From positions 62,001 to 126,000 of the forward strand of contig JAGASK010000029.1 in assembly GCA_017621815.1 (NCBI GenBank): a stretch of 64,000 nt of DNA, read 5' to 3'. Origin of the DNA: Lachnospiraceae bacterium (GTDB lineage Bacteria > Bacillota > Clostridia > Lachnospirales > Lachnospiraceae). The notes under the pieces are model-generated. The model was not told the origin of the DNA. It saw only the letters and a program-made list of their open reading frames with translations, and searched no databases. Position numbers and translations under genes: made by a program. This document shows positions 1 through 64,000 of the stretch, piece after piece; the first letter of the stretch is position 1, and each line of letters begins with the position of its first letter.

Positions 1-360
1 GATTATTTTGATTTATTGTGGCAGGTTCGGGCTGTGCAGATTCAGGTAATGCACAATTATCCTTATATGCTGCAGTTTTTAAACGAAAGCAAAAAGGAAA
101 ATGTCAAGGAAGCCTTAGAGGCTACGGAGGATAAAAGAGGAGTTCTGTCTCATCAGTATAATCAGATTATGCGGCGGGCCGATTTGAGCAGGTTAAAAAA
201 GGATGTGGACGTGGAACGGCTTACAAAAATGATAGATTTGACTGTAAACGGCCTTTTATCAGAGCAGTTCTTTAATGAATCTTTTCAGCCGGATTTATTT
301 GCTGAAGAGGCAAAACAATATTTTGCCATGTTAAAGAAACTGTCTTATGAGGAAGAATAA
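1..360 (+). CDS. TetR-type transcriptional regulator, C-terminal part (cut by window edge)
   Basis: The reading frame is open from base 1 to the TAA at 358-360, so the N-terminus, which would hold the helix-turn-helix, lies outside the window. The visible 119 residues are helical and end in an acidic tail (LSYEEE). They resemble the ligand-binding half of TetR/AcrR regulators, but without the DNA-binding domain this is only a moderate assignment. The next gene starts 15 bases downstream with its own Shine-Dalgarno (GAAAGG), so the two are probably co-transcribed. A TTG in frame at 16 is not a credible start, because codons 1-15 read on naturally. Confidence 0.5.
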   Translation, partial: DYFDLLWQVRAVQIQVMHNYPYMLQFLNESKKENVKEALEATEDKRGVLSHQYNQIMRRADLSRLKKDVDVERLTKMIDLTVNGLLSEQFFNESFQPDLFAEEAKQYFAMLKKLSYEEE

Positions 361-375
361 GAAAGGAATAGGAAA

Positions 376-1137
376 ATGAAAGAAACATTGTATACGATAC
401 CTTTAAATGATGCGGTGAATGCAGACGATGAATGTCCCTTTTGCTATATTGAAAGGGCGGTTGAGCAGGACTTAATGGATTTTGTATTAGGCTCAGGCTC
501 ATCTTACATGGAAAGTGATGTGAGGGATGCTACGGACAAGGCAGGATTTTGCAGGGCTCATTTTAAGAAGATGTTTGATTACGGAAATACTCTGGGCAAC
601 GGATGGATATTAAAAACCCATTATATGAGAATGAACAGGGAAATGGCTGAGCAGTTTAAAAGCTTTACCCCTTCCAAATCTTCCCTGATGGGGAAATTTA
701 AAAAGAATTCACAGCGTGTGAATCCTGTTGGCATGTGGGTGGAGGAAAAGGAAAATTCCTGTTACATCTGTAACCGTTTTGCCGATACTTATGAAAGATA
801 TATGGATACTTTCTTCTTTATGTACAAGAAGGATGAGGATTTCAGAAACAGAATTAAAAACAGCAAGGGTTTCTGCCTGCATCATTTCGGCGATTTATGT
901 GAGGCTTCCGAAACGAGGCTGAACGACAAGGAGAAAAAAGAGTTCTATCCGGCTATGTTTGAGTTGATGGAGAAGAATATGGCGCGGCTTCAGGAGGATG
1001 TGGACTGGCTGGTGGAAAAATTTGATTACAGGAATAAGGATGCGGACTGGAAGAATTCCAAAGATGCCATTCAAAGAGGAATGCAGAAGTTAAAGGGAGG
1101 ATATCCTGCCGACCCGGTATATAAGATGAATAAATAA
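376..1137 (+). CDS. DUF6062 family protein
   Basis: This 253-residue soluble protein has two Cys/His pairs of motifs. An N-terminal CPFC (about residues 21-24) is followed by CRAHF, and a second CYIC (about 128-131) is followed by CLHHF. The duplicated CxxC plus CxxH pattern suggests two metal-binding or redox modules and matches the family I know as DUF6062 in Lachnospiraceae. The function of that family is not established. It follows the TetR-type gene by 15 bases and is closed by a hairpin at 1155-1180. The start is supported by GGAATAGGAAA just upstream of the ATG at 376. Confidence 0.7.
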   Translation: MKETLYTIPLNDAVNADDECPFCYIERAVEQDLMDFVLGSGSSYMESDVRDATDKAGFCRAHFKKMFDYGNTLGNGWILKTHYMRMNREMAEQFKSFTPSKSSLMGKFKKNSQRVNPVGMWVEEKENSCYICNRFADTYERYMDTFFFMYKKDEDFRNRIKNSKGFCLHHFGDLCEASETRLNDKEKKEFYPAMFELMEKNMARLQEDVDWLVEKFDYRNKDADWKNSKDAIQRGMQKLKGGYPADPVYKMNK

Positions 1138-1154
1138 GAGACACAAAGCGGAAT

Positions 1155-1180
1155 TTGGGAGTGAATTAAAACACTCCCAA
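1155..1180 (+). terminator. Terminator hairpin after the DUF6062 gene, shared with the 3' end of spoVAC
   Basis: TTGGGAGTG (1155-1163) and CACTCCCAA (1172-1180) form a perfect 9-bp stem with an 8-nt loop, followed on the plus strand by TACTTTTAAT. The right arm encodes the last residues of the convergent spoVAC gene, and the spoVAC stop codon (1166-1168) lies in the loop. The weak T-run makes this a moderate terminator for the plus strand; on the minus strand no T-run follows. Confidence 0.65.
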
Positions 1181-1645
1181 TACTTTTAATATCCAATAGA
1201 TAAGGCCCAGCGCCCAGCTGGTAAAAATGCCGTACAGAATTACGGGACCGGCGATGGTGAAGATTTTGCATCCGATACCGAAAACCTGGCCTTCTTTTTT
1301 GTATTCTACAGCAGGGGATGCCACGGAGTTGGCAAAGCCCGTAATGGGAACGAGGGCGCCGGCTCCGCCGAATTTTACAATGGGCGCATAAAGGTTAAAG
1401 CCGGTTAAAAGCACACTGATAAGGACCAGAACTAAAGAGCAGAAGCTTCCTGCCATATCTTTATCCATACCCAGGCTGTTTTTTGCAAAATTAAGTAAAA
1501 ACTGCCCCAGCGAGCATATGATTCCGCCTACAAGAAAGGCTTTCAGCATCTGTAAAAAAAGATTATGGGCAGGAGTAATTTTTTTTACATATTCTTCATA
1601 GTCTTTTTCAAGTGAAATCTGCTCAGGAGATTTTTTATCATTCAT
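1166..1645 (-). CDS. spoVAC: Stage V sporulation protein AC
   Basis: SpoVAC is an inner-membrane subunit of the SpoVA channel. The channel loads dipicolinic acid into the forespore and releases it on germination. The 159-residue product has a charged N-terminus, then three or four hydrophobic segments and the family pattern VKFGGAGALVPITGFAN near residue 100. The ATG at 1645 is preferred over the ATG at 1651, because the AAGGA at 1653-1657 is 7 nt from the first and only 1 nt from the second. It lies on the opposite strand from the other spoVA genes of the window, alone between the DUF6062 and MBOAT genes, so it cannot share their transcript. Confidence 0.9.
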   Translation of the reverse strand: MNDKKSPEQISLEKDYEEYVKKITPAHNLFLQMLKAFLVGGIICSLGQFLLNFAKNSLGMDKDMAGSFCSLVLVLISVLLTGFNLYAPIVKFGGAGALVPITGFANSVASPAVEYKKEGQVFGIGCKIFTIAGPVILYGIFTSWALGLIYWILKVLGVF

Positions 1646-1713
1646 ACGCATTTCCTTTCCGATAAAGCTTACTTAATGCTTTTAAGGATTATATTTCCAC
1701 ATTTTATTTGTTT

Positions 1714-1719
1714 TATTCA
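1714..1719 (-). promoter_or_regulatory. Possible forespore -35 element upstream of spoVAC
   Basis: Read on the minus strand this is TGAATA, identical to the preferred sigma-G -35 hexamer, about 70 nt upstream of spoVAC. Seventeen bases further on is AAATATA, which matches the sigma-G -10 (CATACTA-like) poorly. It is listed only because the three other spoVA units have better promoters of the same kind. Confidence 0.25.
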
Positions 1720-1749
1720 TAATCTTAAGATTCTGATGAAGGTTGCTTC

Positions 1750-1778
1750 TTGTAGATTTTTGTAGAGAATGATAGAAT
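1750..1778 (+). promoter_or_regulatory. Sigma-A-like promoter for the MBOAT/SGNH pair
   Basis: TTGTAG (1750-1755), a 17-nt spacer and TAGAAT (1773-1778). A transcript would start near 1785. That excludes the longer MBOAT reading frame beginning at 1769 and supports the ATG at 1817. Confidence 0.45.
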
Positions 1779-1816
1779 CTTTAATACAAGGCAAAAGAAA
1801 AAGAAGGTTATATATT

Positions 1817-3193
1817 ATGATAAATTTTTCTGATTTGGAATTTATATTCCGGTTTTTACCGATATTTTTAATATTATATTATGTGGCTCCTGCGAAATAC
1901 AGGGATATGGTTCTCCTGGCAGGCAGCCTTGTGTTTTATGCGGTGGGAGAACCCGTCTTTCTGCTTCTGTTAATAGCCCTTACGTTTATAAATTATTTTA
2001 CAGGGAAAAAGGTTAAGGAGTATGGGAGCGGTTACAAAGTGCATAAGTGGCAGGAGGCAAAAAGAAAAAAGCTTATGGCAGCGGCGGTGATACTGGATGT
2101 AACAGTGCTTGCAGTCTTTAAGTTTTTGGGAACTTTTGTGAGCAGTTCACTGCTGCCTCTTGGCATTAGTTTTTATATTTTTAAAATGATTTCTTATCAG
2201 GTGGATTTATATAAAGGAGAAATCTGGGAAAAAACCGATTTTAAATCTACTGCTCTTTATTTTACCATGTTTCCCCAGGTGGTTTCAGGGCCGATTATGC
2301 GGTATAACGAAGGGGAATTTGATGTCAGAAGAAATTATTCGTTGGAGCAGTTTGAAGACGGACTTAAGTACTTTGTGATTGGTCTTGGCATGAAGGTGCT
2401 TCTGGCGGACCGGCTTGCTATTTTGTGGAATGATTTGCAGATGATAGGCTTCCAAAGTATTTCAACGCCTCTTGCCTGGTTTGGCGCCGTGGGTTATTCC
2501 CTGCAGCTTTATTTTGATTTCTGGGGATATTCGCTTATGGCATCGGGGCTGCTTGTGATGATGGGCTTTGATTTTATCGAAAATTTTCATCATCCTTATG
2601 CATCAAGAAGCATCAGCGAATTTTACAGGAGATGGCATATGACCCTGGGGAGCTTTTTCCGTGATTATGTTTATATTCCCATGGGCGGAAGCCGGTGCAG
2701 AAAAAGCAGGGTGCTTTTAAATCTTGCAGTGGTCTGGCTTCTTACGGGAATCTGGCACGGCAACGGAGTGAACTTTATCCTGTGGGGAGTGATACTGGGA
2801 GCTTTGATTATATTTGAAAAGTTATGGTATGGAAAATATCTTTCCAAAATCCCCGTAATTGGAAATCTGTATGTTATTTTACTGATTCCTCTGACCTGGG
2901 TGGTCTTTGCGATTACCGATTTGAAACAGCTCGGCATTTATTTCGGAAGGCTGTTTCCTTTTATCGGCGGTGCGGGTATTGCTGTTAATTCCCGGGATAT
3001 TATTAAATATTCGCGAAACTATGGGGGATTGTTCCTTGCAGGAATACTGCTTTGTATTCCGGGAGTATTCAATTTTTATGAAAAACACAGGAAAAATCCG
3101 GTTGTGATTCTTTTGCTTGCCATAATTTTCTGGTATTGCGTTTATTTCATGGCAAGCAGTGCGGGTAATCCTTTTATGTATTTGAAATTCTAG
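1817..3193 (+). CDS. MBOAT family O-acyltransferase (AlgI/DltB type)
   Basis: Membrane-bound O-acyltransferases move acyl groups, usually acetyl, across the membrane onto cell-wall or exopolysaccharide acceptors. The 458-residue product is almost entirely membrane-spanning. It carries the family segments WHMTLGSFFRDYVYIPMGG (near residue 275) and LLTGIWHGNG, whose His (about residue 314) is the conserved catalytic histidine. The start at 1817 has an AGAAGG upstream and fits a promoter at 1750-1778. It is followed 53 bases later by an SGNH-domain protein. This pairing is typical of two-step O-acylation systems such as DltB/DltD or AlgI/AlgX-like sets. The acceptor polymer cannot be told from the sequence. 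Confidence 0.9.
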   Translation: MINFSDLEFIFRFLPIFLILYYVAPAKYRDMVLLAGSLVFYAVGEPVFLLLLIALTFINYFTGKKVKEYGSGYKVHKWQEAKRKKLMAAAVILDVTVLAVFKFLGTFVSSSLLPLGISFYIFKMISYQVDLYKGEIWEKTDFKSTALYFTMFPQVVSGPIMRYNEGEFDVRRNYSLEQFEDGLKYFVIGLGMKVLLADRLAILWNDLQMIGFQSISTPLAWFGAVGYSLQLYFDFWGYSLMASGLLVMMGFDFIENFHHPYASRSISEFYRRWHMTLGSFFRDYVYIPMGGSRCRKSRVLLNLAVVWLLTGIWHGNGVNFILWGVILGALIIFEKLWYGKYLSKIPVIGNLYVILLIPLTWVVFAITDLKQLGIYFGRLFPFIGGAGIAVNSRDIIKYSRNYGGLFLAGILLCIPGVFNFYEKHRKNPVVILLLAIIFWYCVYFMASSAGNPFMYLKF

Positions 3194-3227
3194 GGAGCTT
3201 TGCAATTCCAGGGAGCTTTGCGATTTT
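3192..3227 (+). repeat. Tandem 18-bp direct repeat
   Basis: AGGGAGCTTTGCAATTCC (3192-3209) is followed directly by AGGGAGCTTTGCGATTTT (3210-3227), 14 of 18 bases identical. The first copy overlaps the stop codon of the MBOAT gene, and the pair fills the space before the SGNH gene's ribosome binding site (AAGGAG at 3231-3236). Confidence 0.7.
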
Positions 3228-3246
3228 GGGAAGGAGAATGGTTTAG

Positions 3247-4443
3247 ATGAAGTTCATCAGAAAGAGCCCGCTTTTTGCGATAATTCTGTGTACGGGATTT
3301 TTATTTACCCTGGCAGCCATAGGCGGAAAAGACAATATATACAGCAGTCAGGAATATCATCCTTTGAAAGCGCCTGTTTTGGCTATTGTATTTACAGGAA
3401 TAAACGATGAGATATATCCCTGGCAGATTTTTACAAAGGATGTACAGGAAACTTCTGCGCAGCCGGAGACGGAAGAAAATCTGCAGAAAGCGGATGCGGG
3501 CAATCAGCCGGTAACAGAAGAAGGAGATTTGCAGGAAGCGGATGCGGGCAATCAGCCGGTAACAGAAGAAGGGGATTTGCAGGAAGCGGATGCGGAAAAT
3601 CAGCCGCTGACCGGAGAAAATGCATCAGCCGGAATGCCTTCAGGCGGCAGAAATGAAGAAATGCCGGGAGCGGAAGCAGACGAAGGGGCAATAACGGCAG
3701 TTATGCCTACGGCAGTGCCGGAAGCAGTTCCTGAACCCTCTTCCGGGGAGGAAGAAAAGGCGCGTCCCACACCCTTCAGGGAAAGTACAAAGGAAGAGTA
3801 TTTGAATCATATATCAGCGGATATATACGGAGACGTGGGAATTATAAATGCAGCCTCTTATGAATTCGCGCAGGTGGATGAAAGTTATTTTGATGATGCT
3901 CTTTTTATCGGTGATTCCAGAACCGTAGGGCTCAGGGATTACACGGATTTGTCGGAGCATGCCGATTTTATGTGCGAAACTTCTTTAACAATTTATAAGG
4001 TGATGGAAGAAGACTTTGCGGGCATGGGAAGCGTGGAGGAAGCATTAAATGCAAAAGATTACGGCAAAATATATATTATGGTAGGTATTAATGAGCTGGG
4101 CAGGGGCACTACGGAAGATTTTATGGAAAAATATACGGAGGTAATCGATACTCTTCATGAGCTTAAGCCTGATGCAAAGATTTTTATTCAGGGAATTATG
4201 AGAGTGTCGGGAAAGAAAAATTCTGGGGATGCCATTTTCAATAACAGCAATATTAATGCCAGAAATAATGCCATTGCTACCCTGGCTGACAACCGGCAGA
4301 TATTTTACATTGATGTCAATGAAGCGGTATGTGATGAAGAAGGTAATCTGACAGCGGACTATACTTTTGACCAGATTCACCTTCTGGGTGTTTATAATGA
4401 TTTATGGAAGCAGTTTCTGCTTGCTCATGGCGTAGTTGAATAA
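3247..4443 (+). CDS. SGNH/GDSL-type hydrolase-fold protein, membrane anchored, with repeat linker
   Basis: Probable extracellular partner of the MBOAT acyltransferase, carrying out the final acyl transfer or hydrolysis on the surface polymer. One N-terminal membrane segment (about residues 9-27) is followed by a roughly 120-residue acidic, Pro/Ala/Glu-rich linker with 16-residue repeats, then the SGNH domain. Visible blocks are FIGDSR (nucleophile Ser near 224), GINELG (block III, near 282) and FDQIH (catalytic Asp/His near 375-378). The linker would hold the domain away from the membrane. The start has AAGGAG upstream. The gene is 53 bases after the MBOAT gene in the same direction, so an operon is likely. 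Confidence 0.85.
   Translation: MKFIRKSPLFAIILCTGFLFTLAAIGGKDNIYSSQEYHPLKAPVLAIVFTGINDEIYPWQIFTKDVQETSAQPETEENLQKADAGNQPVTEEGDLQEADAGNQPVTEEGDLQEADAENQPLTGENASAGMPSGGRNEEMPGAEADEGAITAVMPTAVPEAVPEPSSGEEEKARPTPFRESTKEEYLNHISADIYGDVGIINAASYEFAQVDESYFDDALFIGDSRTVGLRDYTDLSEHADFMCETSLTIYKVMEEDFAGMGSVEEALNAKDYGKIYIMVGINELGRGTTEDFMEKYTEVIDTLHELKPDAKIFIQGIMRVSGKKNSGDAIFNNSNINARNNAIATLADNRQIFYIDVNEAVCDEEGNLTADYTFDQIHLLGVYNDLWKQFLLAHGVVE
3490..3630 (+). repeat. 48-bp tandem coding repeat in the SGNH linker
   Basis: Two nearly identical 48-nt units (3490-3537 and 3538-3585, one difference seen) and a third, diverged unit (3586-3630) encode ADAGNQPVTEEGDLQE-type 16-mers. The unit is a multiple of three, so copy-number change by slippage would keep the frame and alter linker length. 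Confidence 0.85.
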
Positions 4444-4457
4444 AGTTGATTTTAAAA

Positions 4458-4487
4458 TGAATAAAAACCTTCAGATAAGGGAAACTA
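4458..4487 (+). promoter_or_regulatory. Candidate sigma-G promoter of spoVAD
   Basis: TGAATA (4458-4463), a 17-nt spacer and GAAACTA (4481-4487). The -35 is the preferred forespore hexamer; the -10 matches CATACTA at five of seven positions. The predicted start near 4494 lies in the loop of the hairpin 4463-4518. Confidence 0.45.
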
Positions 4488-4518
4488 AAGGAAAAAGTAA
4501 TCTTATCTGGAGGTTTTT
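4463..4518 (+). promoter_or_regulatory. Terminator-like hairpin that encloses the spoVAD ribosome binding site
   Basis: Arms 4463-4479 and 4502-4518 pair over 17 bp with one G-U pair (4471/4510). The right arm contains the whole Shine-Dalgarno GGAGG (4509-4513) and ends in TTTTT, directly before the ATG at 4520. It can act as an intrinsic terminator for the SGNH transcript and as a lock on spoVAD translation in read-through RNA. Confidence 0.8.
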
Positions 4519-4519
4519 T

Positions 4520-5557
4520 ATGGAAAGCAGCAGCGGAGCATTTTTTGAACAGGGTAAACAGAGTATCAAGATACCGGTGCCGGTCTATATACGGGCCAGC
4601 GCCAGTGTGGCAGGAACCAAGGAAGGACAGGGGCCATTTGCCGACTTATTTGATGTAGTGGGTGTGGACGATAAGTTCGGCTGTGATACATGGGAAGAGG
4701 CGGAAAGTACACTGCAAAAAGAGGCACTGCAGCTGGCAATCGGAAAGGCGGGACTTAAAAATGAGGATATTCGCTTTTTGTTTGCCGGGGATTTACTGGG
4801 GCAGTCAATCGCCAGCAGCTTCGGGCTGGCTTCCTTTCAAATCCCTTTGCTTGGCATGTACGGCGCCTGCTCTACCTGCGGCCTTTCCTTATCGGCGGCA
4901 ACAATTATGATTGCAGGCGGCATGGCGCAGTATGCAGCCTGTGTCACCTCCAGTCATTTTGCCAGTGCGGAAAAGGAATTCCGTTTTCCGCTGGGTTATG
5001 GAAGCCAGAGACCTCTTTCCGCAACCTGGACGGTAACGGGAAGCGGCGCTTTTGTGGTGAGCAGCGAAAAGGGCAGCAAGGACAGGGCAATGATTACAGG
5101 CATTACTATAGGAAAGATTATGGATTTCGGATTAAAGGATTCCATGAATATGGGCGCATGTATGGCTCCGGCAGCATGCAGTACCATTTATCAGCACCTT
5201 GTTGATTTCGGCAGAACACCTTCCGATTATGATAAGATTATCACAGGAGACCTTGGAAAGGTGGGACAGAAGGTATTGCTTGATATGATGAGAGAAAAAG
5301 GCATGGATATTGAAAAGCAGCATATGGACTGCGGAATTGAAATTTATGATGAGAGCCAGGATGCCCATGCCGGCGGCTCCGGCTGCGGCTGCAGCGCCAT
5401 TACCCTTTCGGCATATATTTTAAAGCAGCTGGAGGAAGGAAAATGGAAAAGGGTGCTTTTTGTGCCTACGGGAGCGCTGCTCAGCAAGACAAGCTTTAAT
5501 GAAGGACAGAGTATTCCGGGGATTGCACACGGAGTGGAGCTGGTGAGCTGTAAGTAG
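4520..5557 (+). CDS. spoVAD: Stage V sporulation protein AD
   Basis: SpoVAD is the soluble, dipicolinic-acid-binding component of the SpoVA complex on the forespore inner membrane and has a thiolase-like fold. The 345-residue product shows family segments AGDLLGQ, YGACST, SSHFASAEKEFRFPLGYG, the QRPLSATWTVTGSGA stretch, and a C-terminal GGSGCGCSA. An upstream in-frame ATG at 4436 overlaps the SGNH gene and has no Shine-Dalgarno. The ATG at 4520 has GGAGG at 4509-4513 and begins where SpoVAD proteins usually do, so it is used here. That ribosome binding site is inside a 17-bp hairpin, and a sigma-G-like promoter starts in the hairpin loop. Confidence 0.95.
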   Translation: MESSSGAFFEQGKQSIKIPVPVYIRASASVAGTKEGQGPFADLFDVVGVDDKFGCDTWEEAESTLQKEALQLAIGKAGLKNEDIRFLFAGDLLGQSIASSFGLASFQIPLLGMYGACSTCGLSLSAATIMIAGGMAQYAACVTSSHFASAEKEFRFPLGYGSQRPLSATWTVTGSGAFVVSSEKGSKDRAMITGITIGKIMDFGLKDSMNMGACMAPAACSTIYQHLVDFGRTPSDYDKIITGDLGKVGQKVLLDMMREKGMDIEKQHMDCGIEIYDESQDAHAGGSGCGCSAITLSAYILKQLEEGKWKRVLFVPTGALLSKTSFNEGQSIPGIAHGVELVSCK

Positions 5558-5650
5558 TGGAAAAGTGATAGAAATAACTCAGAAAGGCTAGCCCTCCTGC
5601 CGGTAATTTGGTACAATAAAAAGCAGAAAACCAGAAAGTCGGGGAGCGGC

Positions 5651-6733
5651 ATGAAAATGAAAAAAGCATGGAAACGGATTATTATCATTGTTATCATATT
5701 AATAATAGTTTTTGGCGCATATGCAGGGTATGTGTTCACTTCTTATTACAGGCTTCCTGACAAATTGACTCTTGAAGTCATAAGAAATGGAGAGAATTCT
5801 TATTTTGATGAAGACGAGGTCTTTTCCACAAAACGGCCTTATTTTATTATGACTTATAATATCGGTTTCGGAGCTTACCGGCCTGATTACAGTTTTTTTA
5901 TGGATGGAGGAAAATCCTCCTGGGGTAAGGATGAGGAAAGCGTAACAGCAGCAGTTTGCGGAGCGGGTGAAATTATCAATAATGTAAATCCTGATTTTGT
6001 GCTTTTGCAGGAGGTGGATACAGACGGCACCCGTTCTTACCATATTAATGAACTGGAGCTTTTGAATCAGTTTGTAAAGGGCTATTATTATGATTTTGCC
6101 CAGAATTACGATTCGCCGTTTCTGTTTTTCCCGCCATGGGAGCCTCATGGCGCCAATCAGGCAGGAATCGTGACCTATTCCAGGGCTGAAATTACGGATA
6201 CTATGCGCAGAAGCCTGCCCATATCGGAATCCTTCAGCAAGCTGGTGGATCTTGACAGGTGTTATTCCATTTCCAGAATTCCTTTGGAAGAAGGAAAAAT
6301 GCTGTGCCTTTATAATATGCATATGTCGGCATACGGAAGCAGTGATGAAATCCGGGAAGGACAGCTTGCCATGCTTTATGAGGACATGACAGCGGATTAT
6401 AAGGAAGGCAATTATGTTATCTGCGGAGGCGATTTTAACCACAATCTGAAAACCGATGACAGGGAAGATGCGCCGGAGTGGGCTTATCCTTTTCCCAGGG
6501 AAAGCCTGCCGGAAGGCTTCAGAATGGCAATCGACGAAGCCAATGAGGATGATATTGTGCATAACAGCTGCCGGAATGCCAATGAGCCGTACAATGAAGC
6601 CACAACCTACACGGTAACACTGGATGGATTTATTGTTTCTGATAATGTAACCGTGAATTATTACAGTAATATGGACTGGGGATATGCATTTTCCGACCAT
6701 GACCCGGTGATTATGCAGTTTATGCTGGATTAG
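5651..6733 (+). CDS. Membrane-anchored endonuclease/exonuclease/phosphatase family protein
   Basis: This 360-residue protein has a single N-terminal membrane segment (about residues 8-27, Ile/Val-rich) and then a DNase I-like metal-dependent phosphoesterase domain facing outward. Family motifs are visible in order: MTYNIGF (about 76), LLQEVD with the metal-ligand Glu (about 121), YNMHMSA, CGGDFNHN (about 262) and the terminal SDHDPV with the catalytic Asp-His. Substrate is unknown; secreted members act on nucleic acids, phospholipids or inositol phosphates. GGGGAG lies just upstream of the ATG at 5651. Its place between spoVAD and spoVAA may be chance. Confidence 0.85.
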   Translation: MKMKKAWKRIIIIVIILIIVFGAYAGYVFTSYYRLPDKLTLEVIRNGENSYFDEDEVFSTKRPYFIMTYNIGFGAYRPDYSFFMDGGKSSWGKDEESVTAAVCGAGEIINNVNPDFVLLQEVDTDGTRSYHINELELLNQFVKGYYYDFAQNYDSPFLFFPPWEPHGANQAGIVTYSRAEITDTMRRSLPISESFSKLVDLDRCYSISRIPLEEGKMLCLYNMHMSAYGSSDEIREGQLAMLYEDMTADYKEGNYVICGGDFNHNLKTDDREDAPEWAYPFPRESLPEGFRMAIDEANEDDIVHNSCRNANEPYNEATTYTVTLDGFIVSDNVTVNYYSNMDWGYAFSDHDPVIMQFMLD

Positions 6734-6789
6734 CGGATAATTGCGAAACGGAAAGTTATGAAAATATTAAGGCTGCAATTATCTGCATG

Positions 6790-6820
6790 GGAATAGAAAT
6801 GGAAAGAAAAGGTTATACTA
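6790..6820 (+). promoter_or_regulatory. Candidate sigma-G promoter of spoVAA-spoVAB
   Basis: GGAATA (6790-6795), an 18-nt spacer and TATACTA (6814-6820). The -10 matches the forespore consensus CATACTA at six of seven positions and the -35 matches TGAATA at five of six. The start codon of spoVAA is 28 nt further on. Confidence 0.5.
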
Positions 6821-6848
6821 GCCTCAAAAATGAAAGGTGTGAGGCAGT

Positions 6849-7478
6849 ATGGCAAGTACAGTGATTTATCTGAAAGCAGAGCAGAATGCGGAGGTAATGG
6901 GTGAGCACGTATGTGTGAAGGACATTGCCTCCCTTTATTGTGCGGATAAAAATATATGCAGCAGGGCGGAGGAGGTTAAAGTATACGAGTTTCATGAAGG
7001 AGAAAAGAAACGTCAGGTTATTGATATTTTGAAGGTGATAGAGCTGATTGAAAAGGAATGTTCCGGCATCAGAATTGAAAATATCGGAGAGAATGCCGTA
7101 TTGATTGAGCTGGTGGAGGTTAACGAGCATAAAGGACCCATGCAGCTTCTGAAACTGATTTTTGTGGCATGCATCAGCTTTTTCGGAACGGGTTTTACTA
7201 TTATGGCTTTTCATAATGATATCAGCATCAATAAAATATTTTCCAGAGTTTATGAAATGGTAATGGGATATGCTTCTGATGGCTGCAGCATTCTGGAGAT
7301 ATCCTATTCCATAGGGCTTGCGGTAGGAATTGTAGTGTTTTTTAATCATATCGGCGGCAGGAGAATTACCAAAGACCCAACGCCTATTGAGGTGGAAATG
7401 CGGGTTTATGAATCCGAGGTAAATAAGGCTCTTATAGAAACCGCTGACAGGGAGGGAAAAACCATTGATGTTTCTTAA
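6849..7478 (+). CDS. spoVAA: Stage V sporulation protein AA
   Basis: SpoVAA is a membrane subunit of the dipicolinic acid channel. The 209-residue product has a soluble N-terminal domain of about 95 residues, then two or three membrane segments (FVACISFFGTGFTIMAF around 115, and SIGLAVGIVVFFNHIG around 160) and the family's PTPIEVEMRVYE near the C-terminus. It overlaps spoVAB by 11 bases and is preceded by a sigma-G-like promoter. Confidence 0.9.
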   Translation: MASTVIYLKAEQNAEVMGEHVCVKDIASLYCADKNICSRAEEVKVYEFHEGEKKRQVIDILKVIELIEKECSGIRIENIGENAVLIELVEVNEHKGPMQLLKLIFVACISFFGTGFTIMAFHNDISINKIFSRVYEMVMGYASDGCSILEISYSIGLAVGIVVFFNHIGGRRITKDPTPIEVEMRVYESEVNKALIETADREGKTIDVS

Positions 7479-7962
7479 GTGGATTTTGCTGGCAATATGC
7501 GGTTTTTCCTTCGGTTTGCTTTCCTCGGCGGGGGTTTTTACAGTTCTGGCTTCCGTAGGCCTGATTCCCAGATTTGCAGGAAAAATGCATGTGGCAAAAA
7601 AGGTGTTCGCATTAGAAGAGGCAGTAGTTTTGGGAACCATAGCGGGAGGCTGCTTAAGTGTTTTTCCCGATTATGGAAAAATCGGCTCTTATGTGCTGGC
7701 CCATGAATTTTTCGGGGTGGAAACGGTGCTGATCTGGAAGTGGGCAGGCAGAAGTCTGCTGGCAGCAGGCGGCTTTTTTTCAGGTATTTTTGTAGGCTGC
7801 CTTGCTTTTGCAATAGCAGAGATGCTGGATTCCATTCCCATATTTTCCAGAAGAATCGGTTTTCGCCACGGCCTTGGGGTAGCAATTACGGCTGCCGCCT
7901 TCGGAAAGCTGATTGGAAGCCTGCTTTATTTTGGGGAAAGGATATTTTTGTCAGGATATTGA
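7468..7962 (+). CDS. spoVAB: Stage V sporulation protein AB
   Basis: This 164-residue, strongly hydrophobic protein has about five membrane segments and the SpoVAB pattern LIPRFAGKMHVAKKVFALEEAVVLG (given in part, residues about 33-57). The ATG at 7468 lies inside the end of spoVAA, so translation is likely coupled; a TTG one codon upstream is less likely. In Bacillus, spoVAA and spoVAB begin the spoVA operon; here they form a two-gene unit separated from AC, AD and AE. Confidence 0.88.
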   Translation: MFLKWILLAICGFSFGLLSSAGVFTVLASVGLIPRFAGKMHVAKKVFALEEAVVLGTIAGGCLSVFPDYGKIGSYVLAHEFFGVETVLIWKWAGRSLLAAGGFFSGIFVGCLAFAIAEMLDSIPIFSRRIGFRHGLGVAITAAAFGKLIGSLLYFGERIFLSGY

Positions 7963-8021
7963 AAAAAGAGAAAAAGTTGATTACAATAATAAGGATGCAT
8001 GTGTAGATGGGAGGAATGGAT

Positions 8022-8252
8022 ATGCGTTCTATGGAATTCAAAATGGAGCGTCCGGGTCTTCTTCATGAGGGAGATGAAATTACGGTGACAGAAGGAGTTC
8101 TGCCCAGCAACTATTATTATACCATTGACCCGTCCCTTGCCATGTCGGGAAATATTCCCTTCAGGGAGAGACTGAAGTCACGTTCCGGCAAGGTGATAAG
8201 TGTTATCCAGAATGAAAGAGGATTTTATGTAACGGCTGAGTTTGATGAGTGA
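8022..8252 (+). CDS. Small unrecognised protein (76 aa)
   Basis: I do not recognise this short protein. It is polar and contains NYYYTIDPS and a C-terminal GKVISVIQNERGFYVTAEFDE-like stretch that reads as a small beta-rich domain. The reading frame extends to an ATG at 8007, but the GGGAGG at 8008-8013 lies inside that extension and is 8 nt from the ATG at 8022, so 8022 is the better start. It sits between spoVAB and ridA, in the same direction as both. Confidence 0.6.
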   Translation: MRSMEFKMERPGLLHEGDEITVTEGVLPSNYYYTIDPSLAMSGNIPFRERLKSRSGKVISVIQNERGFYVTAEFDE

Positions 8253-8301
8253 TTGCAGGACAATCCGTCAAAGACCGGAAAAATAAAGGAGGATATTTAA
8301 G

Positions 8302-8679
8302 ATGTTAAAGAAAGTAGCAACAGATAAGGCTCCCGCAGCTATCGGCCCTTATTCCCAGGGAATTATTGCCAACGGTTTATTATTCGCGTCAGGGCAGATT
8401 CCCATTATTCCCGCAACAGGTGAAATTGCACAGGGAGATATTACCGTGCAGGCAAAACAGGCAATCGAGAATGTGGGCGAGATTTTAAAGGAAGCCGGAA
8501 CGGATTACGACCATGTGGTAAAAACCACCTGTTTTCTTGCGGACATGGCAGACTTTGCAGCATTTAACGGTGTTTACGAGCAGTATTTTACAGGAAAGCC
8601 CGCAAGAAGCTGTGTAGCTGTCAGGCAGCTTCCCAAGAATGTGCTTTGTGAAGTGGAAGTAATTGCCAGTCTGGACTAG
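8302..8679 (+). CDS. ridA: RidA family reactive enamine/imine deaminase
   Basis: RidA hydrolyses reactive enamine and imine intermediates such as 2-aminoacrylate, made by PLP enzymes in the cytosol. The 125-residue length is typical. The family segments AIGPYSQG (near 13), FASGQIP, the catalytic-Arg motif GKPARSCVAVRQLP (near 97) and the terminal CEVEVIA are all present. AAAGGAGG (8288-8295) precedes the ATG by 6 nt. Confidence 0.95.
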   Translation: MLKKVATDKAPAAIGPYSQGIIANGLLFASGQIPIIPATGEIAQGDITVQAKQAIENVGEILKEAGTDYDHVVKTTCFLADMADFAAFNGVYEQYFTGKPARSCVAVRQLPKNVLCEVEVIASLD

Positions 8680-8711
8680 TCAATAGGAAAAATTACATCC
8701 GGGGAAAAGAC

Positions 8712-9209
8712 ATGAATAATATTATATTAACAGGAATGCCGGGAGCGGGGAAGAGTACGGTAGGCGTAGTGCTTGCTAAAAAACTGGGTTACAGCTTTCT
8801 TGACTCCGACCTGGTTATTCAGGAAAAAACAGGGAAACTGCTTTACCAGCTCATAGAAGAGAAGGGTGAAGCAGGTTTTCTTATGCTGGAAAATGAAATG
8901 AATGCTTCCTTAGAGCCGGACTGCGCCGTGATTGCCACAGGCGGCAGTGCGGTCTATGGAAAGGAAGCTATGGAGCACTTTAAGCAGATTGGAAAGGTAA
9001 TTTATTTAAAACTGCCCTATGAAGAGCTTAAGGAGAGGCTTGGCGATTTGCATGAGCGGGGAGTGGTTTTGAAGGAAGGCTTTACCCTGCTTGATTTGTA
9101 TGAGGAAAGAACACCCTTATATGAGAAATATGCCGATATTGTTATAGACTGCGAAGAAAAGCCTATCAGGGAAATTGTAGAGGAAATAAAATTAAAATAT
9201 TATAGGTAA
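8712..9209 (+). CDS. Shikimate-kinase-like P-loop protein with an altered substrate site
   Basis: The fold is that of a nucleoside-monophosphate-type kinase. GMPGAGKST (residues 7-15) is the P-loop, FLDSD gives the Asp pair used by shikimate kinases, a lid-like LHERG follows, and RTPLYEKYAD is the conserved C-terminal Arg motif. Two substrate-site features differ from AroK: the FRxxE arginine that binds the shikimate carboxylate reads FLMLE, and the GGG loop reads GGS. It is therefore named by fold rather than as aroK. No other aromatic pathway gene is nearby. The last codons (Y, R, stop) lie in the terminal repeat of the palindromic element that follows. Confidence 0.75.
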   Translation: MNNIILTGMPGAGKSTVGVVLAKKLGYSFLDSDLVIQEKTGKLLYQLIEEKGEAGFLMLENEMNASLEPDCAVIATGGSAVYGKEAMEHFKQIGKVIYLKLPYEELKERLGDLHERGVVLKEGFTLLDLYEERTPLYEKYADIVIDCEEKPIREIVEEIKLKYYR

Positions 9210-9416
9210 TTGCGAAACCCAAAACTGTGGCAATATTCAAACAATATTTCTATTCAAATCCTGTTCCGCTGGACACTCCGATGAGCCTCAGCGCTTAAAA
9301 ACGTGTTCAGCAGAGGCTTCCACGTTTTTATGAGTCTCATCTGCGCAGCGTAAAAAGGCTTTTCACAGAAATATTGTCTGAATATTCGTAAGTTTATGAG
9401 TTTCGCAATTACCTAT
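9202..9416. repeat. 215-nt nested palindromic element (MITE-like or structured RNA)
   Basis: The ends are a perfect 17-bp inverted repeat, 9202-9218 and 9400-9416 (left arm begins ATAGGTAATTGCG). Inside are further paired arms: 9231-9251 with 9367-9387 (19 of 21), 9280-9290 with 9331-9341 (10 of 11), and 9296-9305 with 9321-9330 (10 of 10). The element can fold into one long rod. It holds no reading frame of note and fills the space between the kinase-like gene and the EamA gene. Confidence 0.8.
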
Positions 9417-9447
9417 CAAAATATCAGAATATAAGGAGCAGTACAAA

Positions 9448-10338
9448 ATGAAAAAAGTTTCACTAAAGAGCAGTTTTCTGCTGTTTATGGCAGCCTTTAT
9501 CTGGGGTGTTGCTTTTGTTGCCCAAAGTGTAGGCATGGACTATATGGGGCCTTTAAGCTTTAACGGTGCAAGGTTTTTGATGGGAAGCGCAGTGCTTGTG
9601 CCGGTAATTGTTTTCAGGAGAAAAAAGAATAAAGAGCAGAATATTCCGGCTGCGGATACGAAAACCACTGTCTTTGGGGGAATCTGCTGCGGACTTGCGC
9701 TGTGCGGGGCGGCTTTGCTTCAGCAGTACGGAATTATGTATACTACCGTAGGAAAAGCAGGTTTTATTACCACGCTTTATATTATTCTGGTTCCCTTCTT
9801 CGGCGTTTTTTTGAAAAAAAGGATACCGGGAAAGGTATGGATTGGCGCAGTGATTGCGGCCTTTGGCATGTATCTGCTTTGTATGAGTGAAAAACTGTCA
9901 CTGAGCAGGGGTGATGCGCTTGTTTTTGCCTGTGCAGTTGTGTTTTCAGTACATATATTAGTGATTGATTATTTTTCGCCCAAAGCGGATGGTGTGGAGT
10001 TATCCTGCATCCAGTTTTTAACGGCGGGGATCATCGGAAGTATAGGCGCTGTTATTTTTGAACAGCCTCATCTGAAGAATTTTATTGACGGTATCATTCC
10101 GCTGGCTTATGCCGGTATTTTATCAAGCGGCGTGGCATATACGTTGCAGGTTATCGGACAAAAAGGTATGGACCCTACTGTTGCATCCCTGATATTAAGC
10201 CTTGAATCCGTGGTTTCCATGCTTGCGGGCTGGGTAATCCTGGGACAGGCGTTAACGGGAAGAGAGCTTATGGGATGCCTGCTTGTTTTCTGTGCAGTTA
10301 TTCTTGTGCAGCTGCCGGAGAAAAAAAGCGGTTTTTAA
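9448..10338 (+). CDS. EamA family (drug/metabolite transporter superfamily) permease
   Basis: This 296-residue protein has ten predicted membrane segments in two homologous halves. The first half opens with AAFIWGVAFVAQ and includes LQQYGIMYTTVGKAGFITTLY; the second includes the GVAYTLQVIGQKGMDPTVASLILSLESV region typical of EamA carriers. Substrates range from amino acids to nucleosides and cannot be predicted here. AAGGAG at 9433-9438 supports the ATG at 9448. It directly follows the palindromic element and precedes spoVAE. Confidence 0.9.
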   Translation: MKKVSLKSSFLLFMAAFIWGVAFVAQSVGMDYMGPLSFNGARFLMGSAVLVPVIVFRRKKNKEQNIPAADTKTTVFGGICCGLALCGAALLQQYGIMYTTVGKAGFITTLYIILVPFFGVFLKKRIPGKVWIGAVIAAFGMYLLCMSEKLSLSRGDALVFACAVVFSVHILVIDYFSPKADGVELSCIQFLTAGIIGSIGAVIFEQPHLKNFIDGIIPLAYAGILSSGVAYTLQVIGQKGMDPTVASLILSLESVVSMLAGWVILGQALTGRELMGCLLVFCAVILVQLPEKKSGF

Positions 10339-10344
10339 ATGAAA

Positions 10345-10374
10345 TGAATGCAAAATGAAATTCAGGACACACTA
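10345..10374 (+). promoter_or_regulatory. Candidate sigma-G promoter of spoVAE
   Basis: TGAATG (10345-10350), a 17-nt spacer and CACACTA (10368-10374), five of six and six of seven matches to the forespore consensus. The spoVAE start is 40 nt downstream. This is the best of the spoVA promoter matches in the window. Confidence 0.55.
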
Positions 10375-10413
10375 TATGCATAAGAAATCAAATTGTTATT
10401 GCAGGAGGTTGTT

Positions 10414-10770
10414 ATGGATTATTTGAATGCATTCTGGGTAGGCGGACTGATTTGCGCACTGGTACAGATACTGGCGGAGAAAACCAAGCTTATGCCGGGC
10501 AGAATCATGGTGCTTTTAGTATGTACAGGGGCTGTGCTGAATTTTATCGGCGTTTATCAGCCTTTTATGGAATTTGCCGGAGCCGGGGCTTCTGTTCCCC
10601 TTTTGGGATTTGGGAATACACTTATGAAGGGCGTAAAGGAAGCCGTGGATGAACAGGGCTTTATGGGACTTTTTGCAGGAGGCTTTAAAGCCGGAGCGGT
10701 GGGAACCTCAGCGGCTCTCATATTCGGATATCTGGCAAGTCTGATTTTTAATCCCAAAATGAAAAAATAA
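10414..10770 (+). CDS. spoVAE: Stage V sporulation protein AE (SpoVAEb type)
   Basis: This 118-residue membrane subunit of the SpoVA dipicolinic acid channel is homologous to SpoVAC. It has three or four hydrophobic segments and the shared FAGAGASVPLLGFGN motif (about residues 50-64). The ATG at 10414 has AGGAGG at 10403-10408; an upstream TTG in frame is not needed. It ends 10 bases before the aminopeptidase gene, so the aminopeptidase may be read from the forespore promoter as well. Confidence 0.92.
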   Translation: MDYLNAFWVGGLICALVQILAEKTKLMPGRIMVLLVCTGAVLNFIGVYQPFMEFAGAGASVPLLGFGNTLMKGVKEAVDEQGFMGLFAGGFKAGAVGTSAALIFGYLASLIFNPKMKK

Positions 10771-10780
10771 GGAGGTTATT

Positions 10781-12583
10781 ATGATACAGGAGAGATTGTC
10801 AAAATTAAGGGCAGCAATGAGAAATGCGGAAATTGACTGCTATATTATTCCCACCTCTGATTATCACAACAGTGAATATGTCAGCGAATATTTTATGGTG
10901 CGGAAATATTTCAGCGGCTTTACGGGGTCAGCGGGCACCCTGGCTGTGCTGCAGGATAAAGCGGCTTTGTTCACGGACGGGCGTTATTTTATCCAGGCTG
11001 CAAAGGAGCTTGAAGGAAGCGGCATTACCCTTATGAAAATGGGGGAGCCCGGAGTGCCTGCGTTAAGTGAATACGTGGAGCAGGAACTGAAGGAAGGACA
11101 AAACCTTGGATTTGACGGCAGGGTCATTACTGCGGGGGAAGGCCTTGCCTATGAAAAAATTGCGGAAAAAAAGAAGGGCAGAGTAATCTGGAATCAGGAT
11201 TTGGCTGAAGGCATCTGGGAAGAGCGTCCGGAGCTTGCTTTTACGCCTGTTTTCGTGCTTGAGGAATGTTGCAGCGGGGAAAGCACCGAAAGCAAATTGA
11301 AGCGCCTTCGTGAAAAGATGAAGGAAGAAAAGGCACAGATACATATATTGACTACTTTGGACGATATTGCATGGCTGTTTAACCTCCGTGCTGACGACGT
11401 GGAAAGCTGCCCTGTTCTCTTATCCTATGCGGTGATTACCCGGGAGGAAGCGTATCTGTTTGCGGGAGAAAGTGCTTTTGATGAGAAAGTAAGAGCGTAT
11501 CTTGGGGCAAATAATATTACCCTTAAGCCTTATGATGATTTTTATACATATGTTGCCGAAACAGTAAAAAAGGAGCCGGAGCTTAAGCTGCTTGTCTGTG
11601 AAAAAAGAATCAATTACAGGCTGAAAAAAGAAATCGGAGACAGTGTGCAGGTGATTGATAAGGCCAACCCGACCACGCTGATGAAGGCTGTTAAAAATGC
11701 GGTGGAACAGGAGAATCTGCGGAAAGCCCATCTGATGGACGGCATTGCAGTAACAAAATTTATGTTCTGGCTTAAGAAGAATGTGGGGAAAATTCCTATG
11801 ACTGAAATCAGTGCGGCGGAATATCTGGAAAGCCTGCGGGCGCAGAATCCTTCCTTTATTGAGCTGAGCTTTCCTACAATCTGCGCTTACGGCGCTAACG
11901 GAGCCATTATTCATTACAGCGCCACACCGGAGAATTTCTCCGAAATACAGGCAAAAGGTATGCTGATGGTGGACAGCGGCGGCCATTATTATGAAGGCAG
12001 CACCGATATTACCAGAACCTTTATCCTGGGAGAAATTACAGAGGAAATGAAACAGCATTTTACCCTTACTGCAAGGGCTATGCTGCGGCTTAAGAGCGCA
12101 AAATTCCTGGAGGGCTGTAAGGGGATAAACCTGGATATTCTGGCAAGGGGAGTATTCTGGGAAAAGGGACTTGATTATAAGCACGGAACGGGACATGGTG
12201 TAGGATATCTTCTGAATGTTCATGAAGGCCCTAACAGCTTCCGGCATAAGCCTCTTGCAGGCAGCGATGAAAACTGGGCATTTGAAGAGGGCATGGTGAC
12301 TACTGATGAGCCGGGCATTTACATAGAAGGAAGCCATGGCGTGAGAATTGAAAATGAGCTGCTGTGCCGTAAAGATGAAAATAATGAGTTCGGACAGTTT
12401 ATGTGCTTTGAGGATTTGACCTATGTACCCATTGACCTTGACGGTATTGATGCATCGGCTATGGAGGAAAGTGAAAAGAGGACTCTGAACCTGTATCATA
12501 AATTTGTATTTGAAAAGCTTGCGCCTTTCTTTGAAGGAGAGGAGCTTGATTTCCTGAAAAAAGCTACAAGGGAAATCATTTAA
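10781..12583 (+). CDS. pepP: M24 family Xaa-Pro aminopeptidase
   Basis: A dimetal aminopeptidase that removes N-terminal residues before proline. The 600-residue form has two creatinase-like N-terminal domains and a C-terminal pita-bread domain. Metal ligands are visible: the Asp of MVDSGGHY, the Asp of STDITRTF, the His of KHGTGHGVG, the Glu of DEPGIY and the Glu of RIENELL. The extra C-terminal region with the DLTYVPIDLDGID segment is characteristic of the long form. GGAGG (10771-10775) precedes the ATG. Downstream is a 143-nt AT-rich gap before the YesN-type regulator. Confidence 0.93.
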   Translation: MIQERLSKLRAAMRNAEIDCYIIPTSDYHNSEYVSEYFMVRKYFSGFTGSAGTLAVLQDKAALFTDGRYFIQAAKELEGSGITLMKMGEPGVPALSEYVEQELKEGQNLGFDGRVITAGEGLAYEKIAEKKKGRVIWNQDLAEGIWEERPELAFTPVFVLEECCSGESTESKLKRLREKMKEEKAQIHILTTLDDIAWLFNLRADDVESCPVLLSYAVITREEAYLFAGESAFDEKVRAYLGANNITLKPYDDFYTYVAETVKKEPELKLLVCEKRINYRLKKEIGDSVQVIDKANPTTLMKAVKNAVEQENLRKAHLMDGIAVTKFMFWLKKNVGKIPMTEISAAEYLESLRAQNPSFIELSFPTICAYGANGAIIHYSATPENFSEIQAKGMLMVDSGGHYYEGSTDITRTFILGEITEEMKQHFTLTARAMLRLKSAKFLEGCKGINLDILARGVFWEKGLDYKHGTGHGVGYLLNVHEGPNSFRHKPLAGSDENWAFEEGMVTTDEPGIYIEGSHGVRIENELLCRKDENNEFGQFMCFEDLTYVPIDLDGIDASAMEESEKRTLNLYHKFVFEKLAPFFEGEELDFLKKATREII

Positions 12584-12666
12584 GCAGCGTTGGAAATAAT
12601 AAAATTTTAAGATTTTTGTACTTTTTTTGTGAGTTTTTTATTTGCCTTTTAGTTGAATGAATAAAT

Positions 12667-12675
12667 TGCTATAAT
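12667..12675 (+). promoter_or_regulatory. Extended -10 promoter upstream of the response regulator gene
   Basis: TGC immediately followed by TATAAT (12670-12675) is an extended -10 element 51 nt upstream of the regulator's start. There is no good -35 hexamer at the expected place (12647-12652 reads TTTTAG). Extended -10 promoters tolerate this. Confidence 0.5.
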
Positions 12676-12726
12676 TAGCCTAAAGTTATGTGCGCGATTT
12701 ACAGGCATTGTGAGCAGGGGTAAGAA

Positions 12727-14271
12727 ATGATAAGAGTGCTGATTGTAGATGATGAATATATCATGAGACAGGGCTTAAAGTACATGATTGACTGGAAAAG
12801 GGAGGGCTTTGAAATCGTCGGTGAAGCTACCAACGGCAGTGAAGCGCTGAAGATGATGGAGGAGGTAAAGCCCCATATTATTATCTGTGATATTGTTATG
12901 CCGCTGCTGGACGGAGTTGATTTTTCCGAGGTGCTGCATAAAATGTATCCGCAGATACAGATGATTATTTTAAGCGGCTATGACAATTTTGAGTATGTGA
13001 AGCGGACACTGATGAACGGGGCTGTGGATTATGTTTTAAAGCCCACGCTGAATCAGGAAGAACTGATTAAAATCCTTCATAAAGCTGCTGAAAAAATTCC
13101 CGGCTACAAACTGCAGCAGGAATGGAACGGAACCATAAGCTATGAGAGAATGATTGAGAGATATCTTCTCGGGCATGACAAGGAGCTGGATGTATCCGAA
13201 CTTTCCTGCTATTTTGCGTCGTCCTGTTTTCGTATTTATGCAGTAAATATCAAGAGGGAAAATGATGCAGGACGTGATATGTCGGATATTTTGTACCAGA
13301 AGCTTGAAAGAGAAGTGCAGGGAATGAAGGATATACGCCGGATTATGGTGATGCTGCGGGAAGAACTGGTATGCATTCTTTTTGGCTATGAAATGTCCCA
13401 GAATAGAAGGGTGCTTTCTGTTATCAGTGAATTGAATGAGCAGCTGGTGCTTTTATGCGGCAGTATTTTCGGAGTCTGCAGCCGTTCTTTTACCGGACTT
13501 TCGGATTTGTATGAGGTATATCAACAGGACATTGTAAAAAATGTGGATAAAGCTTTTTATTATCAGAATACCAGATTTCTGACGATTGACGGGCAGGGCA
13601 GGGACAATGCGGCACCTCCGGCTGTAAAGTTTGACTTTTTCCGGTATAATCAGCTCCTTTCGGGAAAGCAGTTTGGAGAAGCCATTCATTTGCTTGAGCA
13701 ATATAATGAGATGGCATTGAAAAATCAGGCAGATGTGTACGGGTTAAAGAATCAGATGAAAAATATGATTTATCATTTTATGGATTTTTTACAGCTGCCG
13801 GATGAGGAAAAAGAAAATTGCAGGTATTCCTGCTTTAAGGATATCACTCAGGCAGCCTATGAGGAAGATTACCGCTGCTGCATGAAAATTGTTTTTAAAA
13901 GGCTTCTGGAATTATCGGGGCAGAGTATGCCTTCCGGGGACGAACGAATCGAAAAAATGCTTCAGTACATATCCAAAAACTATCAGGAAGATTTAAAACT
14001 GGAAGATTTGGCAGAGGAATTTAATTTTAATTATCATTATTTATCGGCTTACTTTAATCAGCAGATGAAGGAGGGCTTCAGTGATTATCTGAACCGTTTA
14101 AGAATTGAAAAGGCCTGTCAGCTGCTTAAGGAAAGTAATTTGTCCATATCCCAGGTAAGCAGCCAGGTGGGATATTCGGAACACAGCTATTTTTGCCGTG
14201 TATTTAAAAAGATTACAGGAAAAACTCCGTCTGTGTGGAGAAGGAGCCGGTACTATGAAGAAAAATTTTAA
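12727..14271 (+). CDS. YesN-type response regulator with AraC DNA-binding domain
   Basis: The 514-residue product begins with a receiver domain (IVDDE near residue 5, phospho-acceptor in ICDIVMP near residue 56, LKP lysine near 104). A variable middle of about 270 residues follows, and the C-terminus is an AraC double helix-turn-helix (from about residue 410, with ISQVSSQVGYSEHSYFCRVFKKITGKTP). It is the partner of the histidine kinase whose start lies inside its last codons (overlap 17 bases). Such pairs control carbohydrate uptake genes in Firmicutes, which fits the sugar ABC genes immediately downstream. Confidence 0.92.
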   Translation: MIRVLIVDDEYIMRQGLKYMIDWKREGFEIVGEATNGSEALKMMEEVKPHIIICDIVMPLLDGVDFSEVLHKMYPQIQMIILSGYDNFEYVKRTLMNGAVDYVLKPTLNQEELIKILHKAAEKIPGYKLQQEWNGTISYERMIERYLLGHDKELDVSELSCYFASSCFRIYAVNIKRENDAGRDMSDILYQKLEREVQGMKDIRRIMVMLREELVCILFGYEMSQNRRVLSVISELNEQLVLLCGSIFGVCSRSFTGLSDLYEVYQQDIVKNVDKAFYYQNTRFLTIDGQGRDNAAPPAVKFDFFRYNQLLSGKQFGEAIHLLEQYNEMALKNQADVYGLKNQMKNMIYHFMDFLQLPDEEKENCRYSCFKDITQAAYEEDYRCCMKIVFKRLLELSGQSMPSGDERIEKMLQYISKNYQEDLKLEDLAEEFNFNYHYLSAYFNQQMKEGFSDYLNRLRIEKACQLLKESNLSISQVSSQVGYSEHSYFCRVFKKITGKTPSVWRRSRYYEEKF

Positions 14272-16045
14272 ATATTACGGGAACAGCTTCCTGGCGAGGA
14301 TTACTTTGATGGTTATGCTGGGAATCGGGCTTATTGCGGTAACAGTCAGTGTGGTTGTTCTTGTTATGTCCAGAAATGCGTTTACGGAAACTTATGGTAC
14401 CTCCCAGGAGAAGGTATTTGAACAGATTGAAAAAGAATTAAATGATTTTCATGGAAATCTGCAGGATGTAATAAGCGCCATTGATTCAAGCTGGGCGTTC
14501 AGGCTTTATCTGAACGGGGATGATGAGCTTGACAATGTGATGACTTTCCAAAACATTTACCAGATGGAAAAAGATTTGGAGCAAAGTAAATCTTCGGATA
14601 TGGAGAGGCTGAATATTCTGGTTCTGGGAACCGGAGGAAAGCATTATTTATCCAGAACGGAAACCATTTCCGCAAGCGATGAAGAAATCATGGACAGCGA
14701 AGCTGTTAAAACAGCGCTGATGGAGCCGGAAATCATGCATTATACATTTTCCCATGGCGCTTATACGGCAACCGCCAAGGACGCCGACGTGGTTATTGTA
14801 TCAAAAGCGCTGTATTTTCAGGAAAGCAGGGAAGTTTATGCGGTGGTGCTGGTTACGCTGACCATGGATGATATGAGAAAATATTATGATTATTTTATAT
14901 CCGATTATACTTCCCTTTATCTGGTGGGAAAAGATGACAGAGTTATTTGTTCGGATAATAAAGGCCTTATCGGTTCCGTAATGGAGGAACCCTGGTATGG
15001 GCAGGCACAAAAAACGGAACAAACCAGATTTGTAACAAAAAATGGCGGTAAAAATCTTACAATCATGAAAAGGGAGCTGACTTATCTGGGATGCAGCCTG
15101 TACGGGGTTGTTGACAATAATCTGGCTCTGGAAAATCTGTATGATATGCCCCTTTTGATTGTAATATGTGCCTTTATCGGTGTTCTGATTCTGGTCATAT
15201 GTCTGATTTTTACCCGGCAGACGACTAAGCCACTGTCCAAGCTGGTCTTTAAAATGTCCATGATTCGGGAAGGGAATTTTAATGAATATATGCCGGTGGA
15301 GGGAACCATTGAAGTAAAGGAACTGGCAGCCACCTACAATTATATGCTGGACGATATCCGGAATTACATTGCTGAATTGCTGGAAACACAAAAGGAGCAG
15401 AGAAAGTCGGAAATTAAAGCACTGCAGATGCAGATTAATCCTCATTATATTTATAATACACTGGCAAGCATTAAGTGGCTGGTATATCAGAATAATTCGG
15501 AAAAAACTATACAGATGATTGATGCATTTATCAGTCTGCTCAGAAATACCATCAGCAATGCGGACGAATTTATTACCATATCACAGGAAATTGAAAACCT
15601 GCAGAATTATATTCTGATTAATCATACCAGATACGGTGAAGCGGTAAAAGTGGAGTTTTACGTATCACAGAGCTGTCATGACTGTCTGATTCCGAAGCTG
15701 ATTTTACAGCCCTTTATTGAAAATGCCTTTTTTCATGCCTTTCCTTCGGGCAGAGGAGGAAGCATACAGATTCTGATGAAGCAAAGAGGAGAGGATTTGG
15801 AGATAAGAATTATTGATGACGGAATCGGAATGAATCAGAGTAAAGCAGAGCAGGTGGTAAAACAGGAAACGAAAAAAGAGCATTTCTCCGGTATCGGAAT
15901 TCACAACGTGCAGGACAGACTGAGGCTTTTGTACGGAGGAAATTACGGCATAAGGATTGAAAGCGTGGAGCAGGAGGGAACCACTGTGGTAGTCACTCTG
16001 CCGGTCAGGCGAAGGACGGAGGACAAAAATGAAGGGAATGAATAG
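14255..16045 (+). CDS. YesM-type membrane sensor histidine kinase
   Basis: This 596-residue sensor has a membrane segment near residues 15-38, an extracellular sensing domain of about 240 residues, and a second membrane segment (LLIVICAFIGVLILVICLIF, near 300). A HAMP linker follows, then a His_kinase domain with the phospho-acceptor in QINPHYIYNTL (near 403) and an ATPase domain with ENAFFHAF and GIGMNQ. The ATG at 14255 follows AAGGAG and lies within the response regulator gene; a longer frame from 14198 has no support. Its 3' end overlaps the next lipoprotein gene by 17 bases, suggesting the three are made together. Confidence 0.93.
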   Translation: MKKNFKYYGNSFLARITLMVMLGIGLIAVTVSVVVLVMSRNAFTETYGTSQEKVFEQIEKELNDFHGNLQDVISAIDSSWAFRLYLNGDDELDNVMTFQNIYQMEKDLEQSKSSDMERLNILVLGTGGKHYLSRTETISASDEEIMDSEAVKTALMEPEIMHYTFSHGAYTATAKDADVVIVSKALYFQESREVYAVVLVTLTMDDMRKYYDYFISDYTSLYLVGKDDRVICSDNKGLIGSVMEEPWYGQAQKTEQTRFVTKNGGKNLTIMKRELTYLGCSLYGVVDNNLALENLYDMPLLIVICAFIGVLILVICLIFTRQTTKPLSKLVFKMSMIREGNFNEYMPVEGTIEVKELAATYNYMLDDIRNYIAELLETQKEQRKSEIKALQMQINPHYIYNTLASIKWLVYQNNSEKTIQMIDAFISLLRNTISNADEFITISQEIENLQNYILINHTRYGEAVKVEFYVSQSCHDCLIPKLILQPFIENAFFHAFPSGRGGSIQILMKQRGEDLEIRIIDDGIGMNQSKAEQVVKQETKKEHFSGIGIHNVQDRLRLLYGGNYGIRIESVEQEGTTVVVTLPVRRRTEDKNEGNE

Positions 16046-17327
16046 GGTTATTTTTCCTGTGCTTCTTTTCGGAATGCTGATCATAGCGGGCTGTGGAAAA
16101 ATGGAAAAACAGGAAGAAAAAGCCAGGGACATGCAGGAGATTGTTATCTGGACCTGGGATGAAACCTTTAATGTGAAGGCAGCGGAAATGGCGGCAGCGG
16201 AGTATCAAAAGGAACATGGGGATGTCCGTATTATTGTGGAAACAAAGGAAAGGGAAGAGATTCTTGCGGATACAAAAAATATGCTGTCGGCGAAGTTATA
16301 TGAGAATCTGCCTGATATTATTATGATTGAGGATTATGATGTTCAGGAAGTGCTTTCTTTATACGAGGATGAATTTGTGGATTTGACAAAGCAGGTTGAT
16401 TACAGCAAATTTGCGGATTACAAAAATCAGCTGTGCCAGAGAAACGGGCATATGTACGGAATTCCTTTTGACAGCGGAACGGCAGCTCTTTTTTACAGGA
16501 TTGATATTCTAAAGCAGGCTGGTTATACAGAAGAGGATATGCAGGATTTGACCTGGGATAAATATATTGAAATAGGAAAGAACGTTTATGATAAAACGGG
16601 AATTCCCATGCTGACACTTGACCCTACCGATTTTCCGCTGGTGCGTTTAATTATGCAGAGCTGCGGAAGCTGGTACGTGAAAGGGGACGGCTGTACGGCG
16701 GATATCGTGGGGAATAAAGCGCTGCAGCAGTCGCTTATGATCTATGAGCAGCTTTTGGCAAATAATATCGGCATCAGTGTAAACGGATGGAATGAATTTA
16801 TATCGGCCTTTCAAAACGGAGAGGTTGCCACTGTTTTAAGCGGGGGATGGATTATTTCCAGTATTAAGGCAAACGGGGAACAGGCAGGCTTATGGCGTGT
16901 GGCGCCTATTCCGGTTGTGGAGGAAAATCAGAATGCGGTGGCGGCTTCCAATGTGGGAGGAAGTGCATGGTATGTGCTGGAGCATTCGGCAAACAGCAGG
17001 GCGGCAGCGGAATTTGTGGTGGAAATGTTCGGGGAGAATGACAGCTTTACAGACAGCCTGATTAGCGAAATCGGCATTGTGCCTGCGGTGAAAAATCCTA
17101 CGGTATTTGAGAATTATGAGGCGCAGGATGCTTTTTTCGGAGGGCAGCAGGTGACGAAACTGCTGACTGGGCTGGCGGATGAGATTCCCACTGTGAATTA
17201 CGGAAGTAAAACCTATGAAATCGAGGATATTTTAGAAGAAGAATTTCAAAATGTTTTAGTGGACGGAAAAATGGAACAGTGTCTGCAGAGAGCGCAGATG
17301 AAAGCGGAAGCAGTAGTGAGGGAATAA
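16029..17327 (+). CDS. Extracellular solute-binding lipoprotein linked to the sensor kinase
   Basis: A 432-residue family 1 sugar-binding protein with a lipoprotein signal ending in LIIAGC (Cys near 18). It starts inside the histidine kinase gene, with GGAGG 5-6 nt before the ATG. It is clearly paralogous to the binding protein at 17501 (shared WxWDxFNV, PDI, GIPFDSGTA/GVPYDSNTV, GYTxEDxxDxTWD and GGWI/GSWI positions). Being read with the kinase and regulator rather than the permeases, it may present the ligand to the sensor, or it may simply be a second binding subunit. No terminator was seen after it. Confidence 0.88.
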   Translation: MKGMNRVIFPVLLFGMLIIAGCGKMEKQEEKARDMQEIVIWTWDETFNVKAAEMAAAEYQKEHGDVRIIVETKEREEILADTKNMLSAKLYENLPDIIMIEDYDVQEVLSLYEDEFVDLTKQVDYSKFADYKNQLCQRNGHMYGIPFDSGTAALFYRIDILKQAGYTEEDMQDLTWDKYIEIGKNVYDKTGIPMLTLDPTDFPLVRLIMQSCGSWYVKGDGCTADIVGNKALQQSLMIYEQLLANNIGISVNGWNEFISAFQNGEVATVLSGGWIISSIKANGEQAGLWRVAPIPVVEENQNAVAASNVGGSAWYVLEHSANSRAAAEFVVEMFGENDSFTDSLISEIGIVPAVKNPTVFENYEAQDAFFGGQQVTKLLTGLADEIPTVNYGSKTYEIEDILEEEFQNVLVDGKMEQCLQRAQMKAEAVVRE

Positions 17328-17449
17328 TCTCATTGCTGCTTTTTCTTAATTTATTTCAAATTTATAAAAATTCTGCAAATTTTAAACGAAACCTCCCAAA
17401 TTATGAAAAATTTGTATAAATATAATTCTATTTGTGTATCTGACAGGAA

Positions 17450-17458
17450 TGCTAGAAT
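17450..17458 (+). promoter_or_regulatory. Extended -10 promoter for the binding protein and permease genes
   Basis: TGC followed by TAGAAT (17453-17458) repeats the extended -10 layout seen before the response regulator gene. It is 43 nt upstream of the second binding-protein gene. The surrounding 170 nt is AT-rich and otherwise empty. A binding site for the YesN-type regulator would be expected just upstream, but none can be named. Confidence 0.4.
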
Positions 17459-17500
17459 GAGCATACAAAATAAAAACACCAAGAATTATGGGAGGTTACT

Positions 17501-18868
17501 ATGAAGAAAAAAATTGTTGCTTTATTATTAACGGCAGCCATGGCAGTATCTTTAATGGCCTGCGGCGGGACAAAAGAAACAGGCAGTTCGGAGAATACGG
17601 ACAATTCTCAGGCACAGAATGAAACACAGTCTTCTGACGCAGAAGAAGCTGCTGCTGATGATTCTCAAAAGACTTTGACAGTATGGTGCTGGGATTCTTT
17701 CAATGTGGATGCAATGAAAACAGCAGGAGCCATTTACGAAGCAGAGCATTCCGGTGTGAAGATTGAAGTGGTGGAAACTGTTTCCAGTGATATTCAGACT
17801 CTGGTACAGACCTATGCAATGAGCGGTGAGCTGGATGCCCTTCCTGATATTTTCTTAATGGATGATCAGGTGTTTGCAAAATATCTGCAGAATTATCCTG
17901 AAGTATTTGCAGATTTAACGGATTCCGGAATCAATTTTTCGGATTTTGCACCGTCTAAAGTAGCGAACTCCGTAAGAGATAATAAGAATTACGGTGTGCC
18001 TTATGACAGCAATACAGTAATCGCATGCTACAGAACAGATTATCTGGAACAGGCAGGTTATACCATTGAAGATCTGACGGATATCACCTGGGATGAATTT
18101 ATTACCATAGGTGAGGATGTGCTGGCAAAAACGGGTATGCCGATGCTGACCAATGTGCAGGGAGAGCCTGATTTGCTGAACATGATTCTCCAGTCCGCAG
18201 GAATTTCCGTATTTGATGAAAACGGCAATATCATGCTGACAAATAATGAAGGATTGAAAGATGCTATGTATGTATATATGGAACTTGTTCAAAAGGGAAT
18301 TCTGCAGGAGCAGACAGACTGGTCAGGATACCAGGGTTCCATCAATAACGGTACAGTAGTAGGTACAATTAACGGTTCATGGATTTGCGCTACAATTATG
18401 TCCACCGACCAGGCAGAACAGGAAGGTAACTGGGCAGTAACAAATATGCCTAAGTTAAATGATTATGAAGGAGCTACAAATTATTCCGCACAGGGCGGCT
18501 CCACATGGGCAGTTTCTTCTTCCTGCAAAAACTATGATTTGGCAGTGGATTTCTTTGCAGCAACATGGGCAGGAAGCACAGAATTTTATGACAGCATTTT
18601 AACAGACCTTGGAGCGATTGCAACTTATCTGCCGGCAGCAGACAGTGCGGCTTACAATCAGACTTCTGATTATTTCGGCGGCGAAGCTATCTATGCAAAA
18701 ATTGTTTCCTATGGAGGGCAGATTCCTACTGTTAATAAAGGAATTTACTGGTCAGAGGAAAAGGAAGCGTTAGGCGTTGCCCTTTCCAATATACTGGAAG
18801 GAATTTCCGATTTTGATTCGGCTGTTGCAGACGCCCAGGCAACTGTAGAATTTATTATAGGACAATAG
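17501..18868 (+). CDS. Sugar ABC transporter solute-binding lipoprotein
   Basis: A 455-residue family 1 extracellular binding protein. The signal peptide has the lipobox LMAC (Cys near 21), followed by a Ser/Asn/Glu-rich flexible linker to about residue 55 and then the two-lobed sugar-binding domain. GGGAGG precedes the ATG. It is followed by a strong hairpin and then by two permease genes, the usual order of a carbohydrate importer. The ligand is unknown. No ATPase gene is present; such importers commonly share one MsmX/UgpC-type ATPase encoded elsewhere. Confidence 0.93.
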   Translation: MKKKIVALLLTAAMAVSLMACGGTKETGSSENTDNSQAQNETQSSDAEEAAADDSQKTLTVWCWDSFNVDAMKTAGAIYEAEHSGVKIEVVETVSSDIQTLVQTYAMSGELDALPDIFLMDDQVFAKYLQNYPEVFADLTDSGINFSDFAPSKVANSVRDNKNYGVPYDSNTVIACYRTDYLEQAGYTIEDLTDITWDEFITIGEDVLAKTGMPMLTNVQGEPDLLNMILQSAGISVFDENGNIMLTNNEGLKDAMYVYMELVQKGILQEQTDWSGYQGSINNGTVVGTINGSWICATIMSTDQAEQEGNWAVTNMPKLNDYEGATNYSAQGGSTWAVSSSCKNYDLAVDFFAATWAGSTEFYDSILTDLGAIATYLPAADSAAYNQTSDYFGGEAIYAKIVSYGGQIPTVNKGIYWSEEKEALGVALSNILEGISDFDSAVADAQATVEFIIGQ

Positions 18869-18880
18869 GATTGACCGATT

Positions 18881-18925
18881 AATATCCGAAGGACTTTCGC
18901 TGAGGCAATCCTTCGGATATTTTTT
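18881..18925 (+). terminator. Hairpin with T-run between binding protein and permeases
   Basis: AATATCCGAAGGA (18881-18893) pairs perfectly with 18909-18921 (13 bp), followed by TTTTT to 18925. The permease gene begins 22 nt later with no separate promoter seen, so this is most likely a partial terminator giving more binding protein than permease. Confidence 0.88.
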
Positions 18926-18947
18926 GTCAGCCGGAAAGGAAATGAAT

Positions 18948-19838
18948 ATGAATTCCCCTAAAAAATCATTGACCATTAATCAAAAGTATAATATTACGGG
19001 CTGGCTGTTTCTGCTTCCTGCAGCGCTTCTCATCTTTGCCATGAATTTTTATCCCATGCTGCAGGCGCTGGTTCTTTCCTTTAAAACGGGAATCGGAAAT
19101 AATCAGGTGTGGGGTGGAATTGCCAATTATAAAAGACTTCTGGAGGACAGGGTATTCTGGACTGCTCTTACAAATAACTTTTTTTATCTGATCATTCAGG
19201 TGCCAGTAATGCTGTTTCTGGCAATTATACTGGCTTCTTTGCTGAATAAAAAGGATCTGAAATTTAAGGGGCTGTTCAGGACAGCAATTTTTCTGCCCTG
19301 CTGCACGGCGCTGGTTTCCTACTCCATTATTTTTAAAACCCTGTTTGCCTATGACGGCTACATTAACACGATTTTGCTGAATATGGGAATGATCAGTTCA
19401 AGGGTTAACTGGCTGGGGCAGGTCAGCACTGCAAAAATTATTATTATTATTGCCCTGATATGGCGCTGGACCGGATATAATATGGTATTTTATCTGGCAG
19501 GGCTTCAGAACATAGACGAGTCCTTATATGAGGCGGCAAGAATTGACGGGGCAGGTCCCGTAAAAGCGTTTCTTAAAATTACGGTGCCACTTTTACGCCC
19601 TACAATTCTACTGACAACCATTATGTCTATTAACGGTACGCTGCAGCTGTTTGATGAATCCGTAAATCTGACAAACGGAGGACCGGCAAATTCAACCCTT
19701 ACCATGTCACATTATATCTATAAGGCATCCTTTGAATATAATCCGCAGTTCGGTTATGCGGCGGCGATGTCATACGTTATATTTATACTGGTAGCCGTAT
19801 TGTCCTTTGTTCAAATGAAAGTGGGTGATAAGAGATGA
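18948..19838 (+). CDS. Sugar ABC transporter permease (MalF/UgpA type)
   Basis: This 296-residue protein has six membrane segments and the EAA loop YEAARIDGAGPVKAFLKITVP (quoted to 20 or so residues, near residue 195) that docks the ATPase. Of the three in-frame starts, the ATG at 18948 is best placed after AAGGA (18936-18940). The gene overlaps the next permease gene by 4 bases (ATGA). It lies downstream of the attenuating hairpin at 18881-18925. Confidence 0.92.
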   Translation: MNSPKKSLTINQKYNITGWLFLLPAALLIFAMNFYPMLQALVLSFKTGIGNNQVWGGIANYKRLLEDRVFWTALTNNFFYLIIQVPVMLFLAIILASLLNKKDLKFKGLFRTAIFLPCCTALVSYSIIFKTLFAYDGYINTILLNMGMISSRVNWLGQVSTAKIIIIIALIWRWTGYNMVFYLAGLQNIDESLYEAARIDGAGPVKAFLKITVPLLRPTILLTTIMSINGTLQLFDESVNLTNGGPANSTLTMSHYIYKASFEYNPQFGYAAAMSYVIFILVAVLSFVQMKVGDKR

Positions 19839-20644
19839 GAAAACTGAAAAACTTCGGTGCCTATGTGATTTTGACAATTGTATCCCTGATTTCCGTATTT
19901 CCGCTTTATTGGATGATTGCAGCATCAACAAATAACAGTACGGATATTCTGGGAGGCAGGCTGATATTCGGAACTCACCTGATGAAGAATCTGGAAAAGC
20001 TTCTGGCAGAACAGAACGTGGGAAGGGCATTTTTAAATTCATTGTTTTATTCCTGTATTTTAAGCCTTCTGTCTTTGATAGTTTGTTCTATTGCCGGATA
20101 CGGATTTGAAATTTATCATGACAGGGCAAAGGACAGACTGATGTCTGTTCTGCTGCTTGCTATGATGGTTCCTTTTGCAGCAACACTGATTCCTCTGTTT
20201 AAACTGTTTACAGGCATGCATCTGCAAAGTACCTGGATTGCGTATGTGCTGCCTACTATTTCTACGCCTTTTCTGATCATGCTTTTCCGCCAGAGCGCCC
20301 GCTCCTTTCCGCTGGAAATTATTGAAGCGGCGAGAATTGACGGCTTAAGCGAACTCAGGATTTTTGCAACTATATTTGTACCGACGATGAAATCTACATA
20401 TGCAGCAGCCATGACGGTAACTTTTATGAATGCGTGGAATAACTATTTATGGCCCAAGGTTATTATGATGTCCGGCACTTCTCAGACTATGCCCATGCTG
20501 GTGGCAAACCTTTCCGTAGGTTACAGCATTGATTACGGCGTACTGATGCTTGGCGTATTAATTTGTTCCCTGCCTACTGGAATTCTTTTCCTTATATTGC
20601 AGAGAAGCTTTGCAAACGGAATTGTAGGTGCCGTAAAAGGGTAA
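19835..20644 (+). CDS. Sugar ABC transporter permease (MalG/UgpE type)
   Basis: This 269-residue protein has six membrane segments and an EAA loop IEAARIDGLSELRIFATIF (near residue 170). It starts in the ATGA overlap with the partner permease, so the two are translationally coupled and form the membrane channel of the importer. The convergent MATE gene ends 21 bases downstream, and no bidirectional terminator was seen in that gap. Confidence 0.92.
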   Translation: MRKLKNFGAYVILTIVSLISVFPLYWMIAASTNNSTDILGGRLIFGTHLMKNLEKLLAEQNVGRAFLNSLFYSCILSLLSLIVCSIAGYGFEIYHDRAKDRLMSVLLLAMMVPFAATLIPLFKLFTGMHLQSTWIAYVLPTISTPFLIMLFRQSARSFPLEIIEAARIDGLSELRIFATIFVPTMKSTYAAAMTVTFMNAWNNYLWPKVIMMSGTSQTMPMLVANLSVGYSIDYGVLMLGVLICSLPTGILFLILQRSFANGIVGAVKG

Positions 20645-20665
20645 AAGAAAAATCCGGAACTGAAA

Positions 20666-21991
20666 TTACGGCGTTTTTTTCCTGTATAATAAAAATGAAA
20701 AGACAGCGGATATCAGTTCCGTAATCCAGAAAGCATGCCATACGCCGGCGGCGCCGAAAAGGCGGCTCAGGACAAAGGCGGCGGGAATGATGACAATAAG
20801 GTACCGGCACAGTGATATGAGAAGGGAGGGCATTCCCATGCCAAGCCCTTCCAGTGCGCCGGAAGAAACGACTGACAGGGAGGAAACGATAAAACCTGCG
20901 CAGATAATCCGGAGAGCAGAGGCGCCTATGACTATGGTGCTGCTGTTGTCGGTAAACAAGAGCATAAGTCGGCTGGGAAAAAACAGGCACAGTCCGGTGC
21001 CTGCTATCATAATGCAGATAGTCAGAAGCAGGGTGGTGGAATAGATTCTTCGTACCCTTCCATGCTCACCGGCACCGTAATTGTAGCCGATCAGAGGACG
21101 GATGCCCTGAATGATACCGTTGGCTGACAGATAAAGAAAAGTCTGCAGCTTGTAGTAGATACCGAGCACAAGCACATAGGATTGCGAAAAAGCGGCTAAA
21201 ATACCGTTCAGGGCGGAAATCAGCACAGAAGGCAGCGCCAGGTTTAAAGTGGCGGGAATTCCGATGGAATACAGCTTTACGGCAAGCTTCGGATCCCATC
21301 GGAAGTTCTTTTTGCGGAGTTTCACAGGAATGGGACTCAGAAAATAAAACAGCAGATAGGAAACCAGGGTTAAAATCTGTCCGGCACCTGTAGCAACGGC
21401 AGCGCCTTTTATGCCTAATTCAGGCGCGGGTCCCAGCCCGAAAATGAGAATGGGGTCGAGAATAATATTGGCAATACAGCCAATCATCATGCTGATCATG
21501 GAAACAGTCATTTTACCCACAGCCTGGAAGACCTTTTCAAAAAATAAACCAAGGGCAATAACAGTGGAAAAGCAAAATACAATATTGGAGTATTTCAGGC
21601 CCAGAGTAATAATTTCCATATCTGAGGTAAAGGCCTTTAAAAAAGCAGGCATAACAATAATACAGCCGATAGTAAGAAGAACGCCGTGAAGTATGGAAAG
21701 AAGCAGTCCGAGAGAAGCTGCTTTATCTGCTTTTTGATTGTCGCCTGCTCCGAGATAAAAGGCAATGACCGCATTAATTCCTATGCCGAAGCCGATAGTG
21801 ACTGCGTTAACCAGATTTTGAACAGGAAAAACCAGAGACAGGGCAGTCATAGCCTGTTCATTGATTCTGGCGACAAAAAGACTGTCAATAATATTATACA
21901 GGGAGCTTACAGCCATGGAAATAATCATGGGCAGGGACATGGATATGACTAATTGTAATACAGGTTTTTCTTTCATATAAGTTTGTTCCAT
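20666..21991 (-). CDS. MATE family efflux transporter
   Basis: This 441-residue protein has twelve membrane segments. It starts with SMPMIISMAVSSLYNIIDSLFVA, a typical MATE first helix (given here in part as family evidence, residues 14-36), and repeats the pattern in the second half (IIQGIRPLIGYNYGA near 300). MATE proteins export cationic drugs or metabolites using sodium or proton gradients. A Shine-Dalgarno (AAAAGGAGA) precedes the ATG at 21991. Its roughly 130-nt leader contains an intrinsic terminator, so expression is probably controlled by attenuation or a riboswitch. Confidence 0.93.
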   Translation of the reverse strand: MEQTYMKEKPVLQLVISMSLPMIISMAVSSLYNIIDSLFVARINEQAMTALSLVFPVQNLVNAVTIGFGIGINAVIAFYLGAGDNQKADKAASLGLLLSILHGVLLTIGCIIVMPAFLKAFTSDMEIITLGLKYSNIVFCFSTVIALGLFFEKVFQAVGKMTVSMISMMIGCIANIILDPILIFGLGPAPELGIKGAAVATGAGQILTLVSYLLFYFLSPIPVKLRKKNFRWDPKLAVKLYSIGIPATLNLALPSVLISALNGILAAFSQSYVLVLGIYYKLQTFLYLSANGIIQGIRPLIGYNYGAGEHGRVRRIYSTTLLLTICIMIAGTGLCLFFPSRLMLLFTDNSSTIVIGASALRIICAGFIVSSLSVVSSGALEGLGMGMPSLLISLCRYLIVIIPAAFVLSRLFGAAGVWHAFWITELISAVFSFLLYRKKTP

Positions 21992-22030
21992 TTTTGATTC
22001 TCCTTTTCAGATTTTACTCATTTCCGGCAC

Positions 22031-22072
22031 AAAAAAACGCCATACAATTACCGGTGGGATAATTGTATGGCG
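22031..22072 (-). terminator. Intrinsic terminator inside the MATE leader
   Basis: Arms 22038-22050 and 22060-22072 pair perfectly over 13 bp. On the minus strand a run of seven T follows (22037-22031). It lies between the mapped promoter and the start codon of the MATE gene, so it must be bypassed for expression. On the plus strand there is no T-run. Confidence 0.88.
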
Positions 22073-22119
22073 AAAAATAGACATTGTCCAGAAAAATCCA
22101 TAGCCTTTACAGGTTTTAG
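22073..22119 (-). promoter_or_regulatory. Candidate riboswitch or attenuator region of the MATE gene
   Basis: This stretch is the predicted 5' end of the MATE mRNA ahead of the leader terminator. It contains GCTATGG, which could pair with part of the terminator's left arm (CCATAC) and so prevent termination. MATE genes in Clostridia are known targets of guanidine-IV (mepA-motif) riboswitches; I cannot confirm the motif from memory, so the class is left open. Confidence 0.4.
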
Positions 22120-22125
22120 AAATTT

Positions 22126-22186
22126 ATTGTAACCCATGAAAAGAAAGGCGTCAAGTCTTGACGGATATCTTATTTTTTTATATGAT
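22126..22186. promoter_or_regulatory. Back-to-back promoters of the MATE and uraA genes sharing one palindrome
   Basis: The palindrome CGTCAAGTCTTGACG (22149-22163) supplies both -35 boxes. Minus strand (MATE): TTGACG at 22154-22149, 17-nt spacer, TACAAT at 22131-22126. Plus strand (uraA): TTGACG at 22158-22163, 17-nt spacer, TATGAT at 22181-22186. Both are near-consensus sigma-A promoters. Their -35 boxes are separated by only 3 nt. Confidence 0.8.
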
Positions 22187-22222
22187 AATTTTTAAAAGAT
22201 TTTACAAAAGGAGGAGATAGAC

Positions 22223-23566
22223 ATGAGTAAAGAAAATATGAATGTCGGGGATGAAGGTATCTTCGACGCAAAACAGCTGGGCGTGCCCAAAATGCTGATT
22301 CTTGGGTTACAGCACATGTTCGCTATGTTTGGAGCAACGGTAGTCGTTCCCGCACTGACAGGTCTGGATGTTTCCACCACACTGTTGTTTGCAGGTCTGG
22401 GTACTTTGTTGTTCCATTTTTTATCTAAAGGAAAAGTTCCTGCATTTCTGGGGTCTTCCTTTGCATTTCTGGCAGGTTATTGGGCGATTGCACCTAACGG
22501 GGAGGCGGAACTGCTGCCTTATGCATGCTTCGGCGTAGCCTGTGCGGGTCTTTTGTATCTGGTGCTTGCGGGACTTATTAAAGCCTTCGGTATCAATAAA
22601 GTTATGAGATTTTTCCCGCCCATTGTTACCGGGCCTATCATTATTGCAATCGGACTTAACTTATCACAGTCAGCCATTGACAACTGTGCGGCTAACTGGT
22701 GGATTGCAGTGATTGCCATTGCTGTTGTTATTATCTGCAATATCTGGGGCAAAGGAATGATTAAGATTATTCCTATTATCATGGGTGTGGTTGTTTCCTA
22801 TGTGATTGCGGCAATTACAGGAAATGTGGACTTTACTCCTGTGAAAGAAGCTGCATGGATTGGTCTTCCCGTTCACTGGAATAATACAGTATTTTCACTG
22901 ATTGGCAAAGGAGATGCCTCCTTATTGATTACAGCTGTTATCACCATTATGCCCATAGCGCTGGCAACCATGGTGGAACATATCGGTGATATTTCCGCTA
23001 TTTCTTCCACCGTAGGCAAAAACTTCATTAAAGACCCCGGTCTTCACAGAACCCTGGTTGGTGATGGTCTTGCAACTACGCTTGCTTCTCTTTTCGGGGC
23101 ACCTGCTAATACAACCTATGGTGAAAATACCGGTGTTCTTTCCCTTACCAAGGTTTATGACCCACTGGTAATCAGGATTGCAGCAGTATTTGCCATGATT
23201 TTCTCCTTCTCACCTAAGATTGCAGCAGTTATTTCCTGTATGCCCACCGCTACATTAGGCGGCGTTTCACTGGTGCTTTACGGTATGATTTCTGCAGTCG
23301 GTGTCCGCAATGTAGTAGAAAACAAGGTAGATTTCTCCAAGAGCCGCAATGTAATTATTGCCGCCCTGATTCTGGTGCTTTCCATCGGTATTAATTTCAG
23401 CGGTGCAGGAGCAATTGCTTTTACAATCGGTTCTGTTACCATTAAGCTTTCCGGTCTGGCAGTAGGCGCCCTTACAGGTATTATTCTGAATGCGGTTCTG
23501 CCCGGTAAGGACTATAAATTCGATGAAGAAGAACCTTCCGATACAGGAGTGAATTTTAAGGTTTAA
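22223..23566 (+). CDS. uraA: Uracil permease (nucleobase:cation symporter-2 family)
   Basis: This 447-residue protein has about fourteen membrane segments. The two conserved Glu-containing segments of UraA-type carriers are present: MVEHIGDISA (near residue 254) and GENTGV (near 303). These favour uracil over xanthine or uric acid as substrate. AAAGGAGGAG precedes the ATG. It is transcribed divergently from the MATE gene and closed by a terminator at 23603-23636. Confidence 0.88.
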   Translation: MSKENMNVGDEGIFDAKQLGVPKMLILGLQHMFAMFGATVVVPALTGLDVSTTLLFAGLGTLLFHFLSKGKVPAFLGSSFAFLAGYWAIAPNGEAELLPYACFGVACAGLLYLVLAGLIKAFGINKVMRFFPPIVTGPIIIAIGLNLSQSAIDNCAANWWIAVIAIAVVIICNIWGKGMIKIIPIIMGVVVSYVIAAITGNVDFTPVKEAAWIGLPVHWNNTVFSLIGKGDASLLITAVITIMPIALATMVEHIGDISAISSTVGKNFIKDPGLHRTLVGDGLATTLASLFGAPANTTYGENTGVLSLTKVYDPLVIRIAAVFAMIFSFSPKIAAVISCMPTATLGGVSLVLYGMISAVGVRNVVENKVDFSKSRNVIIAALILVLSIGINFSGAGAIAFTIGSVTIKLSGLAVGALTGIILNAVLPGKDYKFDEEEPSDTGVNFKV

Positions 23567-23602
23567 ATTTGTTGATGAATAATAATATATTGTGATTAAA
23601 GT

Positions 23603-23636
23603 AAACTGTCCGTGATTTTTGTCGCGGGCAGTTTTT
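23603..23636 (+). terminator. Terminator after uraA
   Basis: AAACTGTCCGTGA (23603-23615) pairs with 23622-23634 over 13 bp with two G-U pairs, followed by TTTTT overlapping the arm end. Confidence 0.85.
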
Positions 23637-23637
23637 A

Positions 23638-23670
23638 TGATGCAACTATGATGCAAATTTGATGCAATTC
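23638..23670 (+). repeat. Three 11-bp direct repeats, probable operator
   Basis: TGATGCAACTA, TGATGCAAATT and TGATGCAATTC run head to tail at exactly 11 bp, one helical turn per unit, 50-80 nt upstream of the lipoprotein gene at 23721. Phased repeats of this kind are typical binding sites for dimeric or oligomeric regulators. They are not part of the uraA terminator. Confidence 0.6.
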
Positions 23671-23720
23671 GGATACATTCTTCTGGTAAGATAAAGCAAA
23701 CGCACGAAAGAGGAAGTATT

Positions 23721-24809
23721 ATGAAAAAGAAGGTCGGATTAATCTGCATGATAGCTGTTATGATTTTATTTGCAGGGACAACGGCGGCAGGATGTAAGGA
23801 AGTCAGGCCGCAGCCTGATAAGGAAAATATAGAAGAAGCGGTCATAGATACGAATATGGAAGACTCAGACATGTATACCGATGCAGAGGATGACAGGGCA
23901 GTTCTCTTGCAGGGAGAGGCTCTGCAGGATACAGCCTGTCAGGAGAAAGATAAAGAAAGAGCGGAAAATGAAGATGAAGTGAACACGGAAGAAACAGATA
24001 CCGCAGAAGGAGCGGAAAAACCGGATAACTGCGGTCTGTTTTTTTCCATGGCGGAAAAACAGGGAATGGATAAAGAAGAGGCGGCAGCGTTTCTTCAGAT
24101 TTTGATGCAGGATAATGTTTTTTGTGACAGCAGTATGAAAATTACAGGACTTATCATAGATGATATGGATGGCAATAATCAAAAAGATATGCTGGTCATG
24201 GTGCTGGATGCTGCGGAAACTCCTTTTTACGGTTCCGGCTGTTTGTGGCTTTATATGAATGATGATGCCCCCTATTGTTTTAAGGAGGAGGAATGTTCCT
24301 ATTACGGATGGTTTGATGTTTTCTGGGCGGATATTGATAATGATGAGAATGTAGAGATTGTTTTTTCTGCTCAGGGAACAGGCTGCGGCGCTGTAGGGGA
24401 TTCCTACAAGGCGGTATTTAAGTATAAAAATAATACTATTGAAAGAATGGAACTGCCTTCTGATTTTGAAAATGATTATGACTGCGGAATCTATGTGGAA
24501 GTGATAATGGAAGCAAAGAAAAATTCTTACAGCGCATACTGTCCCTATTTGGATGAAACTATCCCTTTTCAGGCGGAAAATGTTTATGAGGAGCCATATT
24601 TTTCTCAGCCGGTTATAGCAGGAGGAAATGTCAGAGGCTATTTTGATTTAAGATGTGTGGAATACAACGGGAAAAACGCCCTCCAGGCATCGGAATACTT
24701 AAATGGAGAAGGCGGTATTGTACATAATGTGGGACTGGCGGAATTTATTATAGTATGGGATGAAAACGGAGAACCACGCATCGATAAATTCTGGGTGGAT
24801 TCGTGGTAA
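23721..24809 (+). CDS. Unrecognised lipoprotein (362 aa)
   Basis: The lipoprotein signal ends TTAAGC (Cys near 18), followed by a long acidic Glu/Asp/Thr-rich linker (to about residue 105). The C-terminal part of about 250 residues contains two Asp/Asn-rich loops, DDMDGNNQ (near 153) and DIDNDENVEI (near 209). These resemble calcium-binding FG-GAP/VCBS-type loops of secreted proteins. The exact family is not recognised. GAGGAAG lies just before the ATG. It is followed 21 bases later by a second lipoprotein gene in the same direction, so they likely act together at the cell surface. Confidence 0.75.
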   Translation: MKKKVGLICMIAVMILFAGTTAAGCKEVRPQPDKENIEEAVIDTNMEDSDMYTDAEDDRAVLLQGEALQDTACQEKDKERAENEDEVNTEETDTAEGAEKPDNCGLFFSMAEKQGMDKEEAAAFLQILMQDNVFCDSSMKITGLIIDDMDGNNQKDMLVMVLDAAETPFYGSGCLWLYMNDDAPYCFKEEECSYYGWFDVFWADIDNDENVEIVFSAQGTGCGAVGDSYKAVFKYKNNTIERMELPSDFENDYDCGIYVEVIMEAKKNSYSAYCPYLDETIPFQAENVYEEPYFSQPVIAGGNVRGYFDLRCVEYNGKNALQASEYLNGEGGIVHNVGLAEFIIVWDENGEPRIDKFWVDSW

Positions 24810-24830
24810 AGGGCCGGAGGGAGAAAGTAA

Positions 24831-26639
24831 ATGAAAAAGAATCTGGTAAAAATGTGTCTGGTTGTCATGATATTGATAGGTATGGGCTGCCTGCAGGCCT
24901 GTGGGAGAGCAGGTGCAGGCCCGTCAGAAACGGAAAACAGCAAACAGCAGCAGGAAACACAGGAAAAGGATGCCGCCATGCAGGAAAATGATGTTGGCCT
25001 GCAGGAAAGGAAGGCTGGCCTGCAGGAGGAAGTGTCTGGGCAGCAGATGCCGGAACAGCAGGGCAGCGGGACAGAAGCAGCTTTGAAGGAGACTTATATA
25101 AAAAGCAGCAGTTTTTGGGAGGATGACGGCTTTATTTATGCACTTGGCAGCCGTCAAATCAGTAAAGTAAATGTGGACAGCAGGGAAACAACGGTTTTGT
25201 GGGAAAATTGGGAGACAGGAGAAGAGAGAAGGTTTAACTTATACGCACAGGGCGGGGGCATTCTTTACGGTGATAAGCTGTATTTCTTTGAAACAGAGGA
25301 TGGAGAGGCTGCAGTTTCCGTGATTGGAGTTGACGGAACGGGCTACAAGAAGCTGAAGAGCATTGATTCTGCTTATGGTTATAAAATGTACCTGGAAGAT
25401 AATACTCTTTATATTTATCATAAATGGGGTTTTGAAGGAGAAGGCTATGATATTGCAGAGGACGGAAGTCTGGGAGAGGAGAAACGGGAATTTCCCTACA
25501 GGCGGATATTTGATGAGTCAGAGTATTCCATAGGAGGATTTAACAGGGAATATCTGCTGACTGTTGATAACTTTTATTCTGAGGAAGAAAAGGCTCTTTA
25601 TCTGACAGATATCAGCTTGAAGGAAACAAAATTTCTTGCCTCCTGCAGTCAGAACATCAATATTATTGATATGGATGAAGAGTTTTTGTATTTTATTCAG
25701 TCCGACAAAGACAAAAAAGAATATATTTATAAAAAAATATCCCTGGAAAAGGGAGAAGAAGAAGAAATTTTCAGGCAGGAAGCACAGGAATGGATGGCAG
25801 ACAGTTACTGGTCGCCTGACACGGTGATGAATCTTTCCGTCCAAAACGGTTATTTTTATTATCCTCAGGAGGAGAATTACAGGATATATGCAATGCGCAG
25901 AAAGCTGGCAGATGCGGGAAAATCCGAAAAGGTGGGAGAAGCTTATTATGATTCCGGCATTGCTGATATCGGAAGAATGGAAAAAATTCAGGAGAAGATT
26001 TACAGTAAGGAGAATGAAGAGGTTGTTATTTATGAAGAAGATATTTCTTATTTGACAGTAGATAAGCGTTTTCAGGGGGCAGACAGGATAAACAGCATAC
26101 TGTACGAAAATGAAGTGGAAAATATATACACCATCCCCCTGAATATTGTGGAGGAAATGGAAAAAGAAGTTAAGGAATACGGAGGCTGTATTTCATGGAG
26201 TTATGAAAGTAAGCCTTCAAGGATTTATTTCTTTGACGGAAGGTACTTCAGCTTTTATCAGGATTATTATATTTTTACGGGAGGGGCCCACGGAATGCCC
26301 TACTGGACAGGATATACCTTTGATTTGCAGACAGGAGAGGAACTTTTTCTTAATGATATTATCAGCAACAGTGAAGAAGAACTGAAGGAAATTGTTACAG
26401 GATATTTTACGGAATTGATAGCCGGGGAGCCGGGCGGATTCTGGGAGGATGCACCGCAGTACGTAGAGGAAAACACAGACTTTGAGTCGTTGTTTTATCT
26501 TACGAAAGAGGGAATTGTTTTTTACTTCGGACCTTATGAGCTGTCTTGCTATGCGGCAGGCTTTCAGCAGGTGACGATTCCTTATTCTGAGTTTGAGATG
26601 AAAATTGATTTATCAGCAGATAATTTAGACAGGGAATAA
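24831..26639 (+). CDS. Lipoprotein with propeller-like region and DUF3298/RsiV-type C-terminal domain
   Basis: The signal peptide ends CLQAC (lipid Cys near 24) and is followed by a Gln/Glu-rich spacer with a short repeat (LQERKAGLQEE). Residues of about 95-410 form repeating beta-strands of the kind seen in DUF5050-type propellers. The C-terminal 190 residues contain FTGGAHGMPYWTGYTFD and YELSCYAAG, the pattern of DUF3298, the extracellular domain found in RsiV, the lysozyme-binding anti-sigma factor. That suggests peptidoglycan- or protein-binding at the surface, but no regulatory partner is adjacent. Confidence 0.75.
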   Translation: MKKNLVKMCLVVMILIGMGCLQACGRAGAGPSETENSKQQQETQEKDAAMQENDVGLQERKAGLQEEVSGQQMPEQQGSGTEAALKETYIKSSSFWEDDGFIYALGSRQISKVNVDSRETTVLWENWETGEERRFNLYAQGGGILYGDKLYFFETEDGEAAVSVIGVDGTGYKKLKSIDSAYGYKMYLEDNTLYIYHKWGFEGEGYDIAEDGSLGEEKREFPYRRIFDESEYSIGGFNREYLLTVDNFYSEEEKALYLTDISLKETKFLASCSQNINIIDMDEEFLYFIQSDKDKKEYIYKKISLEKGEEEEIFRQEAQEWMADSYWSPDTVMNLSVQNGYFYYPQEENYRIYAMRRKLADAGKSEKVGEAYYDSGIADIGRMEKIQEKIYSKENEEVVIYEEDISYLTVDKRFQGADRINSILYENEVENIYTIPLNIVEEMEKEVKEYGGCISWSYESKPSRIYFFDGRYFSFYQDYYIFTGGAHGMPYWTGYTFDLQTGEELFLNDIISNSEEELKEIVTGYFTELIAGEPGGFWEDAPQYVEENTDFESLFYLTKEGIVFYFGPYELSCYAAGFQQVTIPYSEFEMKIDLSADNLDRE

Positions 26640-26726
26640 AGGTGGGAAATTGTGTTTAGGTGTGCTATACTCAGGTAGTGAAGCATAGGGCTGTACAAAA
26701 AACAGAATTAAAGAGGATTGATAAGA

Positions 26727-27542
26727 ATGAAACAGATTCCTGCAGTGAATGAAGATAAAGAGCAGAAGCTTAAGAACATTACCTGTTTTGCGCTGGATAT
26801 GGACGGAACGATTTATCTTGGAGCAAGATGGATTGAGGGGGCAAGGGACTTCCTCGATGCGGTAGAAAGGGCAGGAAAACAGTATATTTTTCTTACCAAT
26901 AATTCTTCCAAAGGGCCTGAAAATTATGTGGAAAAGCTGTCCCGTATGGGGCTTTCTATTGACAGCGGAAGAATTGTGACCTCAGGACAGGCAACCATAG
27001 ATTATCTGAAAAGAAATTATCCGGGGAAAAGGGTATTTTTGCTTGGAAATGAACTGCTTATAAGAGAGTTTGAAGAAGAGGGTATTTTACTTGATGACAG
27101 GGAGCCGGAGATTGTGGTAACAGGCTTTGACACATCCCTTGATTATGCCAAAATGTGCAAGGTATGTGATTTTGTAAGAAGTGGTCTTCCATATATTGCC
27201 ACTCACCCTGATTATAACTGTCCTACGGAAAACGGCTTTATTCCTGATGCCGGAGCAATTCATGCTTTTATTCATGCGTCTGCTTTTCGTTATCCTGACC
27301 ATGTTATCGGAAAACCAAGCGGAGATATTATGGATTATCTTGCCATGCGGGCGGGGGTAACAAAAGAGCAGACAGCAATGGTAGGAGACAGGCTTTATAC
27401 AGATGTGGCAGCAGGGGTCAACAACGGATATACGGGCATTCTTGTTTTAAGCGGAGAGGCATCCATGCAGGATGTGGAGAAGTCGGATGTGGTGCCGGAT
27501 TTGATTTTCAGCTCGGTGAAAGAGATGATTGATTATATTTAA
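26727..27542 (+). CDS. HAD-superfamily IIA hydrolase (NagD-like phosphatase)
   Basis: This 271-residue cytosolic phosphatase has motif I FALDMDGTIYLG (two nucleophile/acid Asp), motif II FLTNNSS, motif III Lys in GKPSG and motif IV VGDRLYTDVAAG. The cap domain lies between motifs II and III, as in NagD/4-nitrophenylphosphatase relatives. Likely substrates are small sugar phosphates or nucleotides. The ATG at 26727 follows AGAGGA; a TTG three codons earlier is less likely. Confidence 0.92.
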   Translation: MKQIPAVNEDKEQKLKNITCFALDMDGTIYLGARWIEGARDFLDAVERAGKQYIFLTNNSSKGPENYVEKLSRMGLSIDSGRIVTSGQATIDYLKRNYPGKRVFLLGNELLIREFEEEGILLDDREPEIVVTGFDTSLDYAKMCKVCDFVRSGLPYIATHPDYNCPTENGFIPDAGAIHAFIHASAFRYPDHVIGKPSGDIMDYLAMRAGVTKEQTAMVGDRLYTDVAAGVNNGYTGILVLSGEASMQDVEKSDVVPDLIFSSVKEMIDYI

Positions 27543-27595
27543 AGGCGATTGTGAAAAGGAAAAGAGGTAATGAATTGACAGAGAGGTGATTATCA

Positions 27596-27910
27596 ATGGA
27601 AAGCAATATTGAGTATATACAGCTATTTATGGAATATGAATCTGCTGATATGCCGATGGTGTATTTTTATGAAGTGGATTTGAATGACCACCGCTTTGCT
27701 CTAAGAGCGATAGAAGTCTTTGTGAACAGGACGGTAAAGTTTTATAATGACCTATATTGTGATGCCATAGAAATGTGTCCAATCCCAACAGTCGATGAAT
27801 TTAACGCAAAAAATTGGGGAGAAGGCTTTTATGCAACTATTATTTCTAAAGACAAATTTGACGAAATATGGAATACTGGAATTTATAATGAAAGCCTGAC
27901 TGCTACTTAA
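27596..27910 (+). CDS. DUF6881 family protein
   Basis: A 104-residue acidic protein with a domain I recognise as DUF6881 (YFYEVDLNDHRFALRAIEVF near residue 22, and FYATIISKDKFDEIW near the C-terminus). Members are often encoded next to toxins or as lone immunity-like genes, but no toxin is visible here. GAGAGGTGA lies upstream of the ATG. Its higher AT content is like the rest of the 27.6-33 kb stretch, which looks accessory. Confidence 0.6.
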   Translation: MESNIEYIQLFMEYESADMPMVYFYEVDLNDHRFALRAIEVFVNRTVKFYNDLYCDAIEMCPIPTVDEFNAKNWGEGFYATIISKDKFDEIWNTGIYNESLTAT

Positions 27911-27939
27911 ATGGGAAGCTATGGAGGTAATTATTTAAG

Positions 27940-28392
27940 ATGCAAATAGTAGAATATTTTAAAAGTGACAGACCAGAACATTGGCTATGTCAAATAGGGA
28001 AAAGTGATTGGGGAGCAGGACAATTTCTGTATGAATTGTTAAGTAAAAAGACGTTTCATGATGTTGTGGGGGAAAATTCCAAAGTATTGATGCTTACGAA
28101 TGGGGACGAGCTCGTTTCATTTTGCACATATTCGGAAAAAGATGACATTCAACCAACCGAGTTGACCCCATGGATAGGATTTGTGTATACCTTTCCCCAA
28201 TATAGAGGTCATCGCTATATGGAAAAACTATTTAAGGAAATTGAGAATCTTGCTGAAGCTGAAAATGTACATGATATTTATATTTCCACAAATCATATTG
28301 GATTATACGAAAAGTATGGGTGCGAATTGTATGAGGTAATGAATGATATGCATGGTGAACCTTCCAGAGTTTATAGAAAACATGTGGGTTAA
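27940..28392 (+). CDS. GNAT family N-acetyltransferase
   Basis: This 150-residue product has the GNAT fold. A central beta strand WIGFVYTFPQYRGHRYMEKLF holds the acetyl-CoA-binding Q/RxxGxxY/A-like loop (near residue 87), and the C-terminal YEKYGCELYEVM is the usual last strand. The acceptor is unknown. GGAGG (27922-27926) precedes the ATG by 13 nt. It is closed by a terminator at 28428-28458. Confidence 0.85.
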   Translation: MQIVEYFKSDRPEHWLCQIGKSDWGAGQFLYELLSKKTFHDVVGENSKVLMLTNGDELVSFCTYSEKDDIQPTELTPWIGFVYTFPQYRGHRYMEKLFKEIENLAEAENVHDIYISTNHIGLYEKYGCELYEVMNDMHGEPSRVYRKHVG

Positions 28393-28427
28393 TGCGGTTA
28401 GACAATTGATAGTTGTCGAGAAGGTGT

Positions 28428-28458
28428 AAAAAATACTGAGATTAGTTCAGTATTTTTT
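28428..28458 (+). terminator. Terminator after the GNAT gene
   Basis: AAAAAATACTGA (28428-28439) pairs perfectly with 28447-28458 over 12 bp, ending in six T. The A-run on the left also makes it usable on the minus strand. Confidence 0.9.
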
Positions 28459-28467
28459 ATCTAATTA

Positions 28468-28500
28468 TTGATGGTCATTATTATAATGGTTATAATAATG
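28468..28500 (+). promoter_or_regulatory. Promoter with overlapping palindromic operator for the aldo/keto reductase
   Basis: TTGATG (28468-28473), a 17-nt spacer and TATAAT (28491-28496). A perfect 11-bp inverted repeat, CATTATTATAA (28476-28486) and TTATAATAATG (28490-28500) with 3 nt between, covers the spacer and the -10. That is the classical position for a dimeric repressor or a MerR-type activator. Confidence 0.7.
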
Positions 28501-28523
28501 CCAGAGTGGAGGATGAATAATCT

Positions 28524-29675
28524 ATGAATAAGAGAATGCTAGGTAAAACAGGGCTTCTTGTAAGCGAGATTGGATTTGGTGGTGAATGGCTGGAACGACA
28601 TCCGGAAGAAGAGTCTATACAGCTTATCAGATATGCCTCAAAAAAAGGAATCAATATAATTGACTGTTGGATGCCTGATCCAAAGTCCAGAGACATTATT
28701 GGAAAGGCAATTCAGGGAAACAGGGAACAATGGTACGTTCAGGGACACCTGGGTTCGACATGGCAGGATGGGCAGTATGTTAGAACAAGAGAGATGAAGT
28801 ATGTAAAACCTGCCTTTGAGGATTTACTTGCAAGACTACAGACAGATTATATAGATATTGGTATGATTCACTTTGTTGATACGTTAGAAGACTGGGAGTA
28901 TATTCAGACCTCTGATTTCCTTAAATATGTTAAAGAGCTTCAGAAGAAAGGGATTATCAGGCATATAGGAATGAGTTCACATAATCCTGCGGTTGCTAAA
29001 ATTGCTGTTAAATCAGGATTGATTGAAATGCTTCTTTTCAGCGTAAATCCTGCTTTTGATATGCTTCCGGCAGGTGAAAAACTGGATGATCTATTATCAG
29101 AGAATTACAAATATGGAGAAAATCTTTCGGGGATTGATACGGAAAGGGCAGAATTATATAGATTATGTGAAGAAAAAAATATAGGCATAACTGTGATGAA
29201 AGGGTTTGCCGGAGGCCGGCTTTTTGATGCGGACCGCTCGCCTTTTGGAGTTAGCCTTACACCTTTACAGTGTATTCATTATGCCCTTACGAGACCGGGA
29301 GTTGCATCTATCATGTGCGGATATGATACGGTGGAGCAGGTTGAAGAGGCTCTGTATTATGAAGAGGCCGGAGAAACTGAAAAAGATTATGCATCAGTTC
29401 TCGCAAACGCACCACTTCACTCCTATAAGGGAGAGTGTACTTATTGCGGACATTGTAAGCCTTGTCCGGTAGATCTGGATATCGCAATGATAAATAAGTA
29501 TTATGATCTGGCAATTATGCAGCCTGAGGTACCTGCAACAATAAAATCGCATTATATGTTGCTTGAGCATAAGGCATCGGAATGTCTGGAATGCCATGCA
29601 TGTGAAACAAGATGTCCATTTAACGTTTCTGTTTCGGAAAGAATGAAAAAAGCAAAGGAATTGTTTGAAGAATAA
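28524..29675 (+). CDS. Aldo/keto reductase with C-terminal 4Fe-4S domain
   Basis: The 383-residue product has an N-terminal aldo/keto reductase barrel (MLGKTGLLVSEIGFGG; NIIDCWMPD; GMIHFVD; IRHIGMSSHNP). A C-terminal ferredoxin-like extension has two Cys clusters, CTYCGHCKPCP (near 310) and CLECHACETRCP (near 352). In the barrel the usual tetrad Tyr position near DCWMPDP is not obvious, so the catalytic set should be checked. Such iron-sulfur aldo/keto reductases are common in anaerobic Clostridia; substrates are mostly unknown. GGAGG (28508-28512) precedes the ATG. Confidence 0.88.
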   Translation: MNKRMLGKTGLLVSEIGFGGEWLERHPEEESIQLIRYASKKGINIIDCWMPDPKSRDIIGKAIQGNREQWYVQGHLGSTWQDGQYVRTREMKYVKPAFEDLLARLQTDYIDIGMIHFVDTLEDWEYIQTSDFLKYVKELQKKGIIRHIGMSSHNPAVAKIAVKSGLIEMLLFSVNPAFDMLPAGEKLDDLLSENYKYGENLSGIDTERAELYRLCEEKNIGITVMKGFAGGRLFDADRSPFGVSLTPLQCIHYALTRPGVASIMCGYDTVEQVEEALYYEEAGETEKDYASVLANAPLHSYKGECTYCGHCKPCPVDLDIAMINKYYDLAIMQPEVPATIKSHYMLLEHKASECLECHACETRCPFNVSVSERMKKAKELFEE

Positions 29676-29689
29676 TAGGAATAAAAAGA

Positions 29690-30006
29690 CTATATACAAA
29701 ACAATGCTTGATGGTCGCCATTATACTCCAGGCACAGTGACAATGCATAAAGGTCAGGTTATCAGTGGCAGTAATGGTATTGCAGGTCTTGCCGGCTTTA
29801 AGCCGTTTGATGTTGATGTGGCCGAAATTCCAGGTATGTAGCAGACCTGATAATAAGATGTTATATTTCTGTAATGATAATGCACCGGTCCTCCAGATGA
29901 GAACAAAAGAGAAGTGTCATTTAAGGCTACCTTTACAAATATGGAGTTGACCGATTGCAAATGGCTTGAACATAATGGGCAAAAAGCTGATAAAAACTTA
30001 ATTTGA
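29690..30006 (+). pseudogene. Remnant of a degraded gene
   Basis: This 317-nt stretch between the reductase and acetyltransferase genes has no intact gene but protein-like reading in two frames. From 29704, 45 codons (MLDGRHYTPGTVTMHKG...) end in TAG. In another frame, 29892-30005 reads GPPDENKREVSFKATFTNME and onward to a TGA. The fragments look like the front and back of one small protein separated by stops and a frame change. I cannot name the family. Confidence 0.35.
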
Positions 30007-30018
30007 GAGGTGTTATTT

Positions 30019-30642
30019 ATGACCGAATATGAAAAAATGCACAATGGTATGATTTATGATTGCCTTATAGAAGAATTAGGCGAAGTACAAAAGTATAGTC
30101 ATCGTCTTTGTGAACAGTATAATAAACTCGGTGTTGATGATGGCGATGAAAAGCAAAAGATACTTCATCAGCTTTTTCCAAACGATGATTTTGGTGGTTA
30201 TCGTTCAATGGAAACGCCTATTTTTATTGATAACTGCAAGGAAATAAGAATAGGCAAAAACTTTTATTCGAACATCCATTTTTCGTTTATCGCTGGCAAT
30301 ACCGTCGAGATTGGCCACAATGTCTTTATTGGTCCTTATTGCACACTTGCAACGGGTATCCATTCCTTAATCGCAGAGGAACGTAGAATCAGCGTTGATG
30401 AAAATGGAGTTGCACACGATTTTGAATATGGTAAACCCATAATAATCGGGAATGATGTTTGGATAGCCTCGAATGTAACGGTTTGCGGCGGCGTTACAAT
30501 CGGTGACGGCAGCGTTATCGGTGCAGGCAGTGTTGTAACAAGGGATATTCCGGCAGGTGTTTTAGCGGCTGGAAATCCGTGTAAGGTTATTCGTGAAATC
30601 ACCGAAAAAGACAGTATGTATCTAAAAGTAAAGAGAGATTGA
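30019..30642 (+). CDS. Sugar O-acetyltransferase (maltose/galactoside acetyltransferase type)
   Basis: This 207-residue left-handed beta-helix acetyltransferase has an N-terminal helical cap (MTEYEKMHNGMIYDCL). Hexapeptide repeats follow from about residue 75, with the catalytic His in TGIHSL (near 115) and the acetyl-CoA-binding IGDGSVIGAGSVVTRDIP and AAGNPCKVIREI segments. It transfers acetyl from acetyl-CoA to a sugar hydroxyl in the cytosol. GAGAGG (30005-30010) supports the ATG at 30019. It lies between gene remnants in an AT-rich accessory stretch. Confidence 0.92.
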   Translation: MTEYEKMHNGMIYDCLIEELGEVQKYSHRLCEQYNKLGVDDGDEKQKILHQLFPNDDFGGYRSMETPIFIDNCKEIRIGKNFYSNIHFSFIAGNTVEIGHNVFIGPYCTLATGIHSLIAEERRISVDENGVAHDFEYGKPIIIGNDVWIASNVTVCGGVTIGDGSVIGAGSVVTRDIPAGVLAAGNPCKVIREITEKDSMYLKVKRD

Positions 30643-30728
30643 GAAATCTCAGTTTATCAAACAACTCACAAAAATATTCTCCGCACTTTGAAGTTGCACG
30701 ATTCAAAAAAACAGCACATATAGATTGG

Positions 30729-30757
30729 TTGTGGCTTGCCCGGAAAAATATTATACT
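30729..30757 (+). promoter_or_regulatory. Promoter of the XRE regulator gene
   Basis: TTGTGG (30729-30734), a 17-nt spacer and TATACT (30752-30757), 43 nt before the start codon at 30800. Confidence 0.5.
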
Positions 30758-30799
30758 GATAATGCGGCGCGGCGCAAGAGAATGAAAGGAGAATATTTT

Positions 30800-31468
30800 A
30801 TGAGCTTCGGAAAAAATTTGCAGTTTTTAAGACATCTGAGAGGCAACATGACGCAGGAAGATTTGGCTGAAAGAATGAATATCAGCCGTCAAACCGTATC
30901 AAAATGGGAGCTGGGTACAGCACTGCCCGAAATGGACAAGGCTTTAGAGCTTTGCAGGCTTTTCAATTGCTCACTGGATAACTTGTTTCGCGACGATATG
31001 ATTGCCTGTGGCGAAGAGTATACAAATTTGCGGGTTGAAACTGTTCCCGCTTTCCGCTATATAAAACATGCCGTTATAAGCTCCATTCCGGAGGGGGATG
31101 CCATCGACAGAGTATTTTCCATTGCCCGCAGCTGCGGAGTGGATAACCCTCGTGTTATTGGCTGGGATTTTCCCAATGTGTCACAGGAGCAGATAAATGT
31201 TTTCAATATGCACGGCTACGAAGCCGCATGGATACTGCCTGATGGGGTTGTCCCTCCTGACATTGAAATACATGAGCAGGCAGCTCACAGGTATGCAGCA
31301 ATACATATTGAAAAGCCCTTTGAAAATCCTTTTGTAACCATTCCCAACGCCTATAAAACCCTTATGGAGTATATGCGCGTGAACGGTCTGGAACAAACGG
31401 GAAAGGATGTTATTCCCTGTTTTGAAACTGATGGGGAGAGTATGGATATTTATATTGCTTGTAAGTAG
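30800..31468 (+). CDS. XRE family regulator with C-terminal effector-binding domain
   Basis: This 222-residue protein has an N-terminal Cro/C1 helix-turn-helix (MTQEDLAERMNISRQTVSKWE near residues 18-38). The C-terminal half (from about residue 70) resembles the GyrI-like/AraC effector-binding domain: FRYIKHAVISS, the GWDFPNVSQEQ region and a closing DIYIACK. The real start is the ATG at 30800, after AAAGGAGA; a longer frame from 30725 runs through the promoter. Its target may be the neighbouring acetyltransferase or itself. Confidence 0.85.
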   Translation: MSFGKNLQFLRHLRGNMTQEDLAERMNISRQTVSKWELGTALPEMDKALELCRLFNCSLDNLFRDDMIACGEEYTNLRVETVPAFRYIKHAVISSIPEGDAIDRVFSIARSCGVDNPRVIGWDFPNVSQEQINVFNMHGYEAAWILPDGVVPPDIEIHEQAAHRYAAIHIEKPFENPFVTIPNAYKTLMEYMRVNGLEQTGKDVIPCFETDGESMDIYIACK

Positions 31469-32136
31469 TGTATTTTAGTGTGCGAGGGCAGAGCCGTTTT
31501 CCGGTTTCTGCCCTTTATCGGCATTATACAGGGAGAGTCCTTCTTTCGCATGGCACGAGAGATATTGTATAAGGCAGCTGCATCCCTTTGGAAATAGCAG
31601 AATCGTATCCGTCAATGTTATGTCTTAAAGCCGTAATACCTGTCCGCCGTCCGATATCGTGTAAGCAGAACCAATATTTTTTCAAAATCAGCATTCTGGA
31701 AGCGTTCAGCTTTCCGGCACCTGCAGCCTTATTTAATTTCTCAGTGGAATAGAGATATTTTTGTGTTTTCCCATGACTTTTTCTTTCGATAAATCATGGG
31801 ATTAGCTTTTTTTTACTAAAAACACATTATTATTTATAGGAAGAAACTAATGGGAAAGACCCCAACTATGATATTTCACATGAAAAAATTAATGGGAAAA
31901 AAACTATTTATAATATACACATGAAGGGGGAGGGGAAATAATAATGGGATGCGCGCATTTTTTATATTTTCTCATTAGTCTGGAAAATAAGGAGTATGGG
32001 TAAAACTGAAAAACACTGTATTTCCCTGCTTCGTATGAGGCTGAACCATTTGCATGGTAACAAGGAAAAAAGTATCAATGTTCACGATTATGCGGTATAA
32101 TGATTTCATAATTAAAAAAGCTTAGAGGTGGGGAAT
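31469..32136. other. 668-nt intergenic stretch without an intact gene
   Basis: No credible gene is present. On the minus strand short protein-like stretches occur around 31600-31730 (for example ERFQNADFEKILVLLTRYR), possibly a relic. A hairpin with arms TCCCATGA (31769-31776) and TCATGGGA (31794-31801) is followed by an eight-T run (31807-31814). Two imperfect 36-37-nt direct repeats starting TAATGGGAAA lie at 31848-31884 and 31890-31925. A TATAAT at 32096-32101 may serve the methyltransferase gene. Confidence 0.5.
31848..31925. repeat. Two imperfect direct repeats of 36-37 nt
   Basis: Units 31848-31884 and 31890-31925 both begin TAATGGGAAA and end CACATGAA with a variable A/T-rich middle. 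They are not coding. The spacing of about 42 nt is near four helical turns, so a regulator site is possible. Confidence 0.5.
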
Positions 32137-32889
32137 ATGGTAGAGTATAGCAAACAAAATAAGCGTGCATGGGAATATAATGCATATGATTTCTGGTATC
32201 AAAATTGTCCGCCTAAGGAGCGCGCAAAAGCAGATGTACAGAATCCTATCAAACAACTGCGCAAGTATGCGGATTATTTTGATAAATATGACGGTGTAAG
32301 AGTTGCAAACATATGTGGTTCCTGTGGAAAAAAGGCTGTCCCGCTGGCAGTTTTAGGCGCTGATGTAACTGTGTTCGATATTTCCGAGGATAATAAAAGG
32401 TACGCACAGGAAGTTGCAGAAGCTGCAAATGTAAAAATAAATTATCAGGTATGCGATGTGTTGGAAATAGACAGGAAAGTATATGCAAATTCCTTTGATA
32501 TTGTCTTCATGGAGGGAGGCGTTTTGCATTATTTTCATGATATAAACGATTTTATGAAGATTATGTATTTTTTACTGAAAAAAGGCGGAAAAATGATATG
32601 CAGTGATTTCCATCCATTTACCAAAATCATTGATTCTCTTTTGTTACAGCAAAAAACCATGAGCTATTTTTCAACAGATATTTTTGAAGGAGAAATGGCG
32701 CATGCCCGCTTTTTTAGTGATGAAATCAGAAAGAAAATGCCTTTATGCAGCTATCGAAAATATACGATAAGCGAGATTATAAATTCTGTGATTGGAAATG
32801 GATTTACTTTGAGACAGTTTGATGAGCATCCGGCATGGGAAAACCCGGATGTTCCGGGAGAATTTACTTTAGTTGCCATAAAAGAATAA
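32137..32889 (+). CDS. Class I SAM-dependent methyltransferase
   Basis: A 250-residue cytosolic methyltransferase. Motif I is the stretch VANICGSCGKKAVPLAVLGADVTVFDIS (near residues 50-77), with the acidic end of strand 2 in FDIS; FDIVFMEGGVLHYF is motif IV and KKGGKMICSDFHPF is the post-IV strand. The glycine-rich loop reads CGSCGK rather than the usual GxGxG, which is unusual. The substrate is unknown. The ATG at 32137 after GAGGTGG is preferred over an in-frame GTG at 32128. Confidence 0.85.
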   Translation: MVEYSKQNKRAWEYNAYDFWYQNCPPKERAKADVQNPIKQLRKYADYFDKYDGVRVANICGSCGKKAVPLAVLGADVTVFDISEDNKRYAQEVAEAANVKINYQVCDVLEIDRKVYANSFDIVFMEGGVLHYFHDINDFMKIMYFLLKKGGKMICSDFHPFTKIIDSLLLQQKTMSYFSTDIFEGEMAHARFFSDEIRKKMPLCSYRKYTISEIINSVIGNGFTLRQFDEHPAWENPDVPGEFTLVAIKE

Positions 32890-33209
32890 AGAGATTTTAT
32901 AATTTGTTAATTTGTGTCCCTGCACATATTGTGTTATAGTTTATTTATCGGGAGAATTTCTGCTCCTGTAAATCTGTTTGAATATCAAATGCTCATGCAT
33001 TCAAAGGCACATCGCCAGAATATTCAACGTAAAAAGGCACTGTAATGGCAGGGAATTTTGTTGTAAAACACAGCTTCTCAATTTATACTGTATTTATCAG
33101 AAGAAGATTCAGGTTCCGATTTTCTCTGTCATATTTAACAATGGGAAGAAGATAAAAGCTTTCTATTGCGTACAAGAATATCAGTAATGGCAGAGAAAGA
33201 GAGGGACAA
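32890..33209. other. 320-nt intergenic stretch before the Rpn pseudogene
   Basis: No supported gene. A 69-codon open frame (32978-33187) has no Shine-Dalgarno, no recognisable protein and a composition typical of noncoding DNA. The stretch is not like the structured leaders of the other two Rpn genes in the window. Confidence 0.4.
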
Positions 33210-33618
33210 ATGAAAACCAAAACATATCTAACGAATGTCATAGAAGCTGCTGATGAAAAGGCACAGTATGACAGTGAAGCCAGGAAAATCGTATCCGATA
33301 AGGGAATTCTGGCATGGGCTGCTGGGAACGGTATTTTCCGAAAAGCTTACGCCGAAGGAAAAACTGATGCTGTTGAAGGATAATTATGGAATAAAAGCGG
33401 ACAGGGAAATAAAGGAAGGGGTACAGGGTATGTGTAATTTGAGTGATGTTATTGAAGAAAGAGGAATTGAGAAAGGAATTGAGAAAGGACTTGAAGCGTT
33501 GGTAATAACCTGCAAATCTTTGCATTGTACGAAGGAAGACACTGCGAAACGTCTGTACATGCTGCATCATTTTGAAAACGATGAAACAGCTATGGAAAAG
33601 GTAAATTTATATTGGTAA
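33210..33618 (+). pseudogene. Rpn family nuclease/transposase-like gene with internal deletion and frame change
   Basis: From the ATG at 33210 (AGAGAGGGA upstream) the frame gives a typical family N-terminus (DEKAQYDSEARKIVSDKGILAW). At about 33318 homology jumps to the C-terminal part in another frame (SEKLTPKEKLMLLKDNYGI, then MCNLSDVIEERGIEKGIEKG and a closing MEKVNLYW), which ends at the TAA 33616-33618. The PD-(D/E)XK nuclease core, normally about 200 residues, is missing. This is a deletion with frameshift, not a functional gene. Confidence 0.75.
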
Positions 33619-33648
33619 AGCGTTTCAGAATAAAAAAGAGGACATACA

Positions 33649-34068
33649 ATGAAAATCTATATTTCCACCAAGGCAGCAGGCAGGCGGCGGTCGCTTCCTG
33701 CACATATTTTATATGAAATCCCGGAGGGCATCACTACGCTTCGCGATTTACTGACGGCACTTGTAAGAATAGAGGTGGAACAGTACAACGAAAAGGGAAA
33801 AGATGTGCAGATAGTTCCTTTTTTAACCGCTGAAGAAATCACTGAGCAGGCACAGGCAGGCAGGGTTTCTTTCGGCAGAATTTATTCGGAAAAGAAAGCC
33901 GATTTTGTGAAGGCTGCCGGGAATGCATTGCAATGCTATGAAGATGGGCTTGTGAGAGTATTTCAGAATGAAGAGGAGCTTAAGCAGTTAGATGCTCCTG
34001 TGCAGATACGGGAAGGAGACTGCTTTACATTAATCAGGCTGACCTTTTTGGCAGGAAGATTGTGGTAG
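33649..34068 (+). CDS. Unrecognised protein (139 aa) preceding the DUF4132-type gene
   Basis: I do not recognise the family. The protein is compact and soluble: a beta-rich N-terminus (MKIYISTKAAGRRRSLPAH), a central helix (FLTAEEITEQAQAG) and a C-terminal QIREGDCFTLIRLTFLAGRLW-like strand pair. Its stop is 11 bases before the start of the giant gene, with the same direction and tight spacing, so they form an operon. AGAGGAC precedes the ATG. A role as small partner of the large HEAT-repeat protein is an inference from position only. Confidence 0.65.
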   Translation: MKIYISTKAAGRRRSLPAHILYEIPEGITTLRDLLTALVRIEVEQYNEKGKDVQIVPFLTAEEITEQAQAGRVSFGRIYSEKKADFVKAAGNALQCYEDGLVRVFQNEEELKQLDAPVQIREGDCFTLIRLTFLAGRLW

Positions 34069-34079
34069 GGGGTAAAGAT

Positions 34080-37000
34080 ATGAACCGGGAATATGCCAAT
34101 CGGGATAAAGAACTGTATAATGAAAGAAAAATGCGGGCAGAGAAAAAGGGAGGCTTAAGTGGGGCGCTTTGGAACCTTGCCTGCAACTCTTATGGGAGAA
34201 AGGAATTTTCTGATGCCTGGCTTGCACTTTCTGAAGTTTACGGAAAATCACCGGTCAGGCTTAAACAGCTTTCGGAATTCTGGCATCCGGAATTAAAAGA
34301 AGCAGTTATTTATCTGGTGGACGAAAAATTCGGGAAGGAAATGGAAGAAATTACCCGGATGAGGATGAAAGGACAATTTTCTGCTTCCATATGGAGAAGA
34401 AGCTACCGTTCTGAAGATTTCGGATATTATGCAGCACGGATGCTGTCAGAGCTTTGTGACTGCCTTTATTTCAGCACCTACAGGCAGAGCGTGAAAGAAC
34501 TTTTATTTTGCCAGCACGACTGGATTCGGGGCTATGAATCATTTCTTGCATTGGAAATCAGGCGGAATAACCCGGAAATTGTGTCGTTAATCAGGGAGGC
34601 AATACTGGGAGAGAATCAGACGGTTTTACTGACTGCAAAAATAATCAGGGCTATTATTTTAAGCGGCAATGAGGAATGTATCGACCTGCTCTTAAAGTTA
34701 TTGAAAGCGGCAAAGCTTCAGGAAGGGCTCAGACAGCAGATTTTGGAAAATGCGGATGCAGGCAGTGTGGAAACTCTTATAAAAATATTGAAGGTATGCC
34801 TTGAGGAGGATATGTTCCGGTACAGCAGTGCCATAAGAGCCTTTGATACCTGGACCGGATTGGGATACGGAGATGTGAAGCCCGGGACTGTAAGAAAATG
34901 TGCCGAATTCGCCTATGAATGTCTGACAGATGAAAAATGCCGGGAACAGTATCTGGACAGTGAAAACAATCTGGAAGCTTATTTTGCCCTTTGGAGTACG
35001 GGATGTTACGAAATTGCCAGGACAGATAGAATGGTGGAAAAGCTTTTGGAACATGAACAGAAATACCGACGGATTCTTGGGTGGATGTTTGTAAGCCATA
35101 CAGACAATTCCGGTTATCAGATGCGTATGGCAATGAAATATCTGTAAGAAAGAGACGAAGAATTACTGGCATGGATAGTCGGCAACCTGTCTGTGACAGG
35201 AGAATTGCTGAATACTTATTATTACAGGCAGGCGGATTTTAAAGTCCATCCGGTGGAAAATTCCGATTTCCCTCCAGAGCGGGAAGAAAGGCGCAGACTG
35301 TTTGGAAAGTTAAAAGAAACAGCGGAATTTATCGGCAATAAGAGTAAAACCTTTTCAGGAAATCCCTTTGCTTTCAGCAGTATAACTTTGGATAAAAATC
35401 GTGTCCTTGCATGTATGATAAGTATAGCCGGATACGATATGAATCCGGAGCTGATAGATGAATTGATGAAATTTCTTCCCGGCATGGATGTGGAAAAACG
35501 CCGGGCCATCTACTGCAACTTCCTTGAGCCTGAGCATAATTTAAGACATAGAGAGTATGCAAGGGAAGCGCTGAAGGATAAAAGCATACATATTAAGGAA
35601 CTGGCAGCACAGCGTTTATCGAAATGTGTGCTGACAAAAGAGGATTTGGCGGCGCTTTCCGAAAGCCTTCATTCCCAAAGCAGCAGTCTTAGAAAATCAG
35701 TTCTGTCTATTTTAAGACAGCAAAAACCGGAGGCTTTGTCTCCTGTTATTGCCGATTTACTTTCTTCGGGACAGGAATCTCAGATTCAGGCAGGAATCGA
35801 GCTTTTGCTGGAGTTAAAAGACGAAAAGCCGGAATTTTTAAAAGCGCAGGGCGCAGCACTTTTAAGGCTTCAGGAGTCGGAATTATCCACACAGACTTCT
35901 ATTTTGCTTAACCGGCTTCAGACAAAGGAAGAGGAAAGTAAGGGAGAGGAAGCTTTTACGCCGGAAAACGGATTCGGACTTTATAATCCAAAGAAAACGG
36001 AATTTTGCATGCCTTATGAAGCGGATTCTGAAAACAAAAAAGGTTTTTTTGAGATTTTTAAGAAAAGAGGAGACAAGAAGCTTTTTTCGGAGAAAGAGTT
36101 GAAGGAGATGATGCCTTCAAGGGAAGAGGTGGAGCAGATTTTTGACCGGATGAACGAGGTATTTGTGCGCCATGGGGATTATGAATATGAGACGGAAGCC
36201 TATGACGGTTCCAGAAAGAGGGTTCTGTTCGGGGACGGTCTTTTTATTCCGGCAGAATATGCTGCGGAAATAAAGGAAAAGAAGGTACGCAGACTTGCCA
36301 TGATTCCTTTTCATGAGGAATTTACAGAGGCAATGGGAGATGTTGTAGCGGACGTAAAGAAGCTGGCAATCCTTTGTTATGTGTGCGCACGGTATAATGA
36401 CAGAAGATGGGGCGGTTTGGTTACACAGGACTGGTTTGAGAAGATTGAGGAGAAAGAACTGGCTGTGACTTATCATAATGCTCTTTGTGAGAAATATAAA
36501 GGTACCCGCTATTGGCAGATGGCTGATATTATAGCCCTGATGCCCCAGGCGGCAGATGCCCATGAAATGTTTGAAACTGCAATGAAAATCTACAGGAGCA
36601 TGATTGCCATTGTGGGTGAGGAGAAACTGAACAGAAATTATGTGCAGAAGAAAAAAGAGTCCGGAGTTATTTATTTGGGAGATTATGAATGTTATCCCAT
36701 TAACCATAAAATGATTGGATACTGGAGAGTTCTGTTAAAGCAGTCAGCAAAGTCGGAAGAGGATTTTAAAGAGTGGTTTTTGATGGAGTATCGTCTGGAA
36801 AAGCTTACAGGGGTAAGCGTAATGAACTGCCTTGGTTTAGAGGAAGCCTTCAGGGCAGTAGGGGAAGGCGTGGCAGAAAAAGATACTCTTTATGAAAGAC
36901 TGCTGACCGGAAAAACGGGAGAGACTGATATTCGTGTGCTGACCAATCCGAACCGCTGGGTAGAAGGAAAAAGTATATTGAAGCAATATTCATGGGCACG

Positions 37001-39119
37001 GGAATTTACAGATACAGCGGTGAACCGGATTGTAGAGGTGGAAGAAAAGAGGGGAGAACTGCCTACGCCTCTTACCATGCAGGCCAGGGCCATTGAACGG
37101 TTTGAAGGGGCGGAGCATTTCTGCAGACTGCTGGCGGCGTTAGGAAAAGAAAACTTTTTCAGGGGATACGATTACGCTTCGGACACCACCAAAAGAGCTG
37201 TTTTAAGCCGCCTGTTAAAGAGATGTTATCCGAAAAAAGAGGATACCCCCGAAAAGCTGAAAGCATACTTAAAAGAGACGGATATTAAAGAAAACCGCCT
37301 GGTGGAAGCCGTTATGTATGCACCTCAGTGGGCAGGATTTGCGGAGAAGATACTTGGCTGGGAGGGGTTAAAATGCGGAATCTGGTTTTTTCATGCCCAT
37401 GTAAATGAGACCTTTTCCGCAGAAAAGGAGACGGAAACAGCAGTATATTCGCCAATTACGCCGCAGCAGTTTAATGACGGCGCTTTTGATAAAGACTGGT
37501 TCTTTCAGGCATATAACAGTCTTGGGGAAAAGAAATTCCAGGTGTTATATAAATCAGCAAAATATATTACATCAGGCAGCAATCAGCATCGGCGGTCCCA
37601 GCTTTATACGGATGCGGTATTGGGAAGACTGAAGGCGGAAGAACTGGAAAAGGAAATTGAAGAAAAAAGGAATCAGGAAAAGCTTCGCTGTTATCCTTTA
37701 ATACCGATTCAGGAGGGGAAGATGCAGGAAGCCCTGCACAGGTATGAGTTTATCCGGAATTTTCAAAAGGAAAGCAGGCAGTTTGGGGCGCTTAGAAGAG
37801 AAAGCGAAAAGAAAGCCTGCGCTACAGCCATGGAAAATCTGGCAATTACTACCGGTTTTCTGGATGTTAACCGCATGACCTGGTATCTGGAAAGCGAGAA
37901 AATCAAGGAAATTGCTCCGCTTATGGAGCCGAAGAAACTTCAGGAGGTTATGGTATGGCTGGAAATTAACGAAGAGGGTGATGCGGAGCTTATTATTGAA
38001 AAAGGCGGAAAACGGCAGAAGACGCTGCCGAAAACTTTGAACAAAAATGAGACAGTGCTTGACCTGAAGAATGTAATAAAGGAATTGAAGGAGCAAAAAC
38101 GAAGGGCAAAGGAAAGCCTGGAAAAAGCCATGACAGAGACCACGGAATTCGGTGTGGAGGAACTTCAGAAAATAATTGGAAATCCTGTGCTTTCTAAAAT
38201 CGTGCAGACCCTGGTATGGGCAAGTAAGGGTAAATGCGGGTTCCTGAAGAAAGAAGGGGAAAGTCTTTGTCTGTGTGATGTACATGGAGAGAAAACAGCC
38301 CTGCTTAAAGAGGATAAGGTTAAGGTGGCTCATCCTTATGATTTCATGCAGGCGGGAGACTGGGCAGCTTATATGCATCTTTTGTATGAGCAGAAGACAG
38401 TGCAGCCTTTTAAACAGGTATTCAGGGAATATTATCCGCTGACGGATGAGGAAAAACAGGAAAAAACTATTTCCAGGAGATATGCAGGATATCAGGTTCA
38501 GCCCCAGAAGACCATTGCCCTGTTAAAAGGCAGAGGCTGGACCGTTGATTATGAAGAGGGGCTTCAGAAGGTGTTTTATAAGGAAAACCTGATTGTCCGT
38601 ATGTATGCCCTGGCAGACTGGTTTTCTCCTGCGGAGATTGAACCGCCTACCCTGGAAACCACTGAGTTTTTTGACAGAAAAACCGGAGAAAACATAGACC
38701 TTCAAAAGATTCCTCCCGTGCTTTTTTCGGAGGTTATGAGGGATATTGATTTAGTGGTCAGCGTGGCTCATGCGGGCGGGGTGGATCCGGAAGCAAGCCA
38801 TTCCACAGTGGAAATGAGAACAGCCATGGCAGCGGAATTAGTCCGCCTGCTGAGATTAAGCAACGTGGAATTTATCGGTTCCCATGCAAAGATTCATGGG
38901 GCTTTGGCAAATTATTCCGTTCATATGGGTTCGGGAGTTGTACACGGAGAAGGAATCGGCATGCTTGCAATTCTGCCGGTGCATTCACAGTCCCGGGGAC
39001 GTATTTTCCTCCCCTTTGCAGACGAAGACCCGAAAACAGCGGAGATTATGTCAAAAATTATTCTGCTGGCAGAGGATAAAAAGATAAAAGACCCGGGCAT
39101 TTTGAGTCAGATTCGGTAA
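34080..39119 (+). pseudogene. Giant DUF4132/DUF5724-type protein gene split by one in-frame stop
   Basis: One reading frame of 1680 codons runs from the ATG at 34080 to the TAA ending at 39119, broken only by TAA at 35145-35147 (codon 356). The sequence on both sides reads on smoothly (AMKYL, stop, ERDEELLAWIVGNL). The first part has paired helices like HEAT repeats. The second part, beginning with helical repeats around 35.5-35.9 kb, continues through the DUF4132-like core (YEYETEAYDGSRKRVLFGDG, RRLAMIPFHEEF). It ends with the conserved domain containing ASHSTVEMRTAMAAELVRLL and FIGSHAKIHG. The next possible start, GTG at 35193, has no Shine-Dalgarno. The function of such proteins is not established. 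Confidence 0.8.
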
Positions 39120-39133
39120 GGAAAGGAAAATAC

Positions 39134-42100
39134 ATGTCACTACAATTCTACTTCGGACCATCCGGTTCCGGTAAAAGCAGAAAACTTCATATGGATATTG
39201 TGGAATGGGCAAATCGTGAGCCGGATAAAAACTTTTTGTTTCTTGTTCCCGACCAGTTTACCATGCAGACCCAGTTTGACCTGGTGAATGCCAGCGAAAA
39301 TAAGGGCATCATGAATATTGATGTTTTAAGTTTTGGCAGGCTTGCCCACAGAATTTTTGAAGAAACAGGATTCGGATTAAAGCCGGTGCTGGATGATACG
39401 GGCAAAAGCCTGGTGCTCCGCAAAGTGGCTGCAGATGTAAAAGAAGAACTGCCCATAATAGGTCCCAATCTTCACAAGATAGGCTATATACATGAGGTGA
39501 AATCAGCCCTTTCCGAATTCATGCAGTATGGGATTGCGCCGGAACAGGTAAATCAGCTTGCGGACTATGCCAGGGGAAGAGGAACTCTGTATTACAAATT
39601 AAAGGACTTACAGGTGCTTTATGCAGGATTTCTTTCTTATATTAAAGATAAATTCATTACCACGGAAGAAACCTTAGAACTCCTTACAAGAGCGGTGGAA
39701 AAATCCCATATTGTGAAAAACAGTGTGGTGGTATTTGACGGATTTACCGGATTTACTCCCATTCAGAACCGGTTAATTCAACGATTAATGGAGTTGACCG
39801 ATAGAGTCATACTTTCAATAACGATTGATATGAAAGAAAATCCTTTTCAAATGGCAGGTGAACAGGAGCTGTTCCGGTTAAGTAAGAAAACGGTGAAGGA
39901 TTTGTGCCATTTGGCCAGGGAAGCCGGAATTGAAAGAGCAGATGATATTTATATAGGCCAAAATTCCCTTCCCAGATTTCAGGATAATCCTCAGCTTGCT
40001 CATCTGGAAAGGCATTTATTCCGCTATCCGCTAAAGGCATATGAAGGGAAAGTGGAAAATATCAGTGTTATGGAAGCAGACTCTCCGGCGTCTGAGGCAA
40101 GACAGGTGTGTATCAGAATTAAGGAGATGGTGCTGTCCGGCAGGTACAGCTACCGTGATATTGCTGTAGTGGCAGGGGATTTGGAAACTTACGGAGATTA
40201 TCTGGAAAGAGAAGGGAAGAATTATGATATTCCCATGTTTATGGACAGGACAAGGGGGCTTTTGCTGAATCCTTTTATTGAATTCATCAGAAGCGCTTTA
40301 AAAATATGTCTTATGAATTTTTCCTATGAAGCAGTATTTCATTATCTGCGCAGCGGTCTTGCCGGTTTTGAAAGCATGGAAATAGACAGGCTGGAGAATT
40401 ATGTGCTTTCCATGGGAATTAAAGGGAAAAAGAAATGGAGCAATGCTTTTACCAGACATCCTAAAGGATTTGATGCGGATGAGCAGGTGATTTTGCTGGA
40501 ATCCTTAAACAGAACGAGAGAAAAACTGATGGAACAGCTCACGCCCCTTCTTGAAAAAAAGAAAACGGCGGGGGAATATGTCAGAACCTTATATGACTTT
40601 ATTGTAAAGGCAGAGATTCAGGAAAAACTTGCAAAATATGAAGCGGATTTTAAGAATAACGGAAATATGGAAAAAGCCAGGGAATATGCCCAGATTTACC
40701 GTCTGGTTATGGAACTGTTCGAGCAGATAGAGGGGCTTCTTTCGGAAGAAGAAATCCCGCTGCAGGAATTTGCTGATATTCTGGATGCAGGTTTTTCTGA
40801 GATTGAAATAGGAATTATTCCCGGCGGAGTAGACAGAATTGTAGTGGGGGATATGGAGAGAACAAGACTAAAGCAGGTGAAGGTACTGTTTTTCCTGGGG
40901 GTCAATGACGGAAATATTCCGAGGAACAATTCCAAGGGGGGAATTATTTCCGATATTGACAGAGAATTTCTGCAGGAATCGGAGTTTGAACTGGCGCCTA
41001 CTCCCAGACAGCAGATGTATATTCAAAGGCTGTATTTATATATGAATATGACAAAGCCCTCCGGGCAACTTCATCTGTCCTATGCACGGGTGAGCAGTGA
41101 GGGGAAAAGTATAAGGCCTTCCTATCTGATAGATATGATAAGAAAACTCTATCCCAGTCTGGAAATCATAAGGCCGGATGCCTTAAGCTCACCTTTGGAG
41201 CAGATTGTGGGGGCAAAGGACGGGCTGGCTGTTCTGGCAGGGGAACTTAGAAATTACGGTGAAGGAAATCAGAGAAGCAGAGGGGAAAAGGAAGCGGCAT
41301 CCCTGCTTAAGCTATATGAAAAGGAAGAAAGCTGCAAAGAACTGGTTCATCAAATGACAGAAGCAGCTTTTACGCAGTATCAGCATTCACCCTTAAGCAA
41401 GGCTGTTTCCAGGGCAATTTACGGCACTATGCTGGAAAACAGTGTGAGCCGGTTAGAACAGTATGCCGCCTGCGCTTATTCACATTTCCTGCAATATGGC
41501 CTGATGCTGAAAGAACGGGAAGAATATAGCTTTGAACAGGTGGATTTGGGAAATATTTATCATAGTGTACTGGAAGTGTTTGCAGGAAAACTTATGGAAA
41601 ATCATTATACATGGTTTGATTTTCCGGAAGAAGAGGGGGATAAGCTGCTGAAAGAGGCTCTTACAAGCTGCGCAGCAGAATACGGAGAGACAATTCTTTA
41701 CAGTAACGCCCGTTATGAATATATGACAGACAGGATTTACCGCATATTAAAGCGGACAATCAGAACCTTAAAGAGTCAGCTTAAGGGCGGTGCTTTTACT
41801 CCCGCGCATTTTGAAATGTCCTTTTCGAGAGTTGAAAATCTTGAAACAGTCAATATTGCTTTGACAGAAAAAGAAAAAATGAAGCTCCGCGGCAGGATAG
41901 ACAGAATAGATACCTGTGAGGATGAGGAGCATGTGTATGTAAAAATTATTGATTATAAGTCGGGAAATAAAAAGTTTGATTTGGCAGCCTTGTATTATGG
42001 ATTACAGCTGCAGCTTGTTGTTTATATGAACGTAGCTTCCGAAATCGAAAAGAAGAAACATCCTGATAAGGAAATTGTTCCTGCCGCGCTTCTTTACTAT

Positions 42101-42568
42101 CATGTTTCGGACCCTGTTATTAAGGAAGAAAAGGAAGTAACAGCTGAGGAAATTAATGAAAGGCTTTTAAAGGAACTGAGGACCACCGGTGTAGTCAGCG
42201 ATGATGAGAAGGTCATTCATCTCCTTGACAGCACTTTTTCTGATAAGTCGCTGCTTGTACCTGTAGAGCGGAAAAAGGACGGAAGCTTTACCGCCTCTTC
42301 CAGTGTGATTTCCAAAGAGGATTATCAGACAGTATCCGCCTATGTGAACCGGAAAATAAAGGAATTCGGCAGGGAAATTCTGTCGGGTAACATTGAGGTA
42401 AATCCCTGTGAGACGGGATGGGGAAGCGCCTGCACCTATTGTGCCTATAAGGGGATATGCAGCTTTGATGAAAAGATACAGGGGTATGAGACTAGAATTC
42501 TTCCTAAATTTACAGAGGATGATTTGCTGATAAAAATGAAGGAAGAAAATGAGAAGGAAAAGGGTTAA
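39134..42568 (+). CDS. addB: ATP-dependent helicase-nuclease subunit B
   Basis: AddB is the second subunit of the AddAB double-strand-break resection complex, which feeds RecA in homologous recombination. The 1144-residue product opens with an ATP-site-like GPSGSGKS (residues 8-15) and ends in a RecB-type nuclease domain with IIDYKSGNKKFD. The four Cys that hold the AddB 4Fe-4S cluster are visible: one in YAACAYS (near 779) and three in the C-terminal CETGWGSACTYCAYKGIC region (near 1092-1109). The gene lies 14 bases after the split giant gene and 42 bases before addA; GGAAAGGAAA precedes the ATG. Confidence 0.96.
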   Translation: MSLQFYFGPSGSGKSRKLHMDIVEWANREPDKNFLFLVPDQFTMQTQFDLVNASENKGIMNIDVLSFGRLAHRIFEETGFGLKPVLDDTGKSLVLRKVAADVKEELPIIGPNLHKIGYIHEVKSALSEFMQYGIAPEQVNQLADYARGRGTLYYKLKDLQVLYAGFLSYIKDKFITTEETLELLTRAVEKSHIVKNSVVVFDGFTGFTPIQNRLIQRLMELTDRVILSITIDMKENPFQMAGEQELFRLSKKTVKDLCHLAREAGIERADDIYIGQNSLPRFQDNPQLAHLERHLFRYPLKAYEGKVENISVMEADSPASEARQVCIRIKEMVLSGRYSYRDIAVVAGDLETYGDYLEREGKNYDIPMFMDRTRGLLLNPFIEFIRSALKICLMNFSYEAVFHYLRSGLAGFESMEIDRLENYVLSMGIKGKKKWSNAFTRHPKGFDADEQVILLESLNRTREKLMEQLTPLLEKKKTAGEYVRTLYDFIVKAEIQEKLAKYEADFKNNGNMEKAREYAQIYRLVMELFEQIEGLLSEEEIPLQEFADILDAGFSEIEIGIIPGGVDRIVVGDMERTRLKQVKVLFFLGVNDGNIPRNNSKGGIISDIDREFLQESEFELAPTPRQQMYIQRLYLYMNMTKPSGQLHLSYARVSSEGKSIRPSYLIDMIRKLYPSLEIIRPDALSSPLEQIVGAKDGLAVLAGELRNYGEGNQRSRGEKEAASLLKLYEKEESCKELVHQMTEAAFTQYQHSPLSKAVSRAIYGTMLENSVSRLEQYAACAYSHFLQYGLMLKEREEYSFEQVDLGNIYHSVLEVFAGKLMENHYTWFDFPEEEGDKLLKEALTSCAAEYGETILYSNARYEYMTDRIYRILKRTIRTLKSQLKGGAFTPAHFEMSFSRVENLETVNIALTEKEKMKLRGRIDRIDTCEDEEHVYVKIIDYKSGNKKFDLAALYYGLQLQLVVYMNVASEIEKKKHPDKEIVPAALLYYHVSDPVIKEEKEVTAEEINERLLKELRTTGVVSDDEKVIHLLDSTFSDKSLLVPVERKKDGSFTASSSVISKEDYQTVSAYVNRKIKEFGREILSGNIEVNPCETGWGSACTYCAYKGICSFDEKIQGYETRILPKFTEDDLLIKMKEENEKEKG

Positions 42569-42610
42569 GCAGTTAAAGTTTAGTGAGAATCAGAAAGGAA
42601 CTCATAAAGT

Positions 42611-45600
42611 ATGGCAGTGACATTTACGCCGGAACAGCAAAAGGTAATTGACCTCCATAACAGGAATATTCTTGTTTCTGCAGCCGCAGGTTCGGGAAAA
42701 ACCGCAGTGCTGGTGGAGCGTATCATAAAAATGATTACCGATGAAAAGAATAAGGTGGATATAGACAGGCTTTTAGTGGTGACCTTCACCAACGCTGCCG
42801 CTGCGGAAATGCGGGAGAGAATCAGTCAGGCCATTGACAGAAAGCTGGAGGAGCAGCCGGAAAACCAGCATCTGCAAAGACAGGCCGCCCTGCTTCACAA
42901 CGCTCAGATTACTACTATTGACAGCTTCTGTCTGTTTATCATCAGAAATAATTTCAATGATATCGGATTGGATCCGGGTTTTCGTGTGGCTGATGAAGGG
43001 GAGCTTAAGCTGATGAAGCAGGATGTGCTGACGGAGCTTCTGGAAAAAAGGTACAGTGAAAAGGACGAGGCTTTTCTTAACTGTGTGGAGTATTTTACAG
43101 GAGGCAGCAACGATAAGCAGCTGGAGGAATATATTTCAAAGCTGTATGAATTTTCCATGAGCAATCCATGGCCGGAGGAGTGGCTTTCCCAAAGGAAAGA
43201 AGATTATTCTATAACGGATGTTACTGAAATAGAAGAAAGCGACTGGTGCCGTTATCTTGTGAATTATATCAGAACTTCCTTAAAAGAATACAGCAGCAGC
43301 CTTTTACAGGCTCTTAAACTGATACATCTTCCCGCAGGACCGTATTATTATGGAGAGCTGTTTGAAAAGGAACAGGAGATGCTTTACAAAGTATCAGAAA
43401 AAGAGACTTTTTCCGAACTGTATGAAGCTTTTGAGACTATCAGCTTCGGACGTCTTCCGGGGAAGAGGGATGATACAGTAGATGAAGAATGCAAGAAAAA
43501 AGCCCAACAGATTAGAAATGATGTAAAAAAGAAAGTAGAAGATATGAAAAACGCTTATTTCCTGCTGTCGCCGGGGCAGATTGCCCAGAGAATGGAAATG
43601 GCTAAAGAGCCTGTCAGGACTTTAATGGTACTTGTGCTTCAGTTCAGGGAAATGCTGGATGAACGGAAAAGAAAGGATAATATTATAGACTTTCATGATA
43701 TGGAGCATTTTGCATTAAATATTCTTCTTAAGAAAAATGATAAAGGGGAATATGAAGCCACACCGGCTGCAAGGGAATACAGGCAGTTTTTTCATGAAAT
43801 TCTGATTGATGAGTATCAGGACAGTAATCTGGTGCAGGAGCTGCTTTTAAAAAGCGTGTCGGGAGAAGAAGAAGGACATTTTAACCGATTTATGGTTGGA
43901 GATGTTAAACAGAGTATTTATAAGTTCCGTCTGGCAAGACCGGAGCTTTTTATAGAAAAATACACCTGTTATACAAAGATTGACTCAGATAGACAACGAA
44001 TTGATTTGCATAAGAATTTCAGGAGCCGCCGGGAGGTACTTGAAAGTGTAAATAATTTGTTCTACCGGATTATGGGGGAGAGTCTGGGAGGAGTCGCTTA
44101 TGACGAAGATGCTGCGCTGTATCCGGGTGCAGTCTATCCGGATTATGGTCATAATCAGACAGAAACCATATTAATAGGAAAGGATAAGGAAAGCCGCCTG
44201 TCCTCAAGAGAGCAGGAGGCGGCAGTCATTGCAGGAAGAATTAAAAAGCTGCTTCGTGAATTTCAGGTTACAGATAAGGAAACAGGAGAACTTCGTCCTG
44301 TCAAGTACAGTGATATTGTGATTCTGCTCAGAACTACATCAGGCTGGGCAGAGGACTTTAAGAGAATTTTTGAAAAAGAAGGAGTTCCAGCATATGTGTC
44401 TTCAAGGACAGGATATTTTCAGGCTTCTGAGGTGCGGGAGCTTTTGCAGCTTCTCCATGTGCTGGATAATCCTCTTCAGGATATACCTTTTTACGGCACT
44501 TTAAAATCTTTTTTCGGAGGTTTCAGGGAAGAAGAAATAGCATTGATACGAAGTATCGGAAGGAAAGGAGCCTTCCTGTATGAGAATTGCGTAGCCCTTG
44601 GAGGTCAAAACACAGAGGGCAATACAAAAACTAATACAAAAATCAATGAGGAAACCAACACGGAAGCAGATGCAGGATCAGAAGAACACATCGCAGAAAT
44701 TTTTGGAAACAATGAAGAATATGATAAAATTAAATCTAAAATTAATAATTTTTTGAGCAGACTGGCGGATTTGCGTAAGAAAGCGTCTTATACCCCTATT
44801 CACAAGCTGATTCAGGATATTCTGACACAGACAGGATATCTGGAATATATATCGGCTAAACCGGGGGGTGAGCAGCGCCGGGCTAATGTGGAGATGCTGC
44901 TGACAAGGGCTGCGGCATTTGAAAACACCAGTTATTATGGTCTGTTCCATTTCCTCAGATATATTGAACAACTGGAAAAATATCAGGTGGATTATGGGGA
45001 AGCCGACATTTTAGATGAAAATGCGGATGTAGTGCGCATTATGAGTATTCATAAAAGTAAGGGATTGGAATTTCCTGTATGCTTTGTGGCAGGACTTTCC
45101 AAAAAGTTTAATATGCAGGATACCACAGGCCGCTTTATTGCAGATGTGGATATGGGAATTGGTGTGGACTATATTGACAGTGAGAGAAGGATCCAAAGCA
45201 GGACGCTTCGCAAAAATGCCATTGCCATGAAGCTGAAGCTGGACAGTCTGGGTGAGGAACTGCGTATTTTATATGTAGCTATGACCCGTGCAAAGGAAAA
45301 GCTGTTTCTTTCCGCAGTTATTCCGGACTGCGATAAACTGAAAGAAAACCTTGAACAGGAAAAAGCTTTCTTTACATATGATTCAGAGAAAAAAGGCAGG
45401 GTGCCCTTTTCTGCCCTGGCGGGGGCGGGCAGTTATCTTGATTTTCTGCTGCCCTGTCTGGAAGAAGCCCAGTGGGTTTACCCGGAGGATATTCTTGTTC
45501 CCGATGTGGAGGATGCACTGAGAATTAATGAGGCAAAACAAAAACTTCTATTGTCTGATGGAGACAATGAAATTATGACATATTTGTCGAAAAAGTTTGA

Positions 45601-46411
45601 AAGGAAGTATCCTTACAGCTATTTAGCTGATTTATTTGTAAAAACTACTGTGTCGGAATTAAAGAAAGCGGGAGCACAGCATTTATCCGATAAGTCAATA
45701 GCGCGGTCAGATGACATTGCAGAAGGCATGGTAAGTATAGACCGCGGGTTTACAAAGCAAATGTACGAAGAGCCTGAAATAGTGCCATATATACCTTCTT
45801 TTATCAAAGAGAAGGAAGGCATGTCAGGTACTGATAGAGGAAGCGCTTATCACAAGGTAATGGAGCTTCTTGATTTTGGAAGATTTGCAAAGCTGGAAAA
45901 AACAGGAGAAAGTATGACGGAGGATGAGTCTCACCATAAGGGAGGACAGTGGCAGGATACAGCTCTGAAGGAGGAAATTCTGCGGCAGCTTAAGGGAATG
46001 GAGCAAAGTGAAAAAATCACCCATGAATGGAGAAATTCCGTATCGGTATCAAAGCTCCTTAAATTCTTCGGCACTTCCCTGGCGGAAAGAATGATAATGG
46101 CGGCAGAAAAAAAACAGCTTTATAAAGAACAGCCTTTTGTGCTGGGTCTGCCTGCCAATAAACTGAACAGGACCCTTCCGGAATCGGAAATGGTGCTGAT
46201 ACAGGGAATTATTGACGTTTTCTTTGAGGAAGACGGAAAGGTGATTGTGGCAGATTATAAGACGGACAGAGTTGAAAAGGAGGAGGAACTGATAAGGCGC
46301 TATCAGGTGCAGCTTGATTATTACGGACAGGCGCTTGAAAGAATTACTGGCAGGGAGGTAGCGGAAAAGATTATTTATTCTTTTGCTCTTTCAAAAGAAA
46401 TCAGGTTATAA
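42611..46411 (+). CDS. addA: ATP-dependent helicase-nuclease subunit A
   Basis: AddA is the UvrD-type helicase and 3'-strand nuclease of the AddAB complex. The 1266-residue product has Q-motif FTPEQQKVID, Walker A AAAGSGKTAVLVERI (near residue 23), Walker B region LIDEYQDSN (near 397), helicase motifs VGDVKQSIYKFR and MSIHKSKGLEFPV, and a C-terminal nuclease with GSAYHKVMELLD and VADYKTD. An Asn/Thr/Glu-rich insert (near 665-690, GNTKTNTKINEETNTEADAG) looks like a variable linker. The helicase and nuclease motifs listed are present. Confidence 0.97.
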   Translation: MAVTFTPEQQKVIDLHNRNILVSAAAGSGKTAVLVERIIKMITDEKNKVDIDRLLVVTFTNAAAAEMRERISQAIDRKLEEQPENQHLQRQAALLHNAQITTIDSFCLFIIRNNFNDIGLDPGFRVADEGELKLMKQDVLTELLEKRYSEKDEAFLNCVEYFTGGSNDKQLEEYISKLYEFSMSNPWPEEWLSQRKEDYSITDVTEIEESDWCRYLVNYIRTSLKEYSSSLLQALKLIHLPAGPYYYGELFEKEQEMLYKVSEKETFSELYEAFETISFGRLPGKRDDTVDEECKKKAQQIRNDVKKKVEDMKNAYFLLSPGQIAQRMEMAKEPVRTLMVLVLQFREMLDERKRKDNIIDFHDMEHFALNILLKKNDKGEYEATPAAREYRQFFHEILIDEYQDSNLVQELLLKSVSGEEEGHFNRFMVGDVKQSIYKFRLARPELFIEKYTCYTKIDSDRQRIDLHKNFRSRREVLESVNNLFYRIMGESLGGVAYDEDAALYPGAVYPDYGHNQTETILIGKDKESRLSSREQEAAVIAGRIKKLLREFQVTDKETGELRPVKYSDIVILLRTTSGWAEDFKRIFEKEGVPAYVSSRTGYFQASEVRELLQLLHVLDNPLQDIPFYGTLKSFFGGFREEEIALIRSIGRKGAFLYENCVALGGQNTEGNTKTNTKINEETNTEADAGSEEHIAEIFGNNEEYDKIKSKINNFLSRLADLRKKASYTPIHKLIQDILTQTGYLEYISAKPGGEQRRANVEMLLTRAAAFENTSYYGLFHFLRYIEQLEKYQVDYGEADILDENADVVRIMSIHKSKGLEFPVCFVAGLSKKFNMQDTTGRFIADVDMGIGVDYIDSERRIQSRTLRKNAIAMKLKLDSLGEELRILYVAMTRAKEKLFLSAVIPDCDKLKENLEQEKAFFTYDSEKKGRVPFSALAGAGSYLDFLLPCLEEAQWVYPEDILVPDVEDALRINEAKQKLLLSDGDNEIMTYLSKKFERKYPYSYLADLFVKTTVSELKKAGAQHLSDKSIARSDDIAEGMVSIDRGFTKQMYEEPEIVPYIPSFIKEKEGMSGTDRGSAYHKVMELLDFGRFAKLEKTGESMTEDESHHKGGQWQDTALKEEILRQLKGMEQSEKITHEWRNSVSVSKLLKFFGTSLAERMIMAAEKKQLYKEQPFVLGLPANKLNRTLPESEMVLIQGIIDVFFEEDGKVIVADYKTDRVEKEEELIRRYQVQLDYYGQALERITGREVAEKIIYSFALSKEIRL

Positions 46412-46417
46412 CAGGGC

Positions 46418-46446
46418 TTGACAAAAAAGTAAAATAGCCGTATGTT
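46418..46446 (+). promoter_or_regulatory. Sigma-A promoter of the TPP riboswitch-thiT transcript
   Basis: TTGACA (46418-46423), a 17-nt spacer and TATGTT (46441-46446), starting 7 bases after the addA stop codon. The transcript would begin near 46453, just ahead of the riboswitch. Confidence 0.75.
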
Positions 46447-46469
46447 AGGTTAAACATAATAATATTAAG

Positions 46470-46562
46470 TCGCTAGGGGAGCTTTAGCTGAGATTGACCA
46501 AAGGGTATTTGGTCTAACCCTCATTACCTGACCCGGATAATACCGGCGTAGGGAAGCTGATT
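46470..46562 (+). promoter_or_regulatory. TPP (thiamine pyrophosphate) riboswitch
   Basis: The THI-box core is clear: CTAGGGGAGC (46473-46482), GCTGAGA (46487-46493), an ACCC pairing element (46517-46520), TTACCTGACCCGGATAATACCGGCGTAGGGAAGCT region (46524-46558), with the CUGA and GGAUAA pyrimidine-sensing positions present. It precedes the thiamine transporter gene thiT and should switch it off when TPP is plentiful. Confidence 0.96.
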
Positions 46563-46653
46563 TTTAATAAGTCATTATGCAGTGATGCCGGATATGTTGG
46601 AAATATTGTGCAGGCAGTCACTATATTATGATTTATGAAATCAAACAAAGGGC

Positions 46654-46685
46654 CCTCCTGTGATGAATTACAAGGAGGTTTTTTT
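46654..46685 (+). terminator. Terminator hairpin of the riboswitch that also contains the thiT ribosome binding site
   Basis: CCTCCT-GT (46654-46661) pairs with AC-(A)-AGGAGG (46670-46678) with one bulged A, followed by seven T (46679-46685) and at once by the ATG of thiT. The right arm is the Shine-Dalgarno AAGGAGG. Termination and translation block can therefore be one structure. Confidence 0.85.
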
Positions 46686-47378
46686 ATGTCATTTTTTTTG
46701 AATCAGGAAGACGGATACTATTCCTTAGCCACCGGCGGAGTACTGGCAGTTATTGTTATCATAGCCTTATTGGTTGTGCTGACCGCTCTCTTAAAGGAAA
46801 AAGGCGATGAAGGGGAAAAGAAGCAGCAAAAAGGCTTTTCTGCCAAGCAGCTGGTATTCAGTGCGGCAGCCATTGCCCTTGGTTTTGTAGCTTCTTACAT
46901 TAAAATCGTTCCTATGCCCTGGGGAGGCTCGGTAACTTTGTGCTCCATGCTGTTTGTTACCTTAATCGGTTATTGGTACGGACCTAAAATCGGTCTTGCA
47001 GCCGGCTTTGCTTATGGATTTCTTCAGTTTGTACAGGATGGGGGGAGTTATATTCTGTCACCCCTCCAGGCATGCCTCGATTATATCCTGGCGTTTGCAG
47101 CGCTTGGTTTATCCGGCCTTTTTTACAAAAAGGCAAACGGTCTTATCAAGGGATACATTTTTGCAATATTGGTAAGGGGGCTTTTCCATACCATCGGAGG
47201 ATACTTATACTGGATGGATTATATGCCGGATTCCTTCCCGAAATCCCTGTCGGCAATTTATCCTATTGCTTATAATTATGCATATATTCTGGCAGAAGGC
47301 ATTGTTACGGTAATTATCCTGATGCTGCCTCCGGTAAAGAGTGCAATGACAAGAGTAAAAAATATGGCAATTCAATAG
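46686..47378 (+). CDS. thiT: Thiamine transporter, ECF substrate-binding subunit
   Basis: ThiT is the membrane S-component that binds thiamine and works with a shared ECF energising module encoded elsewhere. The 230-residue product has the ThiT core of about six membrane segments: KIVPMPWGGSVTLCSMLFV (near 75), YWYGPKIGLAAGFAYGFLQF (near 97), and GGYLYWMDYMPDSFPKS with the aromatic thiamine-site residues. An extra hydrophobic N-terminal helix (VLAVIVIIALLVVLTALL, near 20) precedes the core and is longer than usual. The ATG at 46686 is fixed by AAGGAGG; a TPP riboswitch lies upstream. Confidence 0.93.
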   Translation: MSFFLNQEDGYYSLATGGVLAVIVIIALLVVLTALLKEKGDEGEKKQQKGFSAKQLVFSAAAIALGFVASYIKIVPMPWGGSVTLCSMLFVTLIGYWYGPKIGLAAGFAYGFLQFVQDGGSYILSPLQACLDYILAFAALGLSGLFYKKANGLIKGYIFAILVRGLFHTIGGYLYWMDYMPDSFPKSLSAIYPIAYNYAYILAEGIVTVIILMLPPVKSAMTRVKNMAIQ

Positions 47379-47555
47379 CCGTATTAACTTGCGGGAGATG
47401 GCGGTGGAAGGAATGCGGGCACAGGCTGGCAGGACCGAATACGGGCTCAGGGCAGCAGACAGAATATTACTTGAAAAAACGTTCTCCAAGTGGTATTTTC
47501 TTATTATATGATTTGGATGCCGGAAGGTATCCTTTAGAATTACGAGGAGACGAGA

Positions 47556-49043
47556 ATGAGAGCAGGCGGCATATTATTACCGGTTTCAAGTATTCCTTCT
47601 AAATACGGAATCGGAACTTTTTCAAAAGAAGCATATGAATTTGTTGATTTTCTGGCGAAGGCGGGACAGACCTACTGGCAGATACTTCCACTTGGACCTA
47701 CAGGCTATGGAGATTCACCTTATCAGTCTTTTTCTACCTTTGCCGGAAATCCCTATTATATTGACCTGGAGCAGCTGACCCGGGCAGGATATCTGACAGA
47801 GGAAGATTGTGAAGGCTGTGATTACGGCAGTAATGAAGAATATGTGGATTATGAAAAAATTTATAACTCCCGTTTTAAGATATTATATAAAGCATTTGTA
47901 AACAGCAAAATAGAAAGCAGCAGCGAATTTAAGGATTTTGTCAGGAAAAATGAAGCCTGGCTTTCTGATTATGCGCTGTATATGGCAATCAAGGATTCGC
48001 TCGGCGGCATTAGCTGGGCGCAGTGGGATGAAGATATTAAAACACGTAAAAGTTCCGCTCTTGAGAAATATAAGAAAGAGTTGAAAGAGCAGATTCTGTT
48101 TTATGAATTTCAGCAATTTCTGTTTAAAAGCCAGTGGACAAAGCTGAAAGAATATGCCAATGAAAAAGGAATACTGATTATCGGTGATATCCCTATTTAT
48201 GTGGCTTTTGACAGCGCCGATACATGGGCCAATCCTTCTCTGTTCCAGCTGGATGAAAGCTGTACGCCTATCGGTGTGGCAGGCTGTCCGCCGGATGCAT
48301 TTTCTGCAACAGGACAGCTTTGGGGAAATCCTTTGTACCGCTGGGAATATCACAAAAAAACGGGATATGAATGGTGGATGCGCAGAATTTCTTACTGTTA
48401 TGAGTTATATGACGTAGTCAGAATCGACCACTTCAGAGGCTTTGATGAATATTATTCCATTCCCTATGGCAACCCGACCGCTGAATTCGGCAAATGGGAA
48501 AAAGGCCCCGGATATGATTTGTTTAAGGTAATGAAGGAAAAACTGGGAAATAAGCCGGTAATAGCGGAAGACCTTGGATTTTTAACACCTTCCGTATTGA
48601 AACTGGTAAAAAAGACAGGTTATCCGGGCATGAAGATTCTGCAGTTTGCCTTTGATTCCAGGGAAGAAAGCGATTATCTGCCTCACAATTATACGTCAAA
48701 TTCCGTTGTATATACGGGAACCCATGATAATGATACCACTCTTGGCTGGCTGAATGCGATTGGCAGAAAGGACAAGAGCTTTGCAAAGAGATATCTGAAT
48801 ATTAAATCCAATAAGGATATTGAATGGGAATTTATCAGGGCGGCGCTTTCCTGTGTATCTGATACAGCTATTATTCCCATGCAGGATTATCTGGGACTTG
48901 GAAGTGAGGCGAGAATAAATATTCCATCAACCCTTGGAAATAACTGGAAGTGGCGTATGGTGAAAGGTTCGCTTACAGAAGAACTGGCAGAGAAAATTTA
49001 TAAAATGAGCAAAATGTACGGAAGAATTCCTAAAAGAAAGTAA
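47556..49043 (+). CDS. malQ: 4-alpha-glucanotransferase (amylomaltase)
   Basis: A 495-residue family 77 glycoside hydrolase that moves alpha-1,4-glucan segments between maltodextrins in the cytosol. It starts with the usual RAGGILLPVSSIPSKYGIG and has YWQILPLGPTGYGDSPYQSFS. The catalytic nucleophile lies in VRIDHFRGF (near 290), the acid/base Glu in VIAEDLGFL (near 337) and the third carboxylate in GTHDNDTT (near 393). GAGGAGA precedes the ATG. It is read from its own promoter region after thiT; no carbohydrate-response site was identified. Confidence 0.96.
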   Translation: MRAGGILLPVSSIPSKYGIGTFSKEAYEFVDFLAKAGQTYWQILPLGPTGYGDSPYQSFSTFAGNPYYIDLEQLTRAGYLTEEDCEGCDYGSNEEYVDYEKIYNSRFKILYKAFVNSKIESSSEFKDFVRKNEAWLSDYALYMAIKDSLGGISWAQWDEDIKTRKSSALEKYKKELKEQILFYEFQQFLFKSQWTKLKEYANEKGILIIGDIPIYVAFDSADTWANPSLFQLDESCTPIGVAGCPPDAFSATGQLWGNPLYRWEYHKKTGYEWWMRRISYCYELYDVVRIDHFRGFDEYYSIPYGNPTAEFGKWEKGPGYDLFKVMKEKLGNKPVIAEDLGFLTPSVLKLVKKTGYPGMKILQFAFDSREESDYLPHNYTSNSVVYTGTHDNDTTLGWLNAIGRKDKSFAKRYLNIKSNKDIEWEFIRAALSCVSDTAIIPMQDYLGLGSEARINIPSTLGNNWKWRMVKGSLTEELAEKIYKMSKMYGRIPKRK

Positions 49044-49129
49044 AAACAGCGGAAAGTCTGTTTTGTCGGCTTCCCATTGATATGAATAATAATGAATCAA
49101 AGCTGCCAGGGCGGTGAAAGGAGCAGAAT

Positions 49130-49453
49130 ATGACTTATCAGGAAATTGTGGAAAAAGCGAAAGAAATATATAAAAATGCAGATGCAGGAAAGGTAAAAGA
49201 GCACGTAGCCATTCAGTTTAATATTACCGGAGAAGGAGCAGGTGCATTTTATCTTGAAATTAACAATGGTAAAGTGGATATCCAGCCCTATGAATATCAT
49301 GACAGGGATGTTCTGGTTACAACCTCTGCAGATGTTCTTTTGCAGATTGTATCCGGTAAGCTGGGGCTTGAAAAAGCATATCTTACCGGAAAGCTGCATG
49401 CTGAAGGAAACCTGGGTAAAGCGCTTCTTTTAAAGAAAGTAGAAACTAAATAA
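49130..49453 (+). CDS. SCP2 sterol-binding domain protein
   Basis: A 107-residue single-domain protein with the SCP2 pattern. It has a helical N-terminus, a five-stranded sheet with VAIQFNITGEGAGAFYLEI, then VLVTTSADVLLQIVSGKLGLEKAYLTGKLHAEGNLGKALLL covering the conserved lipid-tunnel end (given in part, residues 62-102). Bacterial members bind fatty acyl chains or other hydrophobic ligands; no pathway partner is nearby. GAAAGGAG precedes the ATG. Its 3' end overlaps the convergent CYTH gene by 8 bases. Confidence 0.85.
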   Translation: MTYQEIVEKAKEIYKNADAGKVKEHVAIQFNITGEGAGAFYLEINNGKVDIQPYEYHDRDVLVTTSADVLLQIVSGKLGLEKAYLTGKLHAEGNLGKALLLKKVETK

Positions 49454-49940
49454 ATTTCTTCCGGGATAAATTGGAATTGTGATATTCCTTATTATAAGTG
49501 ACATCCTCAAGAAACCAGTGGGGAGGCAAAAATGCATTTGCCATTTCCTCATCGGGGAATTCCACCTCCGCAATGCATAAGGGTGCAAAAGGAGGTTCAA
49601 ATACATCCAGCTCAATGGTGAGAGAAGGCATATCCTTTGGAGGCATATAGTCCTTTTTGAATTCAGGAGAGGAAATAGGAAAAAGATATCGCTTTTTGGA
49701 AATAATATTGCCGTCTGCTTTGGTAAGCAGATGTTCATAGGCTTCTTTGTTCAGGGGAAGATTATATTCTTCACGGGCAAGGAGGCCCTTTCCTTTGTAG
49801 GTCAGAAAATATTCGTCATTCTGACGGCGGATTCGGAGCACAGGATCTGTATTCAAATAAGCCTGTTCAATGATAAGGCAGGTGTGCTTTTCCAAATCTT
49901 CCGGCAGTGCGGTAATTGTAAATTTACGTTCAATTTCCAT
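49446..49940 (-). CDS. CYTH domain protein (triphosphate tunnel metalloenzyme)
   Basis: A 164-residue member of the CYTH/ygiF-type triphosphatases. It begins MEIERKF, the diagnostic ExExK motif that binds the metal and triphosphate, and continues with alternating charged strands (RIRRQNDEYFLTYKGKG, ITISKKRYLFP, SLTIELDVFE, AEVEFPDEE). The likely activity is hydrolysis of inorganic triphosphate or nucleotide triphosphates. The ATG at 49940 follows GAGG and puts ExExK at the start, as is usual; upstream in-frame starts add unrelated residues. Confidence 0.9.
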   Translation of the reverse strand: MEIERKFTITALPEDLEKHTCLIIEQAYLNTDPVLRIRRQNDEYFLTYKGKGLLAREEYNLPLNKEAYEHLLTKADGNIISKKRYLFPISSPEFKKDYMPPKDMPSLTIELDVFEPPFAPLCIAEVEFPDEEMANAFLPPHWFLEDVTYNKEYHNSNLSRKKFI

Positions 49941-50018
49941 AATAATCCTCATTTCTGAGCGACCTGTCGCGAAGAGGAGATGCAAATATCCGGTTCTTAG
50001 CAACAGAGCGTTGGTTTT

Positions 50019-50909
50019 TCATTCATGCAGTTCCTGATAGATACTGTCGCAATCATAATCAGGTGAAAATCCCCTGGCTATTTCACAGATTTTTTCGGTT
50101 TTTTCTATATCTTCTTCTAAATCCTCCGCGATCTGCTCTGTTGTTTTCCCTTTACGGAGTTTTTTACAAATCTGCTTTATCAGGATTCGTTCCGCACCTT
50201 CGCTGCGGCCTTCGGCAAGACCTTCATCTCTTGCCTCTGCCAGTTCTTCCCATCTCTGCATATACCTCACCCCCATCTTTTCCGATTCTTTGACCTTCTT
50301 TACCTGCCTGTGAATCAGTTTAATCTTTTTACTCTTTGTCCTGTCCGCTATTTCTGCGGAAGAATTTGTTACATAGTCCATAAAGTCCAGGAACTCTTCT
50401 GAAAAATCAGCCCTGTTTTTTCCTGCTGTGTTAATAAAGATTCGGATTGCGCCGTCCCCCAGTTTTAACTCAGGACACTCCCTGCAGGTTCCTTCAAAGG
50501 TATAACGGCACAGTCCCTTCCCGAAAATATCAAAAGGCGCTATCAATATAAAACAGCTGTCATTCAGCGCACCAAAGTCCCGGGTCCCCGGCTCCAGGAG
50601 GGAGACATCCAGCTGTGCCTGGTAATACCGGCTTCTTTTCCGGAGATTTCCTGTATTTTTTTGCTGCATTTCCGTGTAATAAATTTTTTTGCTGCGGTCC
50701 ATGCTGACCACGTCCAGTCTGACTTCCCGAAGCTGCGGCGATATCCTCAATTCCTTTTCCGTTTGAGGTTTGTCAAGCAGTTCCACTTCATTTTCAAGCA
50801 GAATGCTGACTGCCGCCTCATAAGCTTCTCTGTTTTCCATGGTCTCGTCAAAGAGAAACCTGTCTACAAGGTTCAGGTTTTCCAGTGTTGTTACTGTTTC
50901 GTTTCCCAT
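50019..50909 (-). CDS. Rpn family recombination-promoting nuclease / PD-(D/E)XK transposase-like protein
   Basis: An apparently intact 296-residue member. The N-terminal nuclease core has EVRLDVVSMDRSKKIYYTEMQQ, whose Asp and ExQ match the PD-(D/E)XK pattern, followed by RSRYYQAQLD. The C-terminal third has a charged helical tail with repeats (EARDEGLAEGRSEG). Rpn proteins are DNA endonucleases that promote RecA-independent recombination. The ATG at 50909 follows AAGGAGG. The roughly 200-nt leader is shared with the truncated copy at 60.4 kb. Confidence 0.88.
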   Translation of the reverse strand: MGNETVTTLENLNLVDRFLFDETMENREAYEAAVSILLENEVELLDKPQTEKELRISPQLREVRLDVVSMDRSKKIYYTEMQQKNTGNLRKRSRYYQAQLDVSLLEPGTRDFGALNDSCFILIAPFDIFGKGLCRYTFEGTCRECPELKLGDGAIRIFINTAGKNRADFSEEFLDFMDYVTNSSAEIADRTKSKKIKLIHRQVKKVKESEKMGVRYMQRWEELAEARDEGLAEGRSEGAERILIKQICKKLRKGKTTEQIAEDLEEDIEKTEKICEIARGFSPDYDCDSIYQELHE

Positions 50910-50928
50910 ATGTTTTCCTCCTTGCCGC

Positions 50929-51019
50929 AGGAAAATGTATGGAAAAACTTTTCTGGCAACAGCCGCATTTGTTCTCATTTTCCTGCTTTTGTAATATTGA
51001 TTGGATTTTTAAAAGCAGG
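50929..51019 (-). ncRNA. Structured leader of the Rpn gene
   Basis: On the minus-strand transcript AGGAAAATG (from 50984-50976) pairs with CATTTTCCT (50937-50929) and CCTGCTTTT-type arms at 51019-51011 and 50990-50982 form a second stem. The two stems share three bases (50982-50984), so they compete. Both stems are also present in the copy at 60.7 kb, with one compensatory base-pair change. Confidence 0.5.
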
Positions 51020-51109
51020 ATTTCAAAGAAAAAAGAACAGACTGTTCTGTCAGATGCGGCGGTGCCGCTAAATAAGCTTCCGCTTATAGAAATCTTTTGC
51101 TTTGAAAAT

Positions 51110-51138
51110 ATGGTATCATACAATCGTCATATATTCAA
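51110..51138 (-). promoter_or_regulatory. Promoter of the Rpn gene
   Basis: On the minus strand TTGAAT (51138-51133), a 17-nt spacer and TACCAT (51115-51110). The same -35 and spacing occur before the second Rpn copy. A predicted leader of about 195 nt follows. Confidence 0.55.
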
Positions 51139-51223
51139 TCACTTTTTAATGTTTTTTTGAATGTCACAATCAGTTCCGCCCTCTGTTATAATTTCAGGAA
51201 CCAAACATGAATTAAATCTCTTA

Positions 51224-52240
51224 TTACTTTGTTAAGGGAAATGTTACCTGCCAATTTCCTTCAATAGATGCTCCACTGCAGGTCCAAAATTCTCCCCATA
51301 TTTCATAATTTTTTAATTCATTAGAAGATACATCAAAAATATACTCCTCATAACTATCTGTTTTGTCGGCATTCCAAAATGCGGCGCTATATTGACAATG
51401 CAATACTTCTCCGCTTCGATTTTTCAGATACACATACCCGTGATTATCCGTCTCAAGAATATTGCTATATCGGATTTGCACATGCAGTTTGCCGTCAACA
51501 ATTCCATAACCTGTCAGCGTAGCACCTTCTTCCAAAACAATGCCAGCTTCCTCATTTGGCCCCATCAGTTGCAGATTATTTTCATCGAAGGAATCTAAAT
51601 CCATTCCACTTAAGCCTCTGATGTCCGGATTAACCATAAATTCATTTATCAATGGCGCATTTTTCAAATCTATATCTGTCAGTTCAATATCATTGTGTTC
51701 CTTTCCACTCAGCACTTCACTTACGGAAAAGGTAATCTTATCTCCGGGAATCAGTACTTGATTCATCTGCTCAATTGTTACCATAAAAAAAGCCGTTTTA
51801 GTTTCGGCATCATATTCAACCAAAAAACAGCCGCCGCTTTGGGCATATGGAGTGTGGATGCTATAGCTGTCAAAAAGGTCGGTAGTTTCATCAAGACGGT
51901 CTCCCGCAATATCCTGCATCGATACCAGAATTGCTGCATTTGTGCCCTCAATATTTGCTGCAATCACCTCCATCTTAATTCCATTGTCTTCACATGAAAC
52001 ACTGACAGGCTTTAGCTTTTGGGCAATAGACGGTGAAACAGCATATAACAACTCATAAGCAAATTCATTATTCGCAGCTGCCAAAACCGGGACAGAACTG
52101 CACAAGCAAAGGCAAATACAGGCAGCTACTGCACCCCATCTTTTCCAACGAATTAATCTTCGTGGTTTATAAGAATCAGCCTCATCCAGGTATTCCGGAC
52201 GAATTCCGGATATTCCTTTATATAAATCTTCTTTCCTCAT
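51224..52240 (-). CDS. Probable anti-sigma factor, DUF4179-like membrane protein
   Basis: A 338-residue protein with a cytosolic N-terminus of about 33 residues (MRKEDLYKGISGIRPEYLDEA), one membrane segment (WGAVAACICLCLCSSVPVLAAA, near 34-55) and a large extracellular beta-rich domain. This layout, together with the 4-base overlap (ATGA) with the upstream ECF sigma gene, is typical of anti-sigma factors of the DUF4179 group. It should hold the sigma factor inactive until an outside signal is sensed. No protease gene is adjacent. Confidence 0.78.
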   Translation of the reverse strand: MRKEDLYKGISGIRPEYLDEADSYKPRRLIRWKRWGAVAACICLCLCSSVPVLAAANNEFAYELLYAVSPSIAQKLKPVSVSCEDNGIKMEVIAANIEGTNAAILVSMQDIAGDRLDETTDLFDSYSIHTPYAQSGGCFLVEYDAETKTAFFMVTIEQMNQVLIPGDKITFSVSEVLSGKEHNDIELTDIDLKNAPLINEFMVNPDIRGLSGMDLDSFDENNLQLMGPNEEAGIVLEEGATLTGYGIVDGKLHVQIRYSNILETDNHGYVYLKNRSGEVLHCQYSAAFWNADKTDSYEEYIFDVSSNELKNYEIWGEFWTCSGASIEGNWQVTFPLTK

Positions 52241-52794
52241 ATTTTAAACCCTTTCGCGGATAAAAATAATTTCAAATTTTTTCGCAATTTCAACATTCTT
52301 TGCGCCATTTGGTTTTCTGCACAGCCATACTCTTTTGCTAAGGCTTTTACAGCGTCACCGTAATAATACCTTTTGATAAACAAAACTCTGTCTTCTTTAG
52401 AAAGACCATCCAGCCAGCCGTTGATTATTTCTGACAGTTGTTGTTCATCAAAATTTTGTGCCACATCGAAACCAGAGGGAATGCATTCTTCAAGTTCATC
52501 GAACATTACTTCAATTCCTCTATAACGCTTTTGAGCATGGTTGGCTCTATATCGGCTTAACGATATGTCTCTGACAAGCTTTCCGAGAAAAGCTTTTAAT
52601 GACACAGGAATAATCGGCGGTATCTTATTCCATGCTGAATTCCACGTGTCATTAACACACTCTTCAGCGTCTTCCGGAACAATTAGTATATTCTTTGCAA
52701 TACGGAAGCAATATGAACCATACTTGTTTTGGGTTGCTTCTACCGCTTTTTCATTGCGTTGAAGATACAGTTCAATAATCTGTTCGTCTTCCAC
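52237..52794 (-). CDS. ECF-type RNA polymerase sigma factor
   Basis: A 185-residue sigma-70 family protein. Region 2 spans about residues 5-75 (ELYLQRNEKAVEATQNKYG; AEECVNDTWNSAWNKIPP), and region 4 is near the C-terminus (LDGLSKEDRVLFIKRYYYGDAVKALAKEYGCAE). The GTG at 52794 has AGGAG 7 nt upstream and gives the usual MEDEQIIELY start; the ATG at 52800 is only 2 nt from that site. The stop overlaps the anti-sigma start. Its targets may include its own operon or the transporter genes just upstream. Confidence 0.9.
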   Translation of the reverse strand: MEDEQIIELYLQRNEKAVEATQNKYGSYCFRIAKNILIVPEDAEECVNDTWNSAWNKIPPIIPVSLKAFLGKLVRDISLSRYRANHAQKRYRGIEVMFDELEECIPSGFDVAQNFDEQQLSEIINGWLDGLSKEDRVLFIKRYYYGDAVKALAKEYGCAENQMAQRMLKLRKNLKLFLSAKGFKI

Positions 52795-52881
52795 CTTCAT
52801 TCTCCTTTCATGTATATTAAAGACCTTCACTTATACAGCCGCAAAAACAAAAGAAATATTGGGGTCAATATGTAATTATTT

Positions 52882-53574
52882 TCAGCTTACCTTCCCATAA
52901 GCAGATATCATTTTTTCTTTCAGTTCCTCCCATGCCAGAAGAGCTTTCTCGGTTTCTGCAAAAAATTCATTATTTTTTACATCCCTGTAAGGAACATAAG
53001 TAGATTCTTCTCCTACAGGCACAATCACATTATCCCTGTCCTCATAACAAAATACAGGCGCTATAAGAAAATCATCATAAAGTTCAAAAACAGGGACAGC
53101 CGTATCTAATCCCTGAACCTGACCTGCAGCAAAAACAAGATATTCTGTTCCAACTTCCATAACATTTACAAAACCGCGTTCAATAGAATCAGGTTCCCCC
53201 GTAAGGCTCAGGCGCCAATGCTCGGAAAACAAATAAATTTCTTCCCCCGTCTTAAGGCTTTCCCCTGCGTATACCTCCTGTATATGCACCTTCTGCCTTC
53301 CTGTCTGAAATAAATGTTCAATTTCTTCCTCTGCTCTTACCCTCAGAATAATCGGAGCATCCGGCAATTTTTCAGCCAGTTCACTGCAGCTTCTTATGGC
53401 CAGTTTTTCCGGAATTTCCGCCACCTGAAGCTGCTCCATATAATTTCCCTGCTCAGCCAGATTCGTATAACTCTGTCTTTTAACAATGCCAAAGGCCGCT
53501 GCTGCAAGGATTACACCTGCCGTTAAAGAGACTGCAATACAACAGACCTTCATATCGGATAAAAGCCTTCTCAT
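52882..53574 (-). CDS. Unrecognised membrane-anchored protein of the ABC operon
   Basis: A 230-residue protein with one N-terminal membrane segment (VCCIAVSLTAGVILAAAAFGIV, near 8-29) and an extracellular domain of about 195 residues, probably beta-rich. I do not recognise the domain. It starts in an ATGA overlap with the ATPase gene, so it is the last member of a four-gene transporter operon and probably works with it, for example as an accessory or immunity subunit. The start at 53574 follows GAGGAAATG; a longer frame extends into the ATPase gene. Confidence 0.7.
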   Translation of the reverse strand: MRRLLSDMKVCCIAVSLTAGVILAAAAFGIVKRQSYTNLAEQGNYMEQLQVAEIPEKLAIRSCSELAEKLPDAPIILRVRAEEEIEHLFQTGRQKVHIQEVYAGESLKTGEEIYLFSEHWRLSLTGEPDSIERGFVNVMEVGTEYLVFAAGQVQGLDTAVPVFELYDDFLIAPVFCYEDRDNVIVPVGEESTYVPYRDVKNNEFFAETEKALLAWEELKEKMISAYGKVS

Positions 53575-54215
53575 ATCATTTCCTCCTGCAAGGTTACTTT
53601 CCCATGGTCTATCCGGTACAGACAATCAGCCAGTATACGCATATCTTCCTTGTTATGACTGGCAAGCAATATCAATGCCCCTCTTTCTTTCTCCTCCAAT
53701 ATCAGTTTTCTTATCTCTTCCACACCAGCTTCATCCAGGGCATTTGTGGGTTCGTCCAGCATAATGACATCAGGTTTTTCCATAATTGCCTGAGCTATGA
53801 CAAGACGCTGCTTCATACCAAGGGAATATTTACTATAAGGACGCTTATCCCGTGGGTCAAGGCCAACTCGGGAAATCGCCTGTCTGATTTCTTCTGTTCC
53901 AATGCGGTGTCTTAATTCTGCCAGATAAGTCAGATTCTGCATTCCTGTCATGCCCGGGAAAAGCCCTGCATTTTCCAAAACAATTCCCAGACTTGGCAGT
54001 ACAGAAAAATCCTTATGCAATTTTTTACCTTCTAAGGTAATCTCTCCCGAATCAACTGTCATTAATCCCGAAAGTGCCCGAAACAGCATGGTTTTGCCCG
54101 AACCATTTCTTCCGACAAATCCATAAATATTTCCGCTGCATAAACAAAGTTCAATATCAGATAAAACAGTTTTTCCACGTATTTCTTTACATATCTTATT
54201 CGCAATAAGCTCCAT
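53571..54215 (-). CDS. ABC transporter ATP-binding protein
   Basis: A 214-residue single ATPase domain with Walker A VGRNGSGKT (near 35), signature YSLGMKQRL (near 133), Walker B VIMLDEPTNALD (near 153) and the switch His in LLASHN. It closely follows two integral membrane genes and overlaps the next gene by 4 bases. The arrangement suggests an exporter of the ABC-2 type, powering the two neighbouring membrane proteins. Confidence 0.92.
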   Translation of the reverse strand: MELIANKICKEIRGKTVLSDIELCLCSGNIYGFVGRNGSGKTMLFRALSGLMTVDSGEITLEGKKLHKDFSVLPSLGIVLENAGLFPGMTGMQNLTYLAELRHRIGTEEIRQAISRVGLDPRDKRPYSKYSLGMKQRLVIAQAIMEKPDVIMLDEPTNALDEAGVEEIRKLILEEKERGALILLASHNKEDMRILADCLYRIDHGKVTLQEEMI

Positions 54216-54216
54216 T

Positions 54217-55053
54217 CTACCTTCCTCCCTCTTCTGCATCTGAAATCAAAAAATCATGCCTGCTTACCATCAGCGCTCCCAGGAATGCTATAACAATAAA
54301 AAGCAGCATACAAAATAATACGGAACAATTCAAATCAAGCGCCGAAAATGACTGATTCAGCACTGAATTCACCGCATCTGTGCTGCTTTCCTGCCACCCC
54401 AGAACCAAACGGGAAACGGGATTCCATTTTAACCATATGTCAAACGCTTCTCCCATAATTTCTGCCTTCTGTTCTGCTATTCCTGCACATCCGAGCAGCG
54501 CAATACAGCTAATCTGTACCCCTAAAACAAGAAAAAAAGACATATTACTGCCAAACCTGATTGCCAGCAAATTAATCAGCACCGTCATTGTATAAAGCCA
54601 AACAAAATATATCAGAAAATGATACAGCAACAACACAATACCTGCGCCGTCCACCTGCAGCTGATACCGCAATGATGTCACCAGAATGACTGTTCCCAAC
54701 AATATTATCTGATATAAACATGCATAAGCGCCTACAGAGACAAGCTCACCCAGATACCATTTTATCCGGTGGGGATAGCGCGAAAATACATAAACACTTG
54801 CTGTACAAAAATGCCGGTAGAATGCAATCCCGAAATATGCTTCAAACACAAAATACGGAACCATGCGCATAGCAAAAGAAACAAGCTCCGGAAGAGAAAA
54901 ACCCAGCGCAAATTCTCCTCTTGAACCGCTAAGCTGCAATACAAATTCAGAAAAACAAATGACTCCGCTATAAGGATTCACATAAATTAATGCCAGCAAG
55001 CTTCCCCACACAATCGCACAAAAGCATAATAACCGGATTCCATACTTTCTCAT
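54217..55053 (-). CDS. ABC transporter membrane protein
   Basis: A 278-residue protein with about six membrane segments and no conserved soluble domain. It starts in the 4-base overlap with the preceding membrane gene and ends 1 base before the ATPase start, so it is part of the same operon. It is probably one half of an ABC-2-type membrane channel. The ATG at 55053 (MRKYGIRLL) is chosen over an upstream TTG. Confidence 0.75.
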   Translation of the reverse strand: MRKYGIRLLCFCAIVWGSLLALIYVNPYSGVICFSEFVLQLSGSRGEFALGFSLPELVSFAMRMVPYFVFEAYFGIAFYRHFCTASVYVFSRYPHRIKWYLGELVSVGAYACLYQIILLGTVILVTSLRYQLQVDGAGIVLLLYHFLIYFVWLYTMTVLINLLAIRFGSNMSFFLVLGVQISCIALLGCAGIAEQKAEIMGEAFDIWLKWNPVSRLVLGWQESSTDAVNSVLNQSFSALDLNCSVLFCMLLFIVIAFLGALMVSRHDFLISDAEEGGR

Positions 55054-55895
55054 AAGCAATCCTTTCTGCCGGTTATTTGAACCGCCAATACCGAAAAAAG
55101 AAGGATGCTCAACAGCCCCACAGCCGGAAAAACATAATTCTTAGACTCATCATTGAACATGAGCAAATAATCATACCACCTGATGCTCCGTGCCCCTGCC
55201 GGGAAAGCCTCCGTAAGAAATACAGTACTGTTAAGCAGTAAAAAAACGGGAAGGAAAAGAAAAACATTATATTTTATTTTTATTATGGAAGAAAATGCTA
55301 CTGTAAAAGCCCCGAATATTCCTGATACCATGCCAAAAAAGAATGTTCCCAAAACAGCATAAATCCAGGGAGAATACAAATAAATTCCGCTCATGAAATA
55401 ATTATGTACCCCCTGGATATAATCCATATTGTATGGACTTCTATTATAGAAATCTCCTGCTGCTTCCCAGGGAAAGGACAGGCTGTTTAATATTATTTCT
55501 ATAAAAAACGGCACCGAAAAAACAATAGCTGTAGCTAAAAATGCCGAAACAAGTTTGCTCAGCCTGTAAATTTGACGCCCCAATCTGGCAGTCATAAACA
55601 CCTCCTGTCCGGACTGATATTCTTTTGCCAGAGAAAACCCTGCTGGACACACTACTAAAAGCGGATACAACTGTACCAACAGCAAAGTAGCATTGGCATT
55701 ATAATTAACCCGATTATAACTGAGCAGCAAAAGCTTCACCGGTTGGTACATTTGAATAACATCCTTACCCTGAAATTCCATTACATTGCCAATGAAATTT
55801 GCAAGAACCATAAGCAGTAATATGTAAAAAACACATAGCGTTCCTCTTTTTCTCAGCAAAAATTTAACCTGATCTACTGTGGCTTTTATAAACAT
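55050..55895 (-). CDS. ABC transporter membrane protein
   Basis: A 281-residue protein with about six membrane segments (for example LCVFYILLLMVLANFIG near 25 and YNVFLFLPVFLLLN near 210). It is the first gene of the tightly packed transporter operon, with its downstream neighbour starting in its stop codon. The sequence is not closely similar to the next membrane protein, so the channel is probably a heterodimer. Substrate unknown. The nearby secreted protein gene, 106 bases upstream, is a candidate substrate. Confidence 0.75.
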   Translation of the reverse strand: MFIKATVDQVKFLLRKRGTLCVFYILLLMVLANFIGNVMEFQGKDVIQMYQPVKLLLLSYNRVNYNANATLLLVQLYPLLVVCPAGFSLAKEYQSGQEVFMTARLGRQIYRLSKLVSAFLATAIVFSVPFFIEIILNSLSFPWEAAGDFYNRSPYNMDYIQGVHNYFMSGIYLYSPWIYAVLGTFFFGMVSGIFGAFTVAFSSIIKIKYNVFLFLPVFLLLNSTVFLTEAFPAGARSIRWYDYLLMFNDESKNYVFPAVGLLSILLFSVLAVQITGRKDCL

Positions 55896-56000
55896 AATCA
55901 ATTTCCTCTTTTGAAAAACAATCTAAATAATGCAGGAACAGAGTGATAATCATAATCTGATTATCACTCCATTCACGCTATTTCACTAACTATTAAAATA

Positions 56001-56411
56001 CTACATTCCCATATAAGTTACAACTGCCTTTGCTGATTCAGCAGAATTGCCTCTAAACTGGAAAAATACCTTGTCTTCTCCCAAAAACCCCTCTTTAATA
56101 CTAATTTGCTCAAGAGTTCCACCTTCGGTCAGAACTTTAGATTCATTATCCATCATTAATTTTCCAGTACTGCTGATAATACGAACCTGAATCTTTTTAA
56201 AAGTATCAACTCCACTGGCAGGATAAACTGAATCACAAGCTGCGTATACATAGCTGAAAGAACCTGTACGAGTAGCTCCATAACTGCTTGTCCATATTTG
56301 ATTTTTAGGAATATCAATCAATACCCCTGAAGCTGCCAAAGCAGAAATACTCGTCATCCATATTGTTGTCATTGTTAATAAAGTTGCCAAAATTTTTTTG
56401 TGTTTCATCAT
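56001..56411 (-). CDS. Small secreted protein of unknown family
   Basis: A 136-residue precursor with a clear signal peptide (MKHKKILATLLTMTTIWMTS..., cleavage probably after ALAA near residue 27). The mature part of about 108 residues is predicted to be beta-rich and has one Cys. It shows an IWTSSYGATRTGSFSY opening and a FFQFRGNSAESAKAVVTY end. The size and the adjacent ABC operon recall small secreted bacteriocin-type beta-sandwich proteins, but no motif proves it. GGGAGAAAAG precedes the ATG. It lies between agrB and the ABC operon on the same strand. Confidence 0.7.
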   Translation of the reverse strand: MMKHKKILATLLTMTTIWMTSISALAASGVLIDIPKNQIWTSSYGATRTGSFSYVYAACDSVYPASGVDTFKKIQVRIISSTGKLMMDNESKVLTEGGTLEQISIKEGFLGEDKVFFQFRGNSAESAKAVVTYMGM

Positions 56412-56573
56412 CTTTTCTCCCTTCTCATAATTTGAGTCTACAAAAAATTATTTAGTTATTATTATTCCACTCTCCTTTCCATCAATTTTTAATTTTTTGC
56501 AGCATTAATGACTACTTCCAATAATAACCATTTTCTTCCACCCGTCCATACCTTTCGCCCGAAACGACATTTT

Positions 56574-57179
56574 TTACCCTTTTTTGGTATATTTCTTCAT
56601 CTGTCCAGTAAATATCTGAAAAACATGCTGCAGGACGCAGGGAACCTGCAGTCCCGCAGCCATTATCAGCCCGACCGCTCCGTGAACCGCCAGTTCCTCC
56701 GCTCCCAGCATCAGCAGCAAAGCAATCATTCCAAGAATACCCAAAGCTATCCTTCCTGCCTTCTGCTTGTATTCTTTTTTCTCCTCCGGCTGCAGCCTTC
56801 GGTTTTCTGAATCCACAGGGCTACAAGCAATTAAGCAGAACACCGCACATATCGCAATAATGCCCAGCCACACATGAAATCTGATCTCAGAAGCTGCCAG
56901 AAAGCAGACTGCCAGTAGTCCGCAGGAACAGCACAGGCAGGTCCAGGCATGCTTCGCATAAAACCCTCCGCTGAATTTCCTGATAACCATAAACGGCAGA
57001 ATCAGTACTATACTTGTAGTCAGACTTCCGATAATGCATCCGATAACTGTGGCAAGAAACAGCGGCGCCAGTGTTATCAATAAACTGTACGCCGCATACT
57101 CGTACAACTCCCCGTCCTCTTCCGTAATTGCCTCATTTCTGATCAGCCACTTTACTATCCCTGTTGCAAGATACCTCAT
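56574..57179 (-). CDS. agrB: AgrB-like peptide-processing membrane protein
   Basis: AgrB cuts and cyclises the AgrD precursor at the membrane to make a quorum-sensing peptide. The 201-residue product has five or six membrane segments and the family stretch IRKFSGGFYAKHAWTCLCC (near residues 66-84). In most AgrB proteins the residue after GG-x is the catalytic His, seven before the catalytic Cys; here it is Tyr. Another His-Cys pair with the same spacing exists three residues later. The start overlaps the agrD stop by one base (TAATG), so the two are coupled. Confidence 0.88.
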   Translation of the reverse strand: MRYLATGIVKWLIRNEAITEEDGELYEYAAYSLLITLAPLFLATVIGCIIGSLTTSIVLILPFMVIRKFSGGFYAKHAWTCLCCSCGLLAVCFLAASEIRFHVWLGIIAICAVFCLIACSPVDSENRRLQPEEKKEYKQKAGRIALGILGMIALLLMLGAEELAVHGAVGLIMAAGLQVPCVLQHVFQIFTGQMKKYTKKG

Positions 57180-57328
57180 TATTTCTTTTCCTTAAAACGT
57201 GATAAATTCTCAGGCACCTTAGGCTGATGAATAAAAATACTTGAGACTGTGTTTGCCTCCACATGTAATTTTGTACCCAGCACGTCGGTTAATGCTTTTG
57301 CTGCAAGCTTCTGTAACTTATTGTTCAT
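57179..57328 (-). CDS. agrD: AgrD-like autoinducer peptide precursor
   Basis: A 49-residue precursor: an amphipathic leader (MNNKLQKLAAKALTDVLG), the core around ANTVSSIFIH, and the conserved tail QPKVPENLSRF. In most AgrD peptides a Cys lies five residues before the Q/E of the (E/Q)PKxP tail and makes a thiolactone; here it is Ser, predicting a lactone ring. A strong GGAGGGAG precedes the ATG at 57328. A longer reading frame upstream is not credible. Confidence 0.85.
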   Translation of the reverse strand: MNNKLQKLAAKALTDVLGTKLHVEANTVSSIFIHQPKVPENLSRFKEKK

Positions 57329-57745
57329 ATTCTTCTCCCTCCTGTTGGTCAAATTCCCCTCAGCAGCTTTGCCGTGTATTCGACCCTCGCGGCATTCGCC
57401 AAATGCGTGAACAATCTTCCGCGCTTGGCTCATTGCTCGCGGAAATAAAAATGTCAACTACTGTACAATATTTTAAAAATAAAAAATTGTTTTTACTATA
57501 GCTTTTGCTCCAATGACATTTTTTGCTTTTCTATTGGCTTTTTTCATTTAAAAATGCATTAAATTATATATTTTACAGAATAATAAATGAATCTCATATA
57601 AAAAAGGAAAGATATATAATGTATTGCAGATATTTTCTGCATTGCATTCTTCGCCCATTTTATTTTCCCTGTTATGATTATTGATAAAGCAATAGATTAC
57701 TCTTCATGAGCTTTCTATTATTATGCATTTAAGGATGTGGTACAG
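57329..57745. promoter_or_regulatory. Divergent control region between agrBD and the regulator genes
   Basis: This 417-nt gap should hold promoters in both directions. The part next to agrD (57350-57445) is clearly GC-richer than its surroundings and contains a hairpin with arms TTCCGCG (57417-57423) and CGCGGAA (57438-57444). The remainder is very AT-rich. The inverted repeat TGCAGA-TATTT-TCTGCA (57624-57640) and a distant pair AAAATGTCA (57449-57457) and TGACATTTT (57517-57525) are possible regulator sites. No promoter could be fixed with confidence. Confidence 0.4.
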
Positions 57746-58096
57746 ATGGATATACAATATACAATTATCGGAAACAGAATTAAATTAAGACGGAAAGAGC
57801 TGCATTTAAAGCAGGGAGAATTGGCTGAGAAGCTTAATATTTCAAACAATCATATGTCTTCTATCGAAAACGGCAGGGAACACCCCAGTCTGGAGGTTCT
57901 GCTCTCCATCTGTGAAACTTTAAAGGTTACACCGGACTATCTTTTAATGGGATGTATGCATGCCAACGATATTCCCCAGGATATTACAGACGGGCTGCGT
58001 CTTTGCCGGGAAGAAGATTTGCCGTTTATCAAAACCATGATTGAATTTCTTATTGAACGTAATCAGAAAAACTGGAATGAAAATAACTGCCCGTAA
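57746..58096 (+). CDS. XRE family transcriptional regulator next to the agr genes
   Basis: A 116-residue protein: Cro/C1 helix-turn-helix in residues about 5-62 (RIKLRRKELHLKQGELAEKL; SNNHMSSIENGREHP; ICETLKVTPDYLLMG), then a short C-terminal region (DIPQDITDGLRLCREED). It is read divergently from agrBD and ahead of the AgrA/AgrC-like genes, so it is a candidate repressor of one or both transcripts. AAGGA lies 10 nt upstream of the ATG at 57746. Confidence 0.88.
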   Translation: MDIQYTIIGNRIKLRRKELHLKQGELAEKLNISNNHMSSIENGREHPSLEVLLSICETLKVTPDYLLMGCMHANDIPQDITDGLRLCREEDLPFIKTMIEFLIERNQKNWNENNCP

Positions 58097-58206
58097 ACCA
58101 AAATCACTTCTTTTTTGTCTTTTTACGCATAAAGCATTGCTTTTTTATCTTCTTTCAGGTAAAATCAATTCAATATACCGTAATTTTTCGAGAAGGGATG
58201 CGTGTT

Positions 58207-58914
58207 ATGCGTATTTTAATTTGCGATGATGATGCCATGATACGGGAACAGATGGCAAAATACCTTCATGAGTACTTTGATAAGCATGAGCTCAAATGTC
58301 CTGAGTTGGCATTATTCAATTCCGGGGAAGCCCTCCTTGCCGATTCCGGGCAGAAGGATATCGTCTTTCTGGATATAGAGATGCCGGGCTTAAGTGGGAT
58401 TTCTACAGGAAGTGAATTAAAAAAAAGAAATCAAAATATCATTATTTTTATCATAACCTCTTATATAGAGTATCTTGACGAAGCCATGCGCTTTCGGGTA
58501 TTCCGCTATCTGAATAAACCCATTGACAAACAGCGGCTGTTCCGCAATTTAAAAGACGCCCTTAGCCTGTATTACAGCTATACGGACAAAATTCCGGTTG
58601 AAACAAAACAGGGCGTTTATTCTGTGTCTGCCAGCGATATTGTCTGCGTGGAAGCCTGTAGCAGAAAAGTAATCGTACATACTGTTTCTTCCGATTACGA
58701 CTCCATCCATCCCATGCAGTACTGGATGCAAAAGCTTTCCATGAAATGTTTTATTCAAACCCACCGAAGCTTTATCGTCAACATGGAACACATCACGGCT
58801 TTTGACCACACCCTGATTCACTTTTGCAACTGTCAGTTTAAAGCTTATTTAACCCGCCGAAAATACAGCCAGTTTAAAGAAGCTTACTTATTATACCTGG
58901 AAAGCGTGCAGTAG
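58207..58914 (+). CDS. agrA: LytTR family response regulator (AgrA-like)
   Basis: A 235-residue regulator with a receiver domain (ICDDD near residue 5, phospho-acceptor Asp in VFLDIEMP near 55, LNKP lysine near 104) and a C-terminal LytTR DNA-binding domain (FIQTHRSFIVNMEHI near 190). LytTR regulators bind paired direct repeats and activate agr-type operons. The ATG at 58207 is favoured by the GAAGGGATG spacing. The kinase gene follows 27 bases downstream. Confidence 0.9.
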   Translation: MRILICDDDAMIREQMAKYLHEYFDKHELKCPELALFNSGEALLADSGQKDIVFLDIEMPGLSGISTGSELKKRNQNIIIFIITSYIEYLDEAMRFRVFRYLNKPIDKQRLFRNLKDALSLYYSYTDKIPVETKQGVYSVSASDIVCVEACSRKVIVHTVSSDYDSIHPMQYWMQKLSMKCFIQTHRSFIVNMEHITAFDHTLIHFCNCQFKAYLTRRKYSQFKEAYLLYLESVQ

Positions 58915-58941
58915 CTATTACTGCAAAATGAGGGTTCTGTT

Positions 58942-60273
58942 ATGAACATGATATTCTGTCACATAATTGTTTATACGGCTGAAGCATTGATTCTATTGCA
59001 ATATTCATCAAATCTGTTTATTCTTAAATACTCCAGACGTTTAACCTATATATTTCTTATGCTTTTTTACAGTCTTTTATTTTTTATTTTTCTTTTAGAT
59101 TTGTTTTGGTTAAATGCAATCGTTTTTCCTATAATAAATTTTATTTTTATTTTCCTTTTTTATAATGTCAAATGGAAAACTGCTCTGTTTCATGCTTCTA
59201 TTTCCACCATTATGATGAATTTAGGAGAACTCATTATGGGCAGTATTTTCTCTGACTTCTTAAAAAATTTTTATGAAATCCGTTATGATAGTATTTCCTT
59301 TTATGTCAGCTTTGCCTTTATGACCAAACTGCTCTATTTCTTACCCATGTATCTTCTTTCCCATTTTTTCAAGAAGCCGCAGGAAAACGGGAAAAAAACC
59401 GACAATACCGTCTTTTTGGTAATGGCTGTTCCCCTAATTTCCATTTGGCTGGCCATAACCCTGCTTATTGTCTGCCATACTACGGAAACCTCCCCCCTTC
59501 TTGACCAGATGATCACCATAAGCGCTGCCTTAGTCCTTTTCCTCAATATCCTTGTCTGGGCAATTTACAGCTATCTTCAAAACAAAAGCATGGAATTTGC
59601 CCGGATGCAGCTCCAGCTTCAGAAGGAAAATGATGCTGCAGAATACTATAAAATGCTGATAAAACAAAATGAAAGCCAGAATATCCTGATTCATGATATC
59701 AAAAAACACCTGCAGTTCATTGCCCTGCTGAGCAGGCAGGGAAAAGCGGATAAAGTTGACAGCTATATTAACGAAATTGTGCATTCCGCTGATTTGCAAA
59801 GTTCTGTTTCCGTATGTGACAATGAATTCCTGAATATCATTCTCTGCCGATACCTTCGTATTTGCGAAGAACAAAAGATTTCACTTCAGCTGGATATCCG
59901 CAGCCGCACTGTTGACTTTTTAACCGACAGCGACCTGACCGGACTTTTCTGCAATCTTCTTGACAACGCCGTGGAATCCGCCAAAAATCAACCGGATGCC
60001 TTTATAAAATTAACTGTCACTCAAAAACAGCAAATACCTCTTACTGTCCTCACCATGACAAATTCCTGCTGCAAAAATCCCTTTACTGCCGGACATAAGC
60101 TGATTTCCACAAAGGGTAACAGCAAAAGTCATGGTTTCGGTATGAAAAGCGTTGAAAGAATTGTGAAAAATTATGGTGGGGATTTAAAGCTATATTATAA
60201 AGAAGAAGATAAAACATTCCACACCATTCTGACACTAAAATCAATCTGGGAAACATCAGCCTGTAAGAAATAG
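58942..60273 (+). CDS. agrC: GHKL-domain sensor histidine kinase (AgrC-like)
   Basis: A 443-residue kinase with six or seven N-terminal membrane segments (to about residue 215), a coiled dimerisation helix with phospho-acceptor His in ILIHDIKKHLQF (near 251), and a GHKL ATPase domain (LLDNAVESAK near 337; SKSHGFGMKSVE near 395). This layout is that of peptide-sensing AgrC/ComD kinases, and its gene follows an AgrA-like regulator. The peptide made from the divergent agrBD genes is its expected ligand. Confidence 0.9.
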   Translation: MNMIFCHIIVYTAEALILLQYSSNLFILKYSRRLTYIFLMLFYSLLFFIFLLDLFWLNAIVFPIINFIFIFLFYNVKWKTALFHASISTIMMNLGELIMGSIFSDFLKNFYEIRYDSISFYVSFAFMTKLLYFLPMYLLSHFFKKPQENGKKTDNTVFLVMAVPLISIWLAITLLIVCHTTETSPLLDQMITISAALVLFLNILVWAIYSYLQNKSMEFARMQLQLQKENDAAEYYKMLIKQNESQNILIHDIKKHLQFIALLSRQGKADKVDSYINEIVHSADLQSSVSVCDNEFLNIILCRYLRICEEQKISLQLDIRSRTVDFLTDSDLTGLFCNLLDNAVESAKNQPDAFIKLTVTQKQQIPLTVLTMTNSCCKNPFTAGHKLISTKGNSKSHGFGMKSVERIVKNYGGDLKLYYKEEDKTFHTILTLKSIWETSACKK

Positions 60274-60370
60274 CATTGTATTTCTGCGGGCAGCGGAACT
60301 TACCTTCCTATCGCATGAATCTCCGGTGCCAGACTCCTGCCGCGCAGTTCAGAACACTGAAAGGACTGCT

Positions 60371-60719
60371 TCATTTTTCATGCAGCTTTTCATAAATCCT
60401 TTCGCAATCATACCCCGGTGCAAATTCTTTTGCCGCTTCACAGATTATTTCAATCACTTCTGTTTCTTCTTCTAAATCCTCTGCAATTTGCTCTGCTGTT
60501 ATCCCTTTGCGGAGTTTTTTACAAATCTGTGTGATTAGTTTTTGTTCTCTGCCCTCACTTCGTCCCTCAGCAATTCCTGAGCTGTGTCCTTCGGCAAGCC
60601 CTTCGTCCCTTGCCTCCGCCAGTTCTTCCCATCTTTGCATATATTTCACTCCCATCTTTTCCGATTCTTTGATTTTTTCTACCTGCCGGTGAATCAGTTT
60701 AATTTTCCTGCTCTTTGTC
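60371..60719 (-). pseudogene. Truncated Rpn family gene (C-terminal part only)
   Basis: The C-terminal part closely matches the copy at 50.0 kb (RTKSxKIKLIHRQVxKxKESEKMG; QICKKLRKGxTxEQIAEDLEE). Upstream, the leader sequence ending TTTTCCTGCG joins directly to AGGACAAAGAGC in the middle of the gene, so about 700 bases with the start codon and the nuclease domain are gone. An internal ATG at 60655 could still yield a 94-residue helical fragment. Confidence 0.85.
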
Positions 60720-60823
60720 CTTTGCGCAGGAAAATATATGGCTATGGAATTTATACCCTGTATGGCAGTGCCAATTACATTATTTTCCTGCTTTATATCA
60801 TTAATTGGATTTTTAAAAGCAGG
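60720..60823 (-). ncRNA. Structured leader kept upstream of the truncated Rpn gene
   Basis: Same two competing stems as at 50.9 kb: AGGAAAATA (60728-60736) with TATTTTCCT (60781-60789), and CCTGCTTTA (60787-60795) with TAAAAGCAGG (60814-60823). The loop of the first stem is unrelated in sequence to that of the other copy while the stem is kept. Confidence 0.5.
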
Positions 60824-60941
60824 ATTTCAAAATAGAACACTCATTGAATTATATCCAATGAGATAAGAACAGAATGTTCTGTCAGATGCGGCTGCGCCGC
60901 AAAATAAGCTTCCGCTTACAGAAATCGTTTGCTTTGACTAT

Positions 60942-60970
60942 ATAATACTACAAAATAACCATATATTCAA
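60942..60970 (-). promoter_or_regulatory. Promoter of the truncated Rpn gene
   Basis: On the minus strand TTGAAT (60970-60965), a 17-nt spacer and TATTAT (60947-60942), the same layout as at 51.1 kb and closer to consensus at the -10. Confidence 0.55.
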
Positions 60971-61029
60971 TTATTTTTTTATGTTTTTTTGTTTTTATCT
61001 TCCCTTTCCTTCTCTTACTGATATCAGGA

Positions 61030-61073
61030 AGGAAGAAGCAGCATTGCCACCTGCGACAATGCTGCTTCTTCCT
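61030..61073 (-). terminator. Perfect 17-bp hairpin after the ABC exporter genes
   Basis: Arms 61030-61046 and 61057-61073 pair perfectly with a 10-nt loop, 43 bases after the exporter stop codon. On the minus strand no T-run follows, so it may be a factor-assisted terminator or an mRNA 3'-end protector rather than a standard intrinsic terminator. Confidence 0.65.
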
Positions 61074-61115
61074 ATACACAAACTTCCTGTAAATTTATGC
61101 GGCCTTATTCAAACC

Positions 61116-63107
61116 TTACTCTAATTCGCTTAATCCGGTATACAACTCATAATACCGCCCTTTCTGCAAAAGCAAATCATCATGGTCGCCGCGTTCTATA
61201 ATTTCACCGTTTTCCAGAACCATAATGGCATTGGCATTTCTTACGGTTGACAGCCTGTGGGCGATTACAAGTGTGGTTCTCTGCGCCATCAGACGGTCCA
61301 TTCCCCTTTCAATATGCTTTTCTGTTCTGGTATCCACGGAACTTGTTGCCTCATCCAGAATCAATATGGGGGCTTTGGAAATAGCAGCCCTTGCAATATT
61401 TATCAGCTGTCTCTGGCCCTGGCTTAAGTTGGCGCCGTCACCCTCAAGCATGGTGTTATAGCCATGCTCCAGACGCATAATAAAGGAATGGGCGCTGGCA
61501 GTTCTGGCCGCCTGCTCCACCTCTTCATCTGTGGCATCCAGCCTGCCATAACGGATATTGTCACGGACAGTTCCCGTAAACAAATGGGTATCCTGCAGCA
61601 CCATGGCTATATTGCGGCGGAGGGAATCTCTTTCAAGCTCCGTTACCGGTATATTATCTATGGTGATGCTTCCCGAATCAATATCATAAAACCGGTTAAT
61701 CAGATTTGTAATGGTAGTTTTTCCGGCACCGGTAGAACCAACAAAGGCAATCTTCTGCCCCGGCTTTGCATATAAGGAAACATGCTTTAAGATGGTCTTA
61801 TCGGGATTGTAACCGAAGGTCACGTCTGTCAGGGTAACAGCTCCCTTTACTTCCTTATAATAAGCATCCTTATCTTCCTTAACGATATCCTGAAGGAATC
61901 CTTCCTGATTTACAACAGCATTTCCCTTAGGAATTACATAACAGGTTTTTCCTTCCACATTTTCTTCAATGCGGATAGCTGTCTCTGCATCCTCTTTCTC
62001 AGGTTCTTCGTCCATAACAGCAAATACACGCTCTGCACCTGCAAGGGCAGAAAAAATGGTATTGACCTGCATTGCAACTTCATTAATGGGGCGCGAAAAC
62101 TGTCTGGAATAATTGACAAATACTGTAAGTCCGCCGATGTCAAAGCCCCGGAGCACACAGAGGATACCGCCGATACAAGCCGTCAGTGAGTAGCTTACCT
62201 GGCTTAAATTTCCCATCACAGGACCCATAATGCCACCGAAAAACTGCGCTTTAATCTGCTTTCCTCTTAAATCCTTATTAAGATATTCAAACTCATCCCT
62301 TGCGTCATCCTCATGACAGAATACCTTTACTACCTTCTGACCTGTTACTGTTTCTTCAATATATCCGTTTAAGGTACCGATTGCAGCCTGCTGCGCCTGA
62401 TAATATTTCCGGCTCTTGCTTCCCACTGTCTGCACAGCCTTAATCATAACAGGAATCATTACAATCGTAATGAGCGTCAGCCATACATTAGTATAAAGCA
62501 TGAGTGCAAAGGTTCCCACAATGTTAATTGTACCGGAAATCAACTGCACTACTGTATTGTTCAGCATTTCTCCTACAGCATCCACGTCATTGGTAAAGCG
62601 GCTCATCATATCACCATGATTGTGTGTATCATAATACTTCACTGGAAGCTTTTGAAGCTTCTGGAATAACTCATTTCGAAGCTTTTGAATAGCATTCTGG
62701 GATATGGTTATCATAATTCTCTGCTGCAGGTACTGCGCAAGAACTGCCACAAGATAAATACATATCATGGTTAAAATCCCTTTAAGCAGGGACGATATGC
62801 TTCCATCCTCTGAAGTAAGTCCGTTAATAATGGGACGCAGCATATAGGAACCTGACAGGTTTGCAACCGTACCGCCGATAATGCAAATCAGCACCACCAC
62901 AAGCTGCCACTTATTATGCGAAATATAAGAAAACAATCTTCCCAGCGTCTTCTTCATTTCCTTAGGCTTACCGGATGCCATCTGCCCTCTCATGTTTTTG
63001 CTGCCCGGTCCCTTAGGCCTTGGCTGTTCTCCCGAAATTCCTGCTTTAACAGGCTTCAGTCTGCTTTCATATTTTTTCTGTAAATATTCTAATTTTTCCT
63101 GCTTCAT
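61116..63107 (-). CDS. ABC exporter half-transporter, membrane plus ATPase domain
   Basis: This 663-residue half-transporter begins with about 65 basic cytosolic residues (SKNMRGQMASGKPKEMKK). The six-helix membrane domain follows, and the ATPase domain has Walker A GSTGAGKTT (near 458), signature LSQGQRQ (near 560) and Walker B ILILDEATSSVD (near 580). The Gly-to-Gln change in the signature (LSQGQ) is tolerated in many exporters. An insert of about 70 residues before the ATPase domain (VMDEEPEKEDAETAI onward) is long. It overlaps its partner gene by 4 bases. Confidence 0.93.
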   Translation of the reverse strand: MKQEKLEYLQKKYESRLKPVKAGISGEQPRPKGPGSKNMRGQMASGKPKEMKKTLGRLFSYISHNKWQLVVVLICIIGGTVANLSGSYMLRPIINGLTSEDGSISSLLKGILTMICIYLVAVLAQYLQQRIMITISQNAIQKLRNELFQKLQKLPVKYYDTHNHGDMMSRFTNDVDAVGEMLNNTVVQLISGTINIVGTFALMLYTNVWLTLITIVMIPVMIKAVQTVGSKSRKYYQAQQAAIGTLNGYIEETVTGQKVVKVFCHEDDARDEFEYLNKDLRGKQIKAQFFGGIMGPVMGNLSQVSYSLTACIGGILCVLRGFDIGGLTVFVNYSRQFSRPINEVAMQVNTIFSALAGAERVFAVMDEEPEKEDAETAIRIEENVEGKTCYVIPKGNAVVNQEGFLQDIVKEDKDAYYKEVKGAVTLTDVTFGYNPDKTILKHVSLYAKPGQKIAFVGSTGAGKTTITNLINRFYDIDSGSITIDNIPVTELERDSLRRNIAMVLQDTHLFTGTVRDNIRYGRLDATDEEVEQAARTASAHSFIMRLEHGYNTMLEGDGANLSQGQRQLINIARAAISKAPILILDEATSSVDTRTEKHIERGMDRLMAQRTTLVIAHRLSTVRNANAIMVLENGEIIERGDHDDLLLQKGRYYELYTGLSELE

Positions 63108-64000
63108 GATGCGCTGACCTCCTTATCCATCTGAGAATAATAGATTTCCTGGTAAGCCTGACAGCCCATCATCAGTTCATCATGAGTTCCCATACCTGCA
63201 ATTCTGCCCTCATCAAGCACCAGTATCTTATCCGCATCCATAACAGAGGTAATTCTCTGGGCAATAATAATTTTAGTGGTATCCTTTAATGTACTGGTAA
63301 AGCTTTCCCTGATTTTCGCTTCCGTTGCCGTATCCACTGCACTGGTGGAATCATCGAGAATCAGGATTTTTGGCTTTTTAAGAAGCGCCCTGGCTATACA
63401 GAGCCTCTGCTTCTGTCCGCCGGAAACGTTAACGCCTCCCTGACCCAGCTCTGTTTCATATCCTTCAGTAAAAGTATCAATAAAGGGCGCTGCCTGGGCA
63501 TCCTGCGCAGCACGTGCAATCTCCTCATCCGATGCATTTTCATCACCCCACATCAGATTTTCCATAATAGTGCCGGAAAATAATACATTTTTCTGCAATA
63601 CCATGCCCACGCCTTCTCTGAGATTCTTCAAAGAGTAATCCCTGACATTGACACCGTCTACCAGCACTTCTCCTTCATCAATATCATAAAGACGGGGAAT
63701 CATCTGTACCAGTGTAGTTTTACCGCTTCCTGTCGAACCGATAATTCCAAGCACCTGTCCGCTTTCCACTTTGAAATTAATTCCGTCCAGAACCTTTTCC
63801 TTATTATCTTTGTAATAACGGAAAGAAACGTTTTTAAACTCTACCCTGCCGCTTTCCACTTTTCTTTCAGGAAATGCGCAGCCTTCATCTGTAAGATCAA
63901 CTTCTGTATCCAGAACTTCCGTAATACGATGCAGGGAAGCCAGGGCTCTTGAACTTTGCAGAAGCACCATGGCAAGCATCATAAGAGACATCAGAATCTG
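63104..64000 (-). CDS. ABC exporter half-transporter, partner subunit (cut by window edge)
   Basis: The frame is open to the window end, so the N-terminal membrane domain is outside. The visible part shows the last membrane helix and a complete ATPase domain: Walker A GSTGSGKTT, Q-loop LQKNVLFSG, signature VSGGQKQ and Walker B ILILDDSTSAVD. The residue after the Walker B Asp is Asp instead of the catalytic Glu, as in the degenerate site of heterodimeric exporters. It is transcribed first and overlaps the 61116 gene by 4 bases, so the two subunits form one transporter. Confidence 0.93.
   Translation of the reverse strand, partial: QILMSLMMLAMVLLQSSRALASLHRITEVLDTEVDLTDEGCAFPERKVESGRVEFKNVSFRYYKDNKEKVLDGINFKVESGQVLGIIGSTGSGKTTLVQMIPRLYDIDEGEVLVDGVNVRDYSLKNLREGVGMVLQKNVLFSGTIMENLMWGDENASDEEIARAAQDAQAAPFIDTFTEGYETELGQGGVNVSGGQKQRLCIARALLKKPKILILDDSTSAVDTATEAKIRESFTSTLKDTTKIIIAQRITSVMDADKILVLDEGRIAGMGTHDELMMGCQAYQEIYYSQMDKEVSAS

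Follow-up and report, generated by a model that had tools for sequence, protein, structure and literature searches.

In a Lachnospiraceae genome and its relatives, the spacer of the promoter that precedes the forespore gene spoVAD is complementary to the gene's own Shine-Dalgarno (SD) region, and an alignment of leaders from the genus shows that this complementarity has been kept by compensatory changes. Judging from sequence comparison and predicted folds, we consider it likely (with a probability of about 0.77) that the element acts as a protein-free RNA insulator, by which spoVAD mRNA made through read-through would stay untranslated and which forespore transcription would bypass. The window, as used below, is the whole 64-kb stretch of DNA that was analysed, and A1 is an alignment of 28 of the 35 spoVAD leaders of the genus. 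The features of the window are as follows.

1166-1651, minus strand: spoVAC (profile match)
1769-3193, plus strand: MBOAT O-acyltransferase gene, upstream and co-directional (open reading frame; PF03062, 6.9e-22)
3247-4443, plus strand: GDSL/SGNH hydrolase gene, likely source of read-through (open reading frame; PF13472, 3.5e-17)
4459-4463, plus strand: -35-like GAATA (TGAATA from 4458), identified by a G[ACT]ATA conserved in A1 and by spacing
4463-4479, plus strand: left arm of the hairpin, the anti-SD (sequence, fold, covariation, inverted-repeat scan)
4481-4487, plus strand: -10-like GAAACTA, its CTA invariant and the preceding A nearly invariant in A1
4494, plus strand: base in the loop where forespore transcription is predicted to begin, the seventh past the -10
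4502-4518, plus strand: right arm of the hairpin (sequence, fold, covariation)
4509-4513, plus strand: spoVAD SD GGAGG within the right arm (sequence; anti-SD duplex -10.0 kcal/mol)
4514-4519, plus strand: T6 run filling the SD-ATG gap and pairing with the left arm's A run, all six T invariant in the 28 A1 rows
4520-5557, plus strand: spoVAD, 345 aa (NF006160, 465.5 bits vs a cut-off of 402)
6849-7478: spoVAA (profile match)
7465-7962: spoVAB (profile match)
10393-10770: spoVAE (profile match)

The two arms form 17 pairs, one of them G-U (T4471-G4510), around a 22-nt loop, and GGAGG is buried in the stem, followed by the T6 run and then by the ATG at 4520. A sequence-only reading of this DNA had described the 17-bp hairpin with its buried SD and T-run, as well as a promoter-like string, and all of these lie exactly where it had placed them; its naming of the gene agrees with the NF006160 match above the cut-off, TIGR02845 falling just under its own (403.6 vs 411.8). 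The predicted fold of a 121-nt leader RNA reaches -26.7 kcal/mol (z -3.39; as good in 0/200 shuffles), and the hairpin is one of 14 inverted repeats in the window (at least 16 nt, distance at most 70, exact seed of 8). Window positions 1-12000 gave no match to Rfam 15 at the gathering score. Folding of both transcripts in silico, proposed earlier as a check, yielded the expected difference for the window leader, i.e., a predicted SD opening cost of 18.7 kcal/mol in the read-through RNA vs 4.0 kcal/mol in the native one.

The left arm (4463-4479) and the 17-nt promoter spacer (4464-4480) occupy the same stretch but for an offset of one base. We equate the two because the -35 and -10 boxes flank the arm at a near-constant distance: among the 32 leaders (of 35) that could be parsed, the spacer between G[ACT]ATA and the A-rich CTA box measures 17 nt in 30 leaders and 18 nt in the other 2. 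Since this conserved GMATA-N17-box arrangement flanks the left arm, the native transcript is expected to start in the loop. The consensus for forespore promoters combines a GNATA-like -35, 17-18 nt and a -10 resembling CATnnTA (sigma-G) or GGnRAnAnTW (sigma-F), and GAAACTA matches the former only partially and the latter partially too. A slightly looser promoter pattern is not enriched in the genome (12 matches vs 27 for the reversed pattern), and the string was dropped as stand-alone evidence; because it proves nothing by itself, the promoter call rests on conservation and fixed spacing. Hence, of the earlier claim of a sigma-G promoter, the presence, conservation and fixed spacing of TGAATA-N17-GAAACTA stand, while a strict assignment to sigma-G does not, the -10 match being partial, and polymerase carrying either sigma-F or sigma-G may use this promoter. 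The promoter of the C. difficile spoVAC operon is described as nearer to the SigF consensus, yet under the control of both SigF and SigG (PMC7438776).

The genus of the source genome includes Parablautia muri and P. intestinalis, and spoVAD was found in 35 of its 36 genomes searched. Six leaders with indels or lost pairing (L016, L017, L022, L025, L030, and L031) were left out of A1, as was L035, which has a different start codon and a strong hairpin (0/300 shuffles). Conservation and covariation in relatives had been named as a check on the hairpin, and its arms do co-vary across the 28 aligned leaders: 449 of 457 cells are paired (98.2%), 11 compensatory cells fall in 3 pairs, and the covariation score was reached by 0/500 shuffles, 7 of the 17 pairs being invariant. 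The number of pairs with double changes (3) is unremarkable, as the same count arose in 71/500 shuffles. G-U occupies 55/457 cells, and pairing amounts to 98.2% on the sense strand vs 86.2% on the antisense strand; since the G-U cells pair on the sense strand and drop out on the antisense, the selected structure is a sense-strand RNA. With native RNA taken to begin at the seventh base past the -10, the predicted median cost of opening the SD in 32 leaders is 16.0 kcal/mol for read-through vs 4.2 kcal/mol for native transcripts. Little gap is predicted for two leaders with an insertion, L016 (6.5 vs 5.3 kcal/mol) and L025 (7.7 vs 5.3 kcal/mol), and the leader of P. intestinalis (L030), which does not pair and had a different start assigned, gave 2.4 vs 0.6 kcal/mol.

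In the window, spoVAD is solitary and separate from the other spoVA genes, and the stop codon of the SGNH gene lies 19 nt before the hairpin. The spoVA genes (AC, AD, AA, AB, and AE) are spread across 10 kb on both strands with unrelated genes between them and form no single operon; of 15 loci from other families of the order, 14 have spoVAD right behind a spoVAC-like end (L036-L050, by eye). An in-frame ATG at 4457, which would extend SpoVAD, was rejected, being absent in many A1 rows (which have, e.g., CGAATA or GCATA there) and lacking an SD by eye. The N-terminal half of the SGNH protein carries near-identical repeats of about 16 residues (QPVTEEGDLQEADAGN; window about 3470-3600), and in five genomes (L084, L085, L088, L089, and L096, near 2330-2400) the start region of the neighbouring operon's MBOAT gene likewise pairs with the sequence upstream of it.

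With the longest nearby open frame taken as the upstream neighbour, 32/35 loci of the genus have a co-directional one, the three divergent cases being L015, P. muri (L022) and P. intestinalis (L030). The identity of the upstream gene varies among the genomes that keep the hairpin. Both P. muri (L022/L110) and P. intestinalis (L030/L112) have lost the pairing and kept the promoter-like element (by eye) next to a divergent neighbour; the two losses are probably one event, since the divergent neighbourhood is similar in both (by eye). L015/L098 has a divergent gene as its nearest long neighbour and yet retains the hairpin; in L015 the hairpin may be immediately preceded by the end of a short co-directional frame. 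Pairing loss thus affects 2/3 divergent vs 1/32 co-directional loci (p 0.015, kinship ignored). Loss of the hairpin in an unchanged spoVAD context, which the sequence-only reading had named as evidence against itself, was encountered in no clean case: L031, the one co-directional locus counted as a loss, no longer pairs at the ATG, and its hairpin is present but set apart from the start codon by an insertion (by eye). Three genomes share a related insert containing CAAATTTGTGCNTGC ahead of the spoVAD ATG: in L022/L110 (P. muri) and L031 it sits in the gap between promoter and ATG, and L053 has it upstream of the ATG. The insert resembles a dispersed element, and a longer form of the pattern, with up to 3 mismatches, was not found in the window.

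For a wider survey, the start region (-20 to +6) was scored for pairing with the 76 upstream bases (-100 to -25), shuffled versions of which served as background. At a threshold of at most 5/500 shuffles, 29/35 spoVAD loci of the genus pass, and three of the six failing ones come near (L009 12/500, L017 19/500, and L018 7/500); elsewhere in Lachnospiraceae 19/73 pass and 54/73 are not significant. These loci are related (the L052 and L149 leaders are identical), 108/109 could be scored (all except L054), and a few starts may be wrong (e.g., L030 and L121). In a survey with 300 shuffles the choice of start looks wrong in some loci (e.g., L124, L125, and L145), and L130 and L139 had no start. 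A gene-wide survey covered 594 genes (at least 100 aa, good SD) from the window and 80 named loci, the best 80 of 515 matches; pairing weaker than -14 kcal/mol was counted as not passing without shuffles, and the threshold of 2/200 shuffles was passed by 46/77 spoVAD genes vs 17/517 other genes of the same loci. Fisher's test gives p = 1e-33, a value that overstates the case because many named loci are close kin. Among the 17 other genes, 5 are the MBOAT gene of the spoVAD region and 1 is spoVAE. The pairing of the window spoVAD was matched by 0/300, 1/200 and 0/500 shuffles in the three surveys.

The spoVAD positives of other genera have different sequences in the same geometry. For nine lineage representatives, hand-picked from positive or near-positive loci, the gene's own upstream region was the best pairing partner in 8/9, and the total was matched by 0/20000 permutations. 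By eye, the left arm in L120, L056 and L123 is the -10 region, and the right arm lies over the start codon or the SD.

Other forespore genes were surveyed in Lachnospiraceae with one locus per genus, taking the best 30 matches among 60 genomes per gene family and a threshold of 2/200 shuffles. Among these best 30 matches, spoVT passes in 16/30, and L276 repeats the spoVAD layout, with GTATA, the spacer AAATGCCTCCATTTACA, GATACTA and later TAAATGGAGGAATTTTTT ahead of the ATG; the pairing of spoVT in the source genome itself is weak (9/200). In other families of Clostridia, 2/30 spoVT loci pass 3/300 shuffles with a promoter that appears similar by eye (the best 30 from 123 genomes that had a match, one family being represented several times, and a slightly wider scored region). 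For sigG, 5/29 loci pass (30 fetched, one without a usable start), all matches lying under the cut-off of the NCBI sigG model (best 440 vs 457 bits). The start region of the sigG-like gene of the source genome (L206) pairs with a promoter-like upstream region (-22.3 kcal/mol, 0/200 shuffles), a possible counterpart of the Bacillus subtilis sigG read-through hairpin considered below. In Lachnospiraceae, spoIIR (3/30) and SASP genes (2/30) barely exceed the background among the best 30 matches each, and the pairing energies of spoVAC leaders, for which energies only were obtained, are mostly weak.

The promoter pattern also led to a DUF1540 gene of the source genome (PF07561; L322 1401-1510, C51:156751-156860) preceded by GAATA-N17-CATACTA. 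Its -10 region is complementary to the start codon region, 9/29 loci of the genus pass 3/300 shuffles (30 fetched, one unscored), and pairing-preserving changes are seen by eye in some. In spoVAE leaders (L133, L134, L141, L146, L147, and L159), promoter boxes like GGCAGAAACTA and a sequence like GGAGTATGCC before the ATG are partly complementary by eye, and in L147 an upstream ACTATGG is complementary to CCATAGT (by eye).

Several other explanations deserve weighing. The hairpin and its T-run might be a bifunctional intrinsic terminator that stops transcription from the upstream operon, with burial of the SD incidental or additional, a reading that overlaps with the insulator and that we regard as rather unlikely. 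It draws on the A-run/stem/T6 layout of 4463-4519 and on the invariant T-run, and loss beside a divergent gene fits it equally; nevertheless, the loop has 22 nt and a terminator scan allowing loops of 3-8 did not list the hairpin (some termination would still be compatible with this), the SD-ATG gap would have to double as the T-run, the upstream gene varies among genomes that keep the hairpin, and at least five T follow the stem in only 2/9 lineages (L001 and L126; by eye). Because the other 7/9 lineages pair without a T-run after the stem, termination is unlikely as a common function across lineages, and it may add to the translation block in this genus. The earlier suggestion that read-through would end at the hairpin fares poorly on these grounds (the loop, the scan and the T-run missing in 7/9 lineages by eye). 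An improbable alternative is that the hairpin controls translation of a native spoVAD mRNA starting at an unseen promoter upstream of 4463, much as the small sigG RBS hairpin is described to form in native sigG mRNA (PMC5942855); this sits poorly with the conserved GMATA-N17-box around the left arm, from which the native start is expected in the loop, and with the promoter-like element being kept where the hairpin is lost (L022 and L030; by eye).

The overlap with the promoter-like element would also suit a DNA inverted repeat serving as operator for a repressor or for SpoVT, itself a forespore regulator. We hold this to be very improbable, given that the sequence drifts while the pairing is kept, that the 55/457 G-U cells would be mismatches in DNA, and that other genera hold different sequences at the same place. 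Chance, or complementarity as a by-product of what an SD and a promoter look like, does occur at the same threshold in the 17/517 other genes; its probability here appears negligible in view of the 29/35 loci of the genus at 5/500 shuffles or fewer, the covariation in A1 and the spoVT genes of other Clostridia, where a similar promoter mostly comes without pairing (2/30).

We therefore return to the RNA insulator. Transcripts entering from the SGNH and MBOAT genes would contain both arms, and in the folded RNA the SD would be hidden and hardly any translation would occur; sigma-F or sigma-G transcripts would begin near 4494 without the left arm, leaving the SD open for translation in the forespore. 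The outcome would be that a forespore protein is kept out of cells that merely transcribe through spoVAD. Sigma factors contact the -35 and the -10 and hardly read the spacer, which would thus be free to act as an anti-SD. Of the insulation put forward by the sequence-only reading, the part in which read-through RNA hides the SD and RNA from the internal promoter exposes it is backed by covariation, spacing and loss beside a divergent gene, and the termination component is not.

The element is of a known kind, since homing-endonuclease genes of phage T4 operate in this manner and a comparable hairpin is proposed for B. subtilis sigG. The T4 early/late RNAs had already been invoked as a precedent: in I-TevI, I-TevII, I-TevIII, segB and Aeh1 mobE the RBS is described as sequestered only in early/middle transcripts from upstream, the late promoter inside omitting sequence needed for the structure (PMC2988022). 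T4 concerns phage early/late timing, whereas spoVAD is a chromosomal gene under compartment-specific sigma factors. The closest precedent, absent from the earlier reading, is B. subtilis sigG (spoIIIG), where a hairpin of 20+ pairs, which RNA started at PsigG is unable to form, is proposed to keep read-through RNA from PspoIIG untranslated (PMC5942855). Both are forespore genes downstream of a co-directional operon; spoVAD differs in gene and sequence and in having a left arm that coincides with the promoter spacer, a pairing that co-varies across the genus and a geometry that recurs at both spoVAD and spoVT in further members of the family. The small sigG RBS hairpin of Bacilli likewise occludes the RBS of a forespore gene (PMC5942855).

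Transposase leaders of insertion sequences form a related system, and that of IS10 gives protection against outside transcription. The passage on IS200 makes no mention of read-through, and no passage on IS10 protection from outside transcription was found in the accessible text of PMC5006887. Among the literature matches listed, mostly outside subscription journals, there was no report of such a hairpin in a spoVAD or spoVT leader; within that literature we have not seen described spoVAD and spoVT as bearers, the spacer as an arm, co-varying arms, a loss of pairing next to divergent genes, or the recurrence in the same family with different sequences.

The same trick looks recurrent beyond one Bacillus spore gene, as far as the leaders compared here can tell. 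More tentatively, and at somewhat less than even odds, the forespore promoters of Lachnospiraceae could be a store of anti-start RNA that insulates the forespore programme in general and needs no protein to do so. The stretch complementary to the gene's own SD or start codon would be the spacer in spoVAD and spoVT, and the -10 plus flanking bases in DUF1540, in spoVAD of other lineages and perhaps in spoVAE, and any transcript entering through the promoter would silence itself; the sequence would turn over fast, and the device would be lost where no gene reads in. Sporulation relies on the absence of forespore proteins from growing cells. Their exclusion is generally attributed to sigma factors, and the element suggests a second layer, in which accidentally transcribed promoter DNA would carry a lock for its own gene. 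If so, the hairpin proposed for sigG would be one instance of a widespread device, genomes with divergent neighbours would provide natural controls, and annotation would have to reckon with promoter spacers that can hold selected RNA information.
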